Shown in pieces: positions 1 through 51,901 of a stretch of 51,901 bases of DNA (positions within the stretch are counted from its first letter, which is position 1; the number at the start of each line of letters is the position of its first letter). Origin of the DNA: Bacteroidota bacterium (GTDB lineage Bacteria > Bacteroidota > Bacteroidia > 2-12-FULL-35-15); NCBI GenBank assembly GCA_023251805.1, contig JAHEYB010000022.1, positions 1 to 51,901 of the forward strand, in the 5' to 3' direction. The notes beneath the pieces are model-generated. The model made no database searches and was not told the origin of the DNA. It was given only the letters and a program-made list of their open reading frames with translations. The position numbers were made by a program, and so were the translations under genes.

Positions 1-273
1 CAAGTAATAAAGCATCAACTAATTAAATCAGCTACTTCAACTGCAGCAAATTACAGGGCAGCTTGTAGAGGGAAATCTAAGGCTGATTTTATTGCGAAGT
101 TGGGAATAGTAAATGAGGAGGCAGACGAAACCGTTTTTTGGTTAGAGGTAATTGAAGATTTAGATTACAAAACGGATGAATTAGCATTGCTAAAAAAAGA
201 AAGTGAAGAGATTTTGAAAGTAGTTGCAAAGTCTCTGGCAACGTCAAGAAGCAACTTAAGAAATTTAAATTAA
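1..273 (+). CDS. Four-helix-bundle protein (S23/IVS-like), 5'-truncated
   Basis: The frame is open from base 1 to a TAA at 271-273, giving about 90 residues; the start lies outside the window. The peptide has the helical pattern of the four-helix-bundle family named after 23S rRNA intervening sequences: an AANYRAACRGKSKADF stretch, then a VNEEADETVFWLEV segment and a Lys/Glu-rich last helix. In this family the RA.RGKS..DF and EADE..FWLE blocks are typical. The molecular role is unknown; members are often free-standing chromosomal genes. It precedes etfA by 43 bases in the same direction. Confidence 0.75.
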   Translation, partial: QVIKHQLIKSATSTAANYRAACRGKSKADFIAKLGIVNEEADETVFWLEVIEDLDYKTDELALLKKESEEILKVVAKSLATSRSNLRNLN

Positions 274-316
274 TAATTCTAAAAATCTAGAATTCAACAA
301 TTCTAAAATTATCATT

Positions 317-1288
317 ATGTCAATATTAGTTTACACAGAAATAGCAAAAGGCAAAGTAAAAAAATCTTCATTGGAAGCAGTGAATTACGGAAGTCGTATT
401 GCAAAACAATTGAACACAACTGCTACTGCAATTGTTATTGGAGATGGTGACTTGAGCGACTTAGGAAAAGCTGGCGCAACAAAAGTGTTACGTTTAAAGA
501 ACGATAAACTTGCGACTTTAAACGGGCAATATATCACAGCTGCAATTGAACAAGTTGCTACTGCTGAAAATTCAAGCATCATTATTTTTGCTCACGATTT
601 TACGGGCAAAGAAGTTGCTCCGCGTTTGGCTGCAAAATTAAAAGCAGGAATTGTTGCAGGAGCAGTTGATAATCCAACTATTTCTGGTGATGCTTTCTCT
701 GTAAAGAAAAATGTATTTTCTGGAAAAGCAGTTGCAACTTATGCTATCACTTCCGCGAAAAAAGTGATTTCTATTTTACCAAATTCATTCCCGGTTGAAT
801 TAAACGGTTCAGCAGTTGATGCAACAGATTTTGCTGTGAATTTAGATGCAGTAAACTCTCCAATTAAAGTAAAAGAAGTGAAAAAAGTTTCGGGTGAATT
901 AAATTTACCGGATGCTGAACTAGTAGTATCTGCTGGTCGCGGAATGAAAGGTCCAGAAAACTGGGGAATGATTGAAGAATTAGCAAAAGAATTGGGCGCA
1001 GCAACTGCTTGTTCTCGTCCGGTTGCCGATATGCACTGGCGTCCGCACCACGAACATGTTGGTCAAACAGGTGTTGCTATTCGTCCGAACTTATACATTG
1101 CTGTAGGAATATCCGGAGCAATTCAACATTTAGCAGGAGTAAATGGTAGCAAAACCATTGTAGTAATTAATTCAGACAAAGATTGTCCTTTCTTCAAATC
1201 AGCAGACTATGGAATTGTAGGCGATGCATTTGAAGTAGTTCCTAAATTAATTGCAGCAGTAAAACATTTTAAAGCGAATCGTAATTAA
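317..1288 (+). CDS. etfA: Electron transfer flavoprotein subunit alpha
   Basis: Alpha subunit of the soluble heterodimeric electron transfer flavoprotein, which takes electrons from acyl-CoA and other dehydrogenases and passes them to ETF:quinone oxidoreductase. The 323-residue length is normal. The N-terminal half is the ETF alpha/beta domain. The C-terminal FAD domain shows SAGRGMKGPENW (about 205-216), SRPVAD (233-238), VGQTG (248-252) and GISGAIQH (264-271), the usual flavin-binding blocks. The partner etfB is normally adjacent; here the preceding gene in view is an S23-like protein, so etfB would have to lie further upstream, outside the window. Confidence 0.95.
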   Translation: MSILVYTEIAKGKVKKSSLEAVNYGSRIAKQLNTTATAIVIGDGDLSDLGKAGATKVLRLKNDKLATLNGQYITAAIEQVATAENSSIIIFAHDFTGKEVAPRLAAKLKAGIVAGAVDNPTISGDAFSVKKNVFSGKAVATYAITSAKKVISILPNSFPVELNGSAVDATDFAVNLDAVNSPIKVKEVKKVSGELNLPDAELVVSAGRGMKGPENWGMIEELAKELGAATACSRPVADMHWRPHHEHVGQTGVAIRPNLYIAVGISGAIQHLAGVNGSKTIVVINSDKDCPFFKSADYGIVGDAFEVVPKLIAAVKHFKANRN

Positions 1289-1489
1289 AGATCTCTCCCC
1301 TTCATTCCCTCTCCACAAGAGATGGGGCGTTTGGTGAGAAACGTAAAAAATATACTAGCAAAAATTAATTTATGATTGTACATTTTAAAAATAATCGTAA
1401 CTTAGTTTTAACGAATTAACAAGTATTTTATTTATACTTAGCGTTCTCTGCGTCTTCTTTGCGAGCTCTGCGGTTAAAAGATTGTCAAG

Positions 1490-2083
1490 TTGAAAAAAGT
1501 CAAATTAGAAATAGTAGGTTTATCCTATAGCCAAACTCAAACCGGTGCGTATGCATTGGTATTGGGTGAAACGAAAGGAAAACGCAGATTGCCAATTATC
1601 ATTGGTGGTTTTGAGGCACAAGCCATTGCTATTGAGTTGGAAAAAATGACACCCAGTCGCCCGCTCACTCACGATTTATTCAAAAGTTTTGCAGAAGGAT
1701 TTAATATCGATGTAAAAGAAGTGATTATTTACAATTTGGTGGAAGGCATCTTTTTTGCAAAATTAATTACCCACAATGGCGACAAAGAAGTAGAAATTGA
1801 TGCGCGTACTTCCGATGCAATTGCTTTGGCTGTTCGTTTCAATTGCCCAATCAACACCTATGAATTTATTCTTTCACAAGCAGGAATTTTATTAGACGAT
1901 GATGCTATTTCCGGAGCGGAAGAAGCTTTAGAAAAAGAAAATTTAGTAGAAGTGGAAGACAATGATTATCTAAAAAAATCAACGGAAGAATTAAAACAAT
2001 TGCTGGAAACAGCATTGAGTGACGAAGATTACGAAAAAGCATCACGCATCCGTGATGAGTTAAACAATCGCAAGAAATCGTAA
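1490..2083 (+). CDS. DUF151 bifunctional-nuclease-family protein with C-terminal UVR motif
   Basis: A 197-residue protein starting at a TTG; no ATG fits the conserved N-terminus MKKVKLEIVGLSYS. Residues 1-130 match the BFN/DUF151 fold (KRRLPIIIGGFEAQAIAIELE, then TSDAIALAVRFNCPI). Residues 160-193 (STEELKQLLETALSDEDYEKASRIRDEL) form a UVR motif, the UvrB/UvrC interaction helix pair. Plant and bacterial BFN proteins are linked to nuclease activity and stress responses, but the cellular role in Bacteroidota is not settled. The fusion is common in the phylum. It is followed by an inverted-repeat spacer before the permease gene. Confidence 0.85.
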   Translation: MKKVKLEIVGLSYSQTQTGAYALVLGETKGKRRLPIIIGGFEAQAIAIELEKMTPSRPLTHDLFKSFAEGFNIDVKEVIIYNLVEGIFFAKLITHNGDKEVEIDARTSDAIALAVRFNCPINTYEFILSQAGILLDDDAISGAEEALEKENLVEVEDNDYLKKSTEELKQLLETALSDEDYEKASRIRDELNNRKKS

Positions 2084-2087
2084 AATA

Positions 2088-2150
2088 GATGTTAGAAAAT
2101 AGATTTGAGATATTAGACCATAAAATATCCAACAACTAAATCCAACATCC
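2088..2150. repeat. Imperfect inverted-repeat spacer (phrase type GATGTT/TTGGAT)
   Basis: Nearly the whole gap between the DUF151 and permease genes is two arms, about 2088-2116 and 2123-2150, that are imperfect reverse complements built from a reiterated gatgttggattt-like phrase. There is no T-tract, so it is not a standard terminator. Confidence 0.5.
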
Positions 2151-2166
2151 TCAAACCAAAATCCTA

Positions 2167-3420
2167 ATGGGAATAAAAATTCGTTTGACCATCATGAGTT
2201 TTCTCCAATTTTTTGTTTGGGGTGCATGGTTGATTACTGTTGGTGATTATTGTTTTGTTACCAAACATTGGACTTTTGAGCAATTTGGGATGATTTTTTC
2301 AACTCTCGGAGCTTCTTCCATTATTATGCCTGCCTTAACAGGAATCATTGCCGATAAGTGGATTAATGCGGAGAAGTTATATGGCATTTTACATATTTTA
2401 GGTGGATTAATTCTTTTTTGCATTCCTCAAATTGACAATCCAACCTCTTTTTGCTGGGTCATATTTGCAGCAATGATTTGTTACATGCCTACTATTTCTT
2501 TATCCAACTCCATCGCATACACCATTTTAAAAAACAATAAGTATGATGTAGTAAAAGTATTTCCACCAATCCGTGTTTGGGGAACGATAGGATTTATTGC
2601 AGCCATGTGGACTACCAATCTTTCTGGAAGCAAAGCATCCGCGGGAATGTTTTATATTTCTTCTGCTGCTGCTATTTTTTTGGGCCTTTATTCCTTCTTT
2701 TTACCTAAATGTCCACCTCAAAAATTAATTTCCCAAAATGCAAGTCTTGCTCAAAAATTAGGATTGGATGCATTCAAACTTTTTGGCACGTATAAAATTG
2801 CATTATTCTTTGTATTCTCAATGCTTTTGGGTGCAGCTCTGCAATTGACAAACATGTATGGTAATTCTTTCCTTTCAGATTTCGAAAAAATACCAGCGTA
2901 TGCCGACTCGTTTGTTGTAAAATATTCTACAATCATTATGTCGATTTCACAAATCTCGGAGACCTTATTTATTTTGGCGATTCCATTTTTCCTAAAACGA
3001 TTTGGCATCAAACAAGTAATGTTGTTTTCAATGTTAGCATGGGTGTTACGATTTGGATTTTTTGCATTTGGCGATCCAACAGGAGGCTTGTGGATGATTA
3101 TTATGTCTTGTATTGTTTATGGAATGGCATTCGACTTTTTTAATATTTCAGGGTCCTTATTTATTGAAACCACTACAGATTCTAAAATTCGTTCCAGCGC
3201 TCAAGGCTTATTTATGATGATGAGTAATGGCTTTGGTGCTTTTTTAGGCAGTTATGGAAGTGGCTGGTTAATTAATAAATATTTCGTTGCCAATGGTGTA
3301 AACGATTGGCGAAACATCTGGCTTTCCTTTGCCTGTTATGCCTTAGTAATAGCCATTGCTTTTGCCCTGTTATTCAAACACAAACACGATCCCAACGAAG
3401 TAAAAAACGTTCAGCATTAA
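2167..3420 (+). CDS. Nucleoside permease, NupG/XapB-type MFS transporter
   Basis: A 417-residue integral membrane protein with about 12 hydrophobic segments and the N-terminus MGIKIRLTIMSFLQFFVWGAW, typical of the nucleoside:H+ symporter branch of the major facilitator superfamily. PPIRVWGTIGFIAA in the fifth segment region and GSLFIETTTDSKIRSSAQGLF late in the protein are characteristic blocks of this family. It should import nucleosides across the inner membrane. thyA and folA lie downstream, which fits a pyrimidine/nucleotide context, but a 262-base gap argues against a single operon. Substrate specificity cannot be read from sequence. Confidence 0.85.
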   Translation: MGIKIRLTIMSFLQFFVWGAWLITVGDYCFVTKHWTFEQFGMIFSTLGASSIIMPALTGIIADKWINAEKLYGILHILGGLILFCIPQIDNPTSFCWVIFAAMICYMPTISLSNSIAYTILKNNKYDVVKVFPPIRVWGTIGFIAAMWTTNLSGSKASAGMFYISSAAAIFLGLYSFFLPKCPPQKLISQNASLAQKLGLDAFKLFGTYKIALFFVFSMLLGAALQLTNMYGNSFLSDFEKIPAYADSFVVKYSTIIMSISQISETLFILAIPFFLKRFGIKQVMLFSMLAWVLRFGFFAFGDPTGGLWMIIMSCIVYGMAFDFFNISGSLFIETTTDSKIRSSAQGLFMMMSNGFGAFLGSYGSGWLINKYFVANGVNDWRNIWLSFACYALVIAIAFALLFKHKHDPNEVKNVQH

Positions 3421-3528
3421 TTATCTTTTTGGTTAATATGTTGTGGATATTATCCTTTTCCCTTCTAAATTCTGAGGCAAAAATCGGAGTACTTTTATTG
3501 ACGTAAAAGATGCACCTTTTTTAACAAC

Positions 3529-3623
3529 TGTCATTCCGTCCTGAGTAATTGGGGCGACTCAGGATCTGGAAATTGGCCGCAGTCTTAAAATAATGAGATA
3601 CCGTGTCGCGGCACGGTATGACG
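3529..3623. repeat. MITE/REP-like palindromic element with terminal inverted repeats
   Basis: About 95 bp bounded by TGTCATTCCGT (3529-3539) and its imperfect inverse ACGGTATGACG (3613-3623). Inside are two hairpins: CCTGAGT/ACTCAGG (3540-3563) and TACCGTG/CACGGTA (3600-3619). No ORF. It fills much of the gap between the permease gene and thyA; the rest of that gap shows nothing recognisable. Confidence 0.5.
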
Positions 3624-3682
3624 TTCCTAATTGAGTTTAGTAACACAGATTCGTAATTCGTTAAAATTAGTAATTCGTAGAA

Positions 3683-4477
3683 ATGAAACAATACCATGAC
3701 CTTATGCGCCACGTTTTGGATAAAGGCGCAACAAAAACCGACAGAACAGGAACAGGAACCCTTAGCGTATTTGGATATCAAATGCGTTACGATTTACAAG
3801 AAGGTTTTCCTATGATGACCACAAAAAAGGTGCATATGAAATCCATTCTGCATGAGTTACTTTGGTTTTTAAAAGGAGATACCAATATCAAATATTTAAA
3901 AGATAATGGTGTAAGTATTTGGGATGAATGGGCAGATGAAAACGGAAACCTAGGACCTGTTTATGGTTCACAATGGCGCAGTTGGCCGGCAGCAGATGGT
4001 CGTCATATCGATCAAATTACTCAAGTTATTAATCAGATTAAAAACAATCCAGATAGCAGACGAATGATTGTAAGTGCTTGGAATGTTGGAGAAATTGATA
4101 AAATGAAATTGCCTCCTTGTCATGCATTCTTTCAATTTTATGTTGCAGAGGGGAAGTTAAGTTGTCAATTATACCAACGCAGTGCAGATATCTTTTTAGG
4201 TGTTCCTTTTAATATTGCTTCGTATGCAATTTTAACAATGATGGTGGCGCAAGTGTGCAATCTAAAAGCAGGAGAATTTATTCACACACTTGGTGATGCA
4301 CATTTGTATTCCAATCACATAGAACAAGCTAATTTGCAGTTGTCTCGTGACCTTCGTAAACTTCCTGCATTAAAAATTAATCCGGAAGTAAAAGATATTT
4401 TCGGATTTAAGTTTGAAGATTTTACATTGGAAGGTTATGACCCGCATCCACATATTAAAGCAGCAGTTGCTGTTTAG
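3683..4477 (+). CDS. thyA: Thymidylate synthase
   Basis: Converts dUMP to dTMP using 5,10-methylenetetrahydrofolate. At 264 residues it has exactly the length of E. coli ThyA. The catalytic cysteine is Cys146 in [12 protein letters not shown], preceded by the phosphate-binding arginines of [11 protein letters not shown] (124-134). The N-terminal DRTGTGT loop and the C-terminal [12 protein letters not shown] end are complete. It is followed after 87 bases by folA, which recycles the dihydrofolate made in this reaction; the two are probably co-transcribed. Confidence 0.98.
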
Positions 4478-4489
4478 TTTAGTTGCAAT

Positions 4490-4551
4490 GTTATAAAGTT
4501 AAAAAGTTTTAAAGTTTAGCACTTAACCTTTTAACCTTATAACTTTATAAC
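4490..4551. repeat. Imperfect inverted-repeat spacer (phrase type TTATAACTTTATAAC)
   Basis: Arms 4490-4518 and 4523-4551 are reverse complements with about six mismatches over 29 bases and almost no loop. They fill the thyA-folA gap, and the right arm ends 13 bases before the folA ATG. Confidence 0.6.
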
Positions 4552-4564
4552 CTTATAACAAAAA

Positions 4565-5065
4565 ATGATATCAATAATAGTCGCAGTAGCCAACAACAAT
4601 GTCATTGGAAAAGACAATACATTAATTTGGCATCTGCCTGCCGATATGAAATTTTTTAAAGAAAAAACAAGCGGACACTGCGTCATTACAGGCAGAAAAA
4701 ATTACGAATCCATTCCTGAAAAATTTCGACCACTTCCCAATCGGACAAACATTGTCATTACTCGACAAAAAAGTTATGCTGCTCCAGGAGCAATCGTTGT
4801 AGATTCCATTGAGAAAGCAATCGAAAAAGCAAAAGAGACGAATGATACTGAAATATTTATTATAGGCGGTGCAGAAATTTATAAGCAATGTTTAAATTTC
4901 GTTGATAAAATCTATCTCACACAAATTCATCATACATTTGAAGGAGATGCGTTTTTTCCTTCAATAAACAAAAATCATTGGAAGGAAACTTCAAGAATAA
5001 AAGGCCTTACAGACGAAAAAAACAAATATGAACATGAGTTTTTGATTTACGAAAAAATTGTGTAA
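4565..5065 (+). CDS. folA: Dihydrofolate reductase
   Basis: NADPH-dependent reduction of dihydrofolate to tetrahydrofolate. A 166-residue protein of normal length. The N-terminus MISIIVAVANNNVIGKDNTL and the following IWHLPADMKFFKEKT give the substrate loop and catalytic acidic residue; VITGRKNYESIP and the IFIIGGAEIYKQ block are the cofactor-binding motifs. It lies directly behind thyA in the usual thymidylate-cycle pairing. Confidence 0.97.
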   Translation: MISIIVAVANNNVIGKDNTLIWHLPADMKFFKEKTSGHCVITGRKNYESIPEKFRPLPNRTNIVITRQKSYAAPGAIVVDSIEKAIEKAKETNDTEIFIIGGAEIYKQCLNFVDKIYLTQIHHTFEGDAFFPSINKNHWKETSRIKGLTDEKNKYEHEFLIYEKIV

Positions 5066-5089
5066 ATTTGATTATCGGCCATCGCTTCT

Positions 5090-5107
5090 CCCCGAGTACT
5101 CGGGGCT
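5090..5107. repeat. Short GC-rich palindrome CCCCGAGTACTCGGGG
   Basis: A perfect 16-bp palindrome inside the folA-lipoprotein gap, GC-rich against an AT-rich background. It resembles other CCCGAT-type palindromes in this window (around 8960, 15610 and 22605). Confidence 0.45.
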
Positions 5108-5173
5108 CGAAGTGACATGCTAAGGGTGACAGCTCGAATTGACAATATGAAAGAAAAACTAAACTACTCCATA

Positions 5174-6010
5174 ATGAAAACAAAAACAATACAATTATTT
5201 ACTGCTGTTGCCTTTATTGCAATAACATCATTCCTTTATACGGGATGTAAAAAAGAAGATCCTAAACCAAAAAATGCTTCTTCGGCAGGGGATAATGCAA
5301 ATGCAGAAAGTGCCTTTGCGGGAATCTGGCGACAAATAAGTGTAGTAACAGATAGTTCAAATGCATTGCGTTCACCTGCTTCGGGATGTGCAAGTGCTAT
5401 GATTACTCCGTTTGACTTAGTAACTTGGCCGAAAACAGTTGTAATTGACTTTGGAACTGTAAATTGTATGGGCTCTGATGGAAATAACAGAAGAGGAGTT
5501 ATTACAGCAGTGTTCAGTGGCCCCTATTTAGACTCCGGCACTGTAATTACAGTAACCCTTACAAATTACTACCACAACGATTATCATATTCAAGGTTCAC
5601 AAACAATTACTAACAAAGGAAACAATGCAGCCGGACACTTGGTTTACAATGTTGTGGTAAGTGGTGCAACCGTTACTCATCCTACTGATGGACGTTCAAG
5701 TACATGGAACACCAATCAAAATCGTGAATTTTATGCCGGATATTTAACCAACTTAAATATTTACGATGACGTTTATTTGATAAGCGGCTCTGCAAATGGT
5801 GTTTCAATGGAGGGCGAATCATACACCATTGTAATCAATAGCGATTTGCAAGTAAATGTTGGTTGTCATTGGATTGTGAAAGGTAATTTTACATTAACCT
5901 TGGCGAGCTACCCAACCTACCCTATTGTATTTGATTATGGACCTGGAATTTGTGATGGAAATGCAACAGCTGTATTGGATGGTACAACCTACAATATTTA
6001 TATGTACTAA
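5174..6010 (+). CDS. Lipoprotein of unknown function (paralogue 1)
   Basis: Start placed at the ATG at 5174 because it gives a clean lipoprotein signal: MKTKTIQLF, a hydrophobic core and the lipobox LYTGC; two upstream in-frame ATGs (5117, 5147) would add an unlikely polar extension. The mature part of about 255 residues follows a DPKPKNASSAGDNANAES linker and is rich in beta-strand patterns. It shares FAGI(W/F), TWPKT, G.V.C..DGN.RRG.I.AVF.G.Y and NYYHND blocks with the next gene, so the two are tandem duplicates. I do not recognise a domain. It is probably anchored in the outer membrane or periplasm. Confidence 0.8.
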   Translation: MKTKTIQLFTAVAFIAITSFLYTGCKKEDPKPKNASSAGDNANAESAFAGIWRQISVVTDSSNALRSPASGCASAMITPFDLVTWPKTVVIDFGTVNCMGSDGNNRRGVITAVFSGPYLDSGTVITVTLTNYYHNDYHIQGSQTITNKGNNAAGHLVYNVVVSGATVTHPTDGRSSTWNTNQNREFYAGYLTNLNIYDDVYLISGSANGVSMEGESYTIVINSDLQVNVGCHWIVKGNFTLTLASYPTYPIVFDYGPGICDGNATAVLDGTTYNIYMY

Positions 6011-6028
6011 ACCTATAAACATTTTAGA

Positions 6029-6850
6029 ATGAAAATCACTAAACGTATTACACTCCTTGCTTTGGTCTTATTCATTGGTTTTTCATATAGTGCATGCAGA
6101 AAAAACGACAGAGATAAAGATACGGATACCAGTGCTTCTATAGATAATGCAGTTGCGGAAAATGCATTTGCAGGAATTTTTAAATCCATTGGTGAATTTA
6201 CCGATTCGTTATCACAATTGCGTGTTTCAAGTTGCGCATCTTATTCTATTTTTCCTACTATTGTTGATACAACCACTTGGCCAAAAACATTGACGATAAA
6301 CTATGGAACCAGTAATTGTTTATGTGCCGATGGAAATATGAGAAGAGGAATAATTACTGCTGTTTTTACCGGACAATATCGAACAGCTGGAACAGTAATT
6401 ACAGTTTCCACAAGTAATTATTATCACAACGATAATGCGGTTCAAGCAGGAACGCATACCATTACTAACAATGGATTAAATACAAGTGGTAATTTGAGTT
6501 ATACCATTAACGTTCAAAATGCAACTATAACAACTTCTAAGGGAACAATCAGTTGGAACTCACTTCGCACACGCGAATGGATTTCAGGGGCTTCTACCAC
6601 CTCAAATCCGTTTGACGATGTGTATTCAATTACGGGAACAGCAAATGGAACAGCAGTAAATGGAAATACCTTTACAGTTACAATTGATAATCCTTTAATT
6701 GTTGCACTTAATTGCAAATATATTCAGCAAGGAAAATTAACATTAACACCTGCAAACTTATCACCTCGGATTATTGATTTTGGTAGTGGTGCTTGCGATA
6801 ATGCCGCTACCATTACAATTAACGGAGTGGTATATGATGTAACAATGTAA
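6029..6850 (+). CDS. Lipoprotein of unknown function (paralogue 2)
   Basis: A 273-residue protein with signal MKITKRITLLALVLFIGFSYSACRKN (lipobox YSAC), an Asp/Lys-rich linker and a beta-rich body collinear with the preceding lipoprotein: TWPKT, NYGTSNCLC.DGN.RRGIITAVF, YYHND and a DDVYSITGTANG block correspond one to one. It starts 18 bases after its paralogue, so the pair is an operon that ends at the hairpin terminator at 6854-6888. Function unknown; conserved cysteines in both copies suggest a disulfide-stabilised exported domain. Confidence 0.8.
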   Translation: MKITKRITLLALVLFIGFSYSACRKNDRDKDTDTSASIDNAVAENAFAGIFKSIGEFTDSLSQLRVSSCASYSIFPTIVDTTTWPKTLTINYGTSNCLCADGNMRRGIITAVFTGQYRTAGTVITVSTSNYYHNDNAVQAGTHTITNNGLNTSGNLSYTINVQNATITTSKGTISWNSLRTREWISGASTTSNPFDDVYSITGTANGTAVNGNTFTVTIDNPLIVALNCKYIQQGKLTLTPANLSPRIIDFGSGACDNAATITINGVVYDVTM

Positions 6851-6853
6851 ATA

Positions 6854-6888
6854 AAAAAACCTCTAACAATCATGTTAGAGGTTTTTTT
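6854..6888. terminator. Bidirectional intrinsic terminator
   Basis: The stem CCTCTAACA / TGTTAGAGG around a short loop is flanked by an A-run on the left and a T-run on the right. It can serve both the lipoprotein pair (plus) and clpX (minus), which converge here. Confidence 0.9.
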
Positions 6889-6898
6889 ATTTTTTGTT

Positions 6899-8146
6899 TT
6901 AAGCAACCTTCAATTTATTTAAAGTCGATTTTTTCAATTTATCCTTTGCATACCTTAAGGTCACATTTATTTCTTTCACTCCCACATCCGAAGGAGTATC
7001 AAACATCATGTCCATCATAATTGCTTCACAGATAGAACGCAAACCACGTGCTCCCAATTTAAATTCCATTGCTTTTTCAACAATAAAATCCAAGACACCT
7101 TTTTCGAATTTTATTTTTGCACCATCCATTTCAAATAAATGTGTCTATTGTTTTATTAAAGCGTTTTTAGGCTCGCTTAAAATACGTAACAACGTTTCAG
7201 CGTCCAAAGGATTTAAATACGTTAAAACAGGCAAACGGCCAATTAATTCAGGTATTAAACCAAAGCTTTTTAAATCTTGAGGAGAAACATATTGCAATAA
7301 ATTATCTTTATCTAAACTGGTTACTTCTTTATTTACAGCATAACCAATAATTTGTGTGCTTAAGCGACTACCAATATTACGCGTGATTCCATCAAAAGCT
7401 CCACCGCAAATAAATAAAATGTTTTTTGTATTTACCTGAATCATTTTTTGTTCAGGATGCTTTCTTCCACCTTGAGGAGGCACACCAACAGTAGATCCTT
7501 CCAATAATTTTAATAATCCTTGTTGAACCCCTTCTCCGGAAACATCACGTGTGATAGAAGGATTGTCACTTTTACGAGCAATTTTATCAATCTCATCAAT
7601 AAATACTATTCCACGTTCGGCTGCAGCAACATCAAAATCTGCCGCTTGTAATAAACGTGATAAAATACTTTCCACATCTTCTCCCACATATCCTGCTTCT
7701 GTTAAAACAGTGGCATCAGCAATACAAAAAGGAACATTCAGAACTTTAGCAATAGTACGAGCCAACAATGTTTTTCCTGTCCCAGTTTCTCCTACCATAA
7801 TCACATTCGATTTGTCAACTTCAATTTCGTCTTTGGAAGTTGTTTTAGTCTGACTCAATATCAAACGTTTGTAATGATTATAAACAGCCACAGACAGCAC
7901 TTTTTTTGCTTCATCTTGCCCGATTACATATTCATCCAAATGTTTTTTAATATCAATTGGTTTTAATAATTGAACAGCACTAAAAGTGGAGGCTGTTTTC
8001 GAACCAATTTCATCCTTCACAATAGTTTGTGCCTGTGTAACGCAGTGATTACAGATATGTCCTGTAATTCCGGCAATCAATACATCTGTATCCTTTTTTG
8101 TGCGACCACAAAACGAACATTTTATTTCTTTTTCTTCCTTACCCAT
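6899..8146 (-). pseudogene. clpX: ATP-dependent Clp protease ATP-binding subunit ClpX, interrupted by an in-frame TAG
   Basis: AAA+ unfoldase that feeds proteins to ClpP. The first 333 codons are intact: C4 zinc finger (Cys10, 13, 32, 35), Walker A GETGTGKT (119-126), pore loop GYVG (152-155), Walker B VFIDEIDK (181-188) and the RKH loop (228-230). At codon 334 (complement of 7145-7147) there is a TAG where the family has Tyr in KQYxxLFxMD. Reading continues in the same frame through THLFEMDGAKIKF to the sensor-2 block GARGLR (365-370) and a normal end at residue 415. The truncated product would lack the small C-terminal domain and sensor-2. TAG ends other genes here (thyA, ruvC, dnaX), so it is a real stop. 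Either a nonsense mutation or a base-call error. Confidence 0.85.
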
Positions 8147-8148
8147 TT

Positions 8149-8259
8149 GGAGAATTGGTGATTTAGTGATTTGGAGAATTAAATATATCTTAAATAAGAA
8201 AGATTTGCTGAAATATTAAATTTTATCAATTCTCTATTTCAACAAATCTCTAATTTTCT
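8149..8259. repeat. Imperfect inverted-repeat spacer between clpP and clpX
   Basis: Arms 8149-8182 and 8226-8259 are imperfect reverse complements made of a reiterated GAGAATT/GATTTGTTGA-like phrase. They occupy almost the whole spacer and sit immediately before the clpX start codon in the direction of transcription. Confidence 0.55.
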
Positions 8260-8266
8260 ATTTTTT

Positions 8267-8941
8267 CTATTTCGATTTAACTAATACTTCGTCTACCATA
8301 CCGTATGCTTTTGCTTCTTCAGCGGTCATCCAGTAGTCGCGGTCACTATCAGCCCAAACTTTTTCATACGTTTGTCCGCTATGGTTAGCAATAATATCGT
8401 ACAATTCTTTTTTCAATTTTTGAATTTCGCGAGCAGTGATTTCGATGTCAGAGGCTTGTCCTTCTGCACCTCCTAAAGGCTGGTGAATCATTACACGAGC
8501 ATGTTTCAAAGCAGCACGTTTTCCTTTTGCTCCTGCACACATCAACACTGCACCCATTGAAGCGGCCATACCTGTACAAATTGTAGCCACATCCGGAGTG
8601 ATGTATTGCATTGTGTCGTAAATTCCTAAGCCCGCATATACAGAGCCACCGGGACTATTCAAATAAATTTGAATGTCTTTTTTAGCATCCAGTGATTGCA
8701 AAAACAACAACTGAGCCTGAATAATATTTGCTACTTGATCATCGATACCTGTACCTAAAAAGATAACACGATCCATCATTAAACGAGAGAATACGTCCAT
8801 TTGAGTAACGTTTAACTGACGCTCTTCGATAATGTAAGGTGTAACATTTGAAATGTTATGTTTTGTATAAGAATCAAATGTGTTTCCACTGATTCCTTTG
8901 TGCTTTATAGCATATTTTCTGAATTCGTTGTTGTCAAACAT
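8267..8941 (-). CDS. clpP: ATP-dependent Clp protease proteolytic subunit
   Basis: Tetradecameric serine peptidase partner of ClpX. A 224-residue protein. The catalytic serine is Ser128 in GMAASMGA, His153 is in MIHQPLGG, and the catalytic Asp lies in the later DSDRDYW region. [16 protein letters not shown] (95-110) is the strand/loop preceding the active site. The N-terminal about 40 residues are a longer leader than in E. coli, and may be a propeptide. It is located between tig and clpX on the same strand, the classic tig-clpP-clpX order. Confidence 0.97.
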
Positions 8942-9032
8942 ATAATTTTAGGTTTAGATCCCGATTTTCATCGGGACAAGGTTTATAGCTGTTGGTTATT
9001 TGTAAGTCTAAATGTACAAACAATTTTACAAA

Positions 9033-10373
9033 TTATGCTTTCTTAAAAAAATCGTCATAGGCCATTTCTTTATTTTCCAAGGTGAATTTGGTTTTGAATA
9101 AAGTCATTACTTTTTGTCCGTATAATTTCTCATATAACTTCTTAGCTTCTTCTTGATTAGAAAGTACACGTTGAGCTGTTTGGTTTAACTCTTCATCACC
9201 CATCGGGCCTTGCCCCATTTGAGCAAATTGTTGAAGAATTAATTCTTTTGTGTGCTCAACTACTTCGTCTTTGGTTACTTCAAGATTATTTTCTTTGATG
9301 ATTTTATTTTCAATCAACTGCCATTTTAATCCTTTCGAGTAATTCTCAAATTCTGAATCTACTTGTTCAAACGTAACAGGTTTTTCATTTGCTGCCACAA
9401 TCCATCTTTTCAAAAATTCGGTAGGTAAATTAAAATTGATTTTATTCATCAAATGTTCCACTACCTCGTTGTAGAATTTACGTTCGCTGTCATTCACAAA
9501 CATGTTCGCCAATTCATCTTTAATTTTTGTTCTGAATTCTTCCTCCGTACTTACATTTCCTTCACCATAAATTTTGCTGAAAAATTCTTGGTTGATTTCA
9601 GCAGCAGCTAAGCGACTGACACCTTTTACTGTGAATTGAATTTTTGAACTTAATGTTTCTGCATTTTCTTTGTCGATGCCCAGTAATGCGGCTAAATCCG
9701 TTGCATTTTCTGATAATTTTTTAGCCTCCAATACCACTTTGTCATCATTTTTTAACCCGATTAACGCTTTTTTAGTAGCCTCATCTTTCACTCTGTCTAA
9801 AAACAAAGAACCGGTTTTAAAAATTCCCCCTGCTAAAATTTCACCATTTTCATCCAATTCTACAAAATCACCATTCAACAAATCTGTTTCTTCAGATACG
9901 TCTACATTTTCTACTTTTCCATAGCGTTTTGCAATATCTGTAACATATTTATTTATCAATTCTTCATCAACTTTAACGGTTTGGTAAATAAACTTATCTT
10001 TTGGAGAAAGGTCCACATTAAATTTAGGAGCCAAACCCATTTCGTATAAAAATTCAAATTCTTGCTGATTATCCCAGTCGATCACACTATCTGCCTTTGG
10101 CAATGGATTACCAAGCACTTCAATCTTATTTTCGTGTAAATAGTTGTACAACGAATCATTCAATAATTTATTGATTTCGTCCACCATTATTGATTTACCA
10201 TACATTTTTTTAATCATTCCTGTTGGTACTTTCCCCGGACGAAACCCCGGAATTGAAGCTTTTTTCTGATAATCTTTTAATGCAGTTTCCACTTTTGGCA
10301 AATAATCGTTTGCCACCACTTTCACTTTTAATACTGCATTTAACTCGTCAATGTTTTCCTGAATAATGTTCAT
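9033..10373 (-). CDS. tig: Trigger factor
   Basis: Ribosome-associated chaperone that holds nascent chains at the exit tunnel. A 446-residue protein. The N-terminal ribosome-binding domain carries the signature GFRPGKVP (about residues 42-49), equivalent to the GFRxGKxP loop. The rest is the middle domain, divergent from a canonical PPIase, and the C-terminal chaperone arms with a YEKLYGQKVMTLFKTK end. First gene of the tig-clpP-clpX series, with a good TAnnTTTG -7 box upstream at 10424-10431. Confidence 0.96.
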   Translation of the reverse strand: MNIIQENIDELNAVLKVKVVANDYLPKVETALKDYQKKASIPGFRPGKVPTGMIKKMYGKSIMVDEINKLLNDSLYNYLHENKIEVLGNPLPKADSVIDWDNQQEFEFLYEMGLAPKFNVDLSPKDKFIYQTVKVDEELINKYVTDIAKRYGKVENVDVSEETDLLNGDFVELDENGEILAGGIFKTGSLFLDRVKDEATKKALIGLKNDDKVVLEAKKLSENATDLAALLGIDKENAETLSSKIQFTVKGVSRLAAAEINQEFFSKIYGEGNVSTEEEFRTKIKDELANMFVNDSERKFYNEVVEHLMNKINFNLPTEFLKRWIVAANEKPVTFEQVDSEFENYSKGLKWQLIENKIIKENNLEVTKDEVVEHTKELILQQFAQMGQGPMGDEELNQTAQRVLSNQEEAKKLYEKLYGQKVMTLFKTKFTLENKEMAYDDFFKKA

Positions 10374-10423
10374 TGTAATTTATGTTTGATTGATATTAAT
10401 TTCTGGTCGTTTTAAAAGGGACA

Positions 10424-10431
10424 CAAAAATA
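10424..10431 (-). promoter_or_regulatory. -7 promoter box of tig
   Basis: On the minus strand the sequence reads TATTTTTG, a full match to the Bacteroidota TAnnTTTG box, 50 bases upstream of the tig ATG. It lies inside a 21-nt block (10413-10433) nearly identical to the rpsF promoter start. No TTG at the usual -33 spacing was found. Confidence 0.6.
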
Positions 10432-10465
10432 AGGATTTTATAGGATTTCAGGCATTTTTAAGGCA

Positions 10466-10502
10466 AAAAAAAGTCCTCCCGGGTATAAGGGAGGACTTTT
10501 TA
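10466..10502 (-). terminator. Intrinsic terminator downstream of the cold-shock gene
   Basis: Stem AGTCCTCCC / GGGAGGACT with A- and T-runs on the two sides, located right after the cold-shock gene stop and before the tig promoter. The symmetry allows function on both strands; only the minus-strand gene needs it. Confidence 0.85.
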
Positions 10503-10524
10503 GGTAAATTATAGATGATTATAA

Positions 10525-10716
10525 TTATGCTAATCTTACGTTTACAGCATTTAAACCTTTTTTGCCTTCTTGAACTTCAAAAAGAACTTCGTCATTCTGA
10601 CGGATTTCTTCTTTCAATCCTGACACGTGAACAAAAAATTCTTCACCTGAGTCATTTGCTTTAATAAAACCAAATCCTTTTGTTTCATTAAAAAACTTTA
10701 CAATTCCATTTTTCAT
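10525..10716 (-). CDS. Cold-shock protein (CspA family)
   Basis: A 63-residue single cold-shock domain with the RNA-binding motifs GFGFI (RNP1, about 14-18) and EFFVHVSG (RNP2, about 26-33). It should bind single-stranded RNA/DNA and act as an RNA chaperone or antiterminator. Monocistronic, with its own promoter (10749-10756) and terminator (10466-10502). Slightly shorter than E. coli CspA (70), as is common in this phylum. Confidence 0.95.
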   Translation of the reverse strand: MKNGIVKFFNETKGFGFIKANDSGEEFFVHVSGLKEEIRQNDEVLFEVQEGKKGLNAVNVRLA

Positions 10717-10748
10717 TTTTGATAATAATATTTTGATTAATAATAGTG

Positions 10749-10756
10749 CAAAGATA
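10749..10756 (-). promoter_or_regulatory. -7 promoter box of the cold-shock gene
   Basis: TATCTTTG on the minus strand, a perfect TAnnTTTG, 32 bases upstream of the ATG, giving a short AT-rich leader. Confidence 0.6.
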
Positions 10757-10834
10757 CACTAAATAAATGGGAATTGGTGAATTATTTTGATTTTACGGGT
10801 ATTTGGGGAATAATGTGCTTCAAAACAGGCTATT

Positions 10835-12199
10835 TTAAAGGTTTTTACCCTTCAAACGATTGATATTTTTGTCAATATACTTACCAGTTGGCAATAAGGA
10901 TTGTTGTATTCGTTTGGCATAATGGATACTGTCGAGAACTTCACTTTGTTTTTCCTCCACCAGCTGTTTTTGAATTTCGATAATCTGTTTCTGTTGTCGA
11001 GTAATCCGAAGTGAACGAAACACAATAACTGCAATAACAGCAATGGCAATCGCAATAAGTGATATCAGCCAAAAGAAAATTAGTTGTCGTTTTTTATCGG
11101 CTTCCGCTACTGCCTCTTTTTTTTCTTGCTCCGCTTTTAGGGCTGCTTCTTTCTTTTCAAACTCATAACTCATTTCTTTACGAGTTATTTCTTTATTTTT
11201 TTCATCGTTAAAGATTGAATCCTTCGCAGAAGTATATAATTGGTAGTAGTTCAAGGATTTTTTATACTCTTGCATTTGAGAATAAAGTTCACTCAAGTTG
11301 TGGTAGGTATTTTCTAAATGATGCAAAAAACCGAGAGTAGTATCAATTTCCAAGGCATTTAACAAATACGACTCTGCTTGTTTTCCTAAATTCTTTTTTT
11401 CGGAGACGGAAGCATCGGCCATCATTCCTGAGTACAATTCTCCGATATTACCTTGCCAAATGGCCATTCCCCTTTTGTCACCTATTTCTTTTGTAATAAT
11501 TAAAGCCTGTAAATAATAGGTAATTGCCTTTTCTTTTTCTCCTAAATTATTATATGAAAGACCGATGTTACCTAGATTGGAACTTATTCCATCTTTATTG
11601 TTTAATGCTTTATGAATTTCTAATGCTTTAAAATAATATTCAAGTGCTTTAGCAGGGTCATTTTTGGAGTCATACAAAATTCCAATGTTTCCTAAAGTAC
11701 TTGCCATTTTTGATTTATTGTCAAAACTTTCAGAAATTTTCATTGCTTTTAAAAAATACTCTAAGGATTTGTCAAATTCTCCCAAATTCCCATAGACATT
11801 ACCAACATTAGAGAGATTATCCGCAACAAGTTGCTTATTTCCCATTTCTTCTGAAATTTTTAAAGCTTTAAAAAAATAGCTAAGCGAACTAGAAAAATTC
11901 CCTTTGTCGGCATTTGCCATCCCCAAATTGGAATAGGTGCGTACCATGTTAGCAGATTTTTCTGATTCAGGTGAGCCATTTAAAATCACCAAAGCCTTGT
12001 TAGAAAACACAACCGTACTATCAGCATCACCCAGCATTAAATATTGCCATGCCAATTCATTAAAATGCGCAGCTTTAATTAAATCGGATTTATCGGATTC
12101 AATTAAAACTAAAATAGAGTCAATGGGTTTGTTTTGAGCAAATATTGGCTCAAAAGAAAAAATAAAAAACAAGAAAATGTAATTTCTATACCTCATCAT
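10835..12199 (-). CDS. TPR/transmembrane signalling-type protein without output domain (paralogue A)
   Basis: A 454-residue protein. A signal peptide (MMRYRNYIFLFFIFSFEPIFAQ; ATG at 12199 or 12196) is followed by about seven 40-residue TPR units of the NNLGN.Y...G...KALEYY..AL type, a Lys/Glu-rich coiled coil (about 345-380), one membrane segment (LIFFWLISLIAIAIAVIAVI) and a short cytoplasmic tail. The tail contains DSIHYAKRIQQSLLPT, the linker that in Bacteroidota TPR sensors normally leads into a SpoIIE/PP2C phosphatase domain, but the protein stops 18 residues later. The stop is followed by unrelated sequence, so there is no hidden output domain. It is divergent from two paralogues at 12278 and 13625. 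Confidence 0.85.
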   Translation of the reverse strand: MMRYRNYIFLFFIFSFEPIFAQNKPIDSILVLIESDKSDLIKAAHFNELAWQYLMLGDADSTVVFSNKALVILNGSPESEKSANMVRTYSNLGMANADKGNFSSSLSYFFKALKISEEMGNKQLVADNLSNVGNVYGNLGEFDKSLEYFLKAMKISESFDNKSKMASTLGNIGILYDSKNDPAKALEYYFKALEIHKALNNKDGISSNLGNIGLSYNNLGEKEKAITYYLQALIITKEIGDKRGMAIWQGNIGELYSGMMADASVSEKKNLGKQAESYLLNALEIDTTLGFLHHLENTYHNLSELYSQMQEYKKSLNYYQLYTSAKDSIFNDEKNKEITRKEMSYEFEKKEAALKAEQEKKEAVAEADKKRQLIFFWLISLIAIAIAVIAVIVFRSLRITRQQKQIIEIQKQLVEEKQSEVLDSIHYAKRIQQSLLPTGKYIDKNINRLKGKNL

Positions 12200-12277
12200 T
12201 TCTTGCTAAAATTAAGCAAATGGAATGAAATAATCGAGTGAAATAGTTATATTCGTTGTAAGAAATAATAGAAGTAA

Positions 12278-13625
12278 ATGAAAAAGCATTTTTACCTATT
12301 GATGTTTTTGTTAGTATGCGCGACTCTTGGTTATGCCCAACAAAGTAAAATTGATTCACTACATCTTGCGCTTAAAAATGCCAATCACGACACCACCAAA
12401 TGTGATATATATCTTACCTGGGGTGAACAAATTTATTACGAATTTCCCGATTCAGCAGTTTCCTTATGGCAAAAGGCACAAGCCCTTGCCGAGAAAAATA
12501 TTTCTCATGATAAAACAAAAAAGTACCCTTATTTAATTCGGCTTGCAAATGCCTTAAGTGATATTGGAACAGTTTATCACCACCAAGGTAAAATCTCTTC
12601 AGCCCTTGAATGCCTTTATAAAAGTTTAAAGGTATGTGAAGAGCTAAATCAAAAAGCAGCCATTTCAATCACCCTAAATAATATAGGCGCTATCTATTTC
12701 GATCAAGAAGACTTCCAAAAAGCTTTAGATTGTTATGAAAAATCTTTAAAAATCAATATCGAATTAAATGATAAAAGATGGGTTGGAAACCTATTAAACA
12801 ATATTGCTAGTATTTGATCATCAGGGAAATCAGGTGAAAGCATTGGAATGCTTACAAGAGGGTCTTAAAAACTATGAAGCAGTTGACTATAAACGTGGAA
12901 TTGCAAACTCTTTGAATAATATTGCAGGAATATATAAAGATCAAAACAAAATGAATGATGCACTGGAATATTATAGTAAAAGTTTAAAAATACGAGAAGA
13001 GCTTTCTGACAAAGAAGGAATAGCAGCTGTTTTAAACAATATGGCTGATCTTAAATTTAATAGTGGGAATCTAAACGAAGCATTGGGTTATGCAAATGAT
13101 GGAATGCGTACTTCAAAAGAAATAGGCTATCCTGGTGTAATTGGTCGTTCTGCAAACATTCTGAAAAGAATATTTCAAAAACAGCACAACTACAAGGAAG
13201 CACTTGAGATGTACGAATTGGAAATAAAAATGAAAGACAGCCTTCGCAATGAAGAAACACAAAAAGCAACATTAAAACAGCAATTGCAATACGATTACGA
13301 CAAAAAGAAGCAGTAGCAGAGGCAGAACACAAAAGTGAATTAAAGAATCAAGAAATTATTGCTGAGGAAAAAAACAGGAAGCAAAAACTTGTTACAACTT
13401 TTGTAATTGTTGGCTGCTCCTTGTGATATTTTTTGCAGGGTTTGTTTTTCGGTCTTTGCGTATTACAAGAAAACAAAAAAGGTTAATTGAGAAACAAAAA
13501 GACATAGTTGAAGAACATCAAAAAGAAATTATCGATAGTATCACTTACGCAAAAGGATACAGCGTTCACTTTTGCCAACTGAAGCTTATATTCAAAGAAA
13601 CTTAAATAGATTGGACAAAAAGTAA
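12278..13625 (+). pseudogene. TPR/transmembrane protein, paralogue B, broken by four frameshifts
   Basis: Signal peptide (MKKHFYLLMFLLVCATLGYAQ) and TPR units run to about 12814, where NNIASI should continue as YDHQGNQ; two bases are missing (or one extra). TPRs resume to about 13306, where one base is lost in an A/G run (YDYDKK then EAVAEAEH). A third one-base loss at about 13422 interrupts the membrane segment (IVGCSL then VIFFAGFVFRSL). A fourth at about 13553 in an A-run interrupts ITYAK-RIQRSLLPT. The restored reading ends RLNRLDKK-like at TAA 13623-13625, overlapping the next ATG. There are no nonsense substitutions between the indels, so it is either a young pseudogene or an assembly with indel errors. 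Confidence 0.8.
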
Positions 13626-15310
13626 TGGGTTTGAGGATCAATGAGAACATATTATCTTCATTTGGAGAGAAGACAGAAATCCACAGGTATAAACATTCCG
13701 GGTTGAACATAATTTTGTCCTTTTTTATGCTGCAATTTGTTCTAATGAATTGCCAGGGGCAGACAAACACCCGCGATTCGCTTCTCAGCCTTCTCAACAA
13801 AACCAAAGAAGACACTGTTAAAGTTAGCGTTTACAATGATCTTTTCCTGGAATATGAATTTGAAGATGCTTTAAAAGCTAAAGAATATGCGAGCAAGGCC
13901 CTTGAATTGTCTCAAAAAATCAGATTTAAAAAAGGCGAAGCCAATGCGAATACTTATCTTGGATATTATGCTGAAGATAATGGAGATTATCCCCAAGCCT
14001 TACAAAATTATTTTGCTTGTTTAAAAATTTTGCAGGAACTAGATGACAAAACGGGTATCGCACATGTTTATAATAATATTGGGATTATTTTTAAGCTCCA
14101 AGGCAATTATCCCGAGGCATTAAAAAATTATTCCCTTTCATTGAAAATGAAAGAGAAATTAGGCGATAAAAGGGGTGTTGCAGCCTCTTTCAATAATATT
14201 GGCAATGTTTTTATACGCCAGGGAAATTATCCTGAAGCACTGAACAAATTTTTTGCTGCTTTAAAAATCGAAATTGCAATTACGGACAAAAAAGGAATTT
14301 CTAGCAGCTATACCAACATCGGTTTGGTTTATTCTGCCCAAGGTAATTATTCTGCAGCGTTGCAAAACTACCAGGCAAGCTTAAAAATAGATATAGAAAT
14401 CGGTTACAAAGAAGGAATTGCGAGATGTTATGGTAATATCGGCACGGTTTATTCTGAGCAAGGAAATTATTCCGAGGCTTTAAAGAACCTGAATTCCTGT
14501 TTAAAAACTATGGAAACAATTGGAAGTAAATCGGGCATTGTAAATGCCTATGGAAATATTGGACTCGTCTATCTGCATCAGAAAAATTATCCCGAAGCTT
14601 TAAAAAAGTTCTTTGCTACTTTACAAATAGCAAAAGAAATCAACGACAATGCCGGAATTGCCGGCTCTTACAATAATATTGGCCAGATTCTTGCGAGCCA
14701 AAAAAAGTATGCAGATGCTGTAACTTATTTTGTGAAAGCCGAAAAATTATCCATGGAATTAGGTCATAAGCAATATTTGATGAGTGCATATTTAGGTTTA
14801 ACTGAAATAGATAGTGCCATTGGTAATTATAAAGGGGCGTATGAAAATCACAAACTTTACATCCTTTATCGTGACAGTCTTGACAATGAAGAAACGCGAA
14901 AAAAAACAATTCAAAGTCAGATGACCTATGACTTTGAAAAGAAAGAAGCGATCGCAGATGTTGAACATAAAAAAGAGCTGGAGAACCAGGAAATGGTCGC
15001 GGATGAAAAAAGCAGAAAACAAAAACTGGTGCTTGCTTTTGTAATAGGATCGCTTGCGCTAGTTGCATTTTTTGCCGCATTCATTTTCAGGTCGCTTCGA
15101 ATCACGCGAAAACAAAAAGATATTATTGAAACTCAAAAAAATCTGGTAGAACTCCAAAAAGCAGAAGTAGAACATCAAAAGCAGATGGTTGAAGAACACC
15201 AAAAAGAGATCATCGACAGCATTCATTATGCAAGGAGAATCCAAACCTCCCTACTTCCTACAGAAAAATATATTGAAAAGAATATAAAGAGGCTAAAGGA
15301 TGGGGAATAA
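13625..15310 (+). CDS. TPR/transmembrane signalling-type protein without output domain (paralogue C)
   Basis: A 561-residue protein. The start ATG overlaps the stop of paralogue B (TAATG), suggesting translational coupling; a start at 13727 (MLQFVLMNCQGQ) is possible because the first 30 residues are atypical. About nine TPR units of exactly 40 residues follow, with GNYPEALKNY and YNNIG repeated so regularly that the DNA shows a 120-bp periodicity. Then come a coiled coil, one membrane segment (LVLAFVIGSLALVAFFAAFIF), a basic FRSLRITRKQK stop-transfer and a tail ending SIHYARRIQTSLLPT plus 18 residues. Like paralogue A it lacks the phosphatase or kinase domain this linker usually precedes. 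Confidence 0.85.
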   Translation: MGLRINENILSSFGEKTEIHRYKHSGLNIILSFFMLQFVLMNCQGQTNTRDSLLSLLNKTKEDTVKVSVYNDLFLEYEFEDALKAKEYASKALELSQKIRFKKGEANANTYLGYYAEDNGDYPQALQNYFACLKILQELDDKTGIAHVYNNIGIIFKLQGNYPEALKNYSLSLKMKEKLGDKRGVAASFNNIGNVFIRQGNYPEALNKFFAALKIEIAITDKKGISSSYTNIGLVYSAQGNYSAALQNYQASLKIDIEIGYKEGIARCYGNIGTVYSEQGNYSEALKNLNSCLKTMETIGSKSGIVNAYGNIGLVYLHQKNYPEALKKFFATLQIAKEINDNAGIAGSYNNIGQILASQKKYADAVTYFVKAEKLSMELGHKQYLMSAYLGLTEIDSAIGNYKGAYENHKLYILYRDSLDNEETRKKTIQSQMTYDFEKKEAIADVEHKKELENQEMVADEKSRKQKLVLAFVIGSLALVAFFAAFIFRSLRITRKQKDIIETQKNLVELQKAEVEHQKQMVEEHQKEIIDSIHYARRIQTSLLPTEKYIEKNIKRLKDGE

Positions 15311-15311
15311 A

Positions 15312-15339
15312 AAAAGCTGAAGATAGTACTTCAGCTTTT
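15312..15339. terminator. Intrinsic terminator, probably bidirectional
   Basis: Stem AAAAGCTGAAG / CTTCAGCTTTT around a six-base loop, between the end of TPR paralogue C and the 3' end of the minus-strand tRNA-Leu. Confidence 0.85.
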
Positions 15340-15341
15340 GA

Positions 15342-15426
15342 TGGTGCACATGAAGGGACTCGAACCCCCACGCCTTTCGGCACCAGATCCTAAGTCTGGC
15401 GCGGCTGCCAATTACGCCACATGTGC
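15342..15426 (-). tRNA. tRNA-Leu (anticodon UAG)
   Basis: The minus-strand reading GCACATG...CATGTGC forms the acceptor stem. The anticodon stem CCAGA/TCTGG holds the loop CTTAGGA with anticodon TAG, which reads CUA and other CUN leucine codons. A long variable arm (GCCGAAAGGC region) and the T-arm GGGGGTTCGAGTCCC are present; a class II tRNA of 85 nt including an encoded CCA (complement of 15342-15344). It is not an amber suppressor: UAG is the anticodon, not the codon. Confidence 0.95.
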
Positions 15427-15592
15427 ATTGATAATGGCATTAAATTTACTCTTTTGTTCTATTGTCGCGACTGCGGTTTTTGCTTCATCGCAAAAAATGC
15501 CACATGTGCATTGATAATGGCATTTAATTTATTCTTTTATTCTACTGCTGCTACTGCGGTTTTTGCTTCATCGCAAAAAATGCCACATATGC
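15416..15592. repeat. 83-bp tandem repeat anchored in the 5' end of tRNA-Leu
   Basis: GCCACATGTGC, the plus-strand image of the first 11 bases of the tRNA, occurs at 15416, 15499 and (as GCCACATATGC) 15582, exactly 83 bases apart. The two full units (15416-15498, 15499-15581) differ at only seven positions. Each unit contains a TTTTTGCTTCATCGCAAAAA hairpin and a conserved GCATTGATAATGGCATT segment. With the promoter region of the next gene this fills the 355-base tRNA-to-flavin-reductase gap; the period is not a multiple of three and no gene is present. Confidence 0.85.
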
Positions 15593-15763
15593 TTTTATTA
15601 ATTTTTGGTCCCCGATAGCTAACGGGAGCCTCATTCCTTCTTCAATTTTAAGGATGGCAAAGATATGCTTTTTTTCAAATGGCGGAAAATTCTTTCGAAT
15701 ATATTCCCTTGTTTAGTCAATAATGTGTTTAAAACTTCGTCTGAATTTCTACTCTTAAATTCT

Positions 15764-15771
15764 TACTTTTG
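15764..15771 (+). promoter_or_regulatory. -7 promoter box of the flavin reductase gene
   Basis: TACTTTTG matches TAnnTTTG only 10 bases before the ATG at 15782, implying a very short or leaderless transcript. This position supports the downstream start over the upstream in-frame ATG at 15665. Confidence 0.5.
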
Positions 15772-15781
15772 TTACCTCATT

Positions 15782-16648
15782 ATGCTATCAATTGACCCAA
15801 AAGAAGTTACTACTGCCGTTTTACACAGCTATTTACTAGGTGCAGTAGCCCCTCGTCCCATTGCTTTTGCAAGTACTATTGACAAAGACGGAAACCCAAA
15901 CCTTGCACCTTTTAGTTTCTTTAATGTTTTTAGTGCCAATCCGCCCATTGCCATTTTTTCACCCGCTCGGAGTGGTAGAACAAGCCTAACAAAGCACACA
16001 TACGACAATATTAAAGAAATACCGGAAGTTGTGATAAATGTTGTAAACTACAATATGGTGCAGCAAGTTAGCCTTGCCAGCACAGAATACCCTAAAGGAA
16101 CAAACGAATTTACAAAAGCAGGCTTTACACAATTGGCATCACAAAAGATAAGACCTTTTAGAGTAAAAGAATCACCTGCTCAACTCGAATGTATCGTAAA
16201 ACAAGTGATAGAATTGGGCGACAAAGGTGGTGCAGGAAATCTGATAATATGTGAAGTAGTAATGATACATGTAAACAAAAATGTATTGGATACAAATAAG
16301 CAAATCGACCCAAATAAAATTGACTTGGTAGCTCGAATGGGTGGCAATTGGTATAGCAGAACAAATGGAGATGCTTTGTTTGAGGTTGCAAAACCATTGC
16401 TTAATTTGGGCATTGGCGTGGACCAGATTCCTGAATTCATTCGCAACTCGAGTGTTTTGACAGGCAACAACCTTGGACAACTTGGAAACATTGAAAAACT
16501 GCCTACAGAAGAAGAGCTAAATGAATTTAAAAATACCCCTATTTTTAAGCTTCTTAGCAAAGAAAATGCTCATTTAGAAGCAAAGAAATTATTAGATACT
16601 AACAATGTAGAAAACGCATGGAAAGTATTATTATCTTTCCGACCATAA
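15782..16648 (+). CDS. Flavin reductase-like domain protein (FMN-binding split barrel)
   Basis: A 288-residue protein from the ATG at 15782; the 39-residue upstream extension in the same frame is not protein-like and contains the promoter. The motif VAPRPIAFASTIDKDGNPNL and the next FSFFNVFSANPPI are the FMN-binding signature of the DIM6/NTAB flavin reductase family. TNEFTKAGFT and ESPAQLECIV are further family blocks. It probably binds FMN and reduces flavin or a small substrate with NAD(P)H; the substrate is unknown. The C-terminal third is an alpha-helical extension usual for this Bacteroidota subfamily. Confidence 0.85.
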   Translation: MLSIDPKEVTTAVLHSYLLGAVAPRPIAFASTIDKDGNPNLAPFSFFNVFSANPPIAIFSPARSGRTSLTKHTYDNIKEIPEVVINVVNYNMVQQVSLASTEYPKGTNEFTKAGFTQLASQKIRPFRVKESPAQLECIVKQVIELGDKGGAGNLIICEVVMIHVNKNVLDTNKQIDPNKIDLVARMGGNWYSRTNGDALFEVAKPLLNLGIGVDQIPEFIRNSSVLTGNNLGQLGNIEKLPTEEELNEFKNTPIFKLLSKENAHLEAKKLLDTNNVENAWKVLLSFRP

Positions 16649-16691
16649 ATACGAATCAACAGAAATAATAACTATATAAATAAAAAGCAAA

Positions 16692-17057
16692 ATGGACATC
16701 ACCGGGATTTTAAAAGTAAAAGGAGAAGCGCAACAAATTTCTGATAAATTCAGAAAAAGAGAATTTGTAATTACTGACAATTCATCACAATACCCACAGC
16801 ATATTTCATTTCAATTGACACAAGATAAATGTGGCTTGATTGACAATTATGCTCTTGGTTCTGAAATTAAAGTTCATTTTAATTTACGAGGTCGCGAATG
16901 GACTAGCCCAAAAAACGAAGTAAAATACTTTAACACATTAGAGGCATGGAGAATTGAAGGAAGCACTGCGACTGCAAATAATTCTTCTTCAAATGAAATG
17001 AGTGGTGTTGCTGAAACATTTACAGCTACCACCCAAGAAGATGATCTTCCTTTCTAA
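16692..17057 (+). CDS. DUF3127 domain protein
   Basis: A 121-residue protein. The first 95 residues (MDITGILKVKGEAQQIS...FRKREFVI, then VHFNLRGREWTSPKNEVKYFNTLEAWRI) match the Bacteroidota-specific DUF3127 family, an OB-fold-like small domain with the look of a single-strand-binding relative. A Ser/Asn/Thr-rich tail ends in EDDLPF, an acidic-hydrophobic tip like that of SSB proteins, which recruit partners through such tips. The SSB-like role is inference. The next ORF overlaps its end, and a terminator hairpin follows at 17076. Confidence 0.8.
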   Translation: MDITGILKVKGEAQQISDKFRKREFVITDNSSQYPQHISFQLTQDKCGLIDNYALGSEIKVHFNLRGREWTSPKNEVKYFNTLEAWRIEGSTATANNSSSNEMSGVAETFTATTQEDDLPF

Positions 17058-17676
17058 TAAAAAATCAATTTATAGAAAAAGCGTACAGAGCAAATTTTGT
17101 TCTGTACGCTTTTTTTTATTTTCATTACTCTTCATTTCTTTATTTAATTTTTCTTGTACAATCTCCAAAGAAAATCGAAGCAGTACAACCAAACAAAAAG
17201 CATCTACTACTATTTACAATTCTGATTCACTCAGCATCACAATAAATGCTACAAATTTAAGCGAAGACATGAGTTCACTTTCTTCAAACGATGATGAACT
17301 AGCACTCTTCCTATATTCCTACAAAGATTCTTTGATTTCTGAACTACCGATTTTTTCTCATTATTTCGTTTTAAATAAAACAAACATGTCGGATACACTT
17401 CATTTTAAAAAAGTAGTAAAAAATAAATACATCTTATTTCTAATAGAAATAGACACCGAGAAAAGAATAGAATTGATAGAAATGCAAATTAGAAAAAATT
17501 ACACGGCACTAATAAAAGCATACCAAGAGAAAAACTATACAGTGATAGAAAGATATCTTCAAGATGATGATATTCTTGGCGTGAAAGTGCTTGAAAATTT
17601 AAAAGATGAAACAACTATTGAAATAAGCGACATTCACAGAATGGACAGATACCATTATCAAATCATATTGAAATAG
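17041..17676 (+). CDS. Putative lipoprotein of unknown function
   Basis: A 211-residue protein from ATG 17041, which overlaps the end of the DUF3127 gene by 17 bases in another frame. The N-terminus carries a basic region (KKSIYRKSVQSK), a hydrophobic core (FFLFSLLFISLFNF) and a lipobox ending in Cys (FNFSC). The mature part is charged and alpha/beta mixed, with KVVKNKYILFLIEIDTEKRI and a C-terminal DIHRMDRYHYQIILK strand; no recognised domain. The oddity is that a strong terminator hairpin with a T-run (17076-17117) lies inside the signal-peptide codons, so expression from the upstream promoter would need read-through. Confidence 0.6.
   Translation: MIFLSNKKSIYRKSVQSKFCSVRFFLFSLLFISLFNFSCTISKENRSSTTKQKASTTIYNSDSLSITINATNLSEDMSSLSSNDDELALFLYSYKDSLISELPIFSHYFVLNKTNMSDTLHFKKVVKNKYILFLIEIDTEKRIELIEMQIRKNYTALIKAYQEKNYTVIERYLQDDDILGVKVLENLKDETTIEISDIHRMDRYHYQIILK
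17076..17117 (+). terminator. Terminator-like hairpin inside the lipoprotein signal sequence
   Basis: GCGTACAGA / TCTGTACGC (extendable to 14 bp with a G-U pair), followed by eight T. It is a textbook terminator for the DUF3127 gene, but it also encodes part of the next protein. Confidence 0.75.
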
Positions 17677-17696
17677 ATGTGAATTCTTGATTACAA

Positions 17697-18944
17697 TTAT
17701 GACATCAATTGGTTGTCGTCCATCGATTTTGTATCTAAGGAATCGCGTAAGCCATTTCCTAAAAGCACAAAAGCCAACACCATAAACATAATTGCTAATC
17801 CTGGCAAGAAGGCTAAATATGGAGCATCACCAATGATGTATCCACGGTGGGCATTAATCATTGCACCCCATGAAGCTGTTGGAGGTTGTGCACCAATTCC
17901 TAGAAAACTCAAACCAGCTTCAATCAAAATTGCAGAAGCAAAATTAGCAGCAGAAATTACAATTACAGGACCCATTACGTTGGGCAACACATGTCGCATA
18001 ATGATTCTATAATTTGTAAAACCCAACGCTCTTCCCGCTTCAATAAATTCCTTTTCTCTTAAACTCATCACCTGACCGCGAATGACCCTAGCTACTTCCA
18101 CCCACATGGTTAATCCCACAGCTACAAATACTTGCCAGAAACCTTTTCCTAAAGCCAACGTAATAGCAATCACAAGCAACAAAGTTGGAATAGACCAAAC
18201 CACATTGATAATCCAAATAATTACATCATCCACTCTACCTCTGTAAAATCCTGCCAAAGCGCCCATCAAAATTCCGATGAAAACAGAGATGAAAACAGAA
18301 ACGAACCCAACAGAAAAGGAAACACGTGTACCGATAATTAATCTACTTAACAAATCTCTTCCGGCAGGATCGGTTCCCAAAATATATTTTCTTGTAACAA
18401 TATAGTTTTTTTCGACTTCCGTCTGCAATTCTTTAACTGTTTTTCTGATTTTTGTATTGCTTCCAAATTCATAAAACTCAGTATACCCTTGTTCTACATT
18501 ATTTACTATTGGAGTATTGTAATCTATCGCGTATACTGCATCTGCTAAGTTGTAACGAATATCTGTTCCTTGACGTTTTTCATCACCGGTATATTCACGA
18601 ATAATAATATCGTTTCCTTCAAAATGATAATCAGAAAAAGGGATGGAACGAAAATCGCTCACTTCGCCATGAATCATCTTAGAAAAGAAATTGACAGCAT
18701 GAGATGGCTCATTTTTGCGAGTTTGAAGCACTTTAACTTCAAAACCTGGAGGTTTTTTAGAAAGCTCTAGAAGTTGGTCATTTGCATCAGGAGTTGAATC
18801 CGGAGTTATTGCAAAGCCCAGAACAGCCATAATCATACACAATCCAATCACTACTAAACCAAACATAGCAAATTTGTTTGTTTTCAAACGTTGCCAAGCA
18901 TAGTAGGAAAGAGAATGTGAGTATTTATCGTCCTTTTTAGCCAT
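17697..18944 (-). CDS. ABC transporter permease, OppC/DppC type
   Basis: A 415-residue inner-membrane permease of the peptide/nickel importer family. One N-terminal membrane segment (FAMFGLVVIGLCMIMAVLGF) is followed by a periplasmic insert of about 130 residues and then the BPD permease core with five segments. The EAA-type loop EFIEAGRALGFTNYRIIMRHVLPN marks the contact site for the ATPase, and LIEAGLSFLGIGAQPPTASWGAMI is the OppC signature. The long periplasmic insert is longer than in E. coli OppC but is seen in Bacteroidota homologues. No ATPase or binding protein is adjacent. It is the last gene of a tight three-gene membrane operon. Confidence 0.9.
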   Translation of the reverse strand: MAKKDDKYSHSLSYYAWQRLKTNKFAMFGLVVIGLCMIMAVLGFAITPDSTPDANDQLLELSKKPPGFEVKVLQTRKNEPSHAVNFFSKMIHGEVSDFRSIPFSDYHFEGNDIIIREYTGDEKRQGTDIRYNLADAVYAIDYNTPIVNNVEQGYTEFYEFGSNTKIRKTVKELQTEVEKNYIVTRKYILGTDPAGRDLLSRLIIGTRVSFSVGFVSVFISVFIGILMGALAGFYRGRVDDVIIWIINVVWSIPTLLLVIAITLALGKGFWQVFVAVGLTMWVEVARVIRGQVMSLREKEFIEAGRALGFTNYRIIMRHVLPNVMGPVIVISAANFASAILIEAGLSFLGIGAQPPTASWGAMINAHRGYIIGDAPYLAFLPGLAIMFMVLAFVLLGNGLRDSLDTKSMDDNQLMS

Positions 18945-18947
18945 TCA

Positions 18948-20108
18948 TTAATTTGTTTTGCGCCCTTTCCATTCGTACTTCCCCATTGAGCCAATTGCCC
19001 CAATCACTACCACATAAATCATATAAATGAGTTGCTCGGGTAAGAAAAGTAGTAAGAAACGCTCTTTCTTAAAGAAAGATGCGGATAAAAATAATAACAA
19101 AAAGTCAATAATGCATTTAATTCCGATAAGAATAAGACAAAATACAGTTAAAAGCCCATAAAAAAAGCAATTTCGGTAACCAATCCAGTCGATAAGTGGC
19201 GTAATTACCAAGAATGCATTAAAAAGGTAGACAACCAAAGCAACAACCTTCGTCTCCAAATTCATGGCAAAAAAGCCCTTTGATGCCCATCTTTTTCTTT
19301 GCTGAATAAATTCAGACACGGTTTGCTTAGCTTTAGTATAAACAATAGCATCCTTATTTTTTAAATAGTTGATCCCATCAGCATATTTTTTTTTAATCTT
19401 ATACATCAGCAAAACATCATCACCTGAAGCTATGCCACCGATATCACTAAAGCCTGACACCTCATTAAATACACTTTTAGTATAGGCCAAATTTGCTCCA
19501 TTGCACATAATGGCTTTATTGAAATACAATGCACCTCCACTCGAAACCATCAATGCCATAAATTCAAGGCTTTGCATCTTCTCAAAAACTGTTTTTTCTT
19601 CTTTAAAAGCAACTGGTGCAACAATCATTTTTGCATTAGTAGCAGCATAACAATTTGCAATGCTTTGCAACCATTTTTTTTCCATCACACAATCTGCATC
19701 CGTTGAAACAATCAATTCTCCTGTAGCAATATCAACTGCTGCTTCGATTGCATTTTTTTTCCCAGGCGACAGATTATTATCTGCTAATTTTAATAAACGA
19801 AGATGATTATACTTTGCTGAAAACAATTCCAAAATAGAACCTGTTTTATCAGTAGAATAATCATCTGCTACAATAAGCTCGAATTTTTCGAGTGGATACT
19901 CTTGTGCTAGAAGAGCATTCAGGCATTCCGAAATAACCGCTTCTTCATTACGAACAGCAACAATCACACTTATCATCACGGGTGAAGAAACCTCCGGATA
20001 TTCTTCTTTTGTTTTAAGCCATCCAATAAAAAAGAAAACCATCAAAAACACATAACAAGCACCTAAAATAAGTCCCGTAAAAAGCAATATTTCAAATAGT
20101 AGCTCCAT
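18948..20108 (-). CDS. Family 2 glycosyltransferase, membrane-bound
   Basis: A 386-residue protein with one N-terminal membrane segment and three or four C-terminal ones around a cytoplasmic GT-A domain. Catalytic features: VADDYSTDKTGSI (nucleotide-sugar binding), STDADCVMEKKWL (DxD metal site), GGIASGDDVLLMYKIKKK (acceptor-side acidic pair) and QQRKRWASKGF (Q..RW), the processive-type GT2 pattern. It should transfer sugars to a lipid or polysaccharide acceptor at the inner membrane. Two bases separate it from the upstream flippase-like gene and three from the downstream permease. Confidence 0.88.
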   Translation of the reverse strand: MELLFEILLFTGLILGACYVFLMVFFFIGWLKTKEEYPEVSSPVMISVIVAVRNEEAVISECLNALLAQEYPLEKFELIVADDYSTDKTGSILELFSAKYNHLRLLKLADNNLSPGKKNAIEAAVDIATGELIVSTDADCVMEKKWLQSIANCYAATNAKMIVAPVAFKEEKTVFEKMQSLEFMALMVSSGGALYFNKAIMCNGANLAYTKSVFNEVSGFSDIGGIASGDDVLLMYKIKKKYADGINYLKNKDAIVYTKAKQTVSEFIQQRKRWASKGFFAMNLETKVVALVVYLFNAFLVITPLIDWIGYRNCFFYGLLTVFCLILIGIKCIIDFLLLFLSASFFKKERFLLLFLPEQLIYMIYVVVIGAIGSMGKYEWKGRKTN

Positions 20109-20110
20109 GC

Positions 20111-21070
20111 TTATTCCTTGAAAAATTTTAGCTTGTAAACAAAAACACCGCCTATCAAGGCAGGAATTGCTAGATTAATAATCCACAAAAATAATGAAGC
20201 GGCTAAAATAGATGCATGAGAAGTTGAAATGGTTCCGAAAAAATAAATAGCAACACCCGACCTCACAGCAATTTCTGTTAATGCAAACGTGGGAATAACA
20301 GATGTAACCAAAAATGTAAGAGCAATGAGTGAAAAAAGCAATATCGTTCCGCCATTTATTCCAAATACTTTTAAAGCGAAATAATATTGCGTTGCAAACA
20401 CAATATAACGCAACATGGATAAATTAAAAATGGTATTTAAATTTTTTCCCGAATGGATTTTAAATGTGTCGATATACTTTTTAAATTTTTCAGAAGTGTT
20501 TTTGTTTCTAAAAAGAATAAATACAATCACAACAGCAAAAAGTATAAACGCAGCGATTAAAAAAAACAAGTCGTTGGTAGAAATAAATTGTTGTATTTGA
20601 AAAAAATCATAATACTTTTTTTCCAAAATAAAAAAAGCAAAAATACCTGCAATAATGGTAACCGAAAGTTGAAAAAAACTGCCGATTAAACTCATTAACG
20701 AAGCTTGAATCTTATCTGCCTTTTCTAAAAAAAATACTCTTCCTGCAAATTCACCAATTCTATTTGGAGTAAAAATGCTCATGGTAATCCCACATAAGAT
20801 TCCTTTCAAAGAGGATTTAAATCCAATGGGCTCAAGAGGAGCAATCAATAGTTTCCATTTCAACGCTTCCAAGCCCCAATTCACAAACATTAAAGCAACA
20901 ATGAATAACGTGAACCATTTATTTTCAGAAGAAAAAAGGGTGCTTAAGTCCAAAATCAATGGAGCATGATTTAACTTATCGTAGATATAATAAAATGAAA
21001 AAAATAAAATTACCGACTTAATGAAAAGACTTATAACTTTGTAGAAAGGCGTATTTTGAGATGCTATCAT
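20111..21070 (-). CDS. Flippase-like (lysylphosphatidylglycerol synthase TM-region) membrane protein
   Basis: A 319-residue protein with about eight hydrophobic segments and the family block ITMSIFTPNRIGEFAGRVFF (an R-G-E-F-type motif). It belongs to the UPF0104/LPG-synthase membrane-domain superfamily without the C-terminal aminoacyl-transferase domain. Such proteins beside GT2 enzymes are usually implicated in lipid or lipid-linked sugar handling. First gene of the three-gene operon; divergent from ruvC with a 68-base gap. Confidence 0.82.
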   Translation of the reverse strand: MIASQNTPFYKVISLFIKSVILFFSFYYIYDKLNHAPLILDLSTLFSSENKWFTLFIVALMFVNWGLEALKWKLLIAPLEPIGFKSSLKGILCGITMSIFTPNRIGEFAGRVFFLEKADKIQASLMSLIGSFFQLSVTIIAGIFAFFILEKKYYDFFQIQQFISTNDLFFLIAAFILFAVVIVFILFRNKNTSEKFKKYIDTFKIHSGKNLNTIFNLSMLRYIVFATQYYFALKVFGINGGTILLFSLIALTFLVTSVIPTFALTEIAVRSGVAIYFFGTISTSHASILAASLFLWIINLAIPALIGGVFVYKLKFFKE

Positions 21071-21138
21071 TCTCCAACAATATTAGCAAAAAGAGGTTGA
21101 ATATCAGTATTTAAATAAATCTAAAACAGAAAAAATAG

Positions 21139-21693
21139 TTGAACCGCACCGATAAAATAATTTTGGGAATAGACCCGGGAACCAATATTATGGGATATGG
21201 CCTCATTCATATCAAAGGAGGTAAAATGGATTTAATTGTTATGGGTGTATTGCGTTTAGAAAAGGTAGCTGATCCAGCCTTGAAATTAAAAAAAATATTC
21301 GAGCGGGTTGTTTCTTTGATTGATGAATACAAACCGGATGAATTGGCAATTGAAGCGCCTTTTTTTGGAAAAAATGTACAGTCGATGTTGAAGCTAGGCA
21401 GAGCACAAGGAGTGGCTATTGCGGGGGCCTTATCAAGAGATTTAACCATAAATGAATATTCTCCAAAGAAAATAAAACAATCGATTACCGGCAATGGAAA
21501 TGCTTCTAAAGAGCAAGTGGCCGCTATGCTAAAATCGCTCTTGAATTTTAAGGAAACACCCGAATTTTTAGATGCTACTGATGGTTTAGCTGTTGCGGTA
21601 TGCCATCATTTTCAGCGAAAACCCGGTTCTGCAAAAAAAGCATATACTGGTTGGAAAGCATTTCTGGCGGATAATCCCAGTAAAAAAGGATAG
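21139..21693 (+). CDS. ruvC: Holliday junction endonuclease RuvC
   Basis: Resolves four-way junctions made during recombination, acting with RuvAB. A 184-residue protein starting at TTG 21139. The acidic active site is visible: Asp12 (ILGIDPGT), Glu72 ([11 protein letters not shown]), Asp145 and Asp148 ([14 protein letters not shown]). The stop codon is directly adjacent to the stop of the convergent HIT gene, with no bases between. Confidence 0.95.
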
Positions 21694-22089
21694 TTATTGC
21701 AACTTTGCTTTTATTCTTTCAGTCATTTCGGCTAATTCCTCTGCACTTGGTTTTAGTTTAGCCTGAGTAAAATTCACATCATTGGCAGTGTTCATGGGCA
21801 CCAAATGAATGTGAGCATGTGGCACTTCTAATCCAATAACTGCTATACCTATTCTTTTGCAAGCTACAGCAGCCTTTTGAGCTTTAGCAATTTTTTTGGC
21901 AAACACCATCATTGCTGAAAGCGTTGCGTCATCGATATCAAAAATATAATCGGTTTCTTTTTTGGGAACCACTAAAATATGACCATGGACCAAAGGAAAA
22001 ACATCCAAAAAAGCCAAAAAATGTTCGTTTTCAGCAATTTTATAGCATGGAATTTCACCTAGAATTATTTTAGTAAAAATGCTGGCCAT
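21694..22089 (-). CDS. HIT family hydrolase
   Basis: A 131-residue histidine-triad protein. The active site HAHIH lies at 91-95, and GHILVVPKKETDYIFDI (36-52) is the second conserved block. It hydrolyses nucleotide phosphoramidates or dinucleotides such as Ap4A-type compounds. Downstream of greA with three bases between, so probably one transcript. Confidence 0.92.
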   Translation of the reverse strand: MASIFTKIILGEIPCYKIAENEHFLAFLDVFPLVHGHILVVPKKETDYIFDIDDATLSAMMVFAKKIAKAQKAAVACKRIGIAVIGLEVPHAHIHLVPMNTANDVNFTQAKLKPSAEELAEMTERIKAKLQ

Positions 22090-22092
22090 CGA

Positions 22093-22566
22093 TTAACGTG
22101 AAAGCTCTACAATTTCGAACTTCATGACTCCTGAAGGGACTTTTATATCAGCCAAATCGCCCACTTTTTTACCAAGTAAACCCTTACCAATAGGCGAATC
22201 TACTGATATTTTACCTGCTTTTAAATCAGCTTCATTTTCGGCAACTAAGGTGTAGGTCATGGTAGCACCATTGCTTACATTCTTAATCTTCACTTTTGAA
22301 AGTATGAGCACTTTGGACATGTCCAAAGTAGATTCATCTATCAAACGAGCATTGCTCAAAATCTCTTCCATTTTTGAGATTTTAAGTTCCAATAAGCCCT
22401 GTGCTTCTTTAGCAGCATCGTATTCAGCATTTTCAGACAAATCGCCTTTATCTCTTGCTTCTGCTATCTGCTTTGAAATATAAGAACGGTCGTGCACCTT
22501 TAATTGATGCAATTCATCTTTTAGTTTCTTTAATCCTTCTTCTGTAAAATAAGAAATAGTTGACAT
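22093..22566 (-). CDS. greA: Transcription elongation factor GreA
   Basis: Rescues backtracked RNA polymerase by stimulating transcript cleavage. A 157-residue protein with the N-terminal coiled coil: LHQLKVHDRSYISKQIAEARDKGDLSENAEYDAAKE contains the tip acidic residues. The C-terminal FKBP-like domain has ISVDSPIGKGLLGKKVGD. Its promoter is probably the TATATTTG box at 22638-22645, behind the giant gene. Confidence 0.95.
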   Translation of the reverse strand: MSTISYFTEEGLKKLKDELHQLKVHDRSYISKQIAEARDKGDLSENAEYDAAKEAQGLLELKISKMEEILSNARLIDESTLDMSKVLILSKVKIKNVSNGATMTYTLVAENEADLKAGKISVDSPIGKGLLGKKVGDLADIKVPSGVMKFEIVELSR

Positions 22567-22597
22567 GATTGTATGTGTTAGTTAAAACAGAAACGAA

Positions 22598-22632
22598 TCC
22601 CGTACCGATTACTCGGGACGGGACTCGTTCGC
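22598..22632. repeat. Nested palindrome in the greA leader
   Basis: CGAATCCCGT...ACGGGACTCG with an inner CCGA..TCGG: a GC-rich imperfect palindrome of about 35 bases in an AT-rich leader, between the greA promoter box and its ATG. It could fold in the greA mRNA. Confidence 0.45.
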
Positions 22633-22637
22633 TAATA

Positions 22638-22645
22638 CAAATATA
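22638..22645 (-). promoter_or_regulatory. -7 promoter box of greA
   Basis: The minus strand reads TATATTTG, a perfect TAnnTTTG, with a TTG (complement of 22662-22664) 16 bases further upstream; spacing is slightly short for the -33 element. Confidence 0.5.
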
Positions 22646-22680
22646 ATAAATTTTATTTAAATCCAAAAAATCAAGATATA

Positions 22681-25600
22681 CTAATATGAATCCAAATCGA
22701 TGGGACGTAGTACTCCAAACCACTTCAGCGTTTTTTCACCAACATCCGGCACATTCACATAAATGATATACATACCGCTTGCAATAGGAACTCTAGCTTG
22801 GTTCTTTAAATCCCAATCTAACGATGTTTTAGGGTCCGATTTACTATATTTCCGTACCAATGTTCCGTTCAATGTATAAATTGAAATGTTACACTTTTCA
22901 GGAAGATTCGTAATTTTTACAATGTTCTCCAACGCTTTTTTCTCATATGCTGAATATGCATAATACGGATTTGGAACAATATTAATGATGTCCAAGGCAT
23001 TTTTAGCTGCATCTGCATCGTTGGTTTTTGTTTCAATATCTGTAGTATTGAAAGTATACATTGGCCAATTAATATTTTGAGGCACTAAAGCGGTATCTGC
23101 TGATGAAGCAACTGAAGTGGTATACCCTTTTTGATAGGATTTTGCGACTCGTATTCTAAATTTAACAGTCGATTCAAAACATGCATGCCCCGCTGCAAGC
23201 AATGGAATATTTACCCACATTGCATCTGTGAATGCTTCTTTTCTGTAAGGATTATCTCCAATAACAGTACCCATTAAACTCGTAATAGAAAGTAAATTAT
23301 AAACTGTTTTTCCCTGGTCGTAACGCGGAACATCTCGTAAGGCATTCGGCAAATATGCATCCGTAGCAGAAAATGAGGCATCTCCATTATGACCGAAAAT
23401 GTAGATGAAATGTTTTCCACCAAATAATGGATCACCATTATCAGCATATTTTGCACTCGTTGGATTCCACATCATATCCGCCCCATTTTCAGCTGTTAGC
23501 CAGGAATCCTCTCCAAATGCCATATTCAAGCGTTCACCTGTTTCTACATTAATAGCATATCCCGGAAACCAACCCATACTTGTGGAACTTGTTAAGCTCC
23601 CTTCAGCCGCATTGTATAAACTTCCATCATTGATATCATGTCCATTTTTATCTACCGATGCTTGATCGCGCAGCATTAATTTTTTTGCATTGCCTACAGA
23701 TAGTGCATCTTCATCACACTCTTCTAAAACCGGACAACGAGTCCACAACGATTTATCTTGCGTAATTACAACATCAACTGAAGCTATGTTAAAAAATTTG
23801 TTTTGACTAATGTACCATGGCCAGGCAGGAGAACCTTTTGCATATAGAGTTGTAGCTATGGGTTCGGTAGGACTTCCTGTTGCACACAAACGATAAGGCG
23901 CCCAGGTTTTTCCAAGAATATTTTCATAGTCTTGATTATTATCCAAACCAACTCCTACAGAAACAATTACATCATTAAAATGCGTTTGCCCAGTAGGATA
24001 AGTTGCTGCTCCCGAACGAATCCAATTTGAATAACTTGTTCCTTCTTCATCTGCCAAACCTGTTAGCCATTGTTTTGTATTATCAGCAAATTCAACTGTT
24101 GCTTCCAAGAAACCACCTTTTAATGAACCTGCATTTAATGGATCGGCTGCGTAAACAACATTCACTGATATTCCCCAAGATGGGATTGTATAGGCTGTAG
24201 AACCGGAAGGTTGGCCGTTAATGATTTGCTCATTTGCCAATGCAATGGTTTTATCAGATGTAATTGTTTGTCCTGTAGCTAAATTTTTCAAGGTCCAAAT
24301 AGCCGCAGAAGTAATTGACGAATTACCAGCAGTATCTATAATTTTAAATTCGAAATTAGTTTCGACAGGTACACTTAATGGATCTACAACTTTAATGTTA
24401 ACCGGGCCACGACTTTGTTCGTAAACCGGATTTAAAACACGAGCAGAAGACGCATTTAAAATGTCATTCACGCTGCTAGAAGTTAAATCCAAAATATTAC
24501 CACCATTTCCATGTCCTTCGATACGTGTTAATTTAGGACCGGTTCCATAGGTTGAATACGCTTCTGTGCCACCGGCTTCAGGAGCAGGAATATGAGGAAT
24601 GGCAGAATGATTAAAATATCCATCAGAATATTTATTACTGGAAATAAATGGTAAGTAATCTTTGGGTGTTCCAAAATCAGGTGTTACCAATGTTGGAGAA
24701 TAACCATAAGCTACAATTGCATAGTAATATGTTTTATGATTTATTAATTTAGGATTTCCTGTTGCAAATTTATCTTCTGTAACAGAAAAAGAATGAATCA
24801 CACCAACATCAGCACCATTCACCATTTCTTGAGGAACCATTGCTTGCAATGCAATATCATTTTCATAATTTACAATCTGTGTTACGGTATCATGTATATC
24901 ACATTGAAAAACAATTCTTGCTTTGTCAACGTTATATAATTCGGTTGAAGAAACTGTTTCATCTTTTAATTGATAAATAATATATCCTTGAAAAGCATAA
25001 GGAACATCAGCACCGGAAGATTTATCATAATCTTCGGTATATTCTTCATTGTAATTATTTGATGTGCTCGGATTGGTCCAAGATAAAATCAATTCATTAT
25101 CTAATTCCTGAATTGCCAAGTTGGGAGCATTAGGACCATTTAATAATGCAAAACAATTATTAAATAAATCCTGCGCTTTTGCATCTGCACCTTTCATTAA
25201 TGTTACAGAAGCTAAGTTTCCACCTTGTGTTGCTCTTGCCCAAACTAAACCTGTAGTAATTGTATTTACTGCACCAGGTTGTAATGTAAACGGACCGGCA
25301 CTTTGAAGGAAACGCCTATCAGCCGGAACATTCCCCGCAATGGCTTCATCCCAAGGAGCTTGCGGATTTCCATTTGTTCCAAAGGCCAATGGGTCGGATG
25401 TCCCCGGGAACATGTAATCACAAGCAATTCCGGTTAAGTGACCTGTACCACCATACGTAATTGGCGTACCATCTCTCCAAATTCCACGTAAGTAATTATA
25501 AAAATCAACTGCTCCACTTGGATCACCTGAAGCTGTAGAGCCGTTATTATAATATACAAACTTCGCCATTCCAATTCGTTCATTATCTGCTTTATCATCA

Positions 25601-26736
25601 CCATAACCCACAAAACTGGAAGGAACAGTTGATGGCAAATCATCCTGTCCATTTGGATCGGCATAAGGTCCTTCAAAAAAATCGCAACCAATTGCAGGAG
25701 GATTTGCACCATAAGGAATTTGTCCGGGTGGAGGATTATCATCCACCAAATCTCCATTGTATGCATAACCTAAACCAAGTCCAACATCACATCCAACATA
25801 ATCGTCAGATGCTGAACCAACATCTGCATCTACCCAAACACCAAAATAAGTACTATCTAAGCGAAAAGAAGATTTATTGATAATTTTATAATGATAGAAC
25901 GTCATGTTATTAATTGCATCATTTGTTTGAAAAGCAAAAGCTTGTGCTTGAATTTCTAAGCCAATTGCTGCACCACCGGTTTCGGTGTGAACGTTTCCTT
26001 TATCGTTAAATACCCAATACAAAACTTGATCGCCATACAATTCTGCATCGCAAGGAGAAAATACATATCCGGCTGAATCAGGGCGAGTACCATCACCTAA
26101 CCAAAAATCGGGATAATCACCAGCGTATGGATCGTAAATACCATTTCCATTTGCATCATAAAAAGGAGCCATAGCTTGGCCTTCAGGACCGGTTGTTGGC
26201 CAATTTAAAATAGCATCCATTGCTGAAGGATCGGTTGGATTAGAACCATCTTGATTTAAAAACCAATCTCTGTAAATTTTAACATCACTTTTATTTATTT
26301 TAAAAATTTTGTCCCAAGCCAAACACGTTATTGCATCGGTACTTGCCGATGAACTAAGTGGTCCGGGCCAAAAATCGTTACCTGTTTGACGATATGTCAT
26401 GGCGGCAACCTTTAATGTTCCTGCAGCATCAATTCCACCAATCCACAAAGCCCCCGCATACAAAGATGTTGGCCCATGTGTACCGGCAGCCGGCTTAGGC
26501 ACATAATAAGCTCCATTCACCAAGTCCCACCACATATCACCACCATTGAGTATGGTTGCTCTTACATTATTAATATCCAAATCTGCTTTAGCGCTCGCTG
26601 GAGCACATAATGTCATAACAGATTTGGTTTGGTTTTGGGATGTTGCAATGCTTCCTCCAACTTTCTCTTTTGCATTTGATGCTAAAGAAATGTGTAAGAT
26701 GCTTGCAGTGAAGATAACTTTAAAGTGATTCTTCAT
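22681..26736 (-). CDS. Giant exported protein B, probable type IX secretion cargo
   Basis: A 1351-residue protein with an N-terminal signal peptide (MKNHFKVIFTASILHISLASNA). Residues about 50-130 hold DINNVRATILNGGDMWW and YAGALWIGGIDAAGTLKVAA, blocks typical of an unnamed Bacteroidota family. A Ca-binding-like DANGNGIYDPYAGDYPD loop follows near 200, then a fibronectin-like middle. The C-terminus has NIVPNPYYAYSAYEKK, ISIYTLNGTLVRKYSK and ASGMYIIYVNVPDVGEKTLK, resembling a T9SS sorting domain, but it ends in an extra WFGVLRPIDLDSY. It is a full-length paralogue of the gene at 27974; stretches such as 24420-24490 are nearly identical in DNA. No enzyme motif is recognised. Confidence 0.8.
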   Translation of the reverse strand: MKNHFKVIFTASILHISLASNAKEKVGGSIATSQNQTKSVMTLCAPASAKADLDINNVRATILNGGDMWWDLVNGAYYVPKPAAGTHGPTSLYAGALWIGGIDAAGTLKVAAMTYRQTGNDFWPGPLSSSASTDAITCLAWDKIFKINKSDVKIYRDWFLNQDGSNPTDPSAMDAILNWPTTGPEGQAMAPFYDANGNGIYDPYAGDYPDFWLGDGTRPDSAGYVFSPCDAELYGDQVLYWVFNDKGNVHTETGGAAIGLEIQAQAFAFQTNDAINNMTFYHYKIINKSSFRLDSTYFGVWVDADVGSASDDYVGCDVGLGLGYAYNGDLVDDNPPPGQIPYGANPPAIGCDFFEGPYADPNGQDDLPSTVPSSFVGYGDDKADNERIGMAKFVYYNNGSTASGDPSGAVDFYNYLRGIWRDGTPITYGGTGHLTGIACDYMFPGTSDPLAFGTNGNPQAPWDEAIAGNVPADRRFLQSAGPFTLQPGAVNTITTGLVWARATQGGNLASVTLMKGADAKAQDLFNNCFALLNGPNAPNLAIQELDNELILSWTNPSTSNNYNEEYTEDYDKSSGADVPYAFQGYIIYQLKDETVSSTELYNVDKARIVFQCDIHDTVTQIVNYENDIALQAMVPQEMVNGADVGVIHSFSVTEDKFATGNPKLINHKTYYYAIVAYGYSPTLVTPDFGTPKDYLPFISSNKYSDGYFNHSAIPHIPAPEAGGTEAYSTYGTGPKLTRIEGHGNGGNILDLTSSSVNDILNASSARVLNPVYEQSRGPVNIKVVDPLSVPVETNFEFKIIDTAGNSSITSAAIWTLKNLATGQTITSDKTIALANEQIINGQPSGSTAYTIPSWGISVNVVYAADPLNAGSLKGGFLEATVEFADNTKQWLTGLADEEGTSYSNWIRSGAATYPTGQTHFNDVIVSVGVGLDNNQDYENILGKTWAPYRLCATGSPTEPIATTLYAKGSPAWPWYISQNKFFNIASVDVVITQDKSLWTRCPVLEECDEDALSVGNAKKLMLRDQASVDKNGHDINDGSLYNAAEGSLTSSTSMGWFPGYAINVETGERLNMAFGEDSWLTAENGADMMWNPTSAKYADNGDPLFGGKHFIYIFGHNGDASFSATDAYLPNALRDVPRYDQGKTVYNLLSITSLMGTVIGDNPYRKEAFTDAMWVNIPLLAAGHACFESTVKFRIRVAKSYQKGYTTSVASSADTALVPQNINWPMYTFNTTDIETKTNDADAAKNALDIINIVPNPYYAYSAYEKKALENIVKITNLPEKCNISIYTLNGTLVRKYSKSDPKTSLDWDLKNQARVPIASGMYIIYVNVPDVGEKTLKWFGVLRPIDLDSY

Positions 26737-26762
26737 CTTGTTAGTATTAAATTAATCCAAAA

Positions 26763-26796
26763 AAAAAGAGAATCCCAAGATGGGGATCCTCTTTAT
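26763..26796 (-). terminator. Intrinsic terminator after the PorV-like gene
   Basis: AAAGAG-ATCCC / GGGAT-CTCTTT hairpin with one mismatch, A-rich on its plus-strand left, located between the PorV-like gene and giant protein B. Confidence 0.65.
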
Positions 26797-26844
26797 ATTA
26801 TAAAAAATAAAATTATTACAAGCTTGTTGCGCTTGTATTAATTT

Positions 26845-27924
26845 TTACAAATTAATTCTTGCACCAAGTGAATGTGTTCCTTGGAATGGGTCAGTTGCTC
26901 TATAAGAATAATCAATAGCAAATGTTGATTTATTTTTTCCGAAAGGAAGTTCAACTGTAAAGCCTGCGCTAGGACCTGTAAAAACAGTAGTTCTCAACTC
27001 TTTGTCTCTGATATTTTTTTCATGACAATATCCAACGCGAACCATTAACATATTTTTCCAAGCGTACTCCAAACCAACTTTCAAGTGATTGTTCTCAAAA
27101 GAATTAGAAGTGAACGTACCCATAGCAGTAACTCTGTGCGTTTTCATAGAAGCACTGTCTTTCATTAAATAAAAATCGTACCCTGCGCCTATGCTTAATA
27201 ACGAAGGCAACTCAAATTGTGCTGTTCTGTTTTGAACGGTGTAAGTAGTACCTGTTGTGCTTCCCGGAATTTCAGCTTTCACGTCCAAACCATCTCCAGA
27301 AAATTTCATACGAGGTCCAACATTTTTCAAAGCAATACCAAATTTAATTTGATTGTATTTTCCTGCTACGTATTGAATACCTGCATCAAAAGCAACACCT
27401 CTCGCACTTACGTTAGCTGTTTTTTCAGAAATTACTTTTAGGGTTAATCCACCATAAATATTATCTGAAAACCCTTTTGCATAGGATACTCCAACATTTA
27501 CAAATTGAGGAGAATAAGTACCGATACCACCTTCAGGATTATCCTCTGTAGTAATTTCGATATCACCAAAATCCATTGACATTATAGATAAACCAATAGC
27601 CCCAGTTTCACCAACACGTTGAGTCAATCCAAAAGAATTGATATTGATATCCGTTCCTTTTAACCAGTTCGTACGACAAAACATCAGTTCTGTTTTCTTG
27701 GTGAAAGCTGTACCGGCAACGTTCAAGAACATTGCTTCCAGTCCTCTGGCACCAGAAATATTAGAACCTGCCCATCCGGAACTACGTGCCCAAGGGTTAA
27801 TTAATAACTCGGTTGCACCTGCCTGACCGGAACGATCAGGATTACCAGCTAATGCTTTATTAGTTGGTGTTAAAAACAAGCCTACAAGGACAAGTGGTGC
27901 TACTATTTTACTATATTTTTTCAT
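26845..27924 (-). CDS. PorV/PorQ-family outer-membrane protein
   Basis: A 359-residue protein with signal peptide (MKKYSKIVAPLVLVGLFLTP...ALA) and a beta-barrel pattern. The N-terminal mature block QAGATELLINPWARSSGWAG followed by GLEAMFLNVAGTAF is the PorV/UPF0164 signature, and the chain ends HSLGARINL, a barrel-type last strand. In T9SS, PorV carries CTD-bearing cargo from the SprA translocon to the attachment complex. Here the gene sits exactly between two paralogous giant exported proteins, which suggests a dedicated shuttle or anchor for them (inference). It is probably not the housekeeping PorV. Confidence 0.85.
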   Translation of the reverse strand: MKKYSKIVAPLVLVGLFLTPTNKALAGNPDRSGQAGATELLINPWARSSGWAGSNISGARGLEAMFLNVAGTAFTKKTELMFCRTNWLKGTDININSFGLTQRVGETGAIGLSIMSMDFGDIEITTEDNPEGGIGTYSPQFVNVGVSYAKGFSDNIYGGLTLKVISEKTANVSARGVAFDAGIQYVAGKYNQIKFGIALKNVGPRMKFSGDGLDVKAEIPGSTTGTTYTVQNRTAQFELPSLLSIGAGYDFYLMKDSASMKTHRVTAMGTFTSNSFENNHLKVGLEYAWKNMLMVRVGYCHEKNIRDKELRTTVFTGPSAGFTVELPFGKNKSTFAIDYSYRATDPFQGTHSLGARINL

Positions 27925-27973
27925 ATGTCAATATTTATGAATCTTTATTCTAATACAAATTATAATTGTCAGA

Positions 27974-30900
27974 CTAGTACGAATCCAAATCGGTTGGACG
28001 CAATACACCAAACCATTTTAATGTTTTTTCTCCTACATCCGGTACATTAATATAAATGATATACATACCACTTGCAATAGGAACTCTTGCCTGATTTTTC
28101 AAATCCCAATCCAAAGAAGTTTTAGGATCATCTTTCGCAAATTTTCTAATTAATGTACCATTCAATGTGTAGATAGAGATGTTACACTTTACCGGAAGAT
28201 TTGTGATTTTAGCTATGTTTTCCAATGCCTTTTTCTCATATGTAGAATAAGCATAGTATGGATTTGGAACAATATTAATAATGTCCAAAGCATTTTTAGC
28301 AGTTTCAGCATCATTGGTATGTGTTTCAATATCTGATGTATTGAAAGTATACATTGGCCAGTTATTATTCTGTGGCGTAGCAGAAATATCCGTACTAGAA
28401 GGTACGTTAGCAGTGTATCCTATTTGATACGATTTAGCAACGCGTAATCTGAATTTCACAGTTGCTTCAAACAAAGAGTGACCGGATGCTTTCAAAGGAA
28501 CATTCACCCACATTGCATCAGAAAAACATTCACGTCTGTAAGCATCGCTTGTTCCACCTGTTGAAGTTGCACCGGCAGAAAGAGCAGCCGCATTCAATAA
28601 ATCATGGATTACTTTTCCATTATCATAACGAGGAACATCTCTTAAAGCATTTGGTAAGTATGCATCAGTACTTCCATAAGTAGCATCAGCATTGTGACCA
28701 AAAATATAGATGTAATGTTTACCACCAAATAATGGGTCACCGGTTGCAGCGTACATTGAACCGGTTGGATTCCATTTCATGTCGTTTCCATTTTCTGTAA
28801 CCAACCAAGAATCTTCACCAAATGCCATATTCAAGCGCTCTCCTGTTTCTAAGTTAATTGCATAACCAGGGAACCAACCCATACCTGTAGCAAAATCATT
28901 ATTATTTGTTGAAGGGAAGTTTGCTACTCCGTTTTTATCTACTGATGCCTGAGCGCGCATAAATAATTTTCTTGCACCACCAACAGCCAAAGCTTTATCA
29001 TCACACTCTTCCAAAACAGGACAACGTGTCCACAATGCTTGGTCGGTAGTAATCACAATATCAACCGAAGCTAAGTTAGCCGTTTTGTTTAATGAAATGT
29101 TTGTAGGCCAAGCCGGAGCACCTTTTGTATAAACCGAAGTTGCGGTGATGTCTGTAGCAGAACCTGTAGCACAAACACGATATGGTGCCCATGTTTTGCC
29201 TAAAATATTTTCATAATATTGCTCAGGGTCTGTTCCCGTTCCACCTGCATCGTTAAAGATGTTGTCAGGAGCTGTAAACACACCTGCTCCGGAACGAATC
29301 CAGTTTGAGAAGGTTGTTCCTTCTTCATCTGCCAAACCAGTTAACCATTGTTTTGTATTATCAGCAAATTCAACTGTTGCTTCTAAGAAGCCACCTTTTA
29401 CAGCGTTTGTAGTTAATGGGTCGTTTGTAAAAGGAACATTTACCGAAATACCCCATGTAGGAATACTATAAACGGTGGAACCTGATGGTTGACCATTAAT
29501 GATTTGCTCATTAGCAAGGGCAATGGTTTTATCAGATGTGATTGTTTGTCCTGTTGTTAAATTTTTCAATGTCCAGATTGCTGCAGTTGTAATTGTTGCA
29601 GTACCTGCAGTATCCAATAATTTGAATTCGAAATTATTTTCAACTGGTACACTTAAAGGATCTACTACTTTAATTGCAACGGGGCCACGACTTTGTTCGT
29701 AAACCGGATTTACAACACGAGCAGAAGACGCATTTAAAATATCGTTTACGCTGCTAGAAGTTAAATCCAAGACATTTCCACCATTTCCATGTCCTTCTAT
29801 ACGTGTTAATTTAGGACCAGTTCCATAAGTTGAATGTGCTTCTGTTCCTCCGGCTTCAGGAGCAGGAATATGAGGAATTGCAGAGTGATTAAAATATCCA
29901 TCAGAAGATTTGTTACCGGAAATAAATGGTAAATAATCTTTAGGGATTGCAAAATCAGGAGTTACTAATGTTTGAGAATAACCATAAGCAATTACTGCAA
30001 AATAATATGTTTTATGGTTTATTAATTTAGGATTTCCTGTAGCAAATTTATCTTCTGTTACTGCCAAAGAGTGAACCACTCCTATATCGGCACCATTTAC
30101 CATTTCTTGCGGAACCAATGCTTGTAACGCAACATCGTTTGTAAAATTCACAATTTGTTTCACGTTATCAGAAATATCACACTGTAGAATGATACGTGCT
30201 TTGTCCACGTTATACACATCAGCACTTGTTACTGTTTCATCTTTTAATTGATAAACAATATATCCTTGAAAACGATACAATGAATCACTTCCCGAAGATT
30301 TATCATAATCTTCGTTATACTCTTCATTTTTGTTATTTGAATTTTCAGGATTGGTCCATGTTAAAATTAATTCATTTTCTAATTCCTGAATTGCCAAGTT
30401 AGGAGCATCCGGTCCATTCAATAAAGCAAAACAGTTATTAAATAAATCCTGCGCTTTTGCATCCGCACCTTTCATTAATGTTACAGATGCTAAGTTTCCA
30501 CCTTGTGTTGCTCTTGCCCAAACTAAACCTGTAGTAATAGTATTTACTGCTCCCGGTTGTAAGGTAAACGGACCAGCACTTTGAATAAAACGTCTGTCAG
30601 CAGGCACATTTCCCGCAATGGCTTCATCCCAAGGAGCTTGTGTACTACCATTTGTTCCAAATCCTGTTGGGTCAGATGCGCCAGGAAACATGTAGTCACA
30701 AGAAACACCTGTAATATAACCTGTTCCACCATAAGTAATAGAAGAACCATCTCTCCAAATACCATTTAAGTAATTATAAAAATCGGTTGCACCACCGGGG
30801 TTTCCACTTGGTGAACCATCGTTGTTATAGTACACAAACTTTGACATACCAATGCGTTCGTTATCCAAAGTACCATCTCCATAACCAACAAAACTTGCCG

Positions 30901-32023
30901 GAACTGTTGATGCTGCTTCGTCAATACCATTTGGATCTTTAAAAGGACCTTCAAAGAAGTCGCAACCAATAGCAGGAGGATTTATACCATAAGGAATTTG
31001 TCCGGATGGAGGATTATCATCTACTAAATCTCCATTATAACAATACCCTAAACCTAATCCAACATCACAACCTACATAGTCGTCAGATGCTGAACCTAAA
31101 TCAGGGTCAACCCAAACACCAAAATAAGTACTATCTAAACGGAAAGAGGACTTATTGATAATTTTGTAGTGATAGAAAGTCATGTTGTTGATAGCATCAT
31201 TTGTTTCAAAAGCAAAAGCTTGTGCTTGAATTTCTAAACCAATTGCAGCACCGCCTGTTTCGGAGTGAACGTTACCTTTATCGTTAAATACCCAAAATAA
31301 AACCTGGTCACCAAATATTTCAGCATCACAAGGAGTAAATTCATATCCTGCTGAATCCGGGCGAGTATTATCACCTAACCAAAAATCAGGATAATCACCG
31401 GCATATGGATCGTAAACACCATTTCCGTTTGCATCATAATAAGGTGCTAAAGGCTGACCTTCCGGATTTAAAGATGGCCAATTTAATATCACATCCATTG
31501 CTGATGCATCTGTTGGATTAGAACCAACTTGACCGCTATTGAACCAATCAATATAAGTTTTTACATCTTTCTTATTCAATTTAAAAAATTTATCCCAAGC
31601 CAAACATGTTACCGCATCAGTAGTTGCTGAAGAAGTAAGTGGTCCTGGCCAAAAATCGTTACCTGTTTGACGATAAGTCATACCCGCAACTTTCAAGGTT
31701 GAACTCGCATCAATACCACCAATCCATAAGGAACCGGCAAACAATGATGTTGGACCATTAGCTCCGGGAGCAGGTTTTGGAACCAAATACTTTCCATCCG
31801 TTAAATTCCACCACATATCACCACCGGTTAAAATGGTAGCTCTTACGTTGTTAATATCCAAATCCTCTTTGGCAGCAGCAGGAGCGCACAATGCCATAAC
31901 CGATTTAAATTGATTTTCATTGTGGGATGTTGCAATACTTGTCCCTACGTTTTCTCTTGCCTGCGCGGTAAAAGAAAATGCAAAGATGGATGCAGTTGCG
32001 ATTAATTTGAAACGATTCTTCAT
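27974..32023 (-). CDS. Giant exported protein A, probable type IX secretion cargo
   Basis: Start placed at ATG 32023 (MKNRFKLIATASIFAFSFTAQA) because it aligns with the paralogue; seven extra in-frame codons (MLLNNNN) precede it. 1349 residues. Same architecture as protein B: DINNVRATILTGGDMWW, FAGSLWIGGIDASSTLKVAG, DANGNGVYDPYAGDYPD, an Ig/Fn3-like middle, and a C-terminus ISIYTLNGTLIRKFAK ... ASGMYIIYINVPDVGEKTLK plus the terminal WFGVLRPTDLDSY. It differs from B mainly around residues 930-1020. Only 43 bases from the TonB-dependent receptor upstream, so probably co-transcribed with it. Confidence 0.8.
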   Translation of the reverse strand: MKNRFKLIATASIFAFSFTAQARENVGTSIATSHNENQFKSVMALCAPAAAKEDLDINNVRATILTGGDMWWNLTDGKYLVPKPAPGANGPTSLFAGSLWIGGIDASSTLKVAGMTYRQTGNDFWPGPLTSSATTDAVTCLAWDKFFKLNKKDVKTYIDWFNSGQVGSNPTDASAMDVILNWPSLNPEGQPLAPYYDANGNGVYDPYAGDYPDFWLGDNTRPDSAGYEFTPCDAEIFGDQVLFWVFNDKGNVHSETGGAAIGLEIQAQAFAFETNDAINNMTFYHYKIINKSSFRLDSTYFGVWVDPDLGSASDDYVGCDVGLGLGYCYNGDLVDDNPPSGQIPYGINPPAIGCDFFEGPFKDPNGIDEAASTVPASFVGYGDGTLDNERIGMSKFVYYNNDGSPSGNPGGATDFYNYLNGIWRDGSSITYGGTGYITGVSCDYMFPGASDPTGFGTNGSTQAPWDEAIAGNVPADRRFIQSAGPFTLQPGAVNTITTGLVWARATQGGNLASVTLMKGADAKAQDLFNNCFALLNGPDAPNLAIQELENELILTWTNPENSNNKNEEYNEDYDKSSGSDSLYRFQGYIVYQLKDETVTSADVYNVDKARIILQCDISDNVKQIVNFTNDVALQALVPQEMVNGADIGVVHSLAVTEDKFATGNPKLINHKTYYFAVIAYGYSQTLVTPDFAIPKDYLPFISGNKSSDGYFNHSAIPHIPAPEAGGTEAHSTYGTGPKLTRIEGHGNGGNVLDLTSSSVNDILNASSARVVNPVYEQSRGPVAIKVVDPLSVPVENNFEFKLLDTAGTATITTAAIWTLKNLTTGQTITSDKTIALANEQIINGQPSGSTVYSIPTWGISVNVPFTNDPLTTNAVKGGFLEATVEFADNTKQWLTGLADEEGTTFSNWIRSGAGVFTAPDNIFNDAGGTGTDPEQYYENILGKTWAPYRVCATGSATDITATSVYTKGAPAWPTNISLNKTANLASVDIVITTDQALWTRCPVLEECDDKALAVGGARKLFMRAQASVDKNGVANFPSTNNNDFATGMGWFPGYAINLETGERLNMAFGEDSWLVTENGNDMKWNPTGSMYAATGDPLFGGKHYIYIFGHNADATYGSTDAYLPNALRDVPRYDNGKVIHDLLNAAALSAGATSTGGTSDAYRRECFSDAMWVNVPLKASGHSLFEATVKFRLRVAKSYQIGYTANVPSSTDISATPQNNNWPMYTFNTSDIETHTNDAETAKNALDIINIVPNPYYAYSTYEKKALENIAKITNLPVKCNISIYTLNGTLIRKFAKDDPKTSLDWDLKNQARVPIASGMYIIYINVPDVGEKTLKWFGVLRPTDLDSY

Positions 32024-32066
32024 ATTGTTATTATTAAGTAGCATTTAAATTCTTTGTTGGTTGTGA

Positions 32067-35000
32067 TTAAAAATCAAGCAATAATCCGATACGAATAACA
32101 CGTGGACGGCTATAGTTACTTGGGTTATTATTTTTAATAGCATATAAATCTCTAAAAGACTCAGGGTCATTTTGACTAGAAATAAGTGTTTGGGCCTCCG
32201 CTGAATTTAAATATCCGTCATCATCTGGGTTACCCGTAGCTTTATAAACTGCCAACACATTTTTAGTATTTAACACGTTCAATACTTGTAAGTAAACAGT
32301 TAGGTTTGCTGTTTTCTTTTCTGCTCCTTCTTTTTTACCACCAAAATTAATTTCCATATTCTTGTCGATACGTAAATCCACTTTGTACGACCATGGTAAA
32401 TTCGAACCATTGATTTGTCCATCAAGAGCAGTGTTTCCACCACCGATACCAAATTGACCTTCGTGAGTAATATTAGCTTGTTTGCTGTAGGGAGTTCCTG
32501 AACCTGCTCTGAATACAACGTTTGCTCCAACATTTTCTAAGATGCCAATTGATTTTTCGTTTTCTTTTCCTTTGTTCAATTTTAAACGTGGACCACGATA
32601 ATCTGTTTTAGCACCAAAACGGTAATCGAAGTTTAAAGTGATGGTATGACGTTGGTCAAAATCCAAAGGGTGAGTAGTTCTTAAGTTTGGAACTCCTGAA
32701 GAAACAAGGTTTTGTCCGTCAGTAGTACTTGAACCGGTACCATCAGCAAATTGTAGCGTATAGTTTGCGGTCATAGAAATTCCACCTGTTCTTCTTAAAT
32801 CGTATTCAACAGATAAACCTTTTACAGTTCCAAAATCCACGTTTGAGAAAGAGTTATAAGATGTTGGATATGCTTGAACAACGTTTGTTGTTTGAATCAT
32901 ATCTTTCTTCTCAATGTAAAACATAGTCAACTTCAACGTTGAGTTTTTCTTCTCATTTAATATTTGCTGATATCCAATTTGATAATCAACAGATTTCTCA
33001 GGTTTCAAATCAGGATTGTTTACATATCCACCTTGGTTATTCACTACATTTAAATATTGTAATGGATCTAATCTGTTATAATCCGGTGGACGTTGCGTTA
33101 ACACATCGTAATGAGCATTGAAACTAGCCACATCAGAAATAGGGAAAGAGAATGCGATACGAGGCATTACACTTAATTGAGGAACATAATCTTTAAACAC
33201 TTTAGAAGAAAGTGATTTATCTGCCGGGTCAACTAAATAAGGTTGTACTTGTCCAGCACCTTGTCCTAAAGCAGCACTTGGGTCAGTCACCTCAACACCC
33301 GCAGCATTGTACCATGTATCACCATCGCGGTAACCTACCACTTGATTTACACTTGGGTTAGAAGCATCTTCTACATATACTACATAATCATCTCCGATAT
33401 TTTCAGGACGATTAGGAATTGAAAGCTCACCTGCTGTTTTTGCTTCATATAATAAGTACTTATCTTTTAATACTTTTTGGTTGGCATCAAAACGGTCGAT
33501 ACGTAAACCCACGTTAAACTTTAAATCTTTAAAGTCGAAACGATCCATCACATATCCTGCAATATAGATTGGACGGTAAGCTCCGATTTCACGCGTTAAG
33601 TTTCCTTTATCATCTGTTTTTGTAAAGAAATCATCTAAACTTGGGTTACCTGAAGTTTTTTTGCCGGTATGGTCGTAACCATAGTAACTAACGATTCCTG
33701 TACCACCGATGTTTAATAAGTCATCTGCACTAAACATATCTAGGCTGTACATATCTTTATCGTATGAATCAACATCTAACCAATCTAAGCCGTTTACATT
33801 ATAACCTAAAGCTTCTCTTAAGCTTCTGTCGAATTGAGTTTGTGTACCATCATTCAAACGATTGAAATCGTAATAAGCATAAGGACTAACGGTTCCATCA
33901 GGCAAATAATGAACGTCAGTATTTAAAATGGCATCATTCATTCCATCGTCTTGCAAGTTGGTGATGTGAAAGTTTGCCAATTCACGCATTCTTGTCCACA
34001 ATCCAATTGGATTCAAGTTATATTGACGTTCAACACGTTGTTCATATTCAAATCCAACTTGTATAGCGTGACGTTTAATATCTGCCGAAAATTTTGCAAA
34101 TACACGGAATTGAGAATTGTCTTCCAAAGAATAACCATTGAACTGACGACCGGTATTGTACCAAGCAGAATAAACGTTTCTTGGTCTGTCGCCATTTGCT
34201 AATCCTAAACCTGATTGAACATCAAATAAGTTCACGACATTTGATGCACCAAAGAAATCAAAAAACTGATTTGTGTAAGGCACACCTGTGGGATTTACAT
34301 CTCCTGGAACATATGCCAAACTTACATCTTGATATCCATCTAAGAAAAATCCGTTGATTGTATCTAATGTACCATCACCGTCTACGTCATAAATGTCTCG
34401 TGTTTCTGGTGTATATGATTTTTCTTTTGTTTGGGTGAATTTACCAATGTAACCATAATCAAAGAATTTATCCTTGTGGTTATCATCCTGTGTTTTTTTG
34501 AATTGTTTTTCGTAACCTGCTTGAAGAGTAAAATAGGCATCCTTAATAATAGAGGAAGATTTTTCTTCTTCTTTAGCTGTTGCAGAGTTAAACTTCTGAG
34601 TTAATTTAGCATAAACTCTCCAAGTATTTGCTGTTTTTTCAGCGTTGTTAGAAGGATTGAATAAAGCGTACTCATAGGTAAAGTCATGGTATTTTTGATA
34701 ATCAAGAGAACCACCTAAGGTAATACCCATATTTGTAGTTGGCTGGTATTGCACTTTTCCAGCCAAAGACATAGATGTTTGAGCAACGTTATTTCTAGCC
34801 TTGATTTTTTGTAAGTCATCGTATTTAACGTACTCAGAATTTAATACATAACCATTTCCTTGTGGAGAAGGACGAAGAGGTGCTTGTTCCAATTCTGCTA
34901 ATTTTTCAGGATTCACTTGGTAAAAACCAACAGCTGATGGATTAGGATCCTTTTCTGAAACAACTTGTCCGGATATACTAAAACCTAAAACAGACTTAGT

Positions 35001-35831
35001 CGTATTTCCTGAAGAATCTTTTTTAGCTAACAAAGGACCATTTACGGAGAAGCCAACTAAGTTATATCCGAAAGCATCTAATCCGCGACTTTTACCATTT
35101 TTTTCACCGGCACCCGAAGTTACTACTTCAATTCCACCAGTATACTTACTTGCAGGACCTCTGGTAGTAATAGCAATAATACCACCTGTAGCATCACCAT
35201 AATCAGCAGGAGTACCGCCAACAATAGATGTAATTTGTTCAACACCACTTTGAGGAACACCAGAACTTCCAATTACTTTTTGACCATCCACATAATAAGC
35301 AGTTGCATTATCACGCGAACCTCTAACGTTTAGTTTTCCTCCTTCATCTTTTTGGTAGATACCTGCAGTAGTAGAAGCTACTGAGTTAATGTCTTTTGTG
35401 GCCATATTTTGGTACTCTTCACGAGTAACCGTTCCACCTGATTTTGTATCCGGGTCAATCAAAGGCTCAGCATATTCAATTACTTCAACCACTTTCAATT
35501 CCTGCCCAGCAGTTAACTCAATGTTTAAGTAAACTGTTTTTCCTACAGAAACGATAACGTCTTTTATTTCGACTGATTGATACCCAACGTAGGTTGCTTT
35601 TACATTATACTTACCAGGATTCAGAGGCTTAATCATTGCCTCTCCATCAATATTTGTTGTTCCAACTCCGGATTGAATACCGCCCATATCAACAACTACG
35701 TTCGCAAACGGAATTGTTTCTTTATTTGCTTTATCAGTCAGCTTTACTTTTAGGGCAGACTCGTTTTGTGCAATAGTCAGTCCTACTGACACTACAACAA
35801 CGGATAAGGTGGAAAGTAATTTTCTTAGCAT
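32067..35831 (-). CDS. TonB-dependent receptor with carboxypeptidase-regulatory-like N-terminal domain
   Basis: A 1254-residue outer-membrane receptor. Signal peptide (MLRKLLSTLSVVVVSVGLTIA), then a CarboxypepD_reg-like domain (about 25-110: ANVVVDMGGIQSGVGTTNIDGEA, YNVKATYVGYQSVEI), a plug domain (about 130-240: LNVRGSRDNATAYYVDGQKV, GGIIAITTRG) and a large beta-barrel ending IRIGLLLDF with the terminal Phe typical of outer-membrane barrels. It resembles SusC/Oar-like receptors, but no SusD homologue is adjacent; giant protein A takes that position. The ligand is unknown. It is longer than most receptors because of extended extracellular loops. Confidence 0.9.
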   Translation of the reverse strand: MLRKLLSTLSVVVVSVGLTIAQNESALKVKLTDKANKETIPFANVVVDMGGIQSGVGTTNIDGEAMIKPLNPGKYNVKATYVGYQSVEIKDVIVSVGKTVYLNIELTAGQELKVVEVIEYAEPLIDPDTKSGGTVTREEYQNMATKDINSVASTTAGIYQKDEGGKLNVRGSRDNATAYYVDGQKVIGSSGVPQSGVEQITSIVGGTPADYGDATGGIIAITTRGPASKYTGGIEVVTSGAGEKNGKSRGLDAFGYNLVGFSVNGPLLAKKDSSGNTTKSVLGFSISGQVVSEKDPNPSAVGFYQVNPEKLAELEQAPLRPSPQGNGYVLNSEYVKYDDLQKIKARNNVAQTSMSLAGKVQYQPTTNMGITLGGSLDYQKYHDFTYEYALFNPSNNAEKTANTWRVYAKLTQKFNSATAKEEEKSSSIIKDAYFTLQAGYEKQFKKTQDDNHKDKFFDYGYIGKFTQTKEKSYTPETRDIYDVDGDGTLDTINGFFLDGYQDVSLAYVPGDVNPTGVPYTNQFFDFFGASNVVNLFDVQSGLGLANGDRPRNVYSAWYNTGRQFNGYSLEDNSQFRVFAKFSADIKRHAIQVGFEYEQRVERQYNLNPIGLWTRMRELANFHITNLQDDGMNDAILNTDVHYLPDGTVSPYAYYDFNRLNDGTQTQFDRSLREALGYNVNGLDWLDVDSYDKDMYSLDMFSADDLLNIGGTGIVSYYGYDHTGKKTSGNPSLDDFFTKTDDKGNLTREIGAYRPIYIAGYVMDRFDFKDLKFNVGLRIDRFDANQKVLKDKYLLYEAKTAGELSIPNRPENIGDDYVVYVEDASNPSVNQVVGYRDGDTWYNAAGVEVTDPSAALGQGAGQVQPYLVDPADKSLSSKVFKDYVPQLSVMPRIAFSFPISDVASFNAHYDVLTQRPPDYNRLDPLQYLNVVNNQGGYVNNPDLKPEKSVDYQIGYQQILNEKKNSTLKLTMFYIEKKDMIQTTNVVQAYPTSYNSFSNVDFGTVKGLSVEYDLRRTGGISMTANYTLQFADGTGSSTTDGQNLVSSGVPNLRTTHPLDFDQRHTITLNFDYRFGAKTDYRGPRLKLNKGKENEKSIGILENVGANVVFRAGSGTPYSKQANITHEGQFGIGGGNTALDGQINGSNLPWSYKVDLRIDKNMEINFGGKKEGAEKKTANLTVYLQVLNVLNTKNVLAVYKATGNPDDDGYLNSAEAQTLISSQNDPESFRDLYAIKNNNPSNYSRPRVIRIGLLLDF

Positions 35832-36157
35832 AATCTTAATATTTATTTAAAATAATTTTCGTGCAAAATGAAGTGCGTAAATATATGAATAATTAAAATT
35901 CATAAACAAATTTTTTTTAACAATTTTTTACATTTCAAAAACCGGTAATTTTAATTGCTAAAAGGCAATAAAATTGGGGATTTCCGACTAAATTGTAAAA
36001 AATAATAAAAACAAAATTTTGATTGGCAAATCTACAAATACTATTGTAAATAAAATTGGTGGGATGTTGTTCTAAGAACTAATTATATGCAATTATACAA
36101 AATAATTTGGAATAAGTTGCACTTTTTTGAAAAAAAAATAAAATAATTGGTTTTGCT
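35832..36157. other. AT-rich intergenic region upstream of the TonB receptor
   Basis: About 326 bases with A/T runs and no ORF, RNA gene or strong hairpin that I can support. It must hold the receptor promoter; the nearest -7 candidate on the minus strand (TCATTTTG, about 35862-35869) misses the consensus at one position. Confidence 0.4.
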
Positions 36158-36469
36158 TTAATGGTGCCTGTTTTTAAACCATCTCACGAGGAAAAATTCT
36201 CTTTTGTTTTTTCTTGCCTTCTCCCCTTTGCGTTTTTCTTTGCGCATGGTCTTCCTGGTTTCCTTTGTTTGTATACGTTTGTGGTGCTTTTTAACCGATT
36301 TGGCATGCTCTTTTTCCATTTTACGTTGCTCTTTCCATTTTTTCTTTGCGGCCTTTTTTTGAGCACGGCTGCTTGCCGGAGCTTTGTCCTTGGTTTTCTC
36401 CTGTGCCACTGTTACCAAAGGCAATAAAAAGATTAGAAATGCAGTTATAAATCGGTAAAATCGCTTCAT
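36158..36469 (-). CDS. Small secreted, highly basic protein
   Basis: A 103-residue protein: signal peptide (MKRFYRFITAFLIFLLPLVTVAQ), then an almost pure Lys/Arg/Glu region (RAQKKAAKKKWKEQRKMEKE, KEKRKGEKARKNKR) ending in a FFLVRWFKNRHH tail. No domain recognised; low-complexity basic exported proteins of this kind are common in Bacteroidota. The intact frame and signal peptide support a real gene. Possible roles such as binding an anionic surface polymer are speculation. Confidence 0.65.
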   Translation of the reverse strand: MKRFYRFITAFLIFLLPLVTVAQEKTKDKAPASSRAQKKAAKKKWKEQRKMEKEHAKSVKKHHKRIQTKETRKTMRKEKRKGEKARKNKREFFLVRWFKNRHH

Positions 36470-36542
36470 TTTTGGTATTTAACGGACAAAGCTACTGAAT
36501 AATTGTATTTTAAATTCTATGCTTCATTAATTAAATAAACAT

Positions 36543-36550
36543 TAAATTTG
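36543..36550 (+). promoter_or_regulatory. -7 promoter box of the Rieske-like lipoprotein gene
   Basis: TAAATTTG, a perfect TAnnTTTG, 15 bases upstream of the ATG at 36566. Its position inside the longer ORF argues for the internal start. Confidence 0.5.
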
Positions 36551-36565
36551 TTTATCAATAATAAC

Positions 36566-37000
36566 ATGAAAACAAAAAATAGTTTCGCTTTATTACTATT
36601 ATTATCCATTTTACTTATAAGTGGTTTTTATGCTTGTAAAAAAAATGATGATAGTGTACCTATTGTTCCGGTTGACATTTATATTTATACAAGCAATCCA
36701 AGTTTTATTAATTTGAATGCTGTTGGAGGATGGGTGTATATTACAGGAGGTGCGAGAGGGATTTTGGTATATAGAAAATCTATTTCCGACTTTATGGCTT
36801 ATGATAGAAATTGCACTTACAATTCGAACGATGCCTGTGCGGTGGTTTATGTAGATTCTTCCAACATTATTGCAACGGATACGTGCTGTAATTCACAATT
36901 TTCCATTGTAGATGGAACTGTTTTACAAGCTCCGGCTGGTCTTCCACTCAAAACCTATTCTACTACTTTTGATGGGAATGTTTTGCACATATATAACTAG
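36566..37000 (+). CDS. Rieske-fold-like lipoprotein lacking cluster ligands
   Basis: A 144-residue protein from ATG 36566 (an ATG six codons upstream overlaps the promoter box). Lipoprotein signal: MKTKNSFALLLLLSILLISGFYACKK. The mature part has the layout of a Rieske [2Fe-2S] domain: YDRNCTY, then DTCCNSQFSIVDGTVLQAPAG and the closing L..YSTTFDGNVLHIYN strands. The two Cys-x-His pairs that bind the cluster are not there: CTY replaces CxH and CCNS replaces CxxH. It therefore probably keeps the fold, perhaps with disulfides, without the iron-sulfur cluster. Function unknown. Confidence 0.65.
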   Translation: MKTKNSFALLLLLSILLISGFYACKKNDDSVPIVPVDIYIYTSNPSFINLNAVGGWVYITGGARGILVYRKSISDFMAYDRNCTYNSNDACAVVYVDSSNIIATDTCCNSQFSIVDGTVLQAPAGLPLKTYSTTFDGNVLHIYN

Positions 37001-37033
37001 CTGATTCATAGGAATTTTTATTTCTAGAAAAAA

Positions 37034-37528
37034 CTACTTCAAATATTCTTCTATCTTACCCGCTTTATAAGCTTCCACAAGTTTTTTTACTGCTTTGCTC
37101 ATATCCACTCCGTTTTTTTCATTGGAACAATATTCTGCGAGCAAAGAATAAGAGCCTTTCAGGAGTTCTTTTTCAACCTTGGCCTTATCCCTATTTTCTA
37201 ATGCAAATTTCGCTTCACAAGCCATAAATAGGCCCATCAATAAGATATTGTTATCATCCGACATCTTGGTGATTTTACTATCAAGTGTAAAAGAAAAATC
37301 AGCAGTAGCACTCATCCAGCCAATGATAAAGCTTCGTGCAGAAACAACGGATTTGTCATTTACATGCAGTGGGTTTCCAATAACAAGATTTGCCGCTTCA
37401 ATAACTTTAGGCTCTGCGGCTTTACAATCTGCATCTGTTTTTATTGAAATTTTGTTGTAATCGGTTTCGTTTTGTGCGAATACAAATCCATTAACAAAAA
37501 GGAATAAAATAAAGACGGAATATTTCAT
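37034..37528 (-). CDS. Exported protein of unknown function
   Basis: A 164-residue protein from ATG at 37528 (the longer frame from 37555 adds nine residues before a clear signal peptide MKYSVFILFLFVNGFVFAQ). The mature part is helical and starts NETDYNKISIKTDADCKAAEPKV, ending LVEAYKAGKIEEYLK; this pattern recurs in unnamed Bacteroidota proteins. No domain or catalytic motif recognised. Monocistronic. Confidence 0.7.
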   Translation of the reverse strand: MKYSVFILFLFVNGFVFAQNETDYNKISIKTDADCKAAEPKVIEAANLVIGNPLHVNDKSVVSARSFIIGWMSATADFSFTLDSKITKMSDDNNILLMGLFMACEAKFALENRDKAKVEKELLKGSYSLLAEYCSNEKNGVDMSKAVKKLVEAYKAGKIEEYLK

Positions 37529-37576
37529 GGTGTGTATTTTAGTTTTAGTAAACATACAATTTAAGTTTCTGTTGGC

Positions 37577-37612
37577 AAAAAAAAACCTTTTCAGAGCTGA
37601 AAAGGTTTTTAT
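37577..37612 (-). terminator. Intrinsic terminator of ahcY
   Basis: Stem AAAACCTTTTCA / TGAAAAGGTTTT around GAGC with A- and T-runs on the two sides, 18 bases past the ahcY stop. Confidence 0.85.
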
Positions 37613-37629
37613 TTTAAACGTTTTAAATT

Positions 37630-38949
37630 TTAATATCTGTAAGCGTCTGATTTAAATGGCCCCTGTACAGCTACTCCAATATATGCAGCTTGTTCAGCCG
37701 ACAATACATCTAATTCGCAATTAATTTTTGCCAAATGCAAACGTGCAACTTTTTCATCCAACTGTTTTGGCAAGGTATATACTTTATTTTCATACTTATC
37801 GGTATGCAACCACAATTCTAATTGTGCCAATGTTTGGTTTGTAAATGAGTTACTCATAACAAAAGATGGATGTCCGGTTGCGCAACCTAAATTAACCAAA
37901 CGACCTTCTGCCAAAACAATAATATCTTTTTTATCGATGGTATATTTATCTACCTGAGGTTTTATCTCATCTTTTGTTGTTCCATAATTTTTGTTCAACC
38001 AAGCCATATCAATTTCGTTATCGAAGTGACCAATGTTACAAACAATAGCATTGTTTTTCATTGCTCTGAAATGGCGCTCCGAAATAATATTTTTATTTCC
38101 TGTTGCAGTTACAACAATATCGGCTTCTTTTACAGCGGTATCCATTTTTTGAACTTGGTAACCATCCATAGCAGCTTGTAACGCACAGATAGGATCAATT
38201 TCAGTAACTATTACACGTACGCCTTGAGAACTCAAAGATTCTGCAGAACCTTTTCCAACATCACCATAACCTGCTACTACAGCTACTTTACCAGCAAGCA
38301 TCAAATCAGTAGCTCTGCGAATAGCATCCACTAATGATTCGCGACAACCATATTTATTATCAAATTTTGATTTTGTTACTGAGTCGTTCACATTGATTGC
38401 AGGAATATGCAATGTTCCATTTTTCATTCTTTCGTATAAACGGTGAACACCGGTTGTGGTTTCTTCCGATAAGCCTTTTATCCCTTTTATCAATTCGGGA
38501 TATTTGTCAAATACCATATTGGTTAAATCGCCACCATCATCTAAAATCATATTCAAAGGTTTTCGGTCTTCGCCAAAAAACAAAGTTTGTTCGATGCACC
38601 AATCAAATTCTACTTCATTCATTCCTTTCCAAGCGTAAACAGAAATACCTGCATCAGCAATTGCAGCTGCCGCATGATCTTGAGTAGAAAAAATATTACA
38701 CGATGACCAAGTCACTTCTGCGCCCAATTCTTTTAGTGTTTCAATCAAAACAGCTGTTTGAATAGTCATATGCAAACAACCAGCAATGCGCGCACCTGCA
38801 AGTGGTTGTGACTTACCATACTCCGCGCGTAAGGACATTAAACCTGGCATTTCTGCCTCGGCTAATTTTATTTCTTTTCGTCCCCAAGCTGCCAGAGACA
38901 TGTCTTTTACTTTATGTTTTACGAATTTTTCCACGGTTGAATTTGACAT
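37630..38949 (-). CDS. ahcY: S-adenosylhomocysteine hydrolase
   Basis: Reversibly splits S-adenosylhomocysteine into adenosine and homocysteine, closing the methylation cycle. A 439-residue protein with the full set of family blocks: [20 protein letters not shown] (substrate side), [15 protein letters not shown], the NAD-binding [13 protein letters not shown] (about residue 230) and the C-terminal [10 protein letters not shown] end that completes the cofactor site of the neighbouring subunit. It is isolated from other methionine-cycle genes here, with its own terminator. Confidence 0.97.
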
Positions 38950-38969
38950 TTTATATATTGTTTTAGATT

Positions 38970-39021
38970 AAAAAAGATTGCGAAATTAGCTGTTAAAGAA
39001 TTAACAAACAAATTTCGCAAT
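38970..39021 (-). terminator. Terminator of the WG-repeat gene / hairpin ahead of ahcY
   Basis: ATTGCGAAATT ... AATTTCGCAAT arms (38977-38987, 39011-39021) with an inner GTTAA/TTAAC stem. On the minus strand it is followed by CTTTTTT, so it reads as an intrinsic terminator 20 bases after the WG-repeat stop; it also sits just ahead of ahcY. Confidence 0.65.
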
Positions 39022-39040
39022 ATTAAGTTGTTTCGAGTAA

Positions 39041-40081
39041 TTATTTGCTTGCTGCAGGCCACACCACTTTGCCTGTTTTATCGATATAGGCTAAAGCACC
39101 TGCATAACTTACATAAGCTAAGCCTTTATAAAAATCCGCATAATAATCGGCACCGCGTGTAATAACAGCTTTACCTGTTTTATCAATGTATTGCCATTTA
39201 GCATCTTTCAAATTTCCATTCACCAATGGCGAAGTACTGATACATGCCAAACCATCGTAAAAGAAATATGCCCCTGTGTACACAGGATTAACAACTACTT
39301 TACCGGTTTTGTCGATATATCCGAATTTTCCATTTTTATAATCGCCAATTCGAATACAAGCCAAACCATCTGAAAAAGTAAATGCTCTATCAAATTGCAT
39401 ATCAATAATCACTTTACCTGTTTTATCCACATACCCCCATTTACCTGTTTTATCATCACCCATTCTCACATTCGCTAAGCCTTCAGAAAATTCAAATGTT
39501 TCATCGTATTTAAAATCAATCACTACTTTTCCTGTTTTATCAATAAAGCCCCATTTACCATTCTTTTTTACACGTGCCAAACCTTCTTTAAAATCCCATC
39601 CTCCATCGTATTCCGGTTTAACAATAACAGTTCCTGTTTTATCGATGTAGGCGAATTTCAAACCAATCTGTAAACGAGCCATACCTTCAGAAAATTTGTA
39701 AGCATGCTCACATTTCGGAGTAATTATGACTTTTCCTGTTTTATCGATGTATGAATATTTACCTGTTTGTTTTACACAAGCCAATCCATCCGAAAAGTAG
39801 CCATCGGTTTTTTGATCAAACTGAGCAGGGATAACCATTTTACCAGTCGCATCAATAAAACCACGTTTTCCACCTTGTTTCACAACTGCTAATCCTTCGT
39901 AAAATTTTTCTGCAAACTCAAACTGAGCAGGCAAAACCACTTTTCCGGTTTTGTTGATGTACCCGTATTTACCTTTGTCACTAAATGGATATAGCGTCTC
40001 TTGCGCCATTACAGCTGTTTGGGCTCCCAAAACAACTAAAATTATAAGTGCGAATTTGATTTTAATGAGTGTTGATTTCAT
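39041..40081 (-). CDS. WG-repeat exported protein
   Basis: A 346-residue protein from ATG 40081, which starts the signal peptide MKSTLIKIKFALIILVVLGA; the frame runs 22 codons further upstream without good support. The mature part is about seven WG/KWG-type beta repeats, each containing (W/Y/F)G(Y/F)IDKTGKVV followed 15-25 residues later by F.EGLA.V. Such repeats form beta-propeller-like or solenoid surfaces, and are common in Bacteroidota exported proteins of unknown role. Confidence 0.85.
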   Translation of the reverse strand: MKSTLIKIKFALIILVVLGAQTAVMAQETLYPFSDKGKYGYINKTGKVVLPAQFEFAEKFYEGLAVVKQGGKRGFIDATGKMVIPAQFDQKTDGYFSDGLACVKQTGKYSYIDKTGKVIITPKCEHAYKFSEGMARLQIGLKFAYIDKTGTVIVKPEYDGGWDFKEGLARVKKNGKWGFIDKTGKVVIDFKYDETFEFSEGLANVRMGDDKTGKWGYVDKTGKVIIDMQFDRAFTFSDGLACIRIGDYKNGKFGYIDKTGKVVVNPVYTGAYFFYDGLACISTSPLVNGNLKDAKWQYIDKTGKAVITRGADYYADFYKGLAYVSYAGALAYIDKTGKVVWPAASK

Positions 40082-40223
40082 ACGCTTTCGAGTAATTTTT
40101 TGTAAATATCTAAAAAAAAAATGAATATTAGAACATTTATGGCTCAAATTAATTTTCGCATTAAATTATGCTCTCATCAAATGAATTATTTAATATTGCT
40201 TGAAAATCTTTCGGGAAGCATTT

Positions 40224-40964
40224 ATGCAAAAAAAGAATTACGAAAATATCGTTAAAAACAAAGGAAAAGGCAAAAAATTGTTTGCAGTTTTAATTGACCC
40301 TGATAAATTTGAATCAACTGAAGTAATCACAAATGCAAATCGTGAAGGAGTTGATTTTATTATGGTTGGAGGCAGTATCCTCAGCAACGGTAATTTCGAA
40401 AAATGCATTCAAACGGTAAAAAAAAATACTTCAATTCCCATCCTGATTTTTCCAGGGAATCATTTGCAAATAAGTAAAAATGCCGATGCAATTCTGCTAC
40501 TCTCACTCATTTCTGGAAGAAATCCTGAACTATTAATTGGGAAACATGTAATTTCGGCACCGCTTGTAAAGGCGAGCCAATTAGAGATTTTGTCGACTGG
40601 ATATATGTTAATAGAAAGCGGGAAGCAAACTGCTGCTTCGTATATTAGCAATACTAATCCTATTCCTGCCGATAAAAACGACATTGCTGTTTGTACAGCT
40701 ATGGCAGGTGAACAATTGGGATTAAAATTGATATATATGGATGCTGGAAGCGGGGCTCAAAATCCTATTAATGAGGCAATGATTAAAAAAGTTAGCAAAA
40801 ACATATCCATCCCCTTGATTGTTGGTGGAGGTATTGATAGTCCCCAAAAAGCATTATTGGCATGTAAAGCCGGAGCCGATATAATTGTTGTTGGGAATGC
40901 TATCGAAAAAAACGTTTCATTAATTGAATCAATTGCAAAAGCAATTCATTCTTATAAAAAATAG
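40224..40964 (+). CDS. Geranylgeranylglyceryl phosphate synthase-like (PcrB/GGGPS family)
   Basis: A 246-residue TIM-barrel protein from ATG 40224 (the longer frame begins at a TTG). LFAVLIDPDKF is the phosphate/metal-binding start, followed by VDFIMVGGSIL, ILIFPGN, LIYMDAGSGA and the phosphate-binding IPLIVGGGIDSP / GADIIVVGNAIEKN. This family makes the sn-glycerol-1-phosphate prenyl ether of archaeal lipids; bacterial members in Bacteroidota have been shown to carry related prenyltransferase activity, but their lipid end-product is not settled. Four bases separate it from the thiE-like gene. Confidence 0.88.
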   Translation: MQKKNYENIVKNKGKGKKLFAVLIDPDKFESTEVITNANREGVDFIMVGGSILSNGNFEKCIQTVKKNTSIPILIFPGNHLQISKNADAILLLSLISGRNPELLIGKHVISAPLVKASQLEILSTGYMLIESGKQTAASYISNTNPIPADKNDIAVCTAMAGEQLGLKLIYMDAGSGAQNPINEAMIKKVSKNISIPLIVGGGIDSPQKALLACKAGADIIVVGNAIEKNVSLIESIAKAIHSYKK

Positions 40965-40967
40965 TCT

Positions 40968-41603
40968 ATGAAATTGCTTGTTATTTCTAGTTCAGGAGAA
41001 ATTGAAAATGAAGCTAAAATTATTACCAGCTTATTTGAAGCAGGATTGGATTGTTTTCATCTGAGAAAACACAAACTTACTACAAAAAAAACAAGGGACT
41101 TGATTAAAGGAATTCCGGAGCATTTTCACAATCGAATAGTTATCCATTCGCATCACAATTTGGCTCGCAAATTTAACTTAAAGGGCATTCACCTCACCAA
41201 ATCCCACATCAAAAAAAAATATAAAACATGGCTAAGCATCAAATTAATTCAACTAAAAAACCCGAATATTATTATCACAACTTCCTTTGGTAATATTGGT
41301 CAGCTTTTTGAAAAAGAACATCGCTATCCTTACAGCTATGTTTTTTTAAGTCCGATTTTTGATAGTTTAAACAGTAAATTTCAAGGCGCTTTTACTGAAC
41401 ACAGTTTAAAATCAGCTATACTAAAAACCAATTTTGATGTAGTAGCAAGAGGTGGCGTAGATGAGAACGCCCTTGAAAAATCCAACGACATTGGATTTTC
41501 CGGAATTGCTTTTTATAGCTGCATCTGGAAGAAAAAAGATCCGCTGTCTGCATTTAATAGTTTGATAGAAAAATGTCATGAATTAAAGATTCCGATTGAC
41601 TAA
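40968..41603 (+). CDS. Thiamine phosphate synthase-like protein (ThiE/TenI family)
   Basis: A 211-residue TIM barrel. Family blocks: DCFHLRKHK (usual QLRxK), IVIHSHHNLA, KGIHLTKSH, ITTSFGN, YVFLSPIFDSLNSKFQGAF and VVARGGVDEN. ThiE joins the thiazole and pyrimidine halves of thiamine. The Gln of the usual QLR motif is His here, and no other thi genes are in view; with the GGGP-synthase homologue adjacent, a TenI-like or other role is also possible. Convergent with the GSCFA gene, two bases away. Confidence 0.78.
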   Translation: MKLLVISSSGEIENEAKIITSLFEAGLDCFHLRKHKLTTKKTRDLIKGIPEHFHNRIVIHSHHNLARKFNLKGIHLTKSHIKKKYKTWLSIKLIQLKNPNIIITTSFGNIGQLFEKEHRYPYSYVFLSPIFDSLNSKFQGAFTEHSLKSAILKTNFDVVARGGVDENALEKSNDIGFSGIAFYSCIWKKKDPLSAFNSLIEKCHELKIPID

Positions 41604-41605
41604 GT

Positions 41606-42568
41606 TTATGTTCTAAAATATTCCAATTCATTTTTAAAATCCAAATTCGGATGCTCTAATTGTATTTTTTTGCATCGCTCCAAAAAGTTTTCCTGAAATT
41701 TTTTATACAAAACGTTATCGGCATTAGATGGCTTGTGCTTTTTTGCAGTTCTAATTTCTTTAATTGATTGAAACAATTGCATTGTTTTTTCATCAAAATT
41801 AGCAGCCACAAATTTCTCAAAAACATAATTTATGGCTTGTTCATTGGGGTGCACCAAGTCTTCTTTATAAAAACGATAATCTCTCAAGTCGTCAATTACC
41901 AGCTCAAAGGAAGGAAAATAAAAAACGGATTTACTTACAAGTTGATGAGTGGCGTCAATTAGTCGCGCTTTGCTTAAATTATTTTCCACCACTCCATCAC
42001 GTATATATCTAACCGGACTTACTGTGAAAACAATTTTTAGTTTGGAATTAAATAAAATCAATTGAGAAATTAGTTTAGAATACTCTTCTACCATTTCCGA
42101 AGTGCTCAACAGTTCTTTCAAAAATTCTTTTTGTGCTTGTTTGTGGCAATTACCTATAACTTTTGCTTCTCGCTTATATACAAAAGCAGAACCAAATGTG
42201 ATGAATAACCATTCCGCATTTTTAAGTGCAATGTGTGCTTCGGAGATAGATTTATTTATTTCCGACAAACATTTTTGTTTGTTTGGATTGGAAAAGCGAC
42301 TATGATGTTCCCAAGAATTCCAGCATTCATTTGCAAAAAATAATTCACTTTCAGTCAGCCGGTCATTTTTGATATATCTTCGTATAGCAACTGCAATACT
42401 CAATGGATTATATAAAATACCATGAGGATTGGCAGTAGTTATAAATTTATGTTCCTTCATTAACTCAGCAATATTTTCGCCAAAACAAGAGCCAATAAAA
42501 AACACAGAATGTGAATAATTTATTTTTTGAGGAAAAGGTCGAATGGGAAATTGTAGGTGAAAGTTCAT
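41606..42568 (-). CDS. GSCFA domain protein (SGNH-hydrolase-like)
   Basis: A 320-residue protein. FIGSCFGENIAELM near residue 25 gives the family name. FGSAFVY and FTVSPVRYIRDGVVENNLSKA follow, and DYRFYKEDLVHPNEQA holds the D..H pair of an SGNH-type active site. The fold suggests an acyl- or acetyl-esterase, but no substrate is established for the family. Confidence 0.9.
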   Translation of the reverse strand: MNFHLQFPIRPFPQKINYSHSVFFIGSCFGENIAELMKEHKFITTANPHGILYNPLSIAVAIRRYIKNDRLTESELFFANECWNSWEHHSRFSNPNKQKCLSEINKSISEAHIALKNAEWLFITFGSAFVYKREAKVIGNCHKQAQKEFLKELLSTSEMVEEYSKLISQLILFNSKLKIVFTVSPVRYIRDGVVENNLSKARLIDATHQLVSKSVFYFPSFELVIDDLRDYRFYKEDLVHPNEQAINYVFEKFVAANFDEKTMQLFQSIKEIRTAKKHKPSNADNVLYKKFQENFLERCKKIQLEHPNLDFKNELEYFRT

Positions 42569-42574
42569 TAAAAA

Positions 42575-42700
42575 AGTTTTAGAATTTTTGATTTTTAGAA
42601 TTGTAGAATTAAAAAACTAGTAACATTCAATATTCCCGAAAACAAAAAAGTATTTACTATCAAAAACTCTAGAATTCTACAAACAAAAAATCTACAATTA
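42575..42700. repeat. Imperfect inverted-repeat spacer (phrase type TTTTAGAATTGTAGAATT)
   Basis: Arms 42575-42612 and 42663-42700 are imperfect reverse complements of a reiterated tagaattgtagaattt phrase, filling the gap between the LRR and GSCFA genes. Confidence 0.5.
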
Positions 42701-42703
42701 TTT

Positions 42704-43327
42704 CTACTGCTGGCATTTACAATAGGGCGAAAAATACACCTTAGCATTGGGCAACATTGCCTGAATGCTACTTTGCTGGGCATCTGGTATAAGAATAACG
42801 CGCAAATCAAACACCAATAAACTTTTTAAATTTTTTAATTCTTCCGGAAAACGATCAATGTTATTGCTCCACAAATCCAGGTTTTTTAATTTGGTTAATT
42901 TCCCTATTGCAGGCGGGATGGATGTGAGCTCATTTTGATTGGCATTCAAGTAAAAAAGATTTGGCAAATCACCAATTTGAGGTGGAAACTCCTCTAAATT
43001 ATTTTTTGAAATAGAAAAATATTGCAAGTTTTTTAGTTGTGAAATTTCAATTGGAATTTCCTTAATATTATTTTTGGTTAAATCTAAATACTGAAGATTT
43101 GGAAACTTAAAAATTTCCATGGGGAAGGTCTTTAACTTTTTTCTTCTCAATTCAAGCTTGATTACTTTTTCAGGATTTTTTAATGCTTCCTCTAAGCTTG
43201 TATACGCTTTAACAGTATCTAATGTAAGAGAATCGAGTAAAACAGTTTGAGACAACAATTTACCGGAACTAAAAAAAAGCAGGAGTAAAAAGTTTATTGA
43301 AAAGAAATATGTTTTTGTAAATTTCAA
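42704..43327 (-). CDS. Exported leucine-rich-repeat protein
   Basis: A 207-residue protein with signal peptide (MKFTKTYFFSINFLLLLFFSSGKLLSQ) and about five 23-residue LRRs of the L..L..L.L..N....IP..I type (LQYLDLTKNNIKEIPIEISQ and similar). The last ones are degenerate, and the protein ends in a CKCQQ tail. LRR surfaces mediate protein binding. Its start overlaps the ribF stop by four bases (ATGA), so the two are translationally coupled. Confidence 0.85.
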   Translation of the reverse strand: MKFTKTYFFSINFLLLLFFSSGKLLSQTVLLDSLTLDTVKAYTSLEEALKNPEKVIKLELRRKKLKTFPMEIFKFPNLQYLDLTKNNIKEIPIEISQLKNLQYFSISKNNLEEFPPQIGDLPNLFYLNANQNELTSIPPAIGKLTKLKNLDLWSNNIDRFPEELKNLKSLLVFDLRVILIPDAQQSSIQAMLPNAKVYFSPYCKCQQ

Positions 43328-44253
43328 GCCGTTAATATTTTTAATGCGTTTTGTTTGTCGACTGATAAGGCCATTTTTAATTCCTCTAATCCAGCAAACT
43401 TCAGTTCATCTCTTAGACGCTTAATAAAAAAAATAGTTGCGTCTTCCCCGTAAATAGTCTCATTAAAATCAAATATATTTACTTCAATGCTTCTGCCTTT
43501 TCCGGGAATAGTTGGGTTATTTCCCACATTCAACATTCCACCATATATTTTACCTCTCACTTCTACCTTCACAGCATATACCCCATCCGAAGGAATGAGT
43601 TTATATTTATCCTCAATTACAATGTTTGCAGTTGGATAACCAATTATTCGTCCTTTTTCATATCCTTTCACAACATTTCCTCTAACCGAATGAGGATGTC
43701 CAAGATAACTCGCGGCTAATTCCACATTTCCAGACAAAAGTGAATTACGAATTTTTGTTGAACTCACTTCAATGTTGTCAATATCCTTTGCCGGAATTTC
43801 TTCCACTTCAAACCCGTAAATAGGTCCAAATTCCTTTAAATGTTCAAAAGAACCCTCGCGATTGCGTCCAAAATGATGATTATATCCAATAATCAGCTTT
43901 TTTGTGTGGATGCTGTTTACCAATATATTTCTTACAAACTCCACAGAAGTTAAGCGAGAAAATTCTTTCGTAAAAGGATAAATAATAAGGTGATCAACTC
44001 CATATTTTTCTAGCAACTGAATCTTTTCCTGTTGTGTATTTAAAAGTTTTAGCTCATTATCATCAGGAAACAGAACCATTCTTGGATGAGGATAAAAAGT
44101 CAGCAAAACGGTCTCTCCTTGATTTTTTTGGGCAACATCTTTGAGTCGGGAAATAATTTTTTGATGTCCTAAATGAACTCCATCAAATGTGCCGGTAGTA
44201 ACGATTGGATTTTTTACGTCCTTAAAATCTTCAATATTGGTATAAACCTTCAT
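43324..44253 (-). CDS. ribF: Bifunctional riboflavin kinase / FMN adenylyltransferase
   Basis: Makes FMN and FAD from riboflavin. A 309-residue protein. The N-terminal FAD synthetase domain has TTGTFDGVHLGHQ (about 20-32) and LIIGYNHHFGRNREG. SSTKIRNSLLSGNVELAASYLG links to the C-terminal flavokinase domain with VVKGYEKGRIIGYPTANI and GGMLNVGNNPT. Complete and of normal length. Confidence 0.96.
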   Translation of the reverse strand: MKVYTNIEDFKDVKNPIVTTGTFDGVHLGHQKIISRLKDVAQKNQGETVLLTFYPHPRMVLFPDDNELKLLNTQQEKIQLLEKYGVDHLIIYPFTKEFSRLTSVEFVRNILVNSIHTKKLIIGYNHHFGRNREGSFEHLKEFGPIYGFEVEEIPAKDIDNIEVSSTKIRNSLLSGNVELAASYLGHPHSVRGNVVKGYEKGRIIGYPTANIVIEDKYKLIPSDGVYAVKVEVRGKIYGGMLNVGNNPTIPGKGRSIEVNIFDFNETIYGEDATIFFIKRLRDELKFAGLEELKMALSVDKQNALKILTA

Positions 44254-44418
44254 TCAATCAGGGATGTTTATCATACAAAAAGCTAACAGGTTTCGATAAT
44301 TACCTAAAAATCAGGGTCTAAATCGCTTATCTTTTCTACAAAAATTCTATATGATTTAAAGCTTCAAATTTAATTATAAAAAAGTTAAAAATCGATTTTT
44401 TACATGAATAATATTATG

Positions 44419-44426
44419 TAATTTCG
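44419..44426 (+). promoter_or_regulatory. Possible -7 box of atpD
   Basis: TAATTTCG differs from TAnnTTTG at one position, 39 bases upstream of the atpD ATG; no other candidate is better in the 212-base gap after ribF. Confidence 0.35.
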
Positions 44427-44447
44427 CACTCGAATTTTTAAAATTAA

Positions 44448-45971
<1,524 letters not shown>

Positions 45972-45979
45972 ATGACACA

Positions 45980-46046
45980 AGTAGCAAGTATAAGGTAGCA
46001 AGACTTAACGCTTCATCCTGATACTTGATACTAAATACTTGATACT
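45980..46046. repeat. Imperfect inverted-repeat spacer (phrase type AGTATCAAGTATTTAGTATCAAG)
   Basis: Arms 45980-46007 and 46019-46046, about 21 of 28 positions complementary, each made of a doubled agtatcaagtat-like phrase. They fill the atpD-atpC gap, ending three bases before the atpC ATG. Confidence 0.6.
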
Positions 46047-46049
46047 AAT

Positions 46050-46289
46050 ATGTTTTTAGAAATAATCACACCAGACAAAAAAGTATACAGCGGTGATGTA
46101 GAATCTGTAAAGCTTCCAGGAGCCGAAGGTTCTTTTGGAATTTTAAACAACCACGCTCCTATTATTGCTTCTTTGAAAAAAGGAACAATAAAAGTTACGG
46201 ATTCAAAAAAGCAAATTGAAAATTTTGAAATCAATGGAGGAGTTGTGGAAGTACAAAATAACAAAGTAATTGTATTAGCAGAATCATAA
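46050..46289 (+). CDS. atpC: ATP synthase F1 subunit epsilon (short form)
   Basis: A 79-residue protein with only the N-terminal beta-sandwich domain (FLEIITPDKKVYSGDVESVKLPGAEGSFGIL, FEINGGVVEV). The C-terminal helical hairpin that inhibits ATP hydrolysis in other bacteria is absent, as is usual in this phylum. The ORF ends cleanly, with a terminator at 46338. Confidence 0.93.
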   Translation: MFLEIITPDKKVYSGDVESVKLPGAEGSFGILNNHAPIIASLKKGTIKVTDSKKQIENFEINGGVVEVQNNKVIVLAES

Positions 46290-46337
46290 TTATAACTGCT
46301 GCCATAAATTCTTCAAACAAGAAGATATTAAAGGAAT

Positions 46338-46378
46338 AAAAAATCCTGTCAGAAATTATTTCGACAGGATTTTTTTAT
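46338..46378. terminator. Bidirectional intrinsic terminator
   Basis: AATCCTGTC-(A)-GAAA / TTTC-GACAGGATT stem with flanking A- and T-runs, between convergent atpC and the MazG-like gene. Confidence 0.88.
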
Positions 46379-46713
46379 TTTAATTTTTTATTCTTTTTGT
46401 GCCGTTTGTTATCACGTTTTGTTTTTTTCTCCAAATTTTTTTCAAGTGCTTTAGTTAAATCTACACCTGTTTGATTTGCTAAGCATAGTATTACAAAAAG
46501 TACATCTGCTAATTCATCTCCTAATTCCTTTTCTTTCTCTTTTTTCTTGAACGACTGTTCACCATATTTACGAGAAATGATTCGAGCTACTTCTCCAACC
46601 TCTTCCGTAAGAATAGCCATATTGGTGAGTTCCGAAAAGTAACGCACGCCATGCGTTTGAATCCACTCATCTACTTTTTGTTGTGCTTGTTTAATGGTTA
46701 TGCCTTTCGTCAT
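46375..46713 (-). CDS. MazG-like nucleotide pyrophosphohydrolase
   Basis: A 112-residue protein from ATG 46713 (a TTG four codons upstream is less likely). LTEEVGEVAR (about 32-41) and KELGDELADVLFVILCLAN (about 58-76) supply the EExxE...ExxD metal-binding helices of the all-alpha NTP-PPase fold. A very basic tail (KKTKRDNKRHKKNKKLK) follows. It probably hydrolyses non-canonical or excess NTPs. Convergent with atpC; its stop lies in the shared terminator. Confidence 0.88.
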   Translation of the reverse strand: MTKGITIKQAQQKVDEWIQTHGVRYFSELTNMAILTEEVGEVARIISRKYGEQSFKKKEKEKELGDELADVLFVILCLANQTGVDLTKALEKNLEKKTKRDNKRHKKNKKLK

Positions 46714-46821
46714 AATACTAATTTTCAAAACCCATCGAAATACAAATCTATACGAAAAATACGAATTACTAATTGCCTAAATGTGTAATTCGTACTTTTC
46801 GTTTTTTTTATTCGTAACCTG

Positions 46822-46846
46822 CCTGCCGGCTGGCAGGTTCGTTGGA
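46822..46846. repeat. Short GC-rich palindrome AACCTGCC...GGCAGGTT
   Basis: A strong isolated inverted repeat (8-bp arms) in the gap between the MazG-like gene and the rplI terminator; no T-tract. Confidence 0.4.
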
Positions 46847-46867
46847 GTTATTTTTAAAATCGAGTGC

Positions 46868-46908
46868 ACAAAAAAGGCTCTACACTTTCATGTAAAGCCT
46901 TTAGTTTT
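46868..46908 (-). terminator. Terminator of the rpsF-rpsR-rplI operon
   Basis: AAGGCTCTACA / TGTAAAGCCTT hairpin (one mismatch) flanked by an A-run, just past the rplI stop on the minus strand. Confidence 0.75.
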
Positions 46909-46921
46909 ATAAAAAAACAAA

Positions 46922-47368
46922 TTACTCTTGAACTACTTCAAAAGTAACCGTTCCTGATACTTCTTTATGGAAACGAATCGTTGCAGTATACGTACCTACA
47001 GTTTTAATTGCATCTTCGTTCATACTGATATTTTTACGATCCACATCATACCCTAATTTTTTCAAAGAATCTGCTACTTGAACAGTTGTAACTGAACCGA
47101 AAATTTTTCCGGACTCACCCACTTTAGCACCTACTTTTACAACCACATCTTTTAGCTTAGCAACTGATGCTTCTGCAGCAGCTTTTACTTTTTGTTCTTT
47201 GAAAGCACGTTGTTTTACTGTTTCTGTCAACATCTTCTTAGATGAAACAGTTGCCATTTCAGCAAGCTTCTTAGGAATCAAAAAATTTCTTCCGTAACCA
47301 GGTTTTACTTTTACTACGTCATCCTTGTATCCAAGGTTTTTAACGTCTTGTTTTAAAATTACTTCCAT
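46922..47368 (-). CDS. rplI: 50S ribosomal protein L9
   Basis: A 148-residue protein. The N-terminal rRNA-binding domain MEVILKQDVKNLGYKDDVVKVKPGYGRNFLIPKKLAEMA is the family signature, followed by the long connecting helix and the C-terminal domain (KIFGSVTTVQVADSLKKLG). Last gene of rpsF-rpsR-rplI. Confidence 0.98.
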   Translation of the reverse strand: MEVILKQDVKNLGYKDDVVKVKPGYGRNFLIPKKLAEMATVSSKKMLTETVKQRAFKEQKVKAAAEASVAKLKDVVVKVGAKVGESGKIFGSVTTVQVADSLKKLGYDVDRKNISMNEDAIKTVGTYTATIRFHKEVSGTVTFEVVQE

Positions 47369-47376
47369 GTCTCTTC

Positions 47377-47643
47377 TTATTTTAACATATCAGCAACATA
47401 AGGCAATAAGGCTAAGTGACGAGCACGCTTAACTGCTTTAGAAACTTTACGTTGATATTTAACTGATGTACCCGTTAATCTACGAGGTAAAATTTTACCT
47501 TGCTCATTGATAAATTTCAATAAGAATTGAGGGTCTTTGTAATCGATATACTTAATTCCGCTTTTTTTGAAGCGACAGTATTTCTTTTTCTTCACGTCCA
47601 CTGTGGGAGGTGCAAGATATCTGATTTCTGAATTTTCTGCCAT
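47377..47643 (-). CDS. rpsR: 30S ribosomal protein S18
   Basis: An 88-residue protein. The core [28 protein letters not shown] and [17 protein letters not shown] is complete. An N-terminal extension of about 18 residues with [11 protein letters not shown] is typical for the phylum. Eight bases from rplI. Confidence 0.98.
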
Positions 47644-47733
47644 TTTTTAATTTTTGAATTGTTACTTTTTTGAATTCTTGATTTGAAAAATTTTATTCTA
47701 AAAATTTATAAATCTAAAATTCTACAATTTACC

Positions 47734-48075
47734 TTAAGCTACTACTTTTGCTTTGTTTCTGCTTTTTATGCTGTAAGCAACTGCATGTTTATCCAGTGCA
47801 ACAGTTAAAAAACGCAGTAAACGCTCATCACGTTTGTAAGCTACTTCTAACTCAGCAATAAAAGCTGCCGGTCCTTGAAATTCAAACAAATGGTAAAATC
47901 CAGTTGTCTTCTTTTGAATTGGGTACTGCAATTTGCGCAATCCCCAAGCATTCTCGGCTACAATTTTGCAACCATTGTCTGTAAGTAACTTTTTGTACTT
48001 ACTTACCGTCTCCTTTGCCTGTTCATCAGACAAAACGGGAGTCATAATGAAGACGGTTTCATAATGTTTTAGCAT
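47734..48075 (-). CDS. rpsF: 30S ribosomal protein S6
   Basis: A 113-residue protein. HYETVFIMTPVLSDEQ at the start, the AWGLRKLQYPIQKKTTGFYHLFEF centre and RDERLLRFLTVALDKHA are the family blocks. First gene of the operon; a 90-base AT-rich, phrase-repeat-like spacer (47644-47733) separates it from rpsR. Confidence 0.98.
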   Translation of the reverse strand: MLKHYETVFIMTPVLSDEQAKETVSKYKKLLTDNGCKIVAENAWGLRKLQYPIQKKTTGFYHLFEFQGPAAFIAELEVAYKRDERLLRFLTVALDKHAVAYSIKSRNKAKVVA

Positions 48076-48128
48076 TGTTTTGTAATTTAATTGGTTAATA
48101 ATTAATTCGCCTTTTTCTAAAAGGGACG

Positions 48129-48136
48129 CAAAGATA
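48129..48136 (-). promoter_or_regulatory. -7 promoter box of rpsF-rpsR-rplI
   Basis: TATCTTTG on the minus strand, a perfect TAnnTTTG, 53 bases upstream of rpsF. The first transcribed bases CGTCCCTTTTA match those of tig. Confidence 0.65.
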
Positions 48137-48145
48137 AGAAAAATT

Positions 48146-48160
48146 ATTACAATTTGTAAT
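48146..48160. promoter_or_regulatory. Operator-like palindrome ATTACAATTTGTAAT
   Basis: A perfect 15-bp palindrome (7-bp arms, one central base) centred about 20 bases upstream of the rpsF -7 box, overlapping where the -33 element would lie. It could be a repressor or activator site. Confidence 0.4.
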
Positions 48161-48379
48161 ATAAATATTACATTTTCATAAATGCTTTTAGTCTGATTAT
48201 CAACATATTGAAAAATATATAAGCTTCGTTTTTATGTCAAGCATTTCTATTTTTCATAAAAAATTAGCTAAAAATTAAGATGGAATCAAACTTTGAACTT
48301 TCCACCCTTGAACTTTGAACTAAATTTATCAACCAAAATCCGACTTTTAAACAATCCTCTATTTCTTCATTTTAATACT

Positions 48380-48387
48380 TAGTTTTG
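48380..48387 (+). promoter_or_regulatory. -7 promoter box of dnaX
   Basis: TAGTTTTG, a full TAnnTTTG match, 11 bases before the dnaX ATG. Confidence 0.5.
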
Positions 48388-48398
48388 TCATATAAATT

Positions 48399-50153
48399 AT
48401 GGAAAATTTTATTGTATCGGCTCGTAAGTACCGCCCGGCAACGTTTAACACTGTTGTTGGACAATCGCATATTACCAATACTTTAAAAAATGCCATCAAA
48501 ACGGAGCACCTTGCTCATGCATTTTTGTTTTGCGGTCCGCGTGGTGTAGGAAAAACAACTTGTGCACGAATTTTAGCTAAAACAATTAATTGCACCAATC
48601 GTACTTCAGAAGTAGAAGCCTGCGATAAATGTGAATCTTGCGAGTCCTTTAACAGTGGTGCTTCTCTCAATGTTTTTGAGTTGGATGCCGCTTCCAACAA
48701 TTCGGTAGATGACATCAGAAATTTAGTTGATCAAGTACGCTTTGCTCCACAATTAGGAACTCATAAAGTGTATATCATTGATGAAGTTCACATGTTATCT
48801 TCAGCAGCTTTCAATGCCTTTTTGAAAACATTAGAGGAACCACCTAAGCATGCTATTTTTATTTTAGCAACCACTGAAAAACATAAAATTATTCCAACCA
48901 TTTTATCGCGCTGTCAGATTTTTGATTTCAATAGAATTCAAATTGACGACATCGCAAATCATTTAGCATACATTGCAGGAAACGAAAATATTACTGCCGA
49001 AAAAGATGCATTGCACATCATCGCTCAAAAAGCTGATGGCGCCTTACGTGACGCCTGTTCCATTTTTGATCAAATTGTAAGTTTTGCAGGAAATAATGTA
49101 ACTTATAAAGCAGTAATTGACAACTTAAATATTTTAGATTACGATTATTATTTTAAAGTAACTGATGCTATTTTAACTGAAAATATTTCTAGTGCATTAT
49201 TGCTTTTTAACGAAATCTTAAACAATGGTTTTGATGGACATAATTTTGTTGCAGGAATGGGTGAACACTTCCGAAATTTATTGGTAGGAAAAGACCCTGA
49301 AACGTTACAACTTTTAGAAGTTGGAACTAACATTCGAGAAAAATACAAAGAGCAATCTGCTAAATGCTCCTTACCCATTTTGGTAAAAGGCTTAACTATT
49401 TTAAACAAAACGGATATCAATTACAAGTCCAGCAAAAATCAACGACTCCAAGTTGAGTTAGCGCTGATGCAACTTTGTTCGCTCAATTCAATTGGAATCG
49501 AGACTGAAAAAAAAAATGACATTCGTTTAAAAATTAATTTGTCTATTCCTCAAAAAAATTCAGCTAAAGCAGTTGCAGAAAAAGTTGAAACACCAAAAGG
49601 TGAAGCCATCACTTCTTCCATCCCAATTCAAAAAGCGGCACCTGTTGCAGAAATTGCAACCATTGTAAAAAAGCCAATCATCAAAACGATTAGCCCTTCT
49701 ATTAATCAGCATCTGAACAGCGAAAAAAAAACAGATAAAAATAGTATAGAGCTAAATGAGCAAACAAATTTTTCACAACCGAAAAATAATTTCACTCAAG
49801 TACAATTGGAGAGTGTTTGGGAAAAATATGCCAATAGCATAAAAGAAAAAGGCAAAACCAATTTGGCAACAAATCTGCTCAATAAAAAACCACAATTAAA
49901 AGAAAATTTCAACATCGAATTTACGATTAACAATAAATCGATTGAAGAAACAATAAATGAAGATAAAATTGTGTTTTTAGGCTTTTTACGAAAGGAATTA
50001 AGTAATTATTCCATTCAACTTCAGTTAGTCATGAATGCGGTAGAAGACAAAGCAAATTTATATACTGCAACCGACCGCTATAAAAGGCTGGTAGAGAAAA
50101 ACCCTGCTATCAATACCTTCCGTCAAAAATTTGATTTGGATTTAGAATTTTAG
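48399..50153 (+). CDS. dnaX: DNA polymerase III subunit gamma/tau
   Basis: Clamp-loader ATPase. A 584-residue protein. Walker A GPRGVGKTT (46-54), zinc site cysteines 65, 75, 78 and 81 (CTNRTSEVEACDKCESC), Walker B VYIIDEVHML, sensor 1 ATTEKHKI and the arginine-finger SRCQIF. Residues up to about 370 are the AAA+ and collar domains; the rest is a low-complexity linker (about 400-460) and a tau-like C-terminal domain that may contact the polymerase. No obvious slippery heptamer was seen for a programmed gamma/tau frameshift. Confidence 0.95.
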   Translation: MENFIVSARKYRPATFNTVVGQSHITNTLKNAIKTEHLAHAFLFCGPRGVGKTTCARILAKTINCTNRTSEVEACDKCESCESFNSGASLNVFELDAASNNSVDDIRNLVDQVRFAPQLGTHKVYIIDEVHMLSSAAFNAFLKTLEEPPKHAIFILATTEKHKIIPTILSRCQIFDFNRIQIDDIANHLAYIAGNENITAEKDALHIIAQKADGALRDACSIFDQIVSFAGNNVTYKAVIDNLNILDYDYYFKVTDAILTENISSALLLFNEILNNGFDGHNFVAGMGEHFRNLLVGKDPETLQLLEVGTNIREKYKEQSAKCSLPILVKGLTILNKTDINYKSSKNQRLQVELALMQLCSLNSIGIETEKKNDIRLKINLSIPQKNSAKAVAEKVETPKGEAITSSIPIQKAAPVAEIATIVKKPIIKTISPSINQHLNSEKKTDKNSIELNEQTNFSQPKNNFTQVQLESVWEKYANSIKEKGKTNLATNLLNKKPQLKENFNIEFTINNKSIEETINEDKIVFLGFLRKELSNYSIQLQLVMNAVEDKANLYTATDRYKRLVEKNPAINTFRQKFDLDLEF

Positions 50154-50271
50154 GTTATTAACAAATCATTCTGTTTTATCCTAATTGTATGCCTATTCAT
50201 GCAACCTTTTCCTATGCTTTAGCATCTGAATATATACAAGAAACGCTCTATCTATTCTAAACAATCATAGC

Positions 50272-51901
50272 ATGAAAAAAATCGTTCTCTCCTTTGCTCT
50301 TATTGCTTCCTCAAGCTTAATTGCTCAAACTACTGTTAACTTTGGATGTACTGGTGCGCCCGTAAACTGGGTAGTACCACCATGCGTTACAAGTATAAAC
50401 GTAATAGTTGCTGGAGCACAAGGGGGAGGAGCTGCAGCAGGTGGAACAGGCGGATTAGGCGCTACAGTGACTGCAACAGTGGCTGTAACACCTGGAAGTA
50501 CTTTACAAATAAATGTTGGTTGTGTTGGCCCTTGCCCTGGTACTGCATTTGGTGGTGGAGGTGCAGGACAAACTGCCGGTGGTGCTGCATCAAACGTTTC
50601 GTGTGGTGGTGGCGGTGCTTCTGATATTAGAATTAGTCCTTTTGGACTTGGAAATAGATTTATTGTTGCCGGTGGTGGCGGTGGAATTGGTGGCGGAGAT
50701 GCCAATGGTGGCGGAGGTGCTGGAGGCTGCCCAAACGGAACAGCTGGAATTGCTTCCTTTGGTATGGGTGGCGGAGGTGCTACTGCAGCTGCTGGTGGTA
50801 CTGCAGGTCCTCCATGGATTGCTAGCGGTAATCCAGGTGTGGCTGGATCTTTAGGACTTGGTGGTGCTGGTGGCTCCGACCCTTGTTACAACCTAGGACC
50901 CGGTGGTGGTGGAGGTGGTGGATATTATGGCGGTGGTGGAGGTGGTAGCGACTGCTACGGAACTGCTCCTTTAGGTGGCGGTGGAGGTGGCGGTGGATCT
51001 AGCTTAATCCCAGGTGGCGGTGGATGCACTACAGGAAATCATGCCGGAGCCGGACTTGTTTCAATCACTTATACAGGAGGTGCTATTACGCCTACAGTGA
51101 ACTCTCCAACAATTTGTGCTGGAGCAACTGCAACATTAACTGCAACAGGTGGAACTACTTATGCTTGGTCAAATGGTGCCGTTACTAATCCTATTAATGT
51201 TACTCCTGCTACTACTACTTCTTATACTGTTACTGCAACCAGTGCGGGATGTACCGGAACTGTTGTTTCAACTGTTACTGTAAATCCTTTGCCTACCGTT
51301 GTTGCAGAAGCAAATCAAACTTATTGTCCCGGAGCAATTGTTCCTTTAAATAACTTTACCAGTGCGCCTGCCGGTGCTACTTTTACATGGACCAACTCAA
51401 ACACTGCTATTGGCTTAGCTGCTAGCGGAGCAACTAGTGTTCCTTCATTCACTGCAACAAATGGTACCGGAGCAGCTATTACATCTACTATCACTATTAC
51501 TCCTACTCTAGCCGGTTGTACCGGACCTACAAGTACTTATACTATTACTGTAAATCCAACGCCTGTTACAACTGTAAATTCACCTACTATTTGTCCAGGT
51601 GGAACTGCAACATTAACTGCCGCTGGTGCTACTACTTACTCGTGGAGTACAGGTGCTGTTACTAATCCTATTAACGTTACGCCTGCAAGTACTACTTCGT
51701 ATACTGTTACAGGTACTTCATTAACTTGTACTTCTACTGCAGTGGCTACTGTTACTGTTGCTGCTTCGATGGTTGTAACGGTTAATTCCCCTACAATTTG
51801 TGCTGGAGCAACTGCTACTTTAACCGGAACCGGAGGAACTACTTATGCTTGGTCAACCGGTGCTGTTACTAATCCTATTAACGTTACTCCTGCTACCACT
51901 A
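50272..51901 (+). CDS. Surface protein with glycine-rich (ALK/LTK-type) domain and Ig-like repeats, 3'-truncated
   Basis: Opens at ATG 50272 and stays open to the window end (543 codons); its stop lies outside. Signal peptide MKKIVLSFALIASSSLIAQ. A glycine-rich domain from about 22 to 265 contains CGGGGASDIRISP (about 111-123) and Cys-flanked Gly runs, as in the glycine-rich domain shared by ALK/LTK receptors and bacterial exported proteins. It is followed by tandem Ig/PKD-like units starting TVNSPTICAGATATLTA and containing YAWSNGAVTNPINVTPA and TTTSYTVT; units at about 51110 and 51790 are nearly identical in DNA. Probably a large adhesin with a T9SS sorting domain further on (inference). 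Confidence 0.85.
   Translation, partial: MKKIVLSFALIASSSLIAQTTVNFGCTGAPVNWVVPPCVTSINVIVAGAQGGGAAAGGTGGLGATVTATVAVTPGSTLQINVGCVGPCPGTAFGGGGAGQTAGGAASNVSCGGGGASDIRISPFGLGNRFIVAGGGGGIGGGDANGGGGAGGCPNGTAGIASFGMGGGGATAAAGGTAGPPWIASGNPGVAGSLGLGGAGGSDPCYNLGPGGGGGGGYYGGGGGGSDCYGTAPLGGGGGGGGSSLIPGGGGCTTGNHAGAGLVSITYTGGAITPTVNSPTICAGATATLTATGGTTYAWSNGAVTNPINVTPATTTSYTVTATSAGCTGTVVSTVTVNPLPTVVAEANQTYCPGAIVPLNNFTSAPAGATFTWTNSNTAIGLAASGATSVPSFTATNGTGAAITSTITITPTLAGCTGPTSTYTITVNPTPVTTVNSPTICPGGTATLTAAGATTYSWSTGAVTNPINVTPASTTSYTVTGTSLTCTSTAVATVTVAASMVVTVNSPTICAGATATLTGTGGTTYAWSTGAVTNPINVTPATT

Follow-up and report, generated by a model that had tools for sequence, protein, structure and literature searches.

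The window analysed here, a 51,901-nucleotide stretch of a Bacteroidota contig, carries four co-oriented open reading frames on the minus strand, lying where an earlier reading of the DNA, made from the sequence only, had placed them. The features are as follows:

32067-35831, minus strand: TonB-dependent receptor, 1254 aa, with a signal peptide, a CarboxypepD_reg N-terminal extension, plug and barrel; first gene of the triad described below
27974-32044, minus strand: giant A, 1356 aa, with a signal peptide, a conserved N-terminal half (N-half, about 51-710), a variable middle and a conserved C-terminal domain (CTD, about 1250-1356)
27977-28336, minus strand: sorting-type CTD of giant A, resembling the PorZ tail, with about 10 extra conserved terminal residues (GxxRPxDLxxF)
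26845-27924, minus strand: PorV-like protein, 359 aa, a predicted 14-strand FadL-type barrel of the PorV/PorQ family, in a clade of its own
26765-26794, minus strand: intrinsic terminator 3' of the PorV-like gene, ending the conserved TonB–giant–PorV unit
22681-26736, minus strand: giant B, 1351 aa, a recent duplicate of A, beyond the terminator

The intergenic gaps measure 22 bp (receptor to A), 49 bp (A to PorV-like) and 108 bp (PorV-like to B), and signal peptides are visible on all four proteins; the true start of giant A is probably M8. The 1254-residue protein had rightly been called a TonB receptor, with the Pfam plug (27.7 bits, cut-off 23.9), TonB barrel (51.7 bits, cut-off 27) and CarboxypepD_reg models all above their cut-offs, and it is the sole full-length member of its kind in the window's genome. 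Upstream of the triad lies a probable adenosylhomocysteinase gene (37630-38949, 439 aa). A 439-aa frame occupies the matching place in some relatives of the genus (L222, L225), and elsewhere in the phylum it is not part of the triad.

The terminator (12 pairs, -16.7 kcal/mol, z -3.85) separates the PorV-like gene from giant B in the window, and terminators occur at the same position in two relatives (L225 and L221, in genomes G003 and G035). Because it is also kept in a relative without B (G035), we regard the receptor, giant A and PorV-like genes as the conserved unit, the triad, and B as an add-on. The sequence-only reading described A and B as sharing a signal peptide, an N-half, a Ca-binding-like loop and a tail. 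They do share these, but the likeness is not confined to them, as identity between the two proteins is 79% over the full length and 89% in the last 120 residues, the CTD. This identity, together with a tree of giants in which the B copies group in a clade by themselves, on longer branches, rules out anciently shared halves and identifies A and B as recent near-full-length duplicates. Two giants flanking one PorV-like gene were found in two species only (those of the window and of G003), by recent duplication.

No domain in giant A or B scored above any Pfam or NCBIfam cut-off, and the giants form a large uncharacterised protein family that has no model in either collection. An AlphaFold model of the giant is confident across residues 45-1240 (mean pLDDT 85.7). 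The PDB fold search matched the giant only weakly and in part, to the beta-supersandwich portions of carbohydrate enzymes (TM about 0.15-0.2), and we draw no functional claim from matches of such low TM. The Ca-binding-like loop (DANGNGVYDP) stands as a conserved motif, but it has no match to a Pfam EF-hand model.

Conservation of the locus was assessed with giants collected from one genome per species (80 full-length giants) and supplemented by phylum-wide searches, the neighbourhoods being annotated with profiles grown from the window proteins. Neighbours were counted at 119 giants that were 1000 aa or longer (size range 1,000–1,500 aa) and had enough flanking sequence on either side; 106 have a TonB receptor directly upstream and 104 a PorV-like gene directly downstream. 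Both neighbours are present at 102, so that the refuting condition set in the sequence-only reading, homologues mostly lacking these neighbours, does not apply. The order receptor, giant, PorV-like is kept on the same strand almost everywhere, with median gaps of 28 and 30 bp. All 40 loci fetched from distant parts of the phylum contain the triad with order, strand and short gaps preserved, the giant being split in one, and the flanking genes vary between lineages. These counts rule out a chance neighbourhood. Relatives sharing the N-half but only about 570-900 aa long, with textbook type A tails, serve as a natural control for the linkage, and none of 18 has both neighbours. The sequence-only reading had proposed a dedicated export and anchoring branch built around a PorV-like gene between two giants. 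Across the phylum a PorV-family carrier is indeed linked with a giant that bears a CTD and with a TonB receptor, but the two-giant arrangement, with B past the terminator, is limited to the two species named above.

Some full-length giants are orphans that have neither a TonB nor a PorV-like neighbour (L079, L081, L082, L087, L111, L115, L116, L135, L143, L152). Several of their genomes hold a triad as well (e.g. L081 shares an assembly with triad L080), and such orphans may use the carrier of that triad. Where partners might have escaped detection, next to some of the orphan or incomplete giants, the neighbours proved unrelated (superoxide dismutase, HlyD, UvrD and TPR proteins). The short relatives L202-L214, 570-900 aa in length, stand alone and end in ordinary type A tails; they often adjoin LRR/DUF7619 T9SS proteins. 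Neighbours of about 1000 aa and 270 aa beside the short paralogues, considered as divergent TonB and PorV genes, are in fact such LRR/DUF7619 proteins and alpha/beta hydrolases.

The PorV-like protein passes the NCBIfam model for the PorV/PorQ family (NF033709, 149.1 bits, cut-off 90), which bears out its earlier assignment to the PorV family. It passes none of the equivalog models for PorV, PorQ and PorV2 (71.7, 80.3 and 46.9 bits; cut-offs 250, 220 and 325). In a tree sampling triad barrels phylum-wide and PorV, PorQ and PorV2 within the genus only, the 35 triad barrels group in a single clade (100/97) apart from the other three. Members of the PorV family fall into clean score tiers genus-wide, and it is the triad tier that adjoins giants. 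The window's genome separately encodes PorV beside PorU, PorQ, PorV2 beside PorU2, and PorZ. The equivalog scores, the separate clade and the presence of all three proteins elsewhere in the genome exclude the triad barrel from being PorV, PorQ or PorV2 itself. The structure model of the window's protein has 14 strands; its best PDB match is Flavobacterium johnsoniae PorV with bound CTD (8gl6_F, TM 0.68), followed by FadL, and BAM-complex barrels appear at ranks 20, 21 and 25 of the search. In one lineage a second, shorter PorV-like frame (219 aa) directly follows that of the triad (L078 15449-16105, L215 6024-6680).

The C-terminus of the giants had been called sorting-like, and it does match T9SS type A and PorZ tail models, but below threshold for type A: TIGR04183 gave 19.5 and 18.1 bits (cut-off 23) and PF18962 gave 14.1 (cut-off 27). 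The PorZ model NF052228 matched the tail only, at 30.3 and 24.7 bits (cut-off 260; E 1e-7 and 7e-6), and among the models the PorZ tail is nearest. The giant is neither PorZ nor a PorZ replacement, since that model was not passed and a true PorZ is encoded elsewhere in the genome (G000:C62). The CTD is the best conserved giant segment, with mean identity of 58% in the nearer set (N-half segments 48-56%, middle 34-49%) and 45% in the distant set (N-half segments 36-42%). In the ordinary type A short relatives of the genus the CTD is less conserved than the body (39% vs 46%), and in type A cargo the translocon-facing surface is poorly conserved (PMC10994853). The tails of triad giants end in the added GxxRPxDLxxF motif and depart from type A there. 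This pattern of conservation is what a private partner might impose. By distance correlation, a weak test, PorV-like divergence shows no clear preference for the giant CTD.

A tie of the giants to type IX secretion is suggested by the distribution of SprA, which was found in 197 of 198 giant-bearing genomes vs 107 of 198 genomes without a giant match (396 genomes of the phylum), an association confounded with phylogeny as SprA-lacking genomes cluster in few families. In a single giant-bearing genome, that of the window (an 80%-complete assembly), the SprA search found nothing; none of the other 91 SprA-lacking genomes has a giant. Within the genus, 34 of 36 genomes encode SprA, and the relatives that share the giant N-half carry classic type A CTDs.

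We propose that the giant would be carried over the inner membrane by the Sec pathway and then pass the outer membrane through the type IX (SprA) translocon, steps predicted from established knowledge of T9SS and from the co-occurrence with SprA. The adjacent PorV-like barrel would then take over the CTD as a private carrier, sparing it from PorU cleavage, and the uncleaved CTD on the barrel would hold the giant at the cell surface. In Porphyromonas gingivalis, PorQ anchors PorZ and PorV anchors PorU, and both clients retain their CTD (PMC5562754, PMC10202324). Export and anchoring of the giant are well supported by analogy, and anchoring without cleavage is suggested by the PorQ–PorZ precedent and the conservation of the tail. 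The N-half may pair with the TonB receptor as an extracellular subunit that captures or presents a ligand for TonB-powered uptake, as gene order and the SusCD analogy would predict. A SusCD-like job would then be done by a T9SS-delivered protein rather than by a lipoprotein. Giant B is probably served by the same barrel. In a distance-correlation test, again a weak one, receptor divergence followed that of the giant N-half (0.69) more closely than that of the CTD (0.55), controlled for the PorV-like protein and in 99.7% of half-samples; this is suggestive at most of a tie between the receptor and the N-half.

We consider it likely that the PorV-like barrel is the dedicated carrier or anchor of the giant. 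For the whole chain, from T9SS export through the uncleaved hold by its own barrel to a surface subunit of the TonB receptor, we see roughly an even chance. Somewhat more tentatively, the triad could be a fourth PorV-family carrier–client couple that assembles a three-part TonB transporter, its extracellular subunit delivered via T9SS and held by an uncleaved CTD on a private barrel.

Several known systems resemble parts of this arrangement. Like PorQ–PorZ of the P. gingivalis attachment complex, the triad combines a PorV-family barrel with a large exported protein whose CTD is putatively uncleaved and closest to that of PorZ; it differs in that the body of the giant is unrelated to PorZ and that barrel and giant are encoded together with a TonB receptor in what looks like an operon. 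Type B clients of F. johnsoniae depend on cognate PorP/SprF carriers whose genes lie close by (PMC12618676, PMC9143113). A dedicated FadL-type carrier gene adjoining the cargo and, potentially, surface anchoring are features that the triad has in common with SprF and its type B cargo (e.g. SprB), but the triad uses the PorV/PorQ family with a type A/PorZ-like CTD in place of PorP/SprF with type B. PorV2–PorU2 also places a PorV-family gene beside a large partner, although PorU2 is sortase-like and the triad barrel reaches just 47 bits against the PorV2 cut-off of 325. SusCD/RagAB likewise has a TonB receptor gene followed by a gene for a large extracellular protein. Here the sequence-only reading, which put protein A in the SusD position, went too far for anything but an analogy. 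The receptor has no SusC/RagA-type NCBIfam match at E up to 1; the giants match no SusD model of Pfam or NCBIfam, and their signal peptide ends in ...SFTAQA with no lipobox Cys, so they are not lipoproteins. The missing SusC/RagA-type and SusD matches exclude membership of SusCD, from which the triad also differs in the T9SS-type tail of the giant and in its private barrel.

The giant may instead be ordinary cargo that passes from the general PorV to PorU, has its CTD cut and ends up LPS-linked or released, the PorV-like protein doing another job such as FadL-type hydrophobic transport beside the receptor. The full PorV, PorU, PorQ and PorZ set in the genome, the structural nearness of the barrel to FadL and the ordinary CTDs of short relatives with the same N-half are all consistent with this. 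However, conservation of the giant CTD is unusually high and its end deviates from type A, the giant and the PorV-like gene are strictly linked one to one, and known carriers and clients are themselves linked (PorV–PorU and PorV2–PorU2 in this genome; SprF with type B cargo, PMC12618676). We therefore hold the ordinary route to be unlikely and the dedicated carrier to be the better reading.

Another possibility is that the triad is an envelope-building machine rather than a transporter, comparable to the Bacteroidota BAM, in which a FadL-type BamG holds the surface protein BamH beside another barrel. The underlying logic, a FadL-type barrel that keeps hold of a large extracellular subunit, is the same (PMC12578637, PMC12611786), and both the matches of the PorV-like model to BAM-complex barrels and the deep conservation of the triad fit it. 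Yet the plug and TonB barrel of the receptor are of the standard kind, many Bacteroidota lack the triad (giant match in 198 of 396 genomes), unlike what is seen for a core assembly machine, and several genomes hold at least two copies. We judge this role improbable.

The receptor could also help to export or release the giant instead of serving uptake, in the way that Oar is needed for secretion of PopC in Myxococcus, a precedent for TBDT-dependent secretion in which a receptor with a CarboxypepD_reg extension is linked to a secreted protein. We know of no T9SS tail or PorV-like barrel that takes part in that system, and PopC is presumably unrelated to the giants. The N-terminal architecture of the triad receptor is that of Oar, but CarboxypepD_reg–plug–barrel is the dominant arrangement among Bacteroidota TBDTs and so says little (PMC6434023), and the giants follow SprA and carry a CTD, which indicates the type IX route. 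An exporting receptor thus seems a poor prospect compared with a transporter built around the giant. Mere co-inheritance or co-regulation of three proteins that act separately has little to recommend it: vertical inheritance accounts for much of the congruent divergence, but all 40 distant loci retain the order, strand and close spacing despite differing flanks.

In the open-licence literature that we searched, no description of the triad was found, in agreement with the earlier statement that no characterised system has this composition. Each of its parts belongs to a known kind; neither their combination nor the PorV-family clade appears in the literature searched. If the proposed transporter is real, it would represent a SusCD-like class built by T9SS and widespread in Bacteroidota. 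The rule that T9SS clients have cognate FadL-type carriers would extend to the giant family and be tied phylum-wide to a TonB receptor. The triad offers a direct test of the suggestion made in a review that cognate PorV-like barrels may protect, or shield, CTDs from cleavage by PorU (PMC10202324), and it can likewise be used to ask whether transporter subunits may be delivered by T9SS.

Two further observations concern the surroundings of triads and giants in other genomes. At G013:C7 438090-438578 in a related genome, the PorZ search met an open frame that runs for 24,881 residues and lies some 10 kb away from an orphan giant. In ten triads of the distant phylum set (L158-L161, L163, L168, L171, L178, L190, L191), a same-strand gene follows 23-143 bp downstream of the PorV-like gene and encodes an apparent lipoprotein of 680-745 aa that has seven CxxCH haem motifs and, in those scanned, TPR repeats. 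In L114, L157, L162 and L184, proteins with seven CxxCH motifs are likewise encoded no more than about 14 kb from the triad. In the lineages concerned, the seven-CxxCH protein may connect the triad with a redox function.
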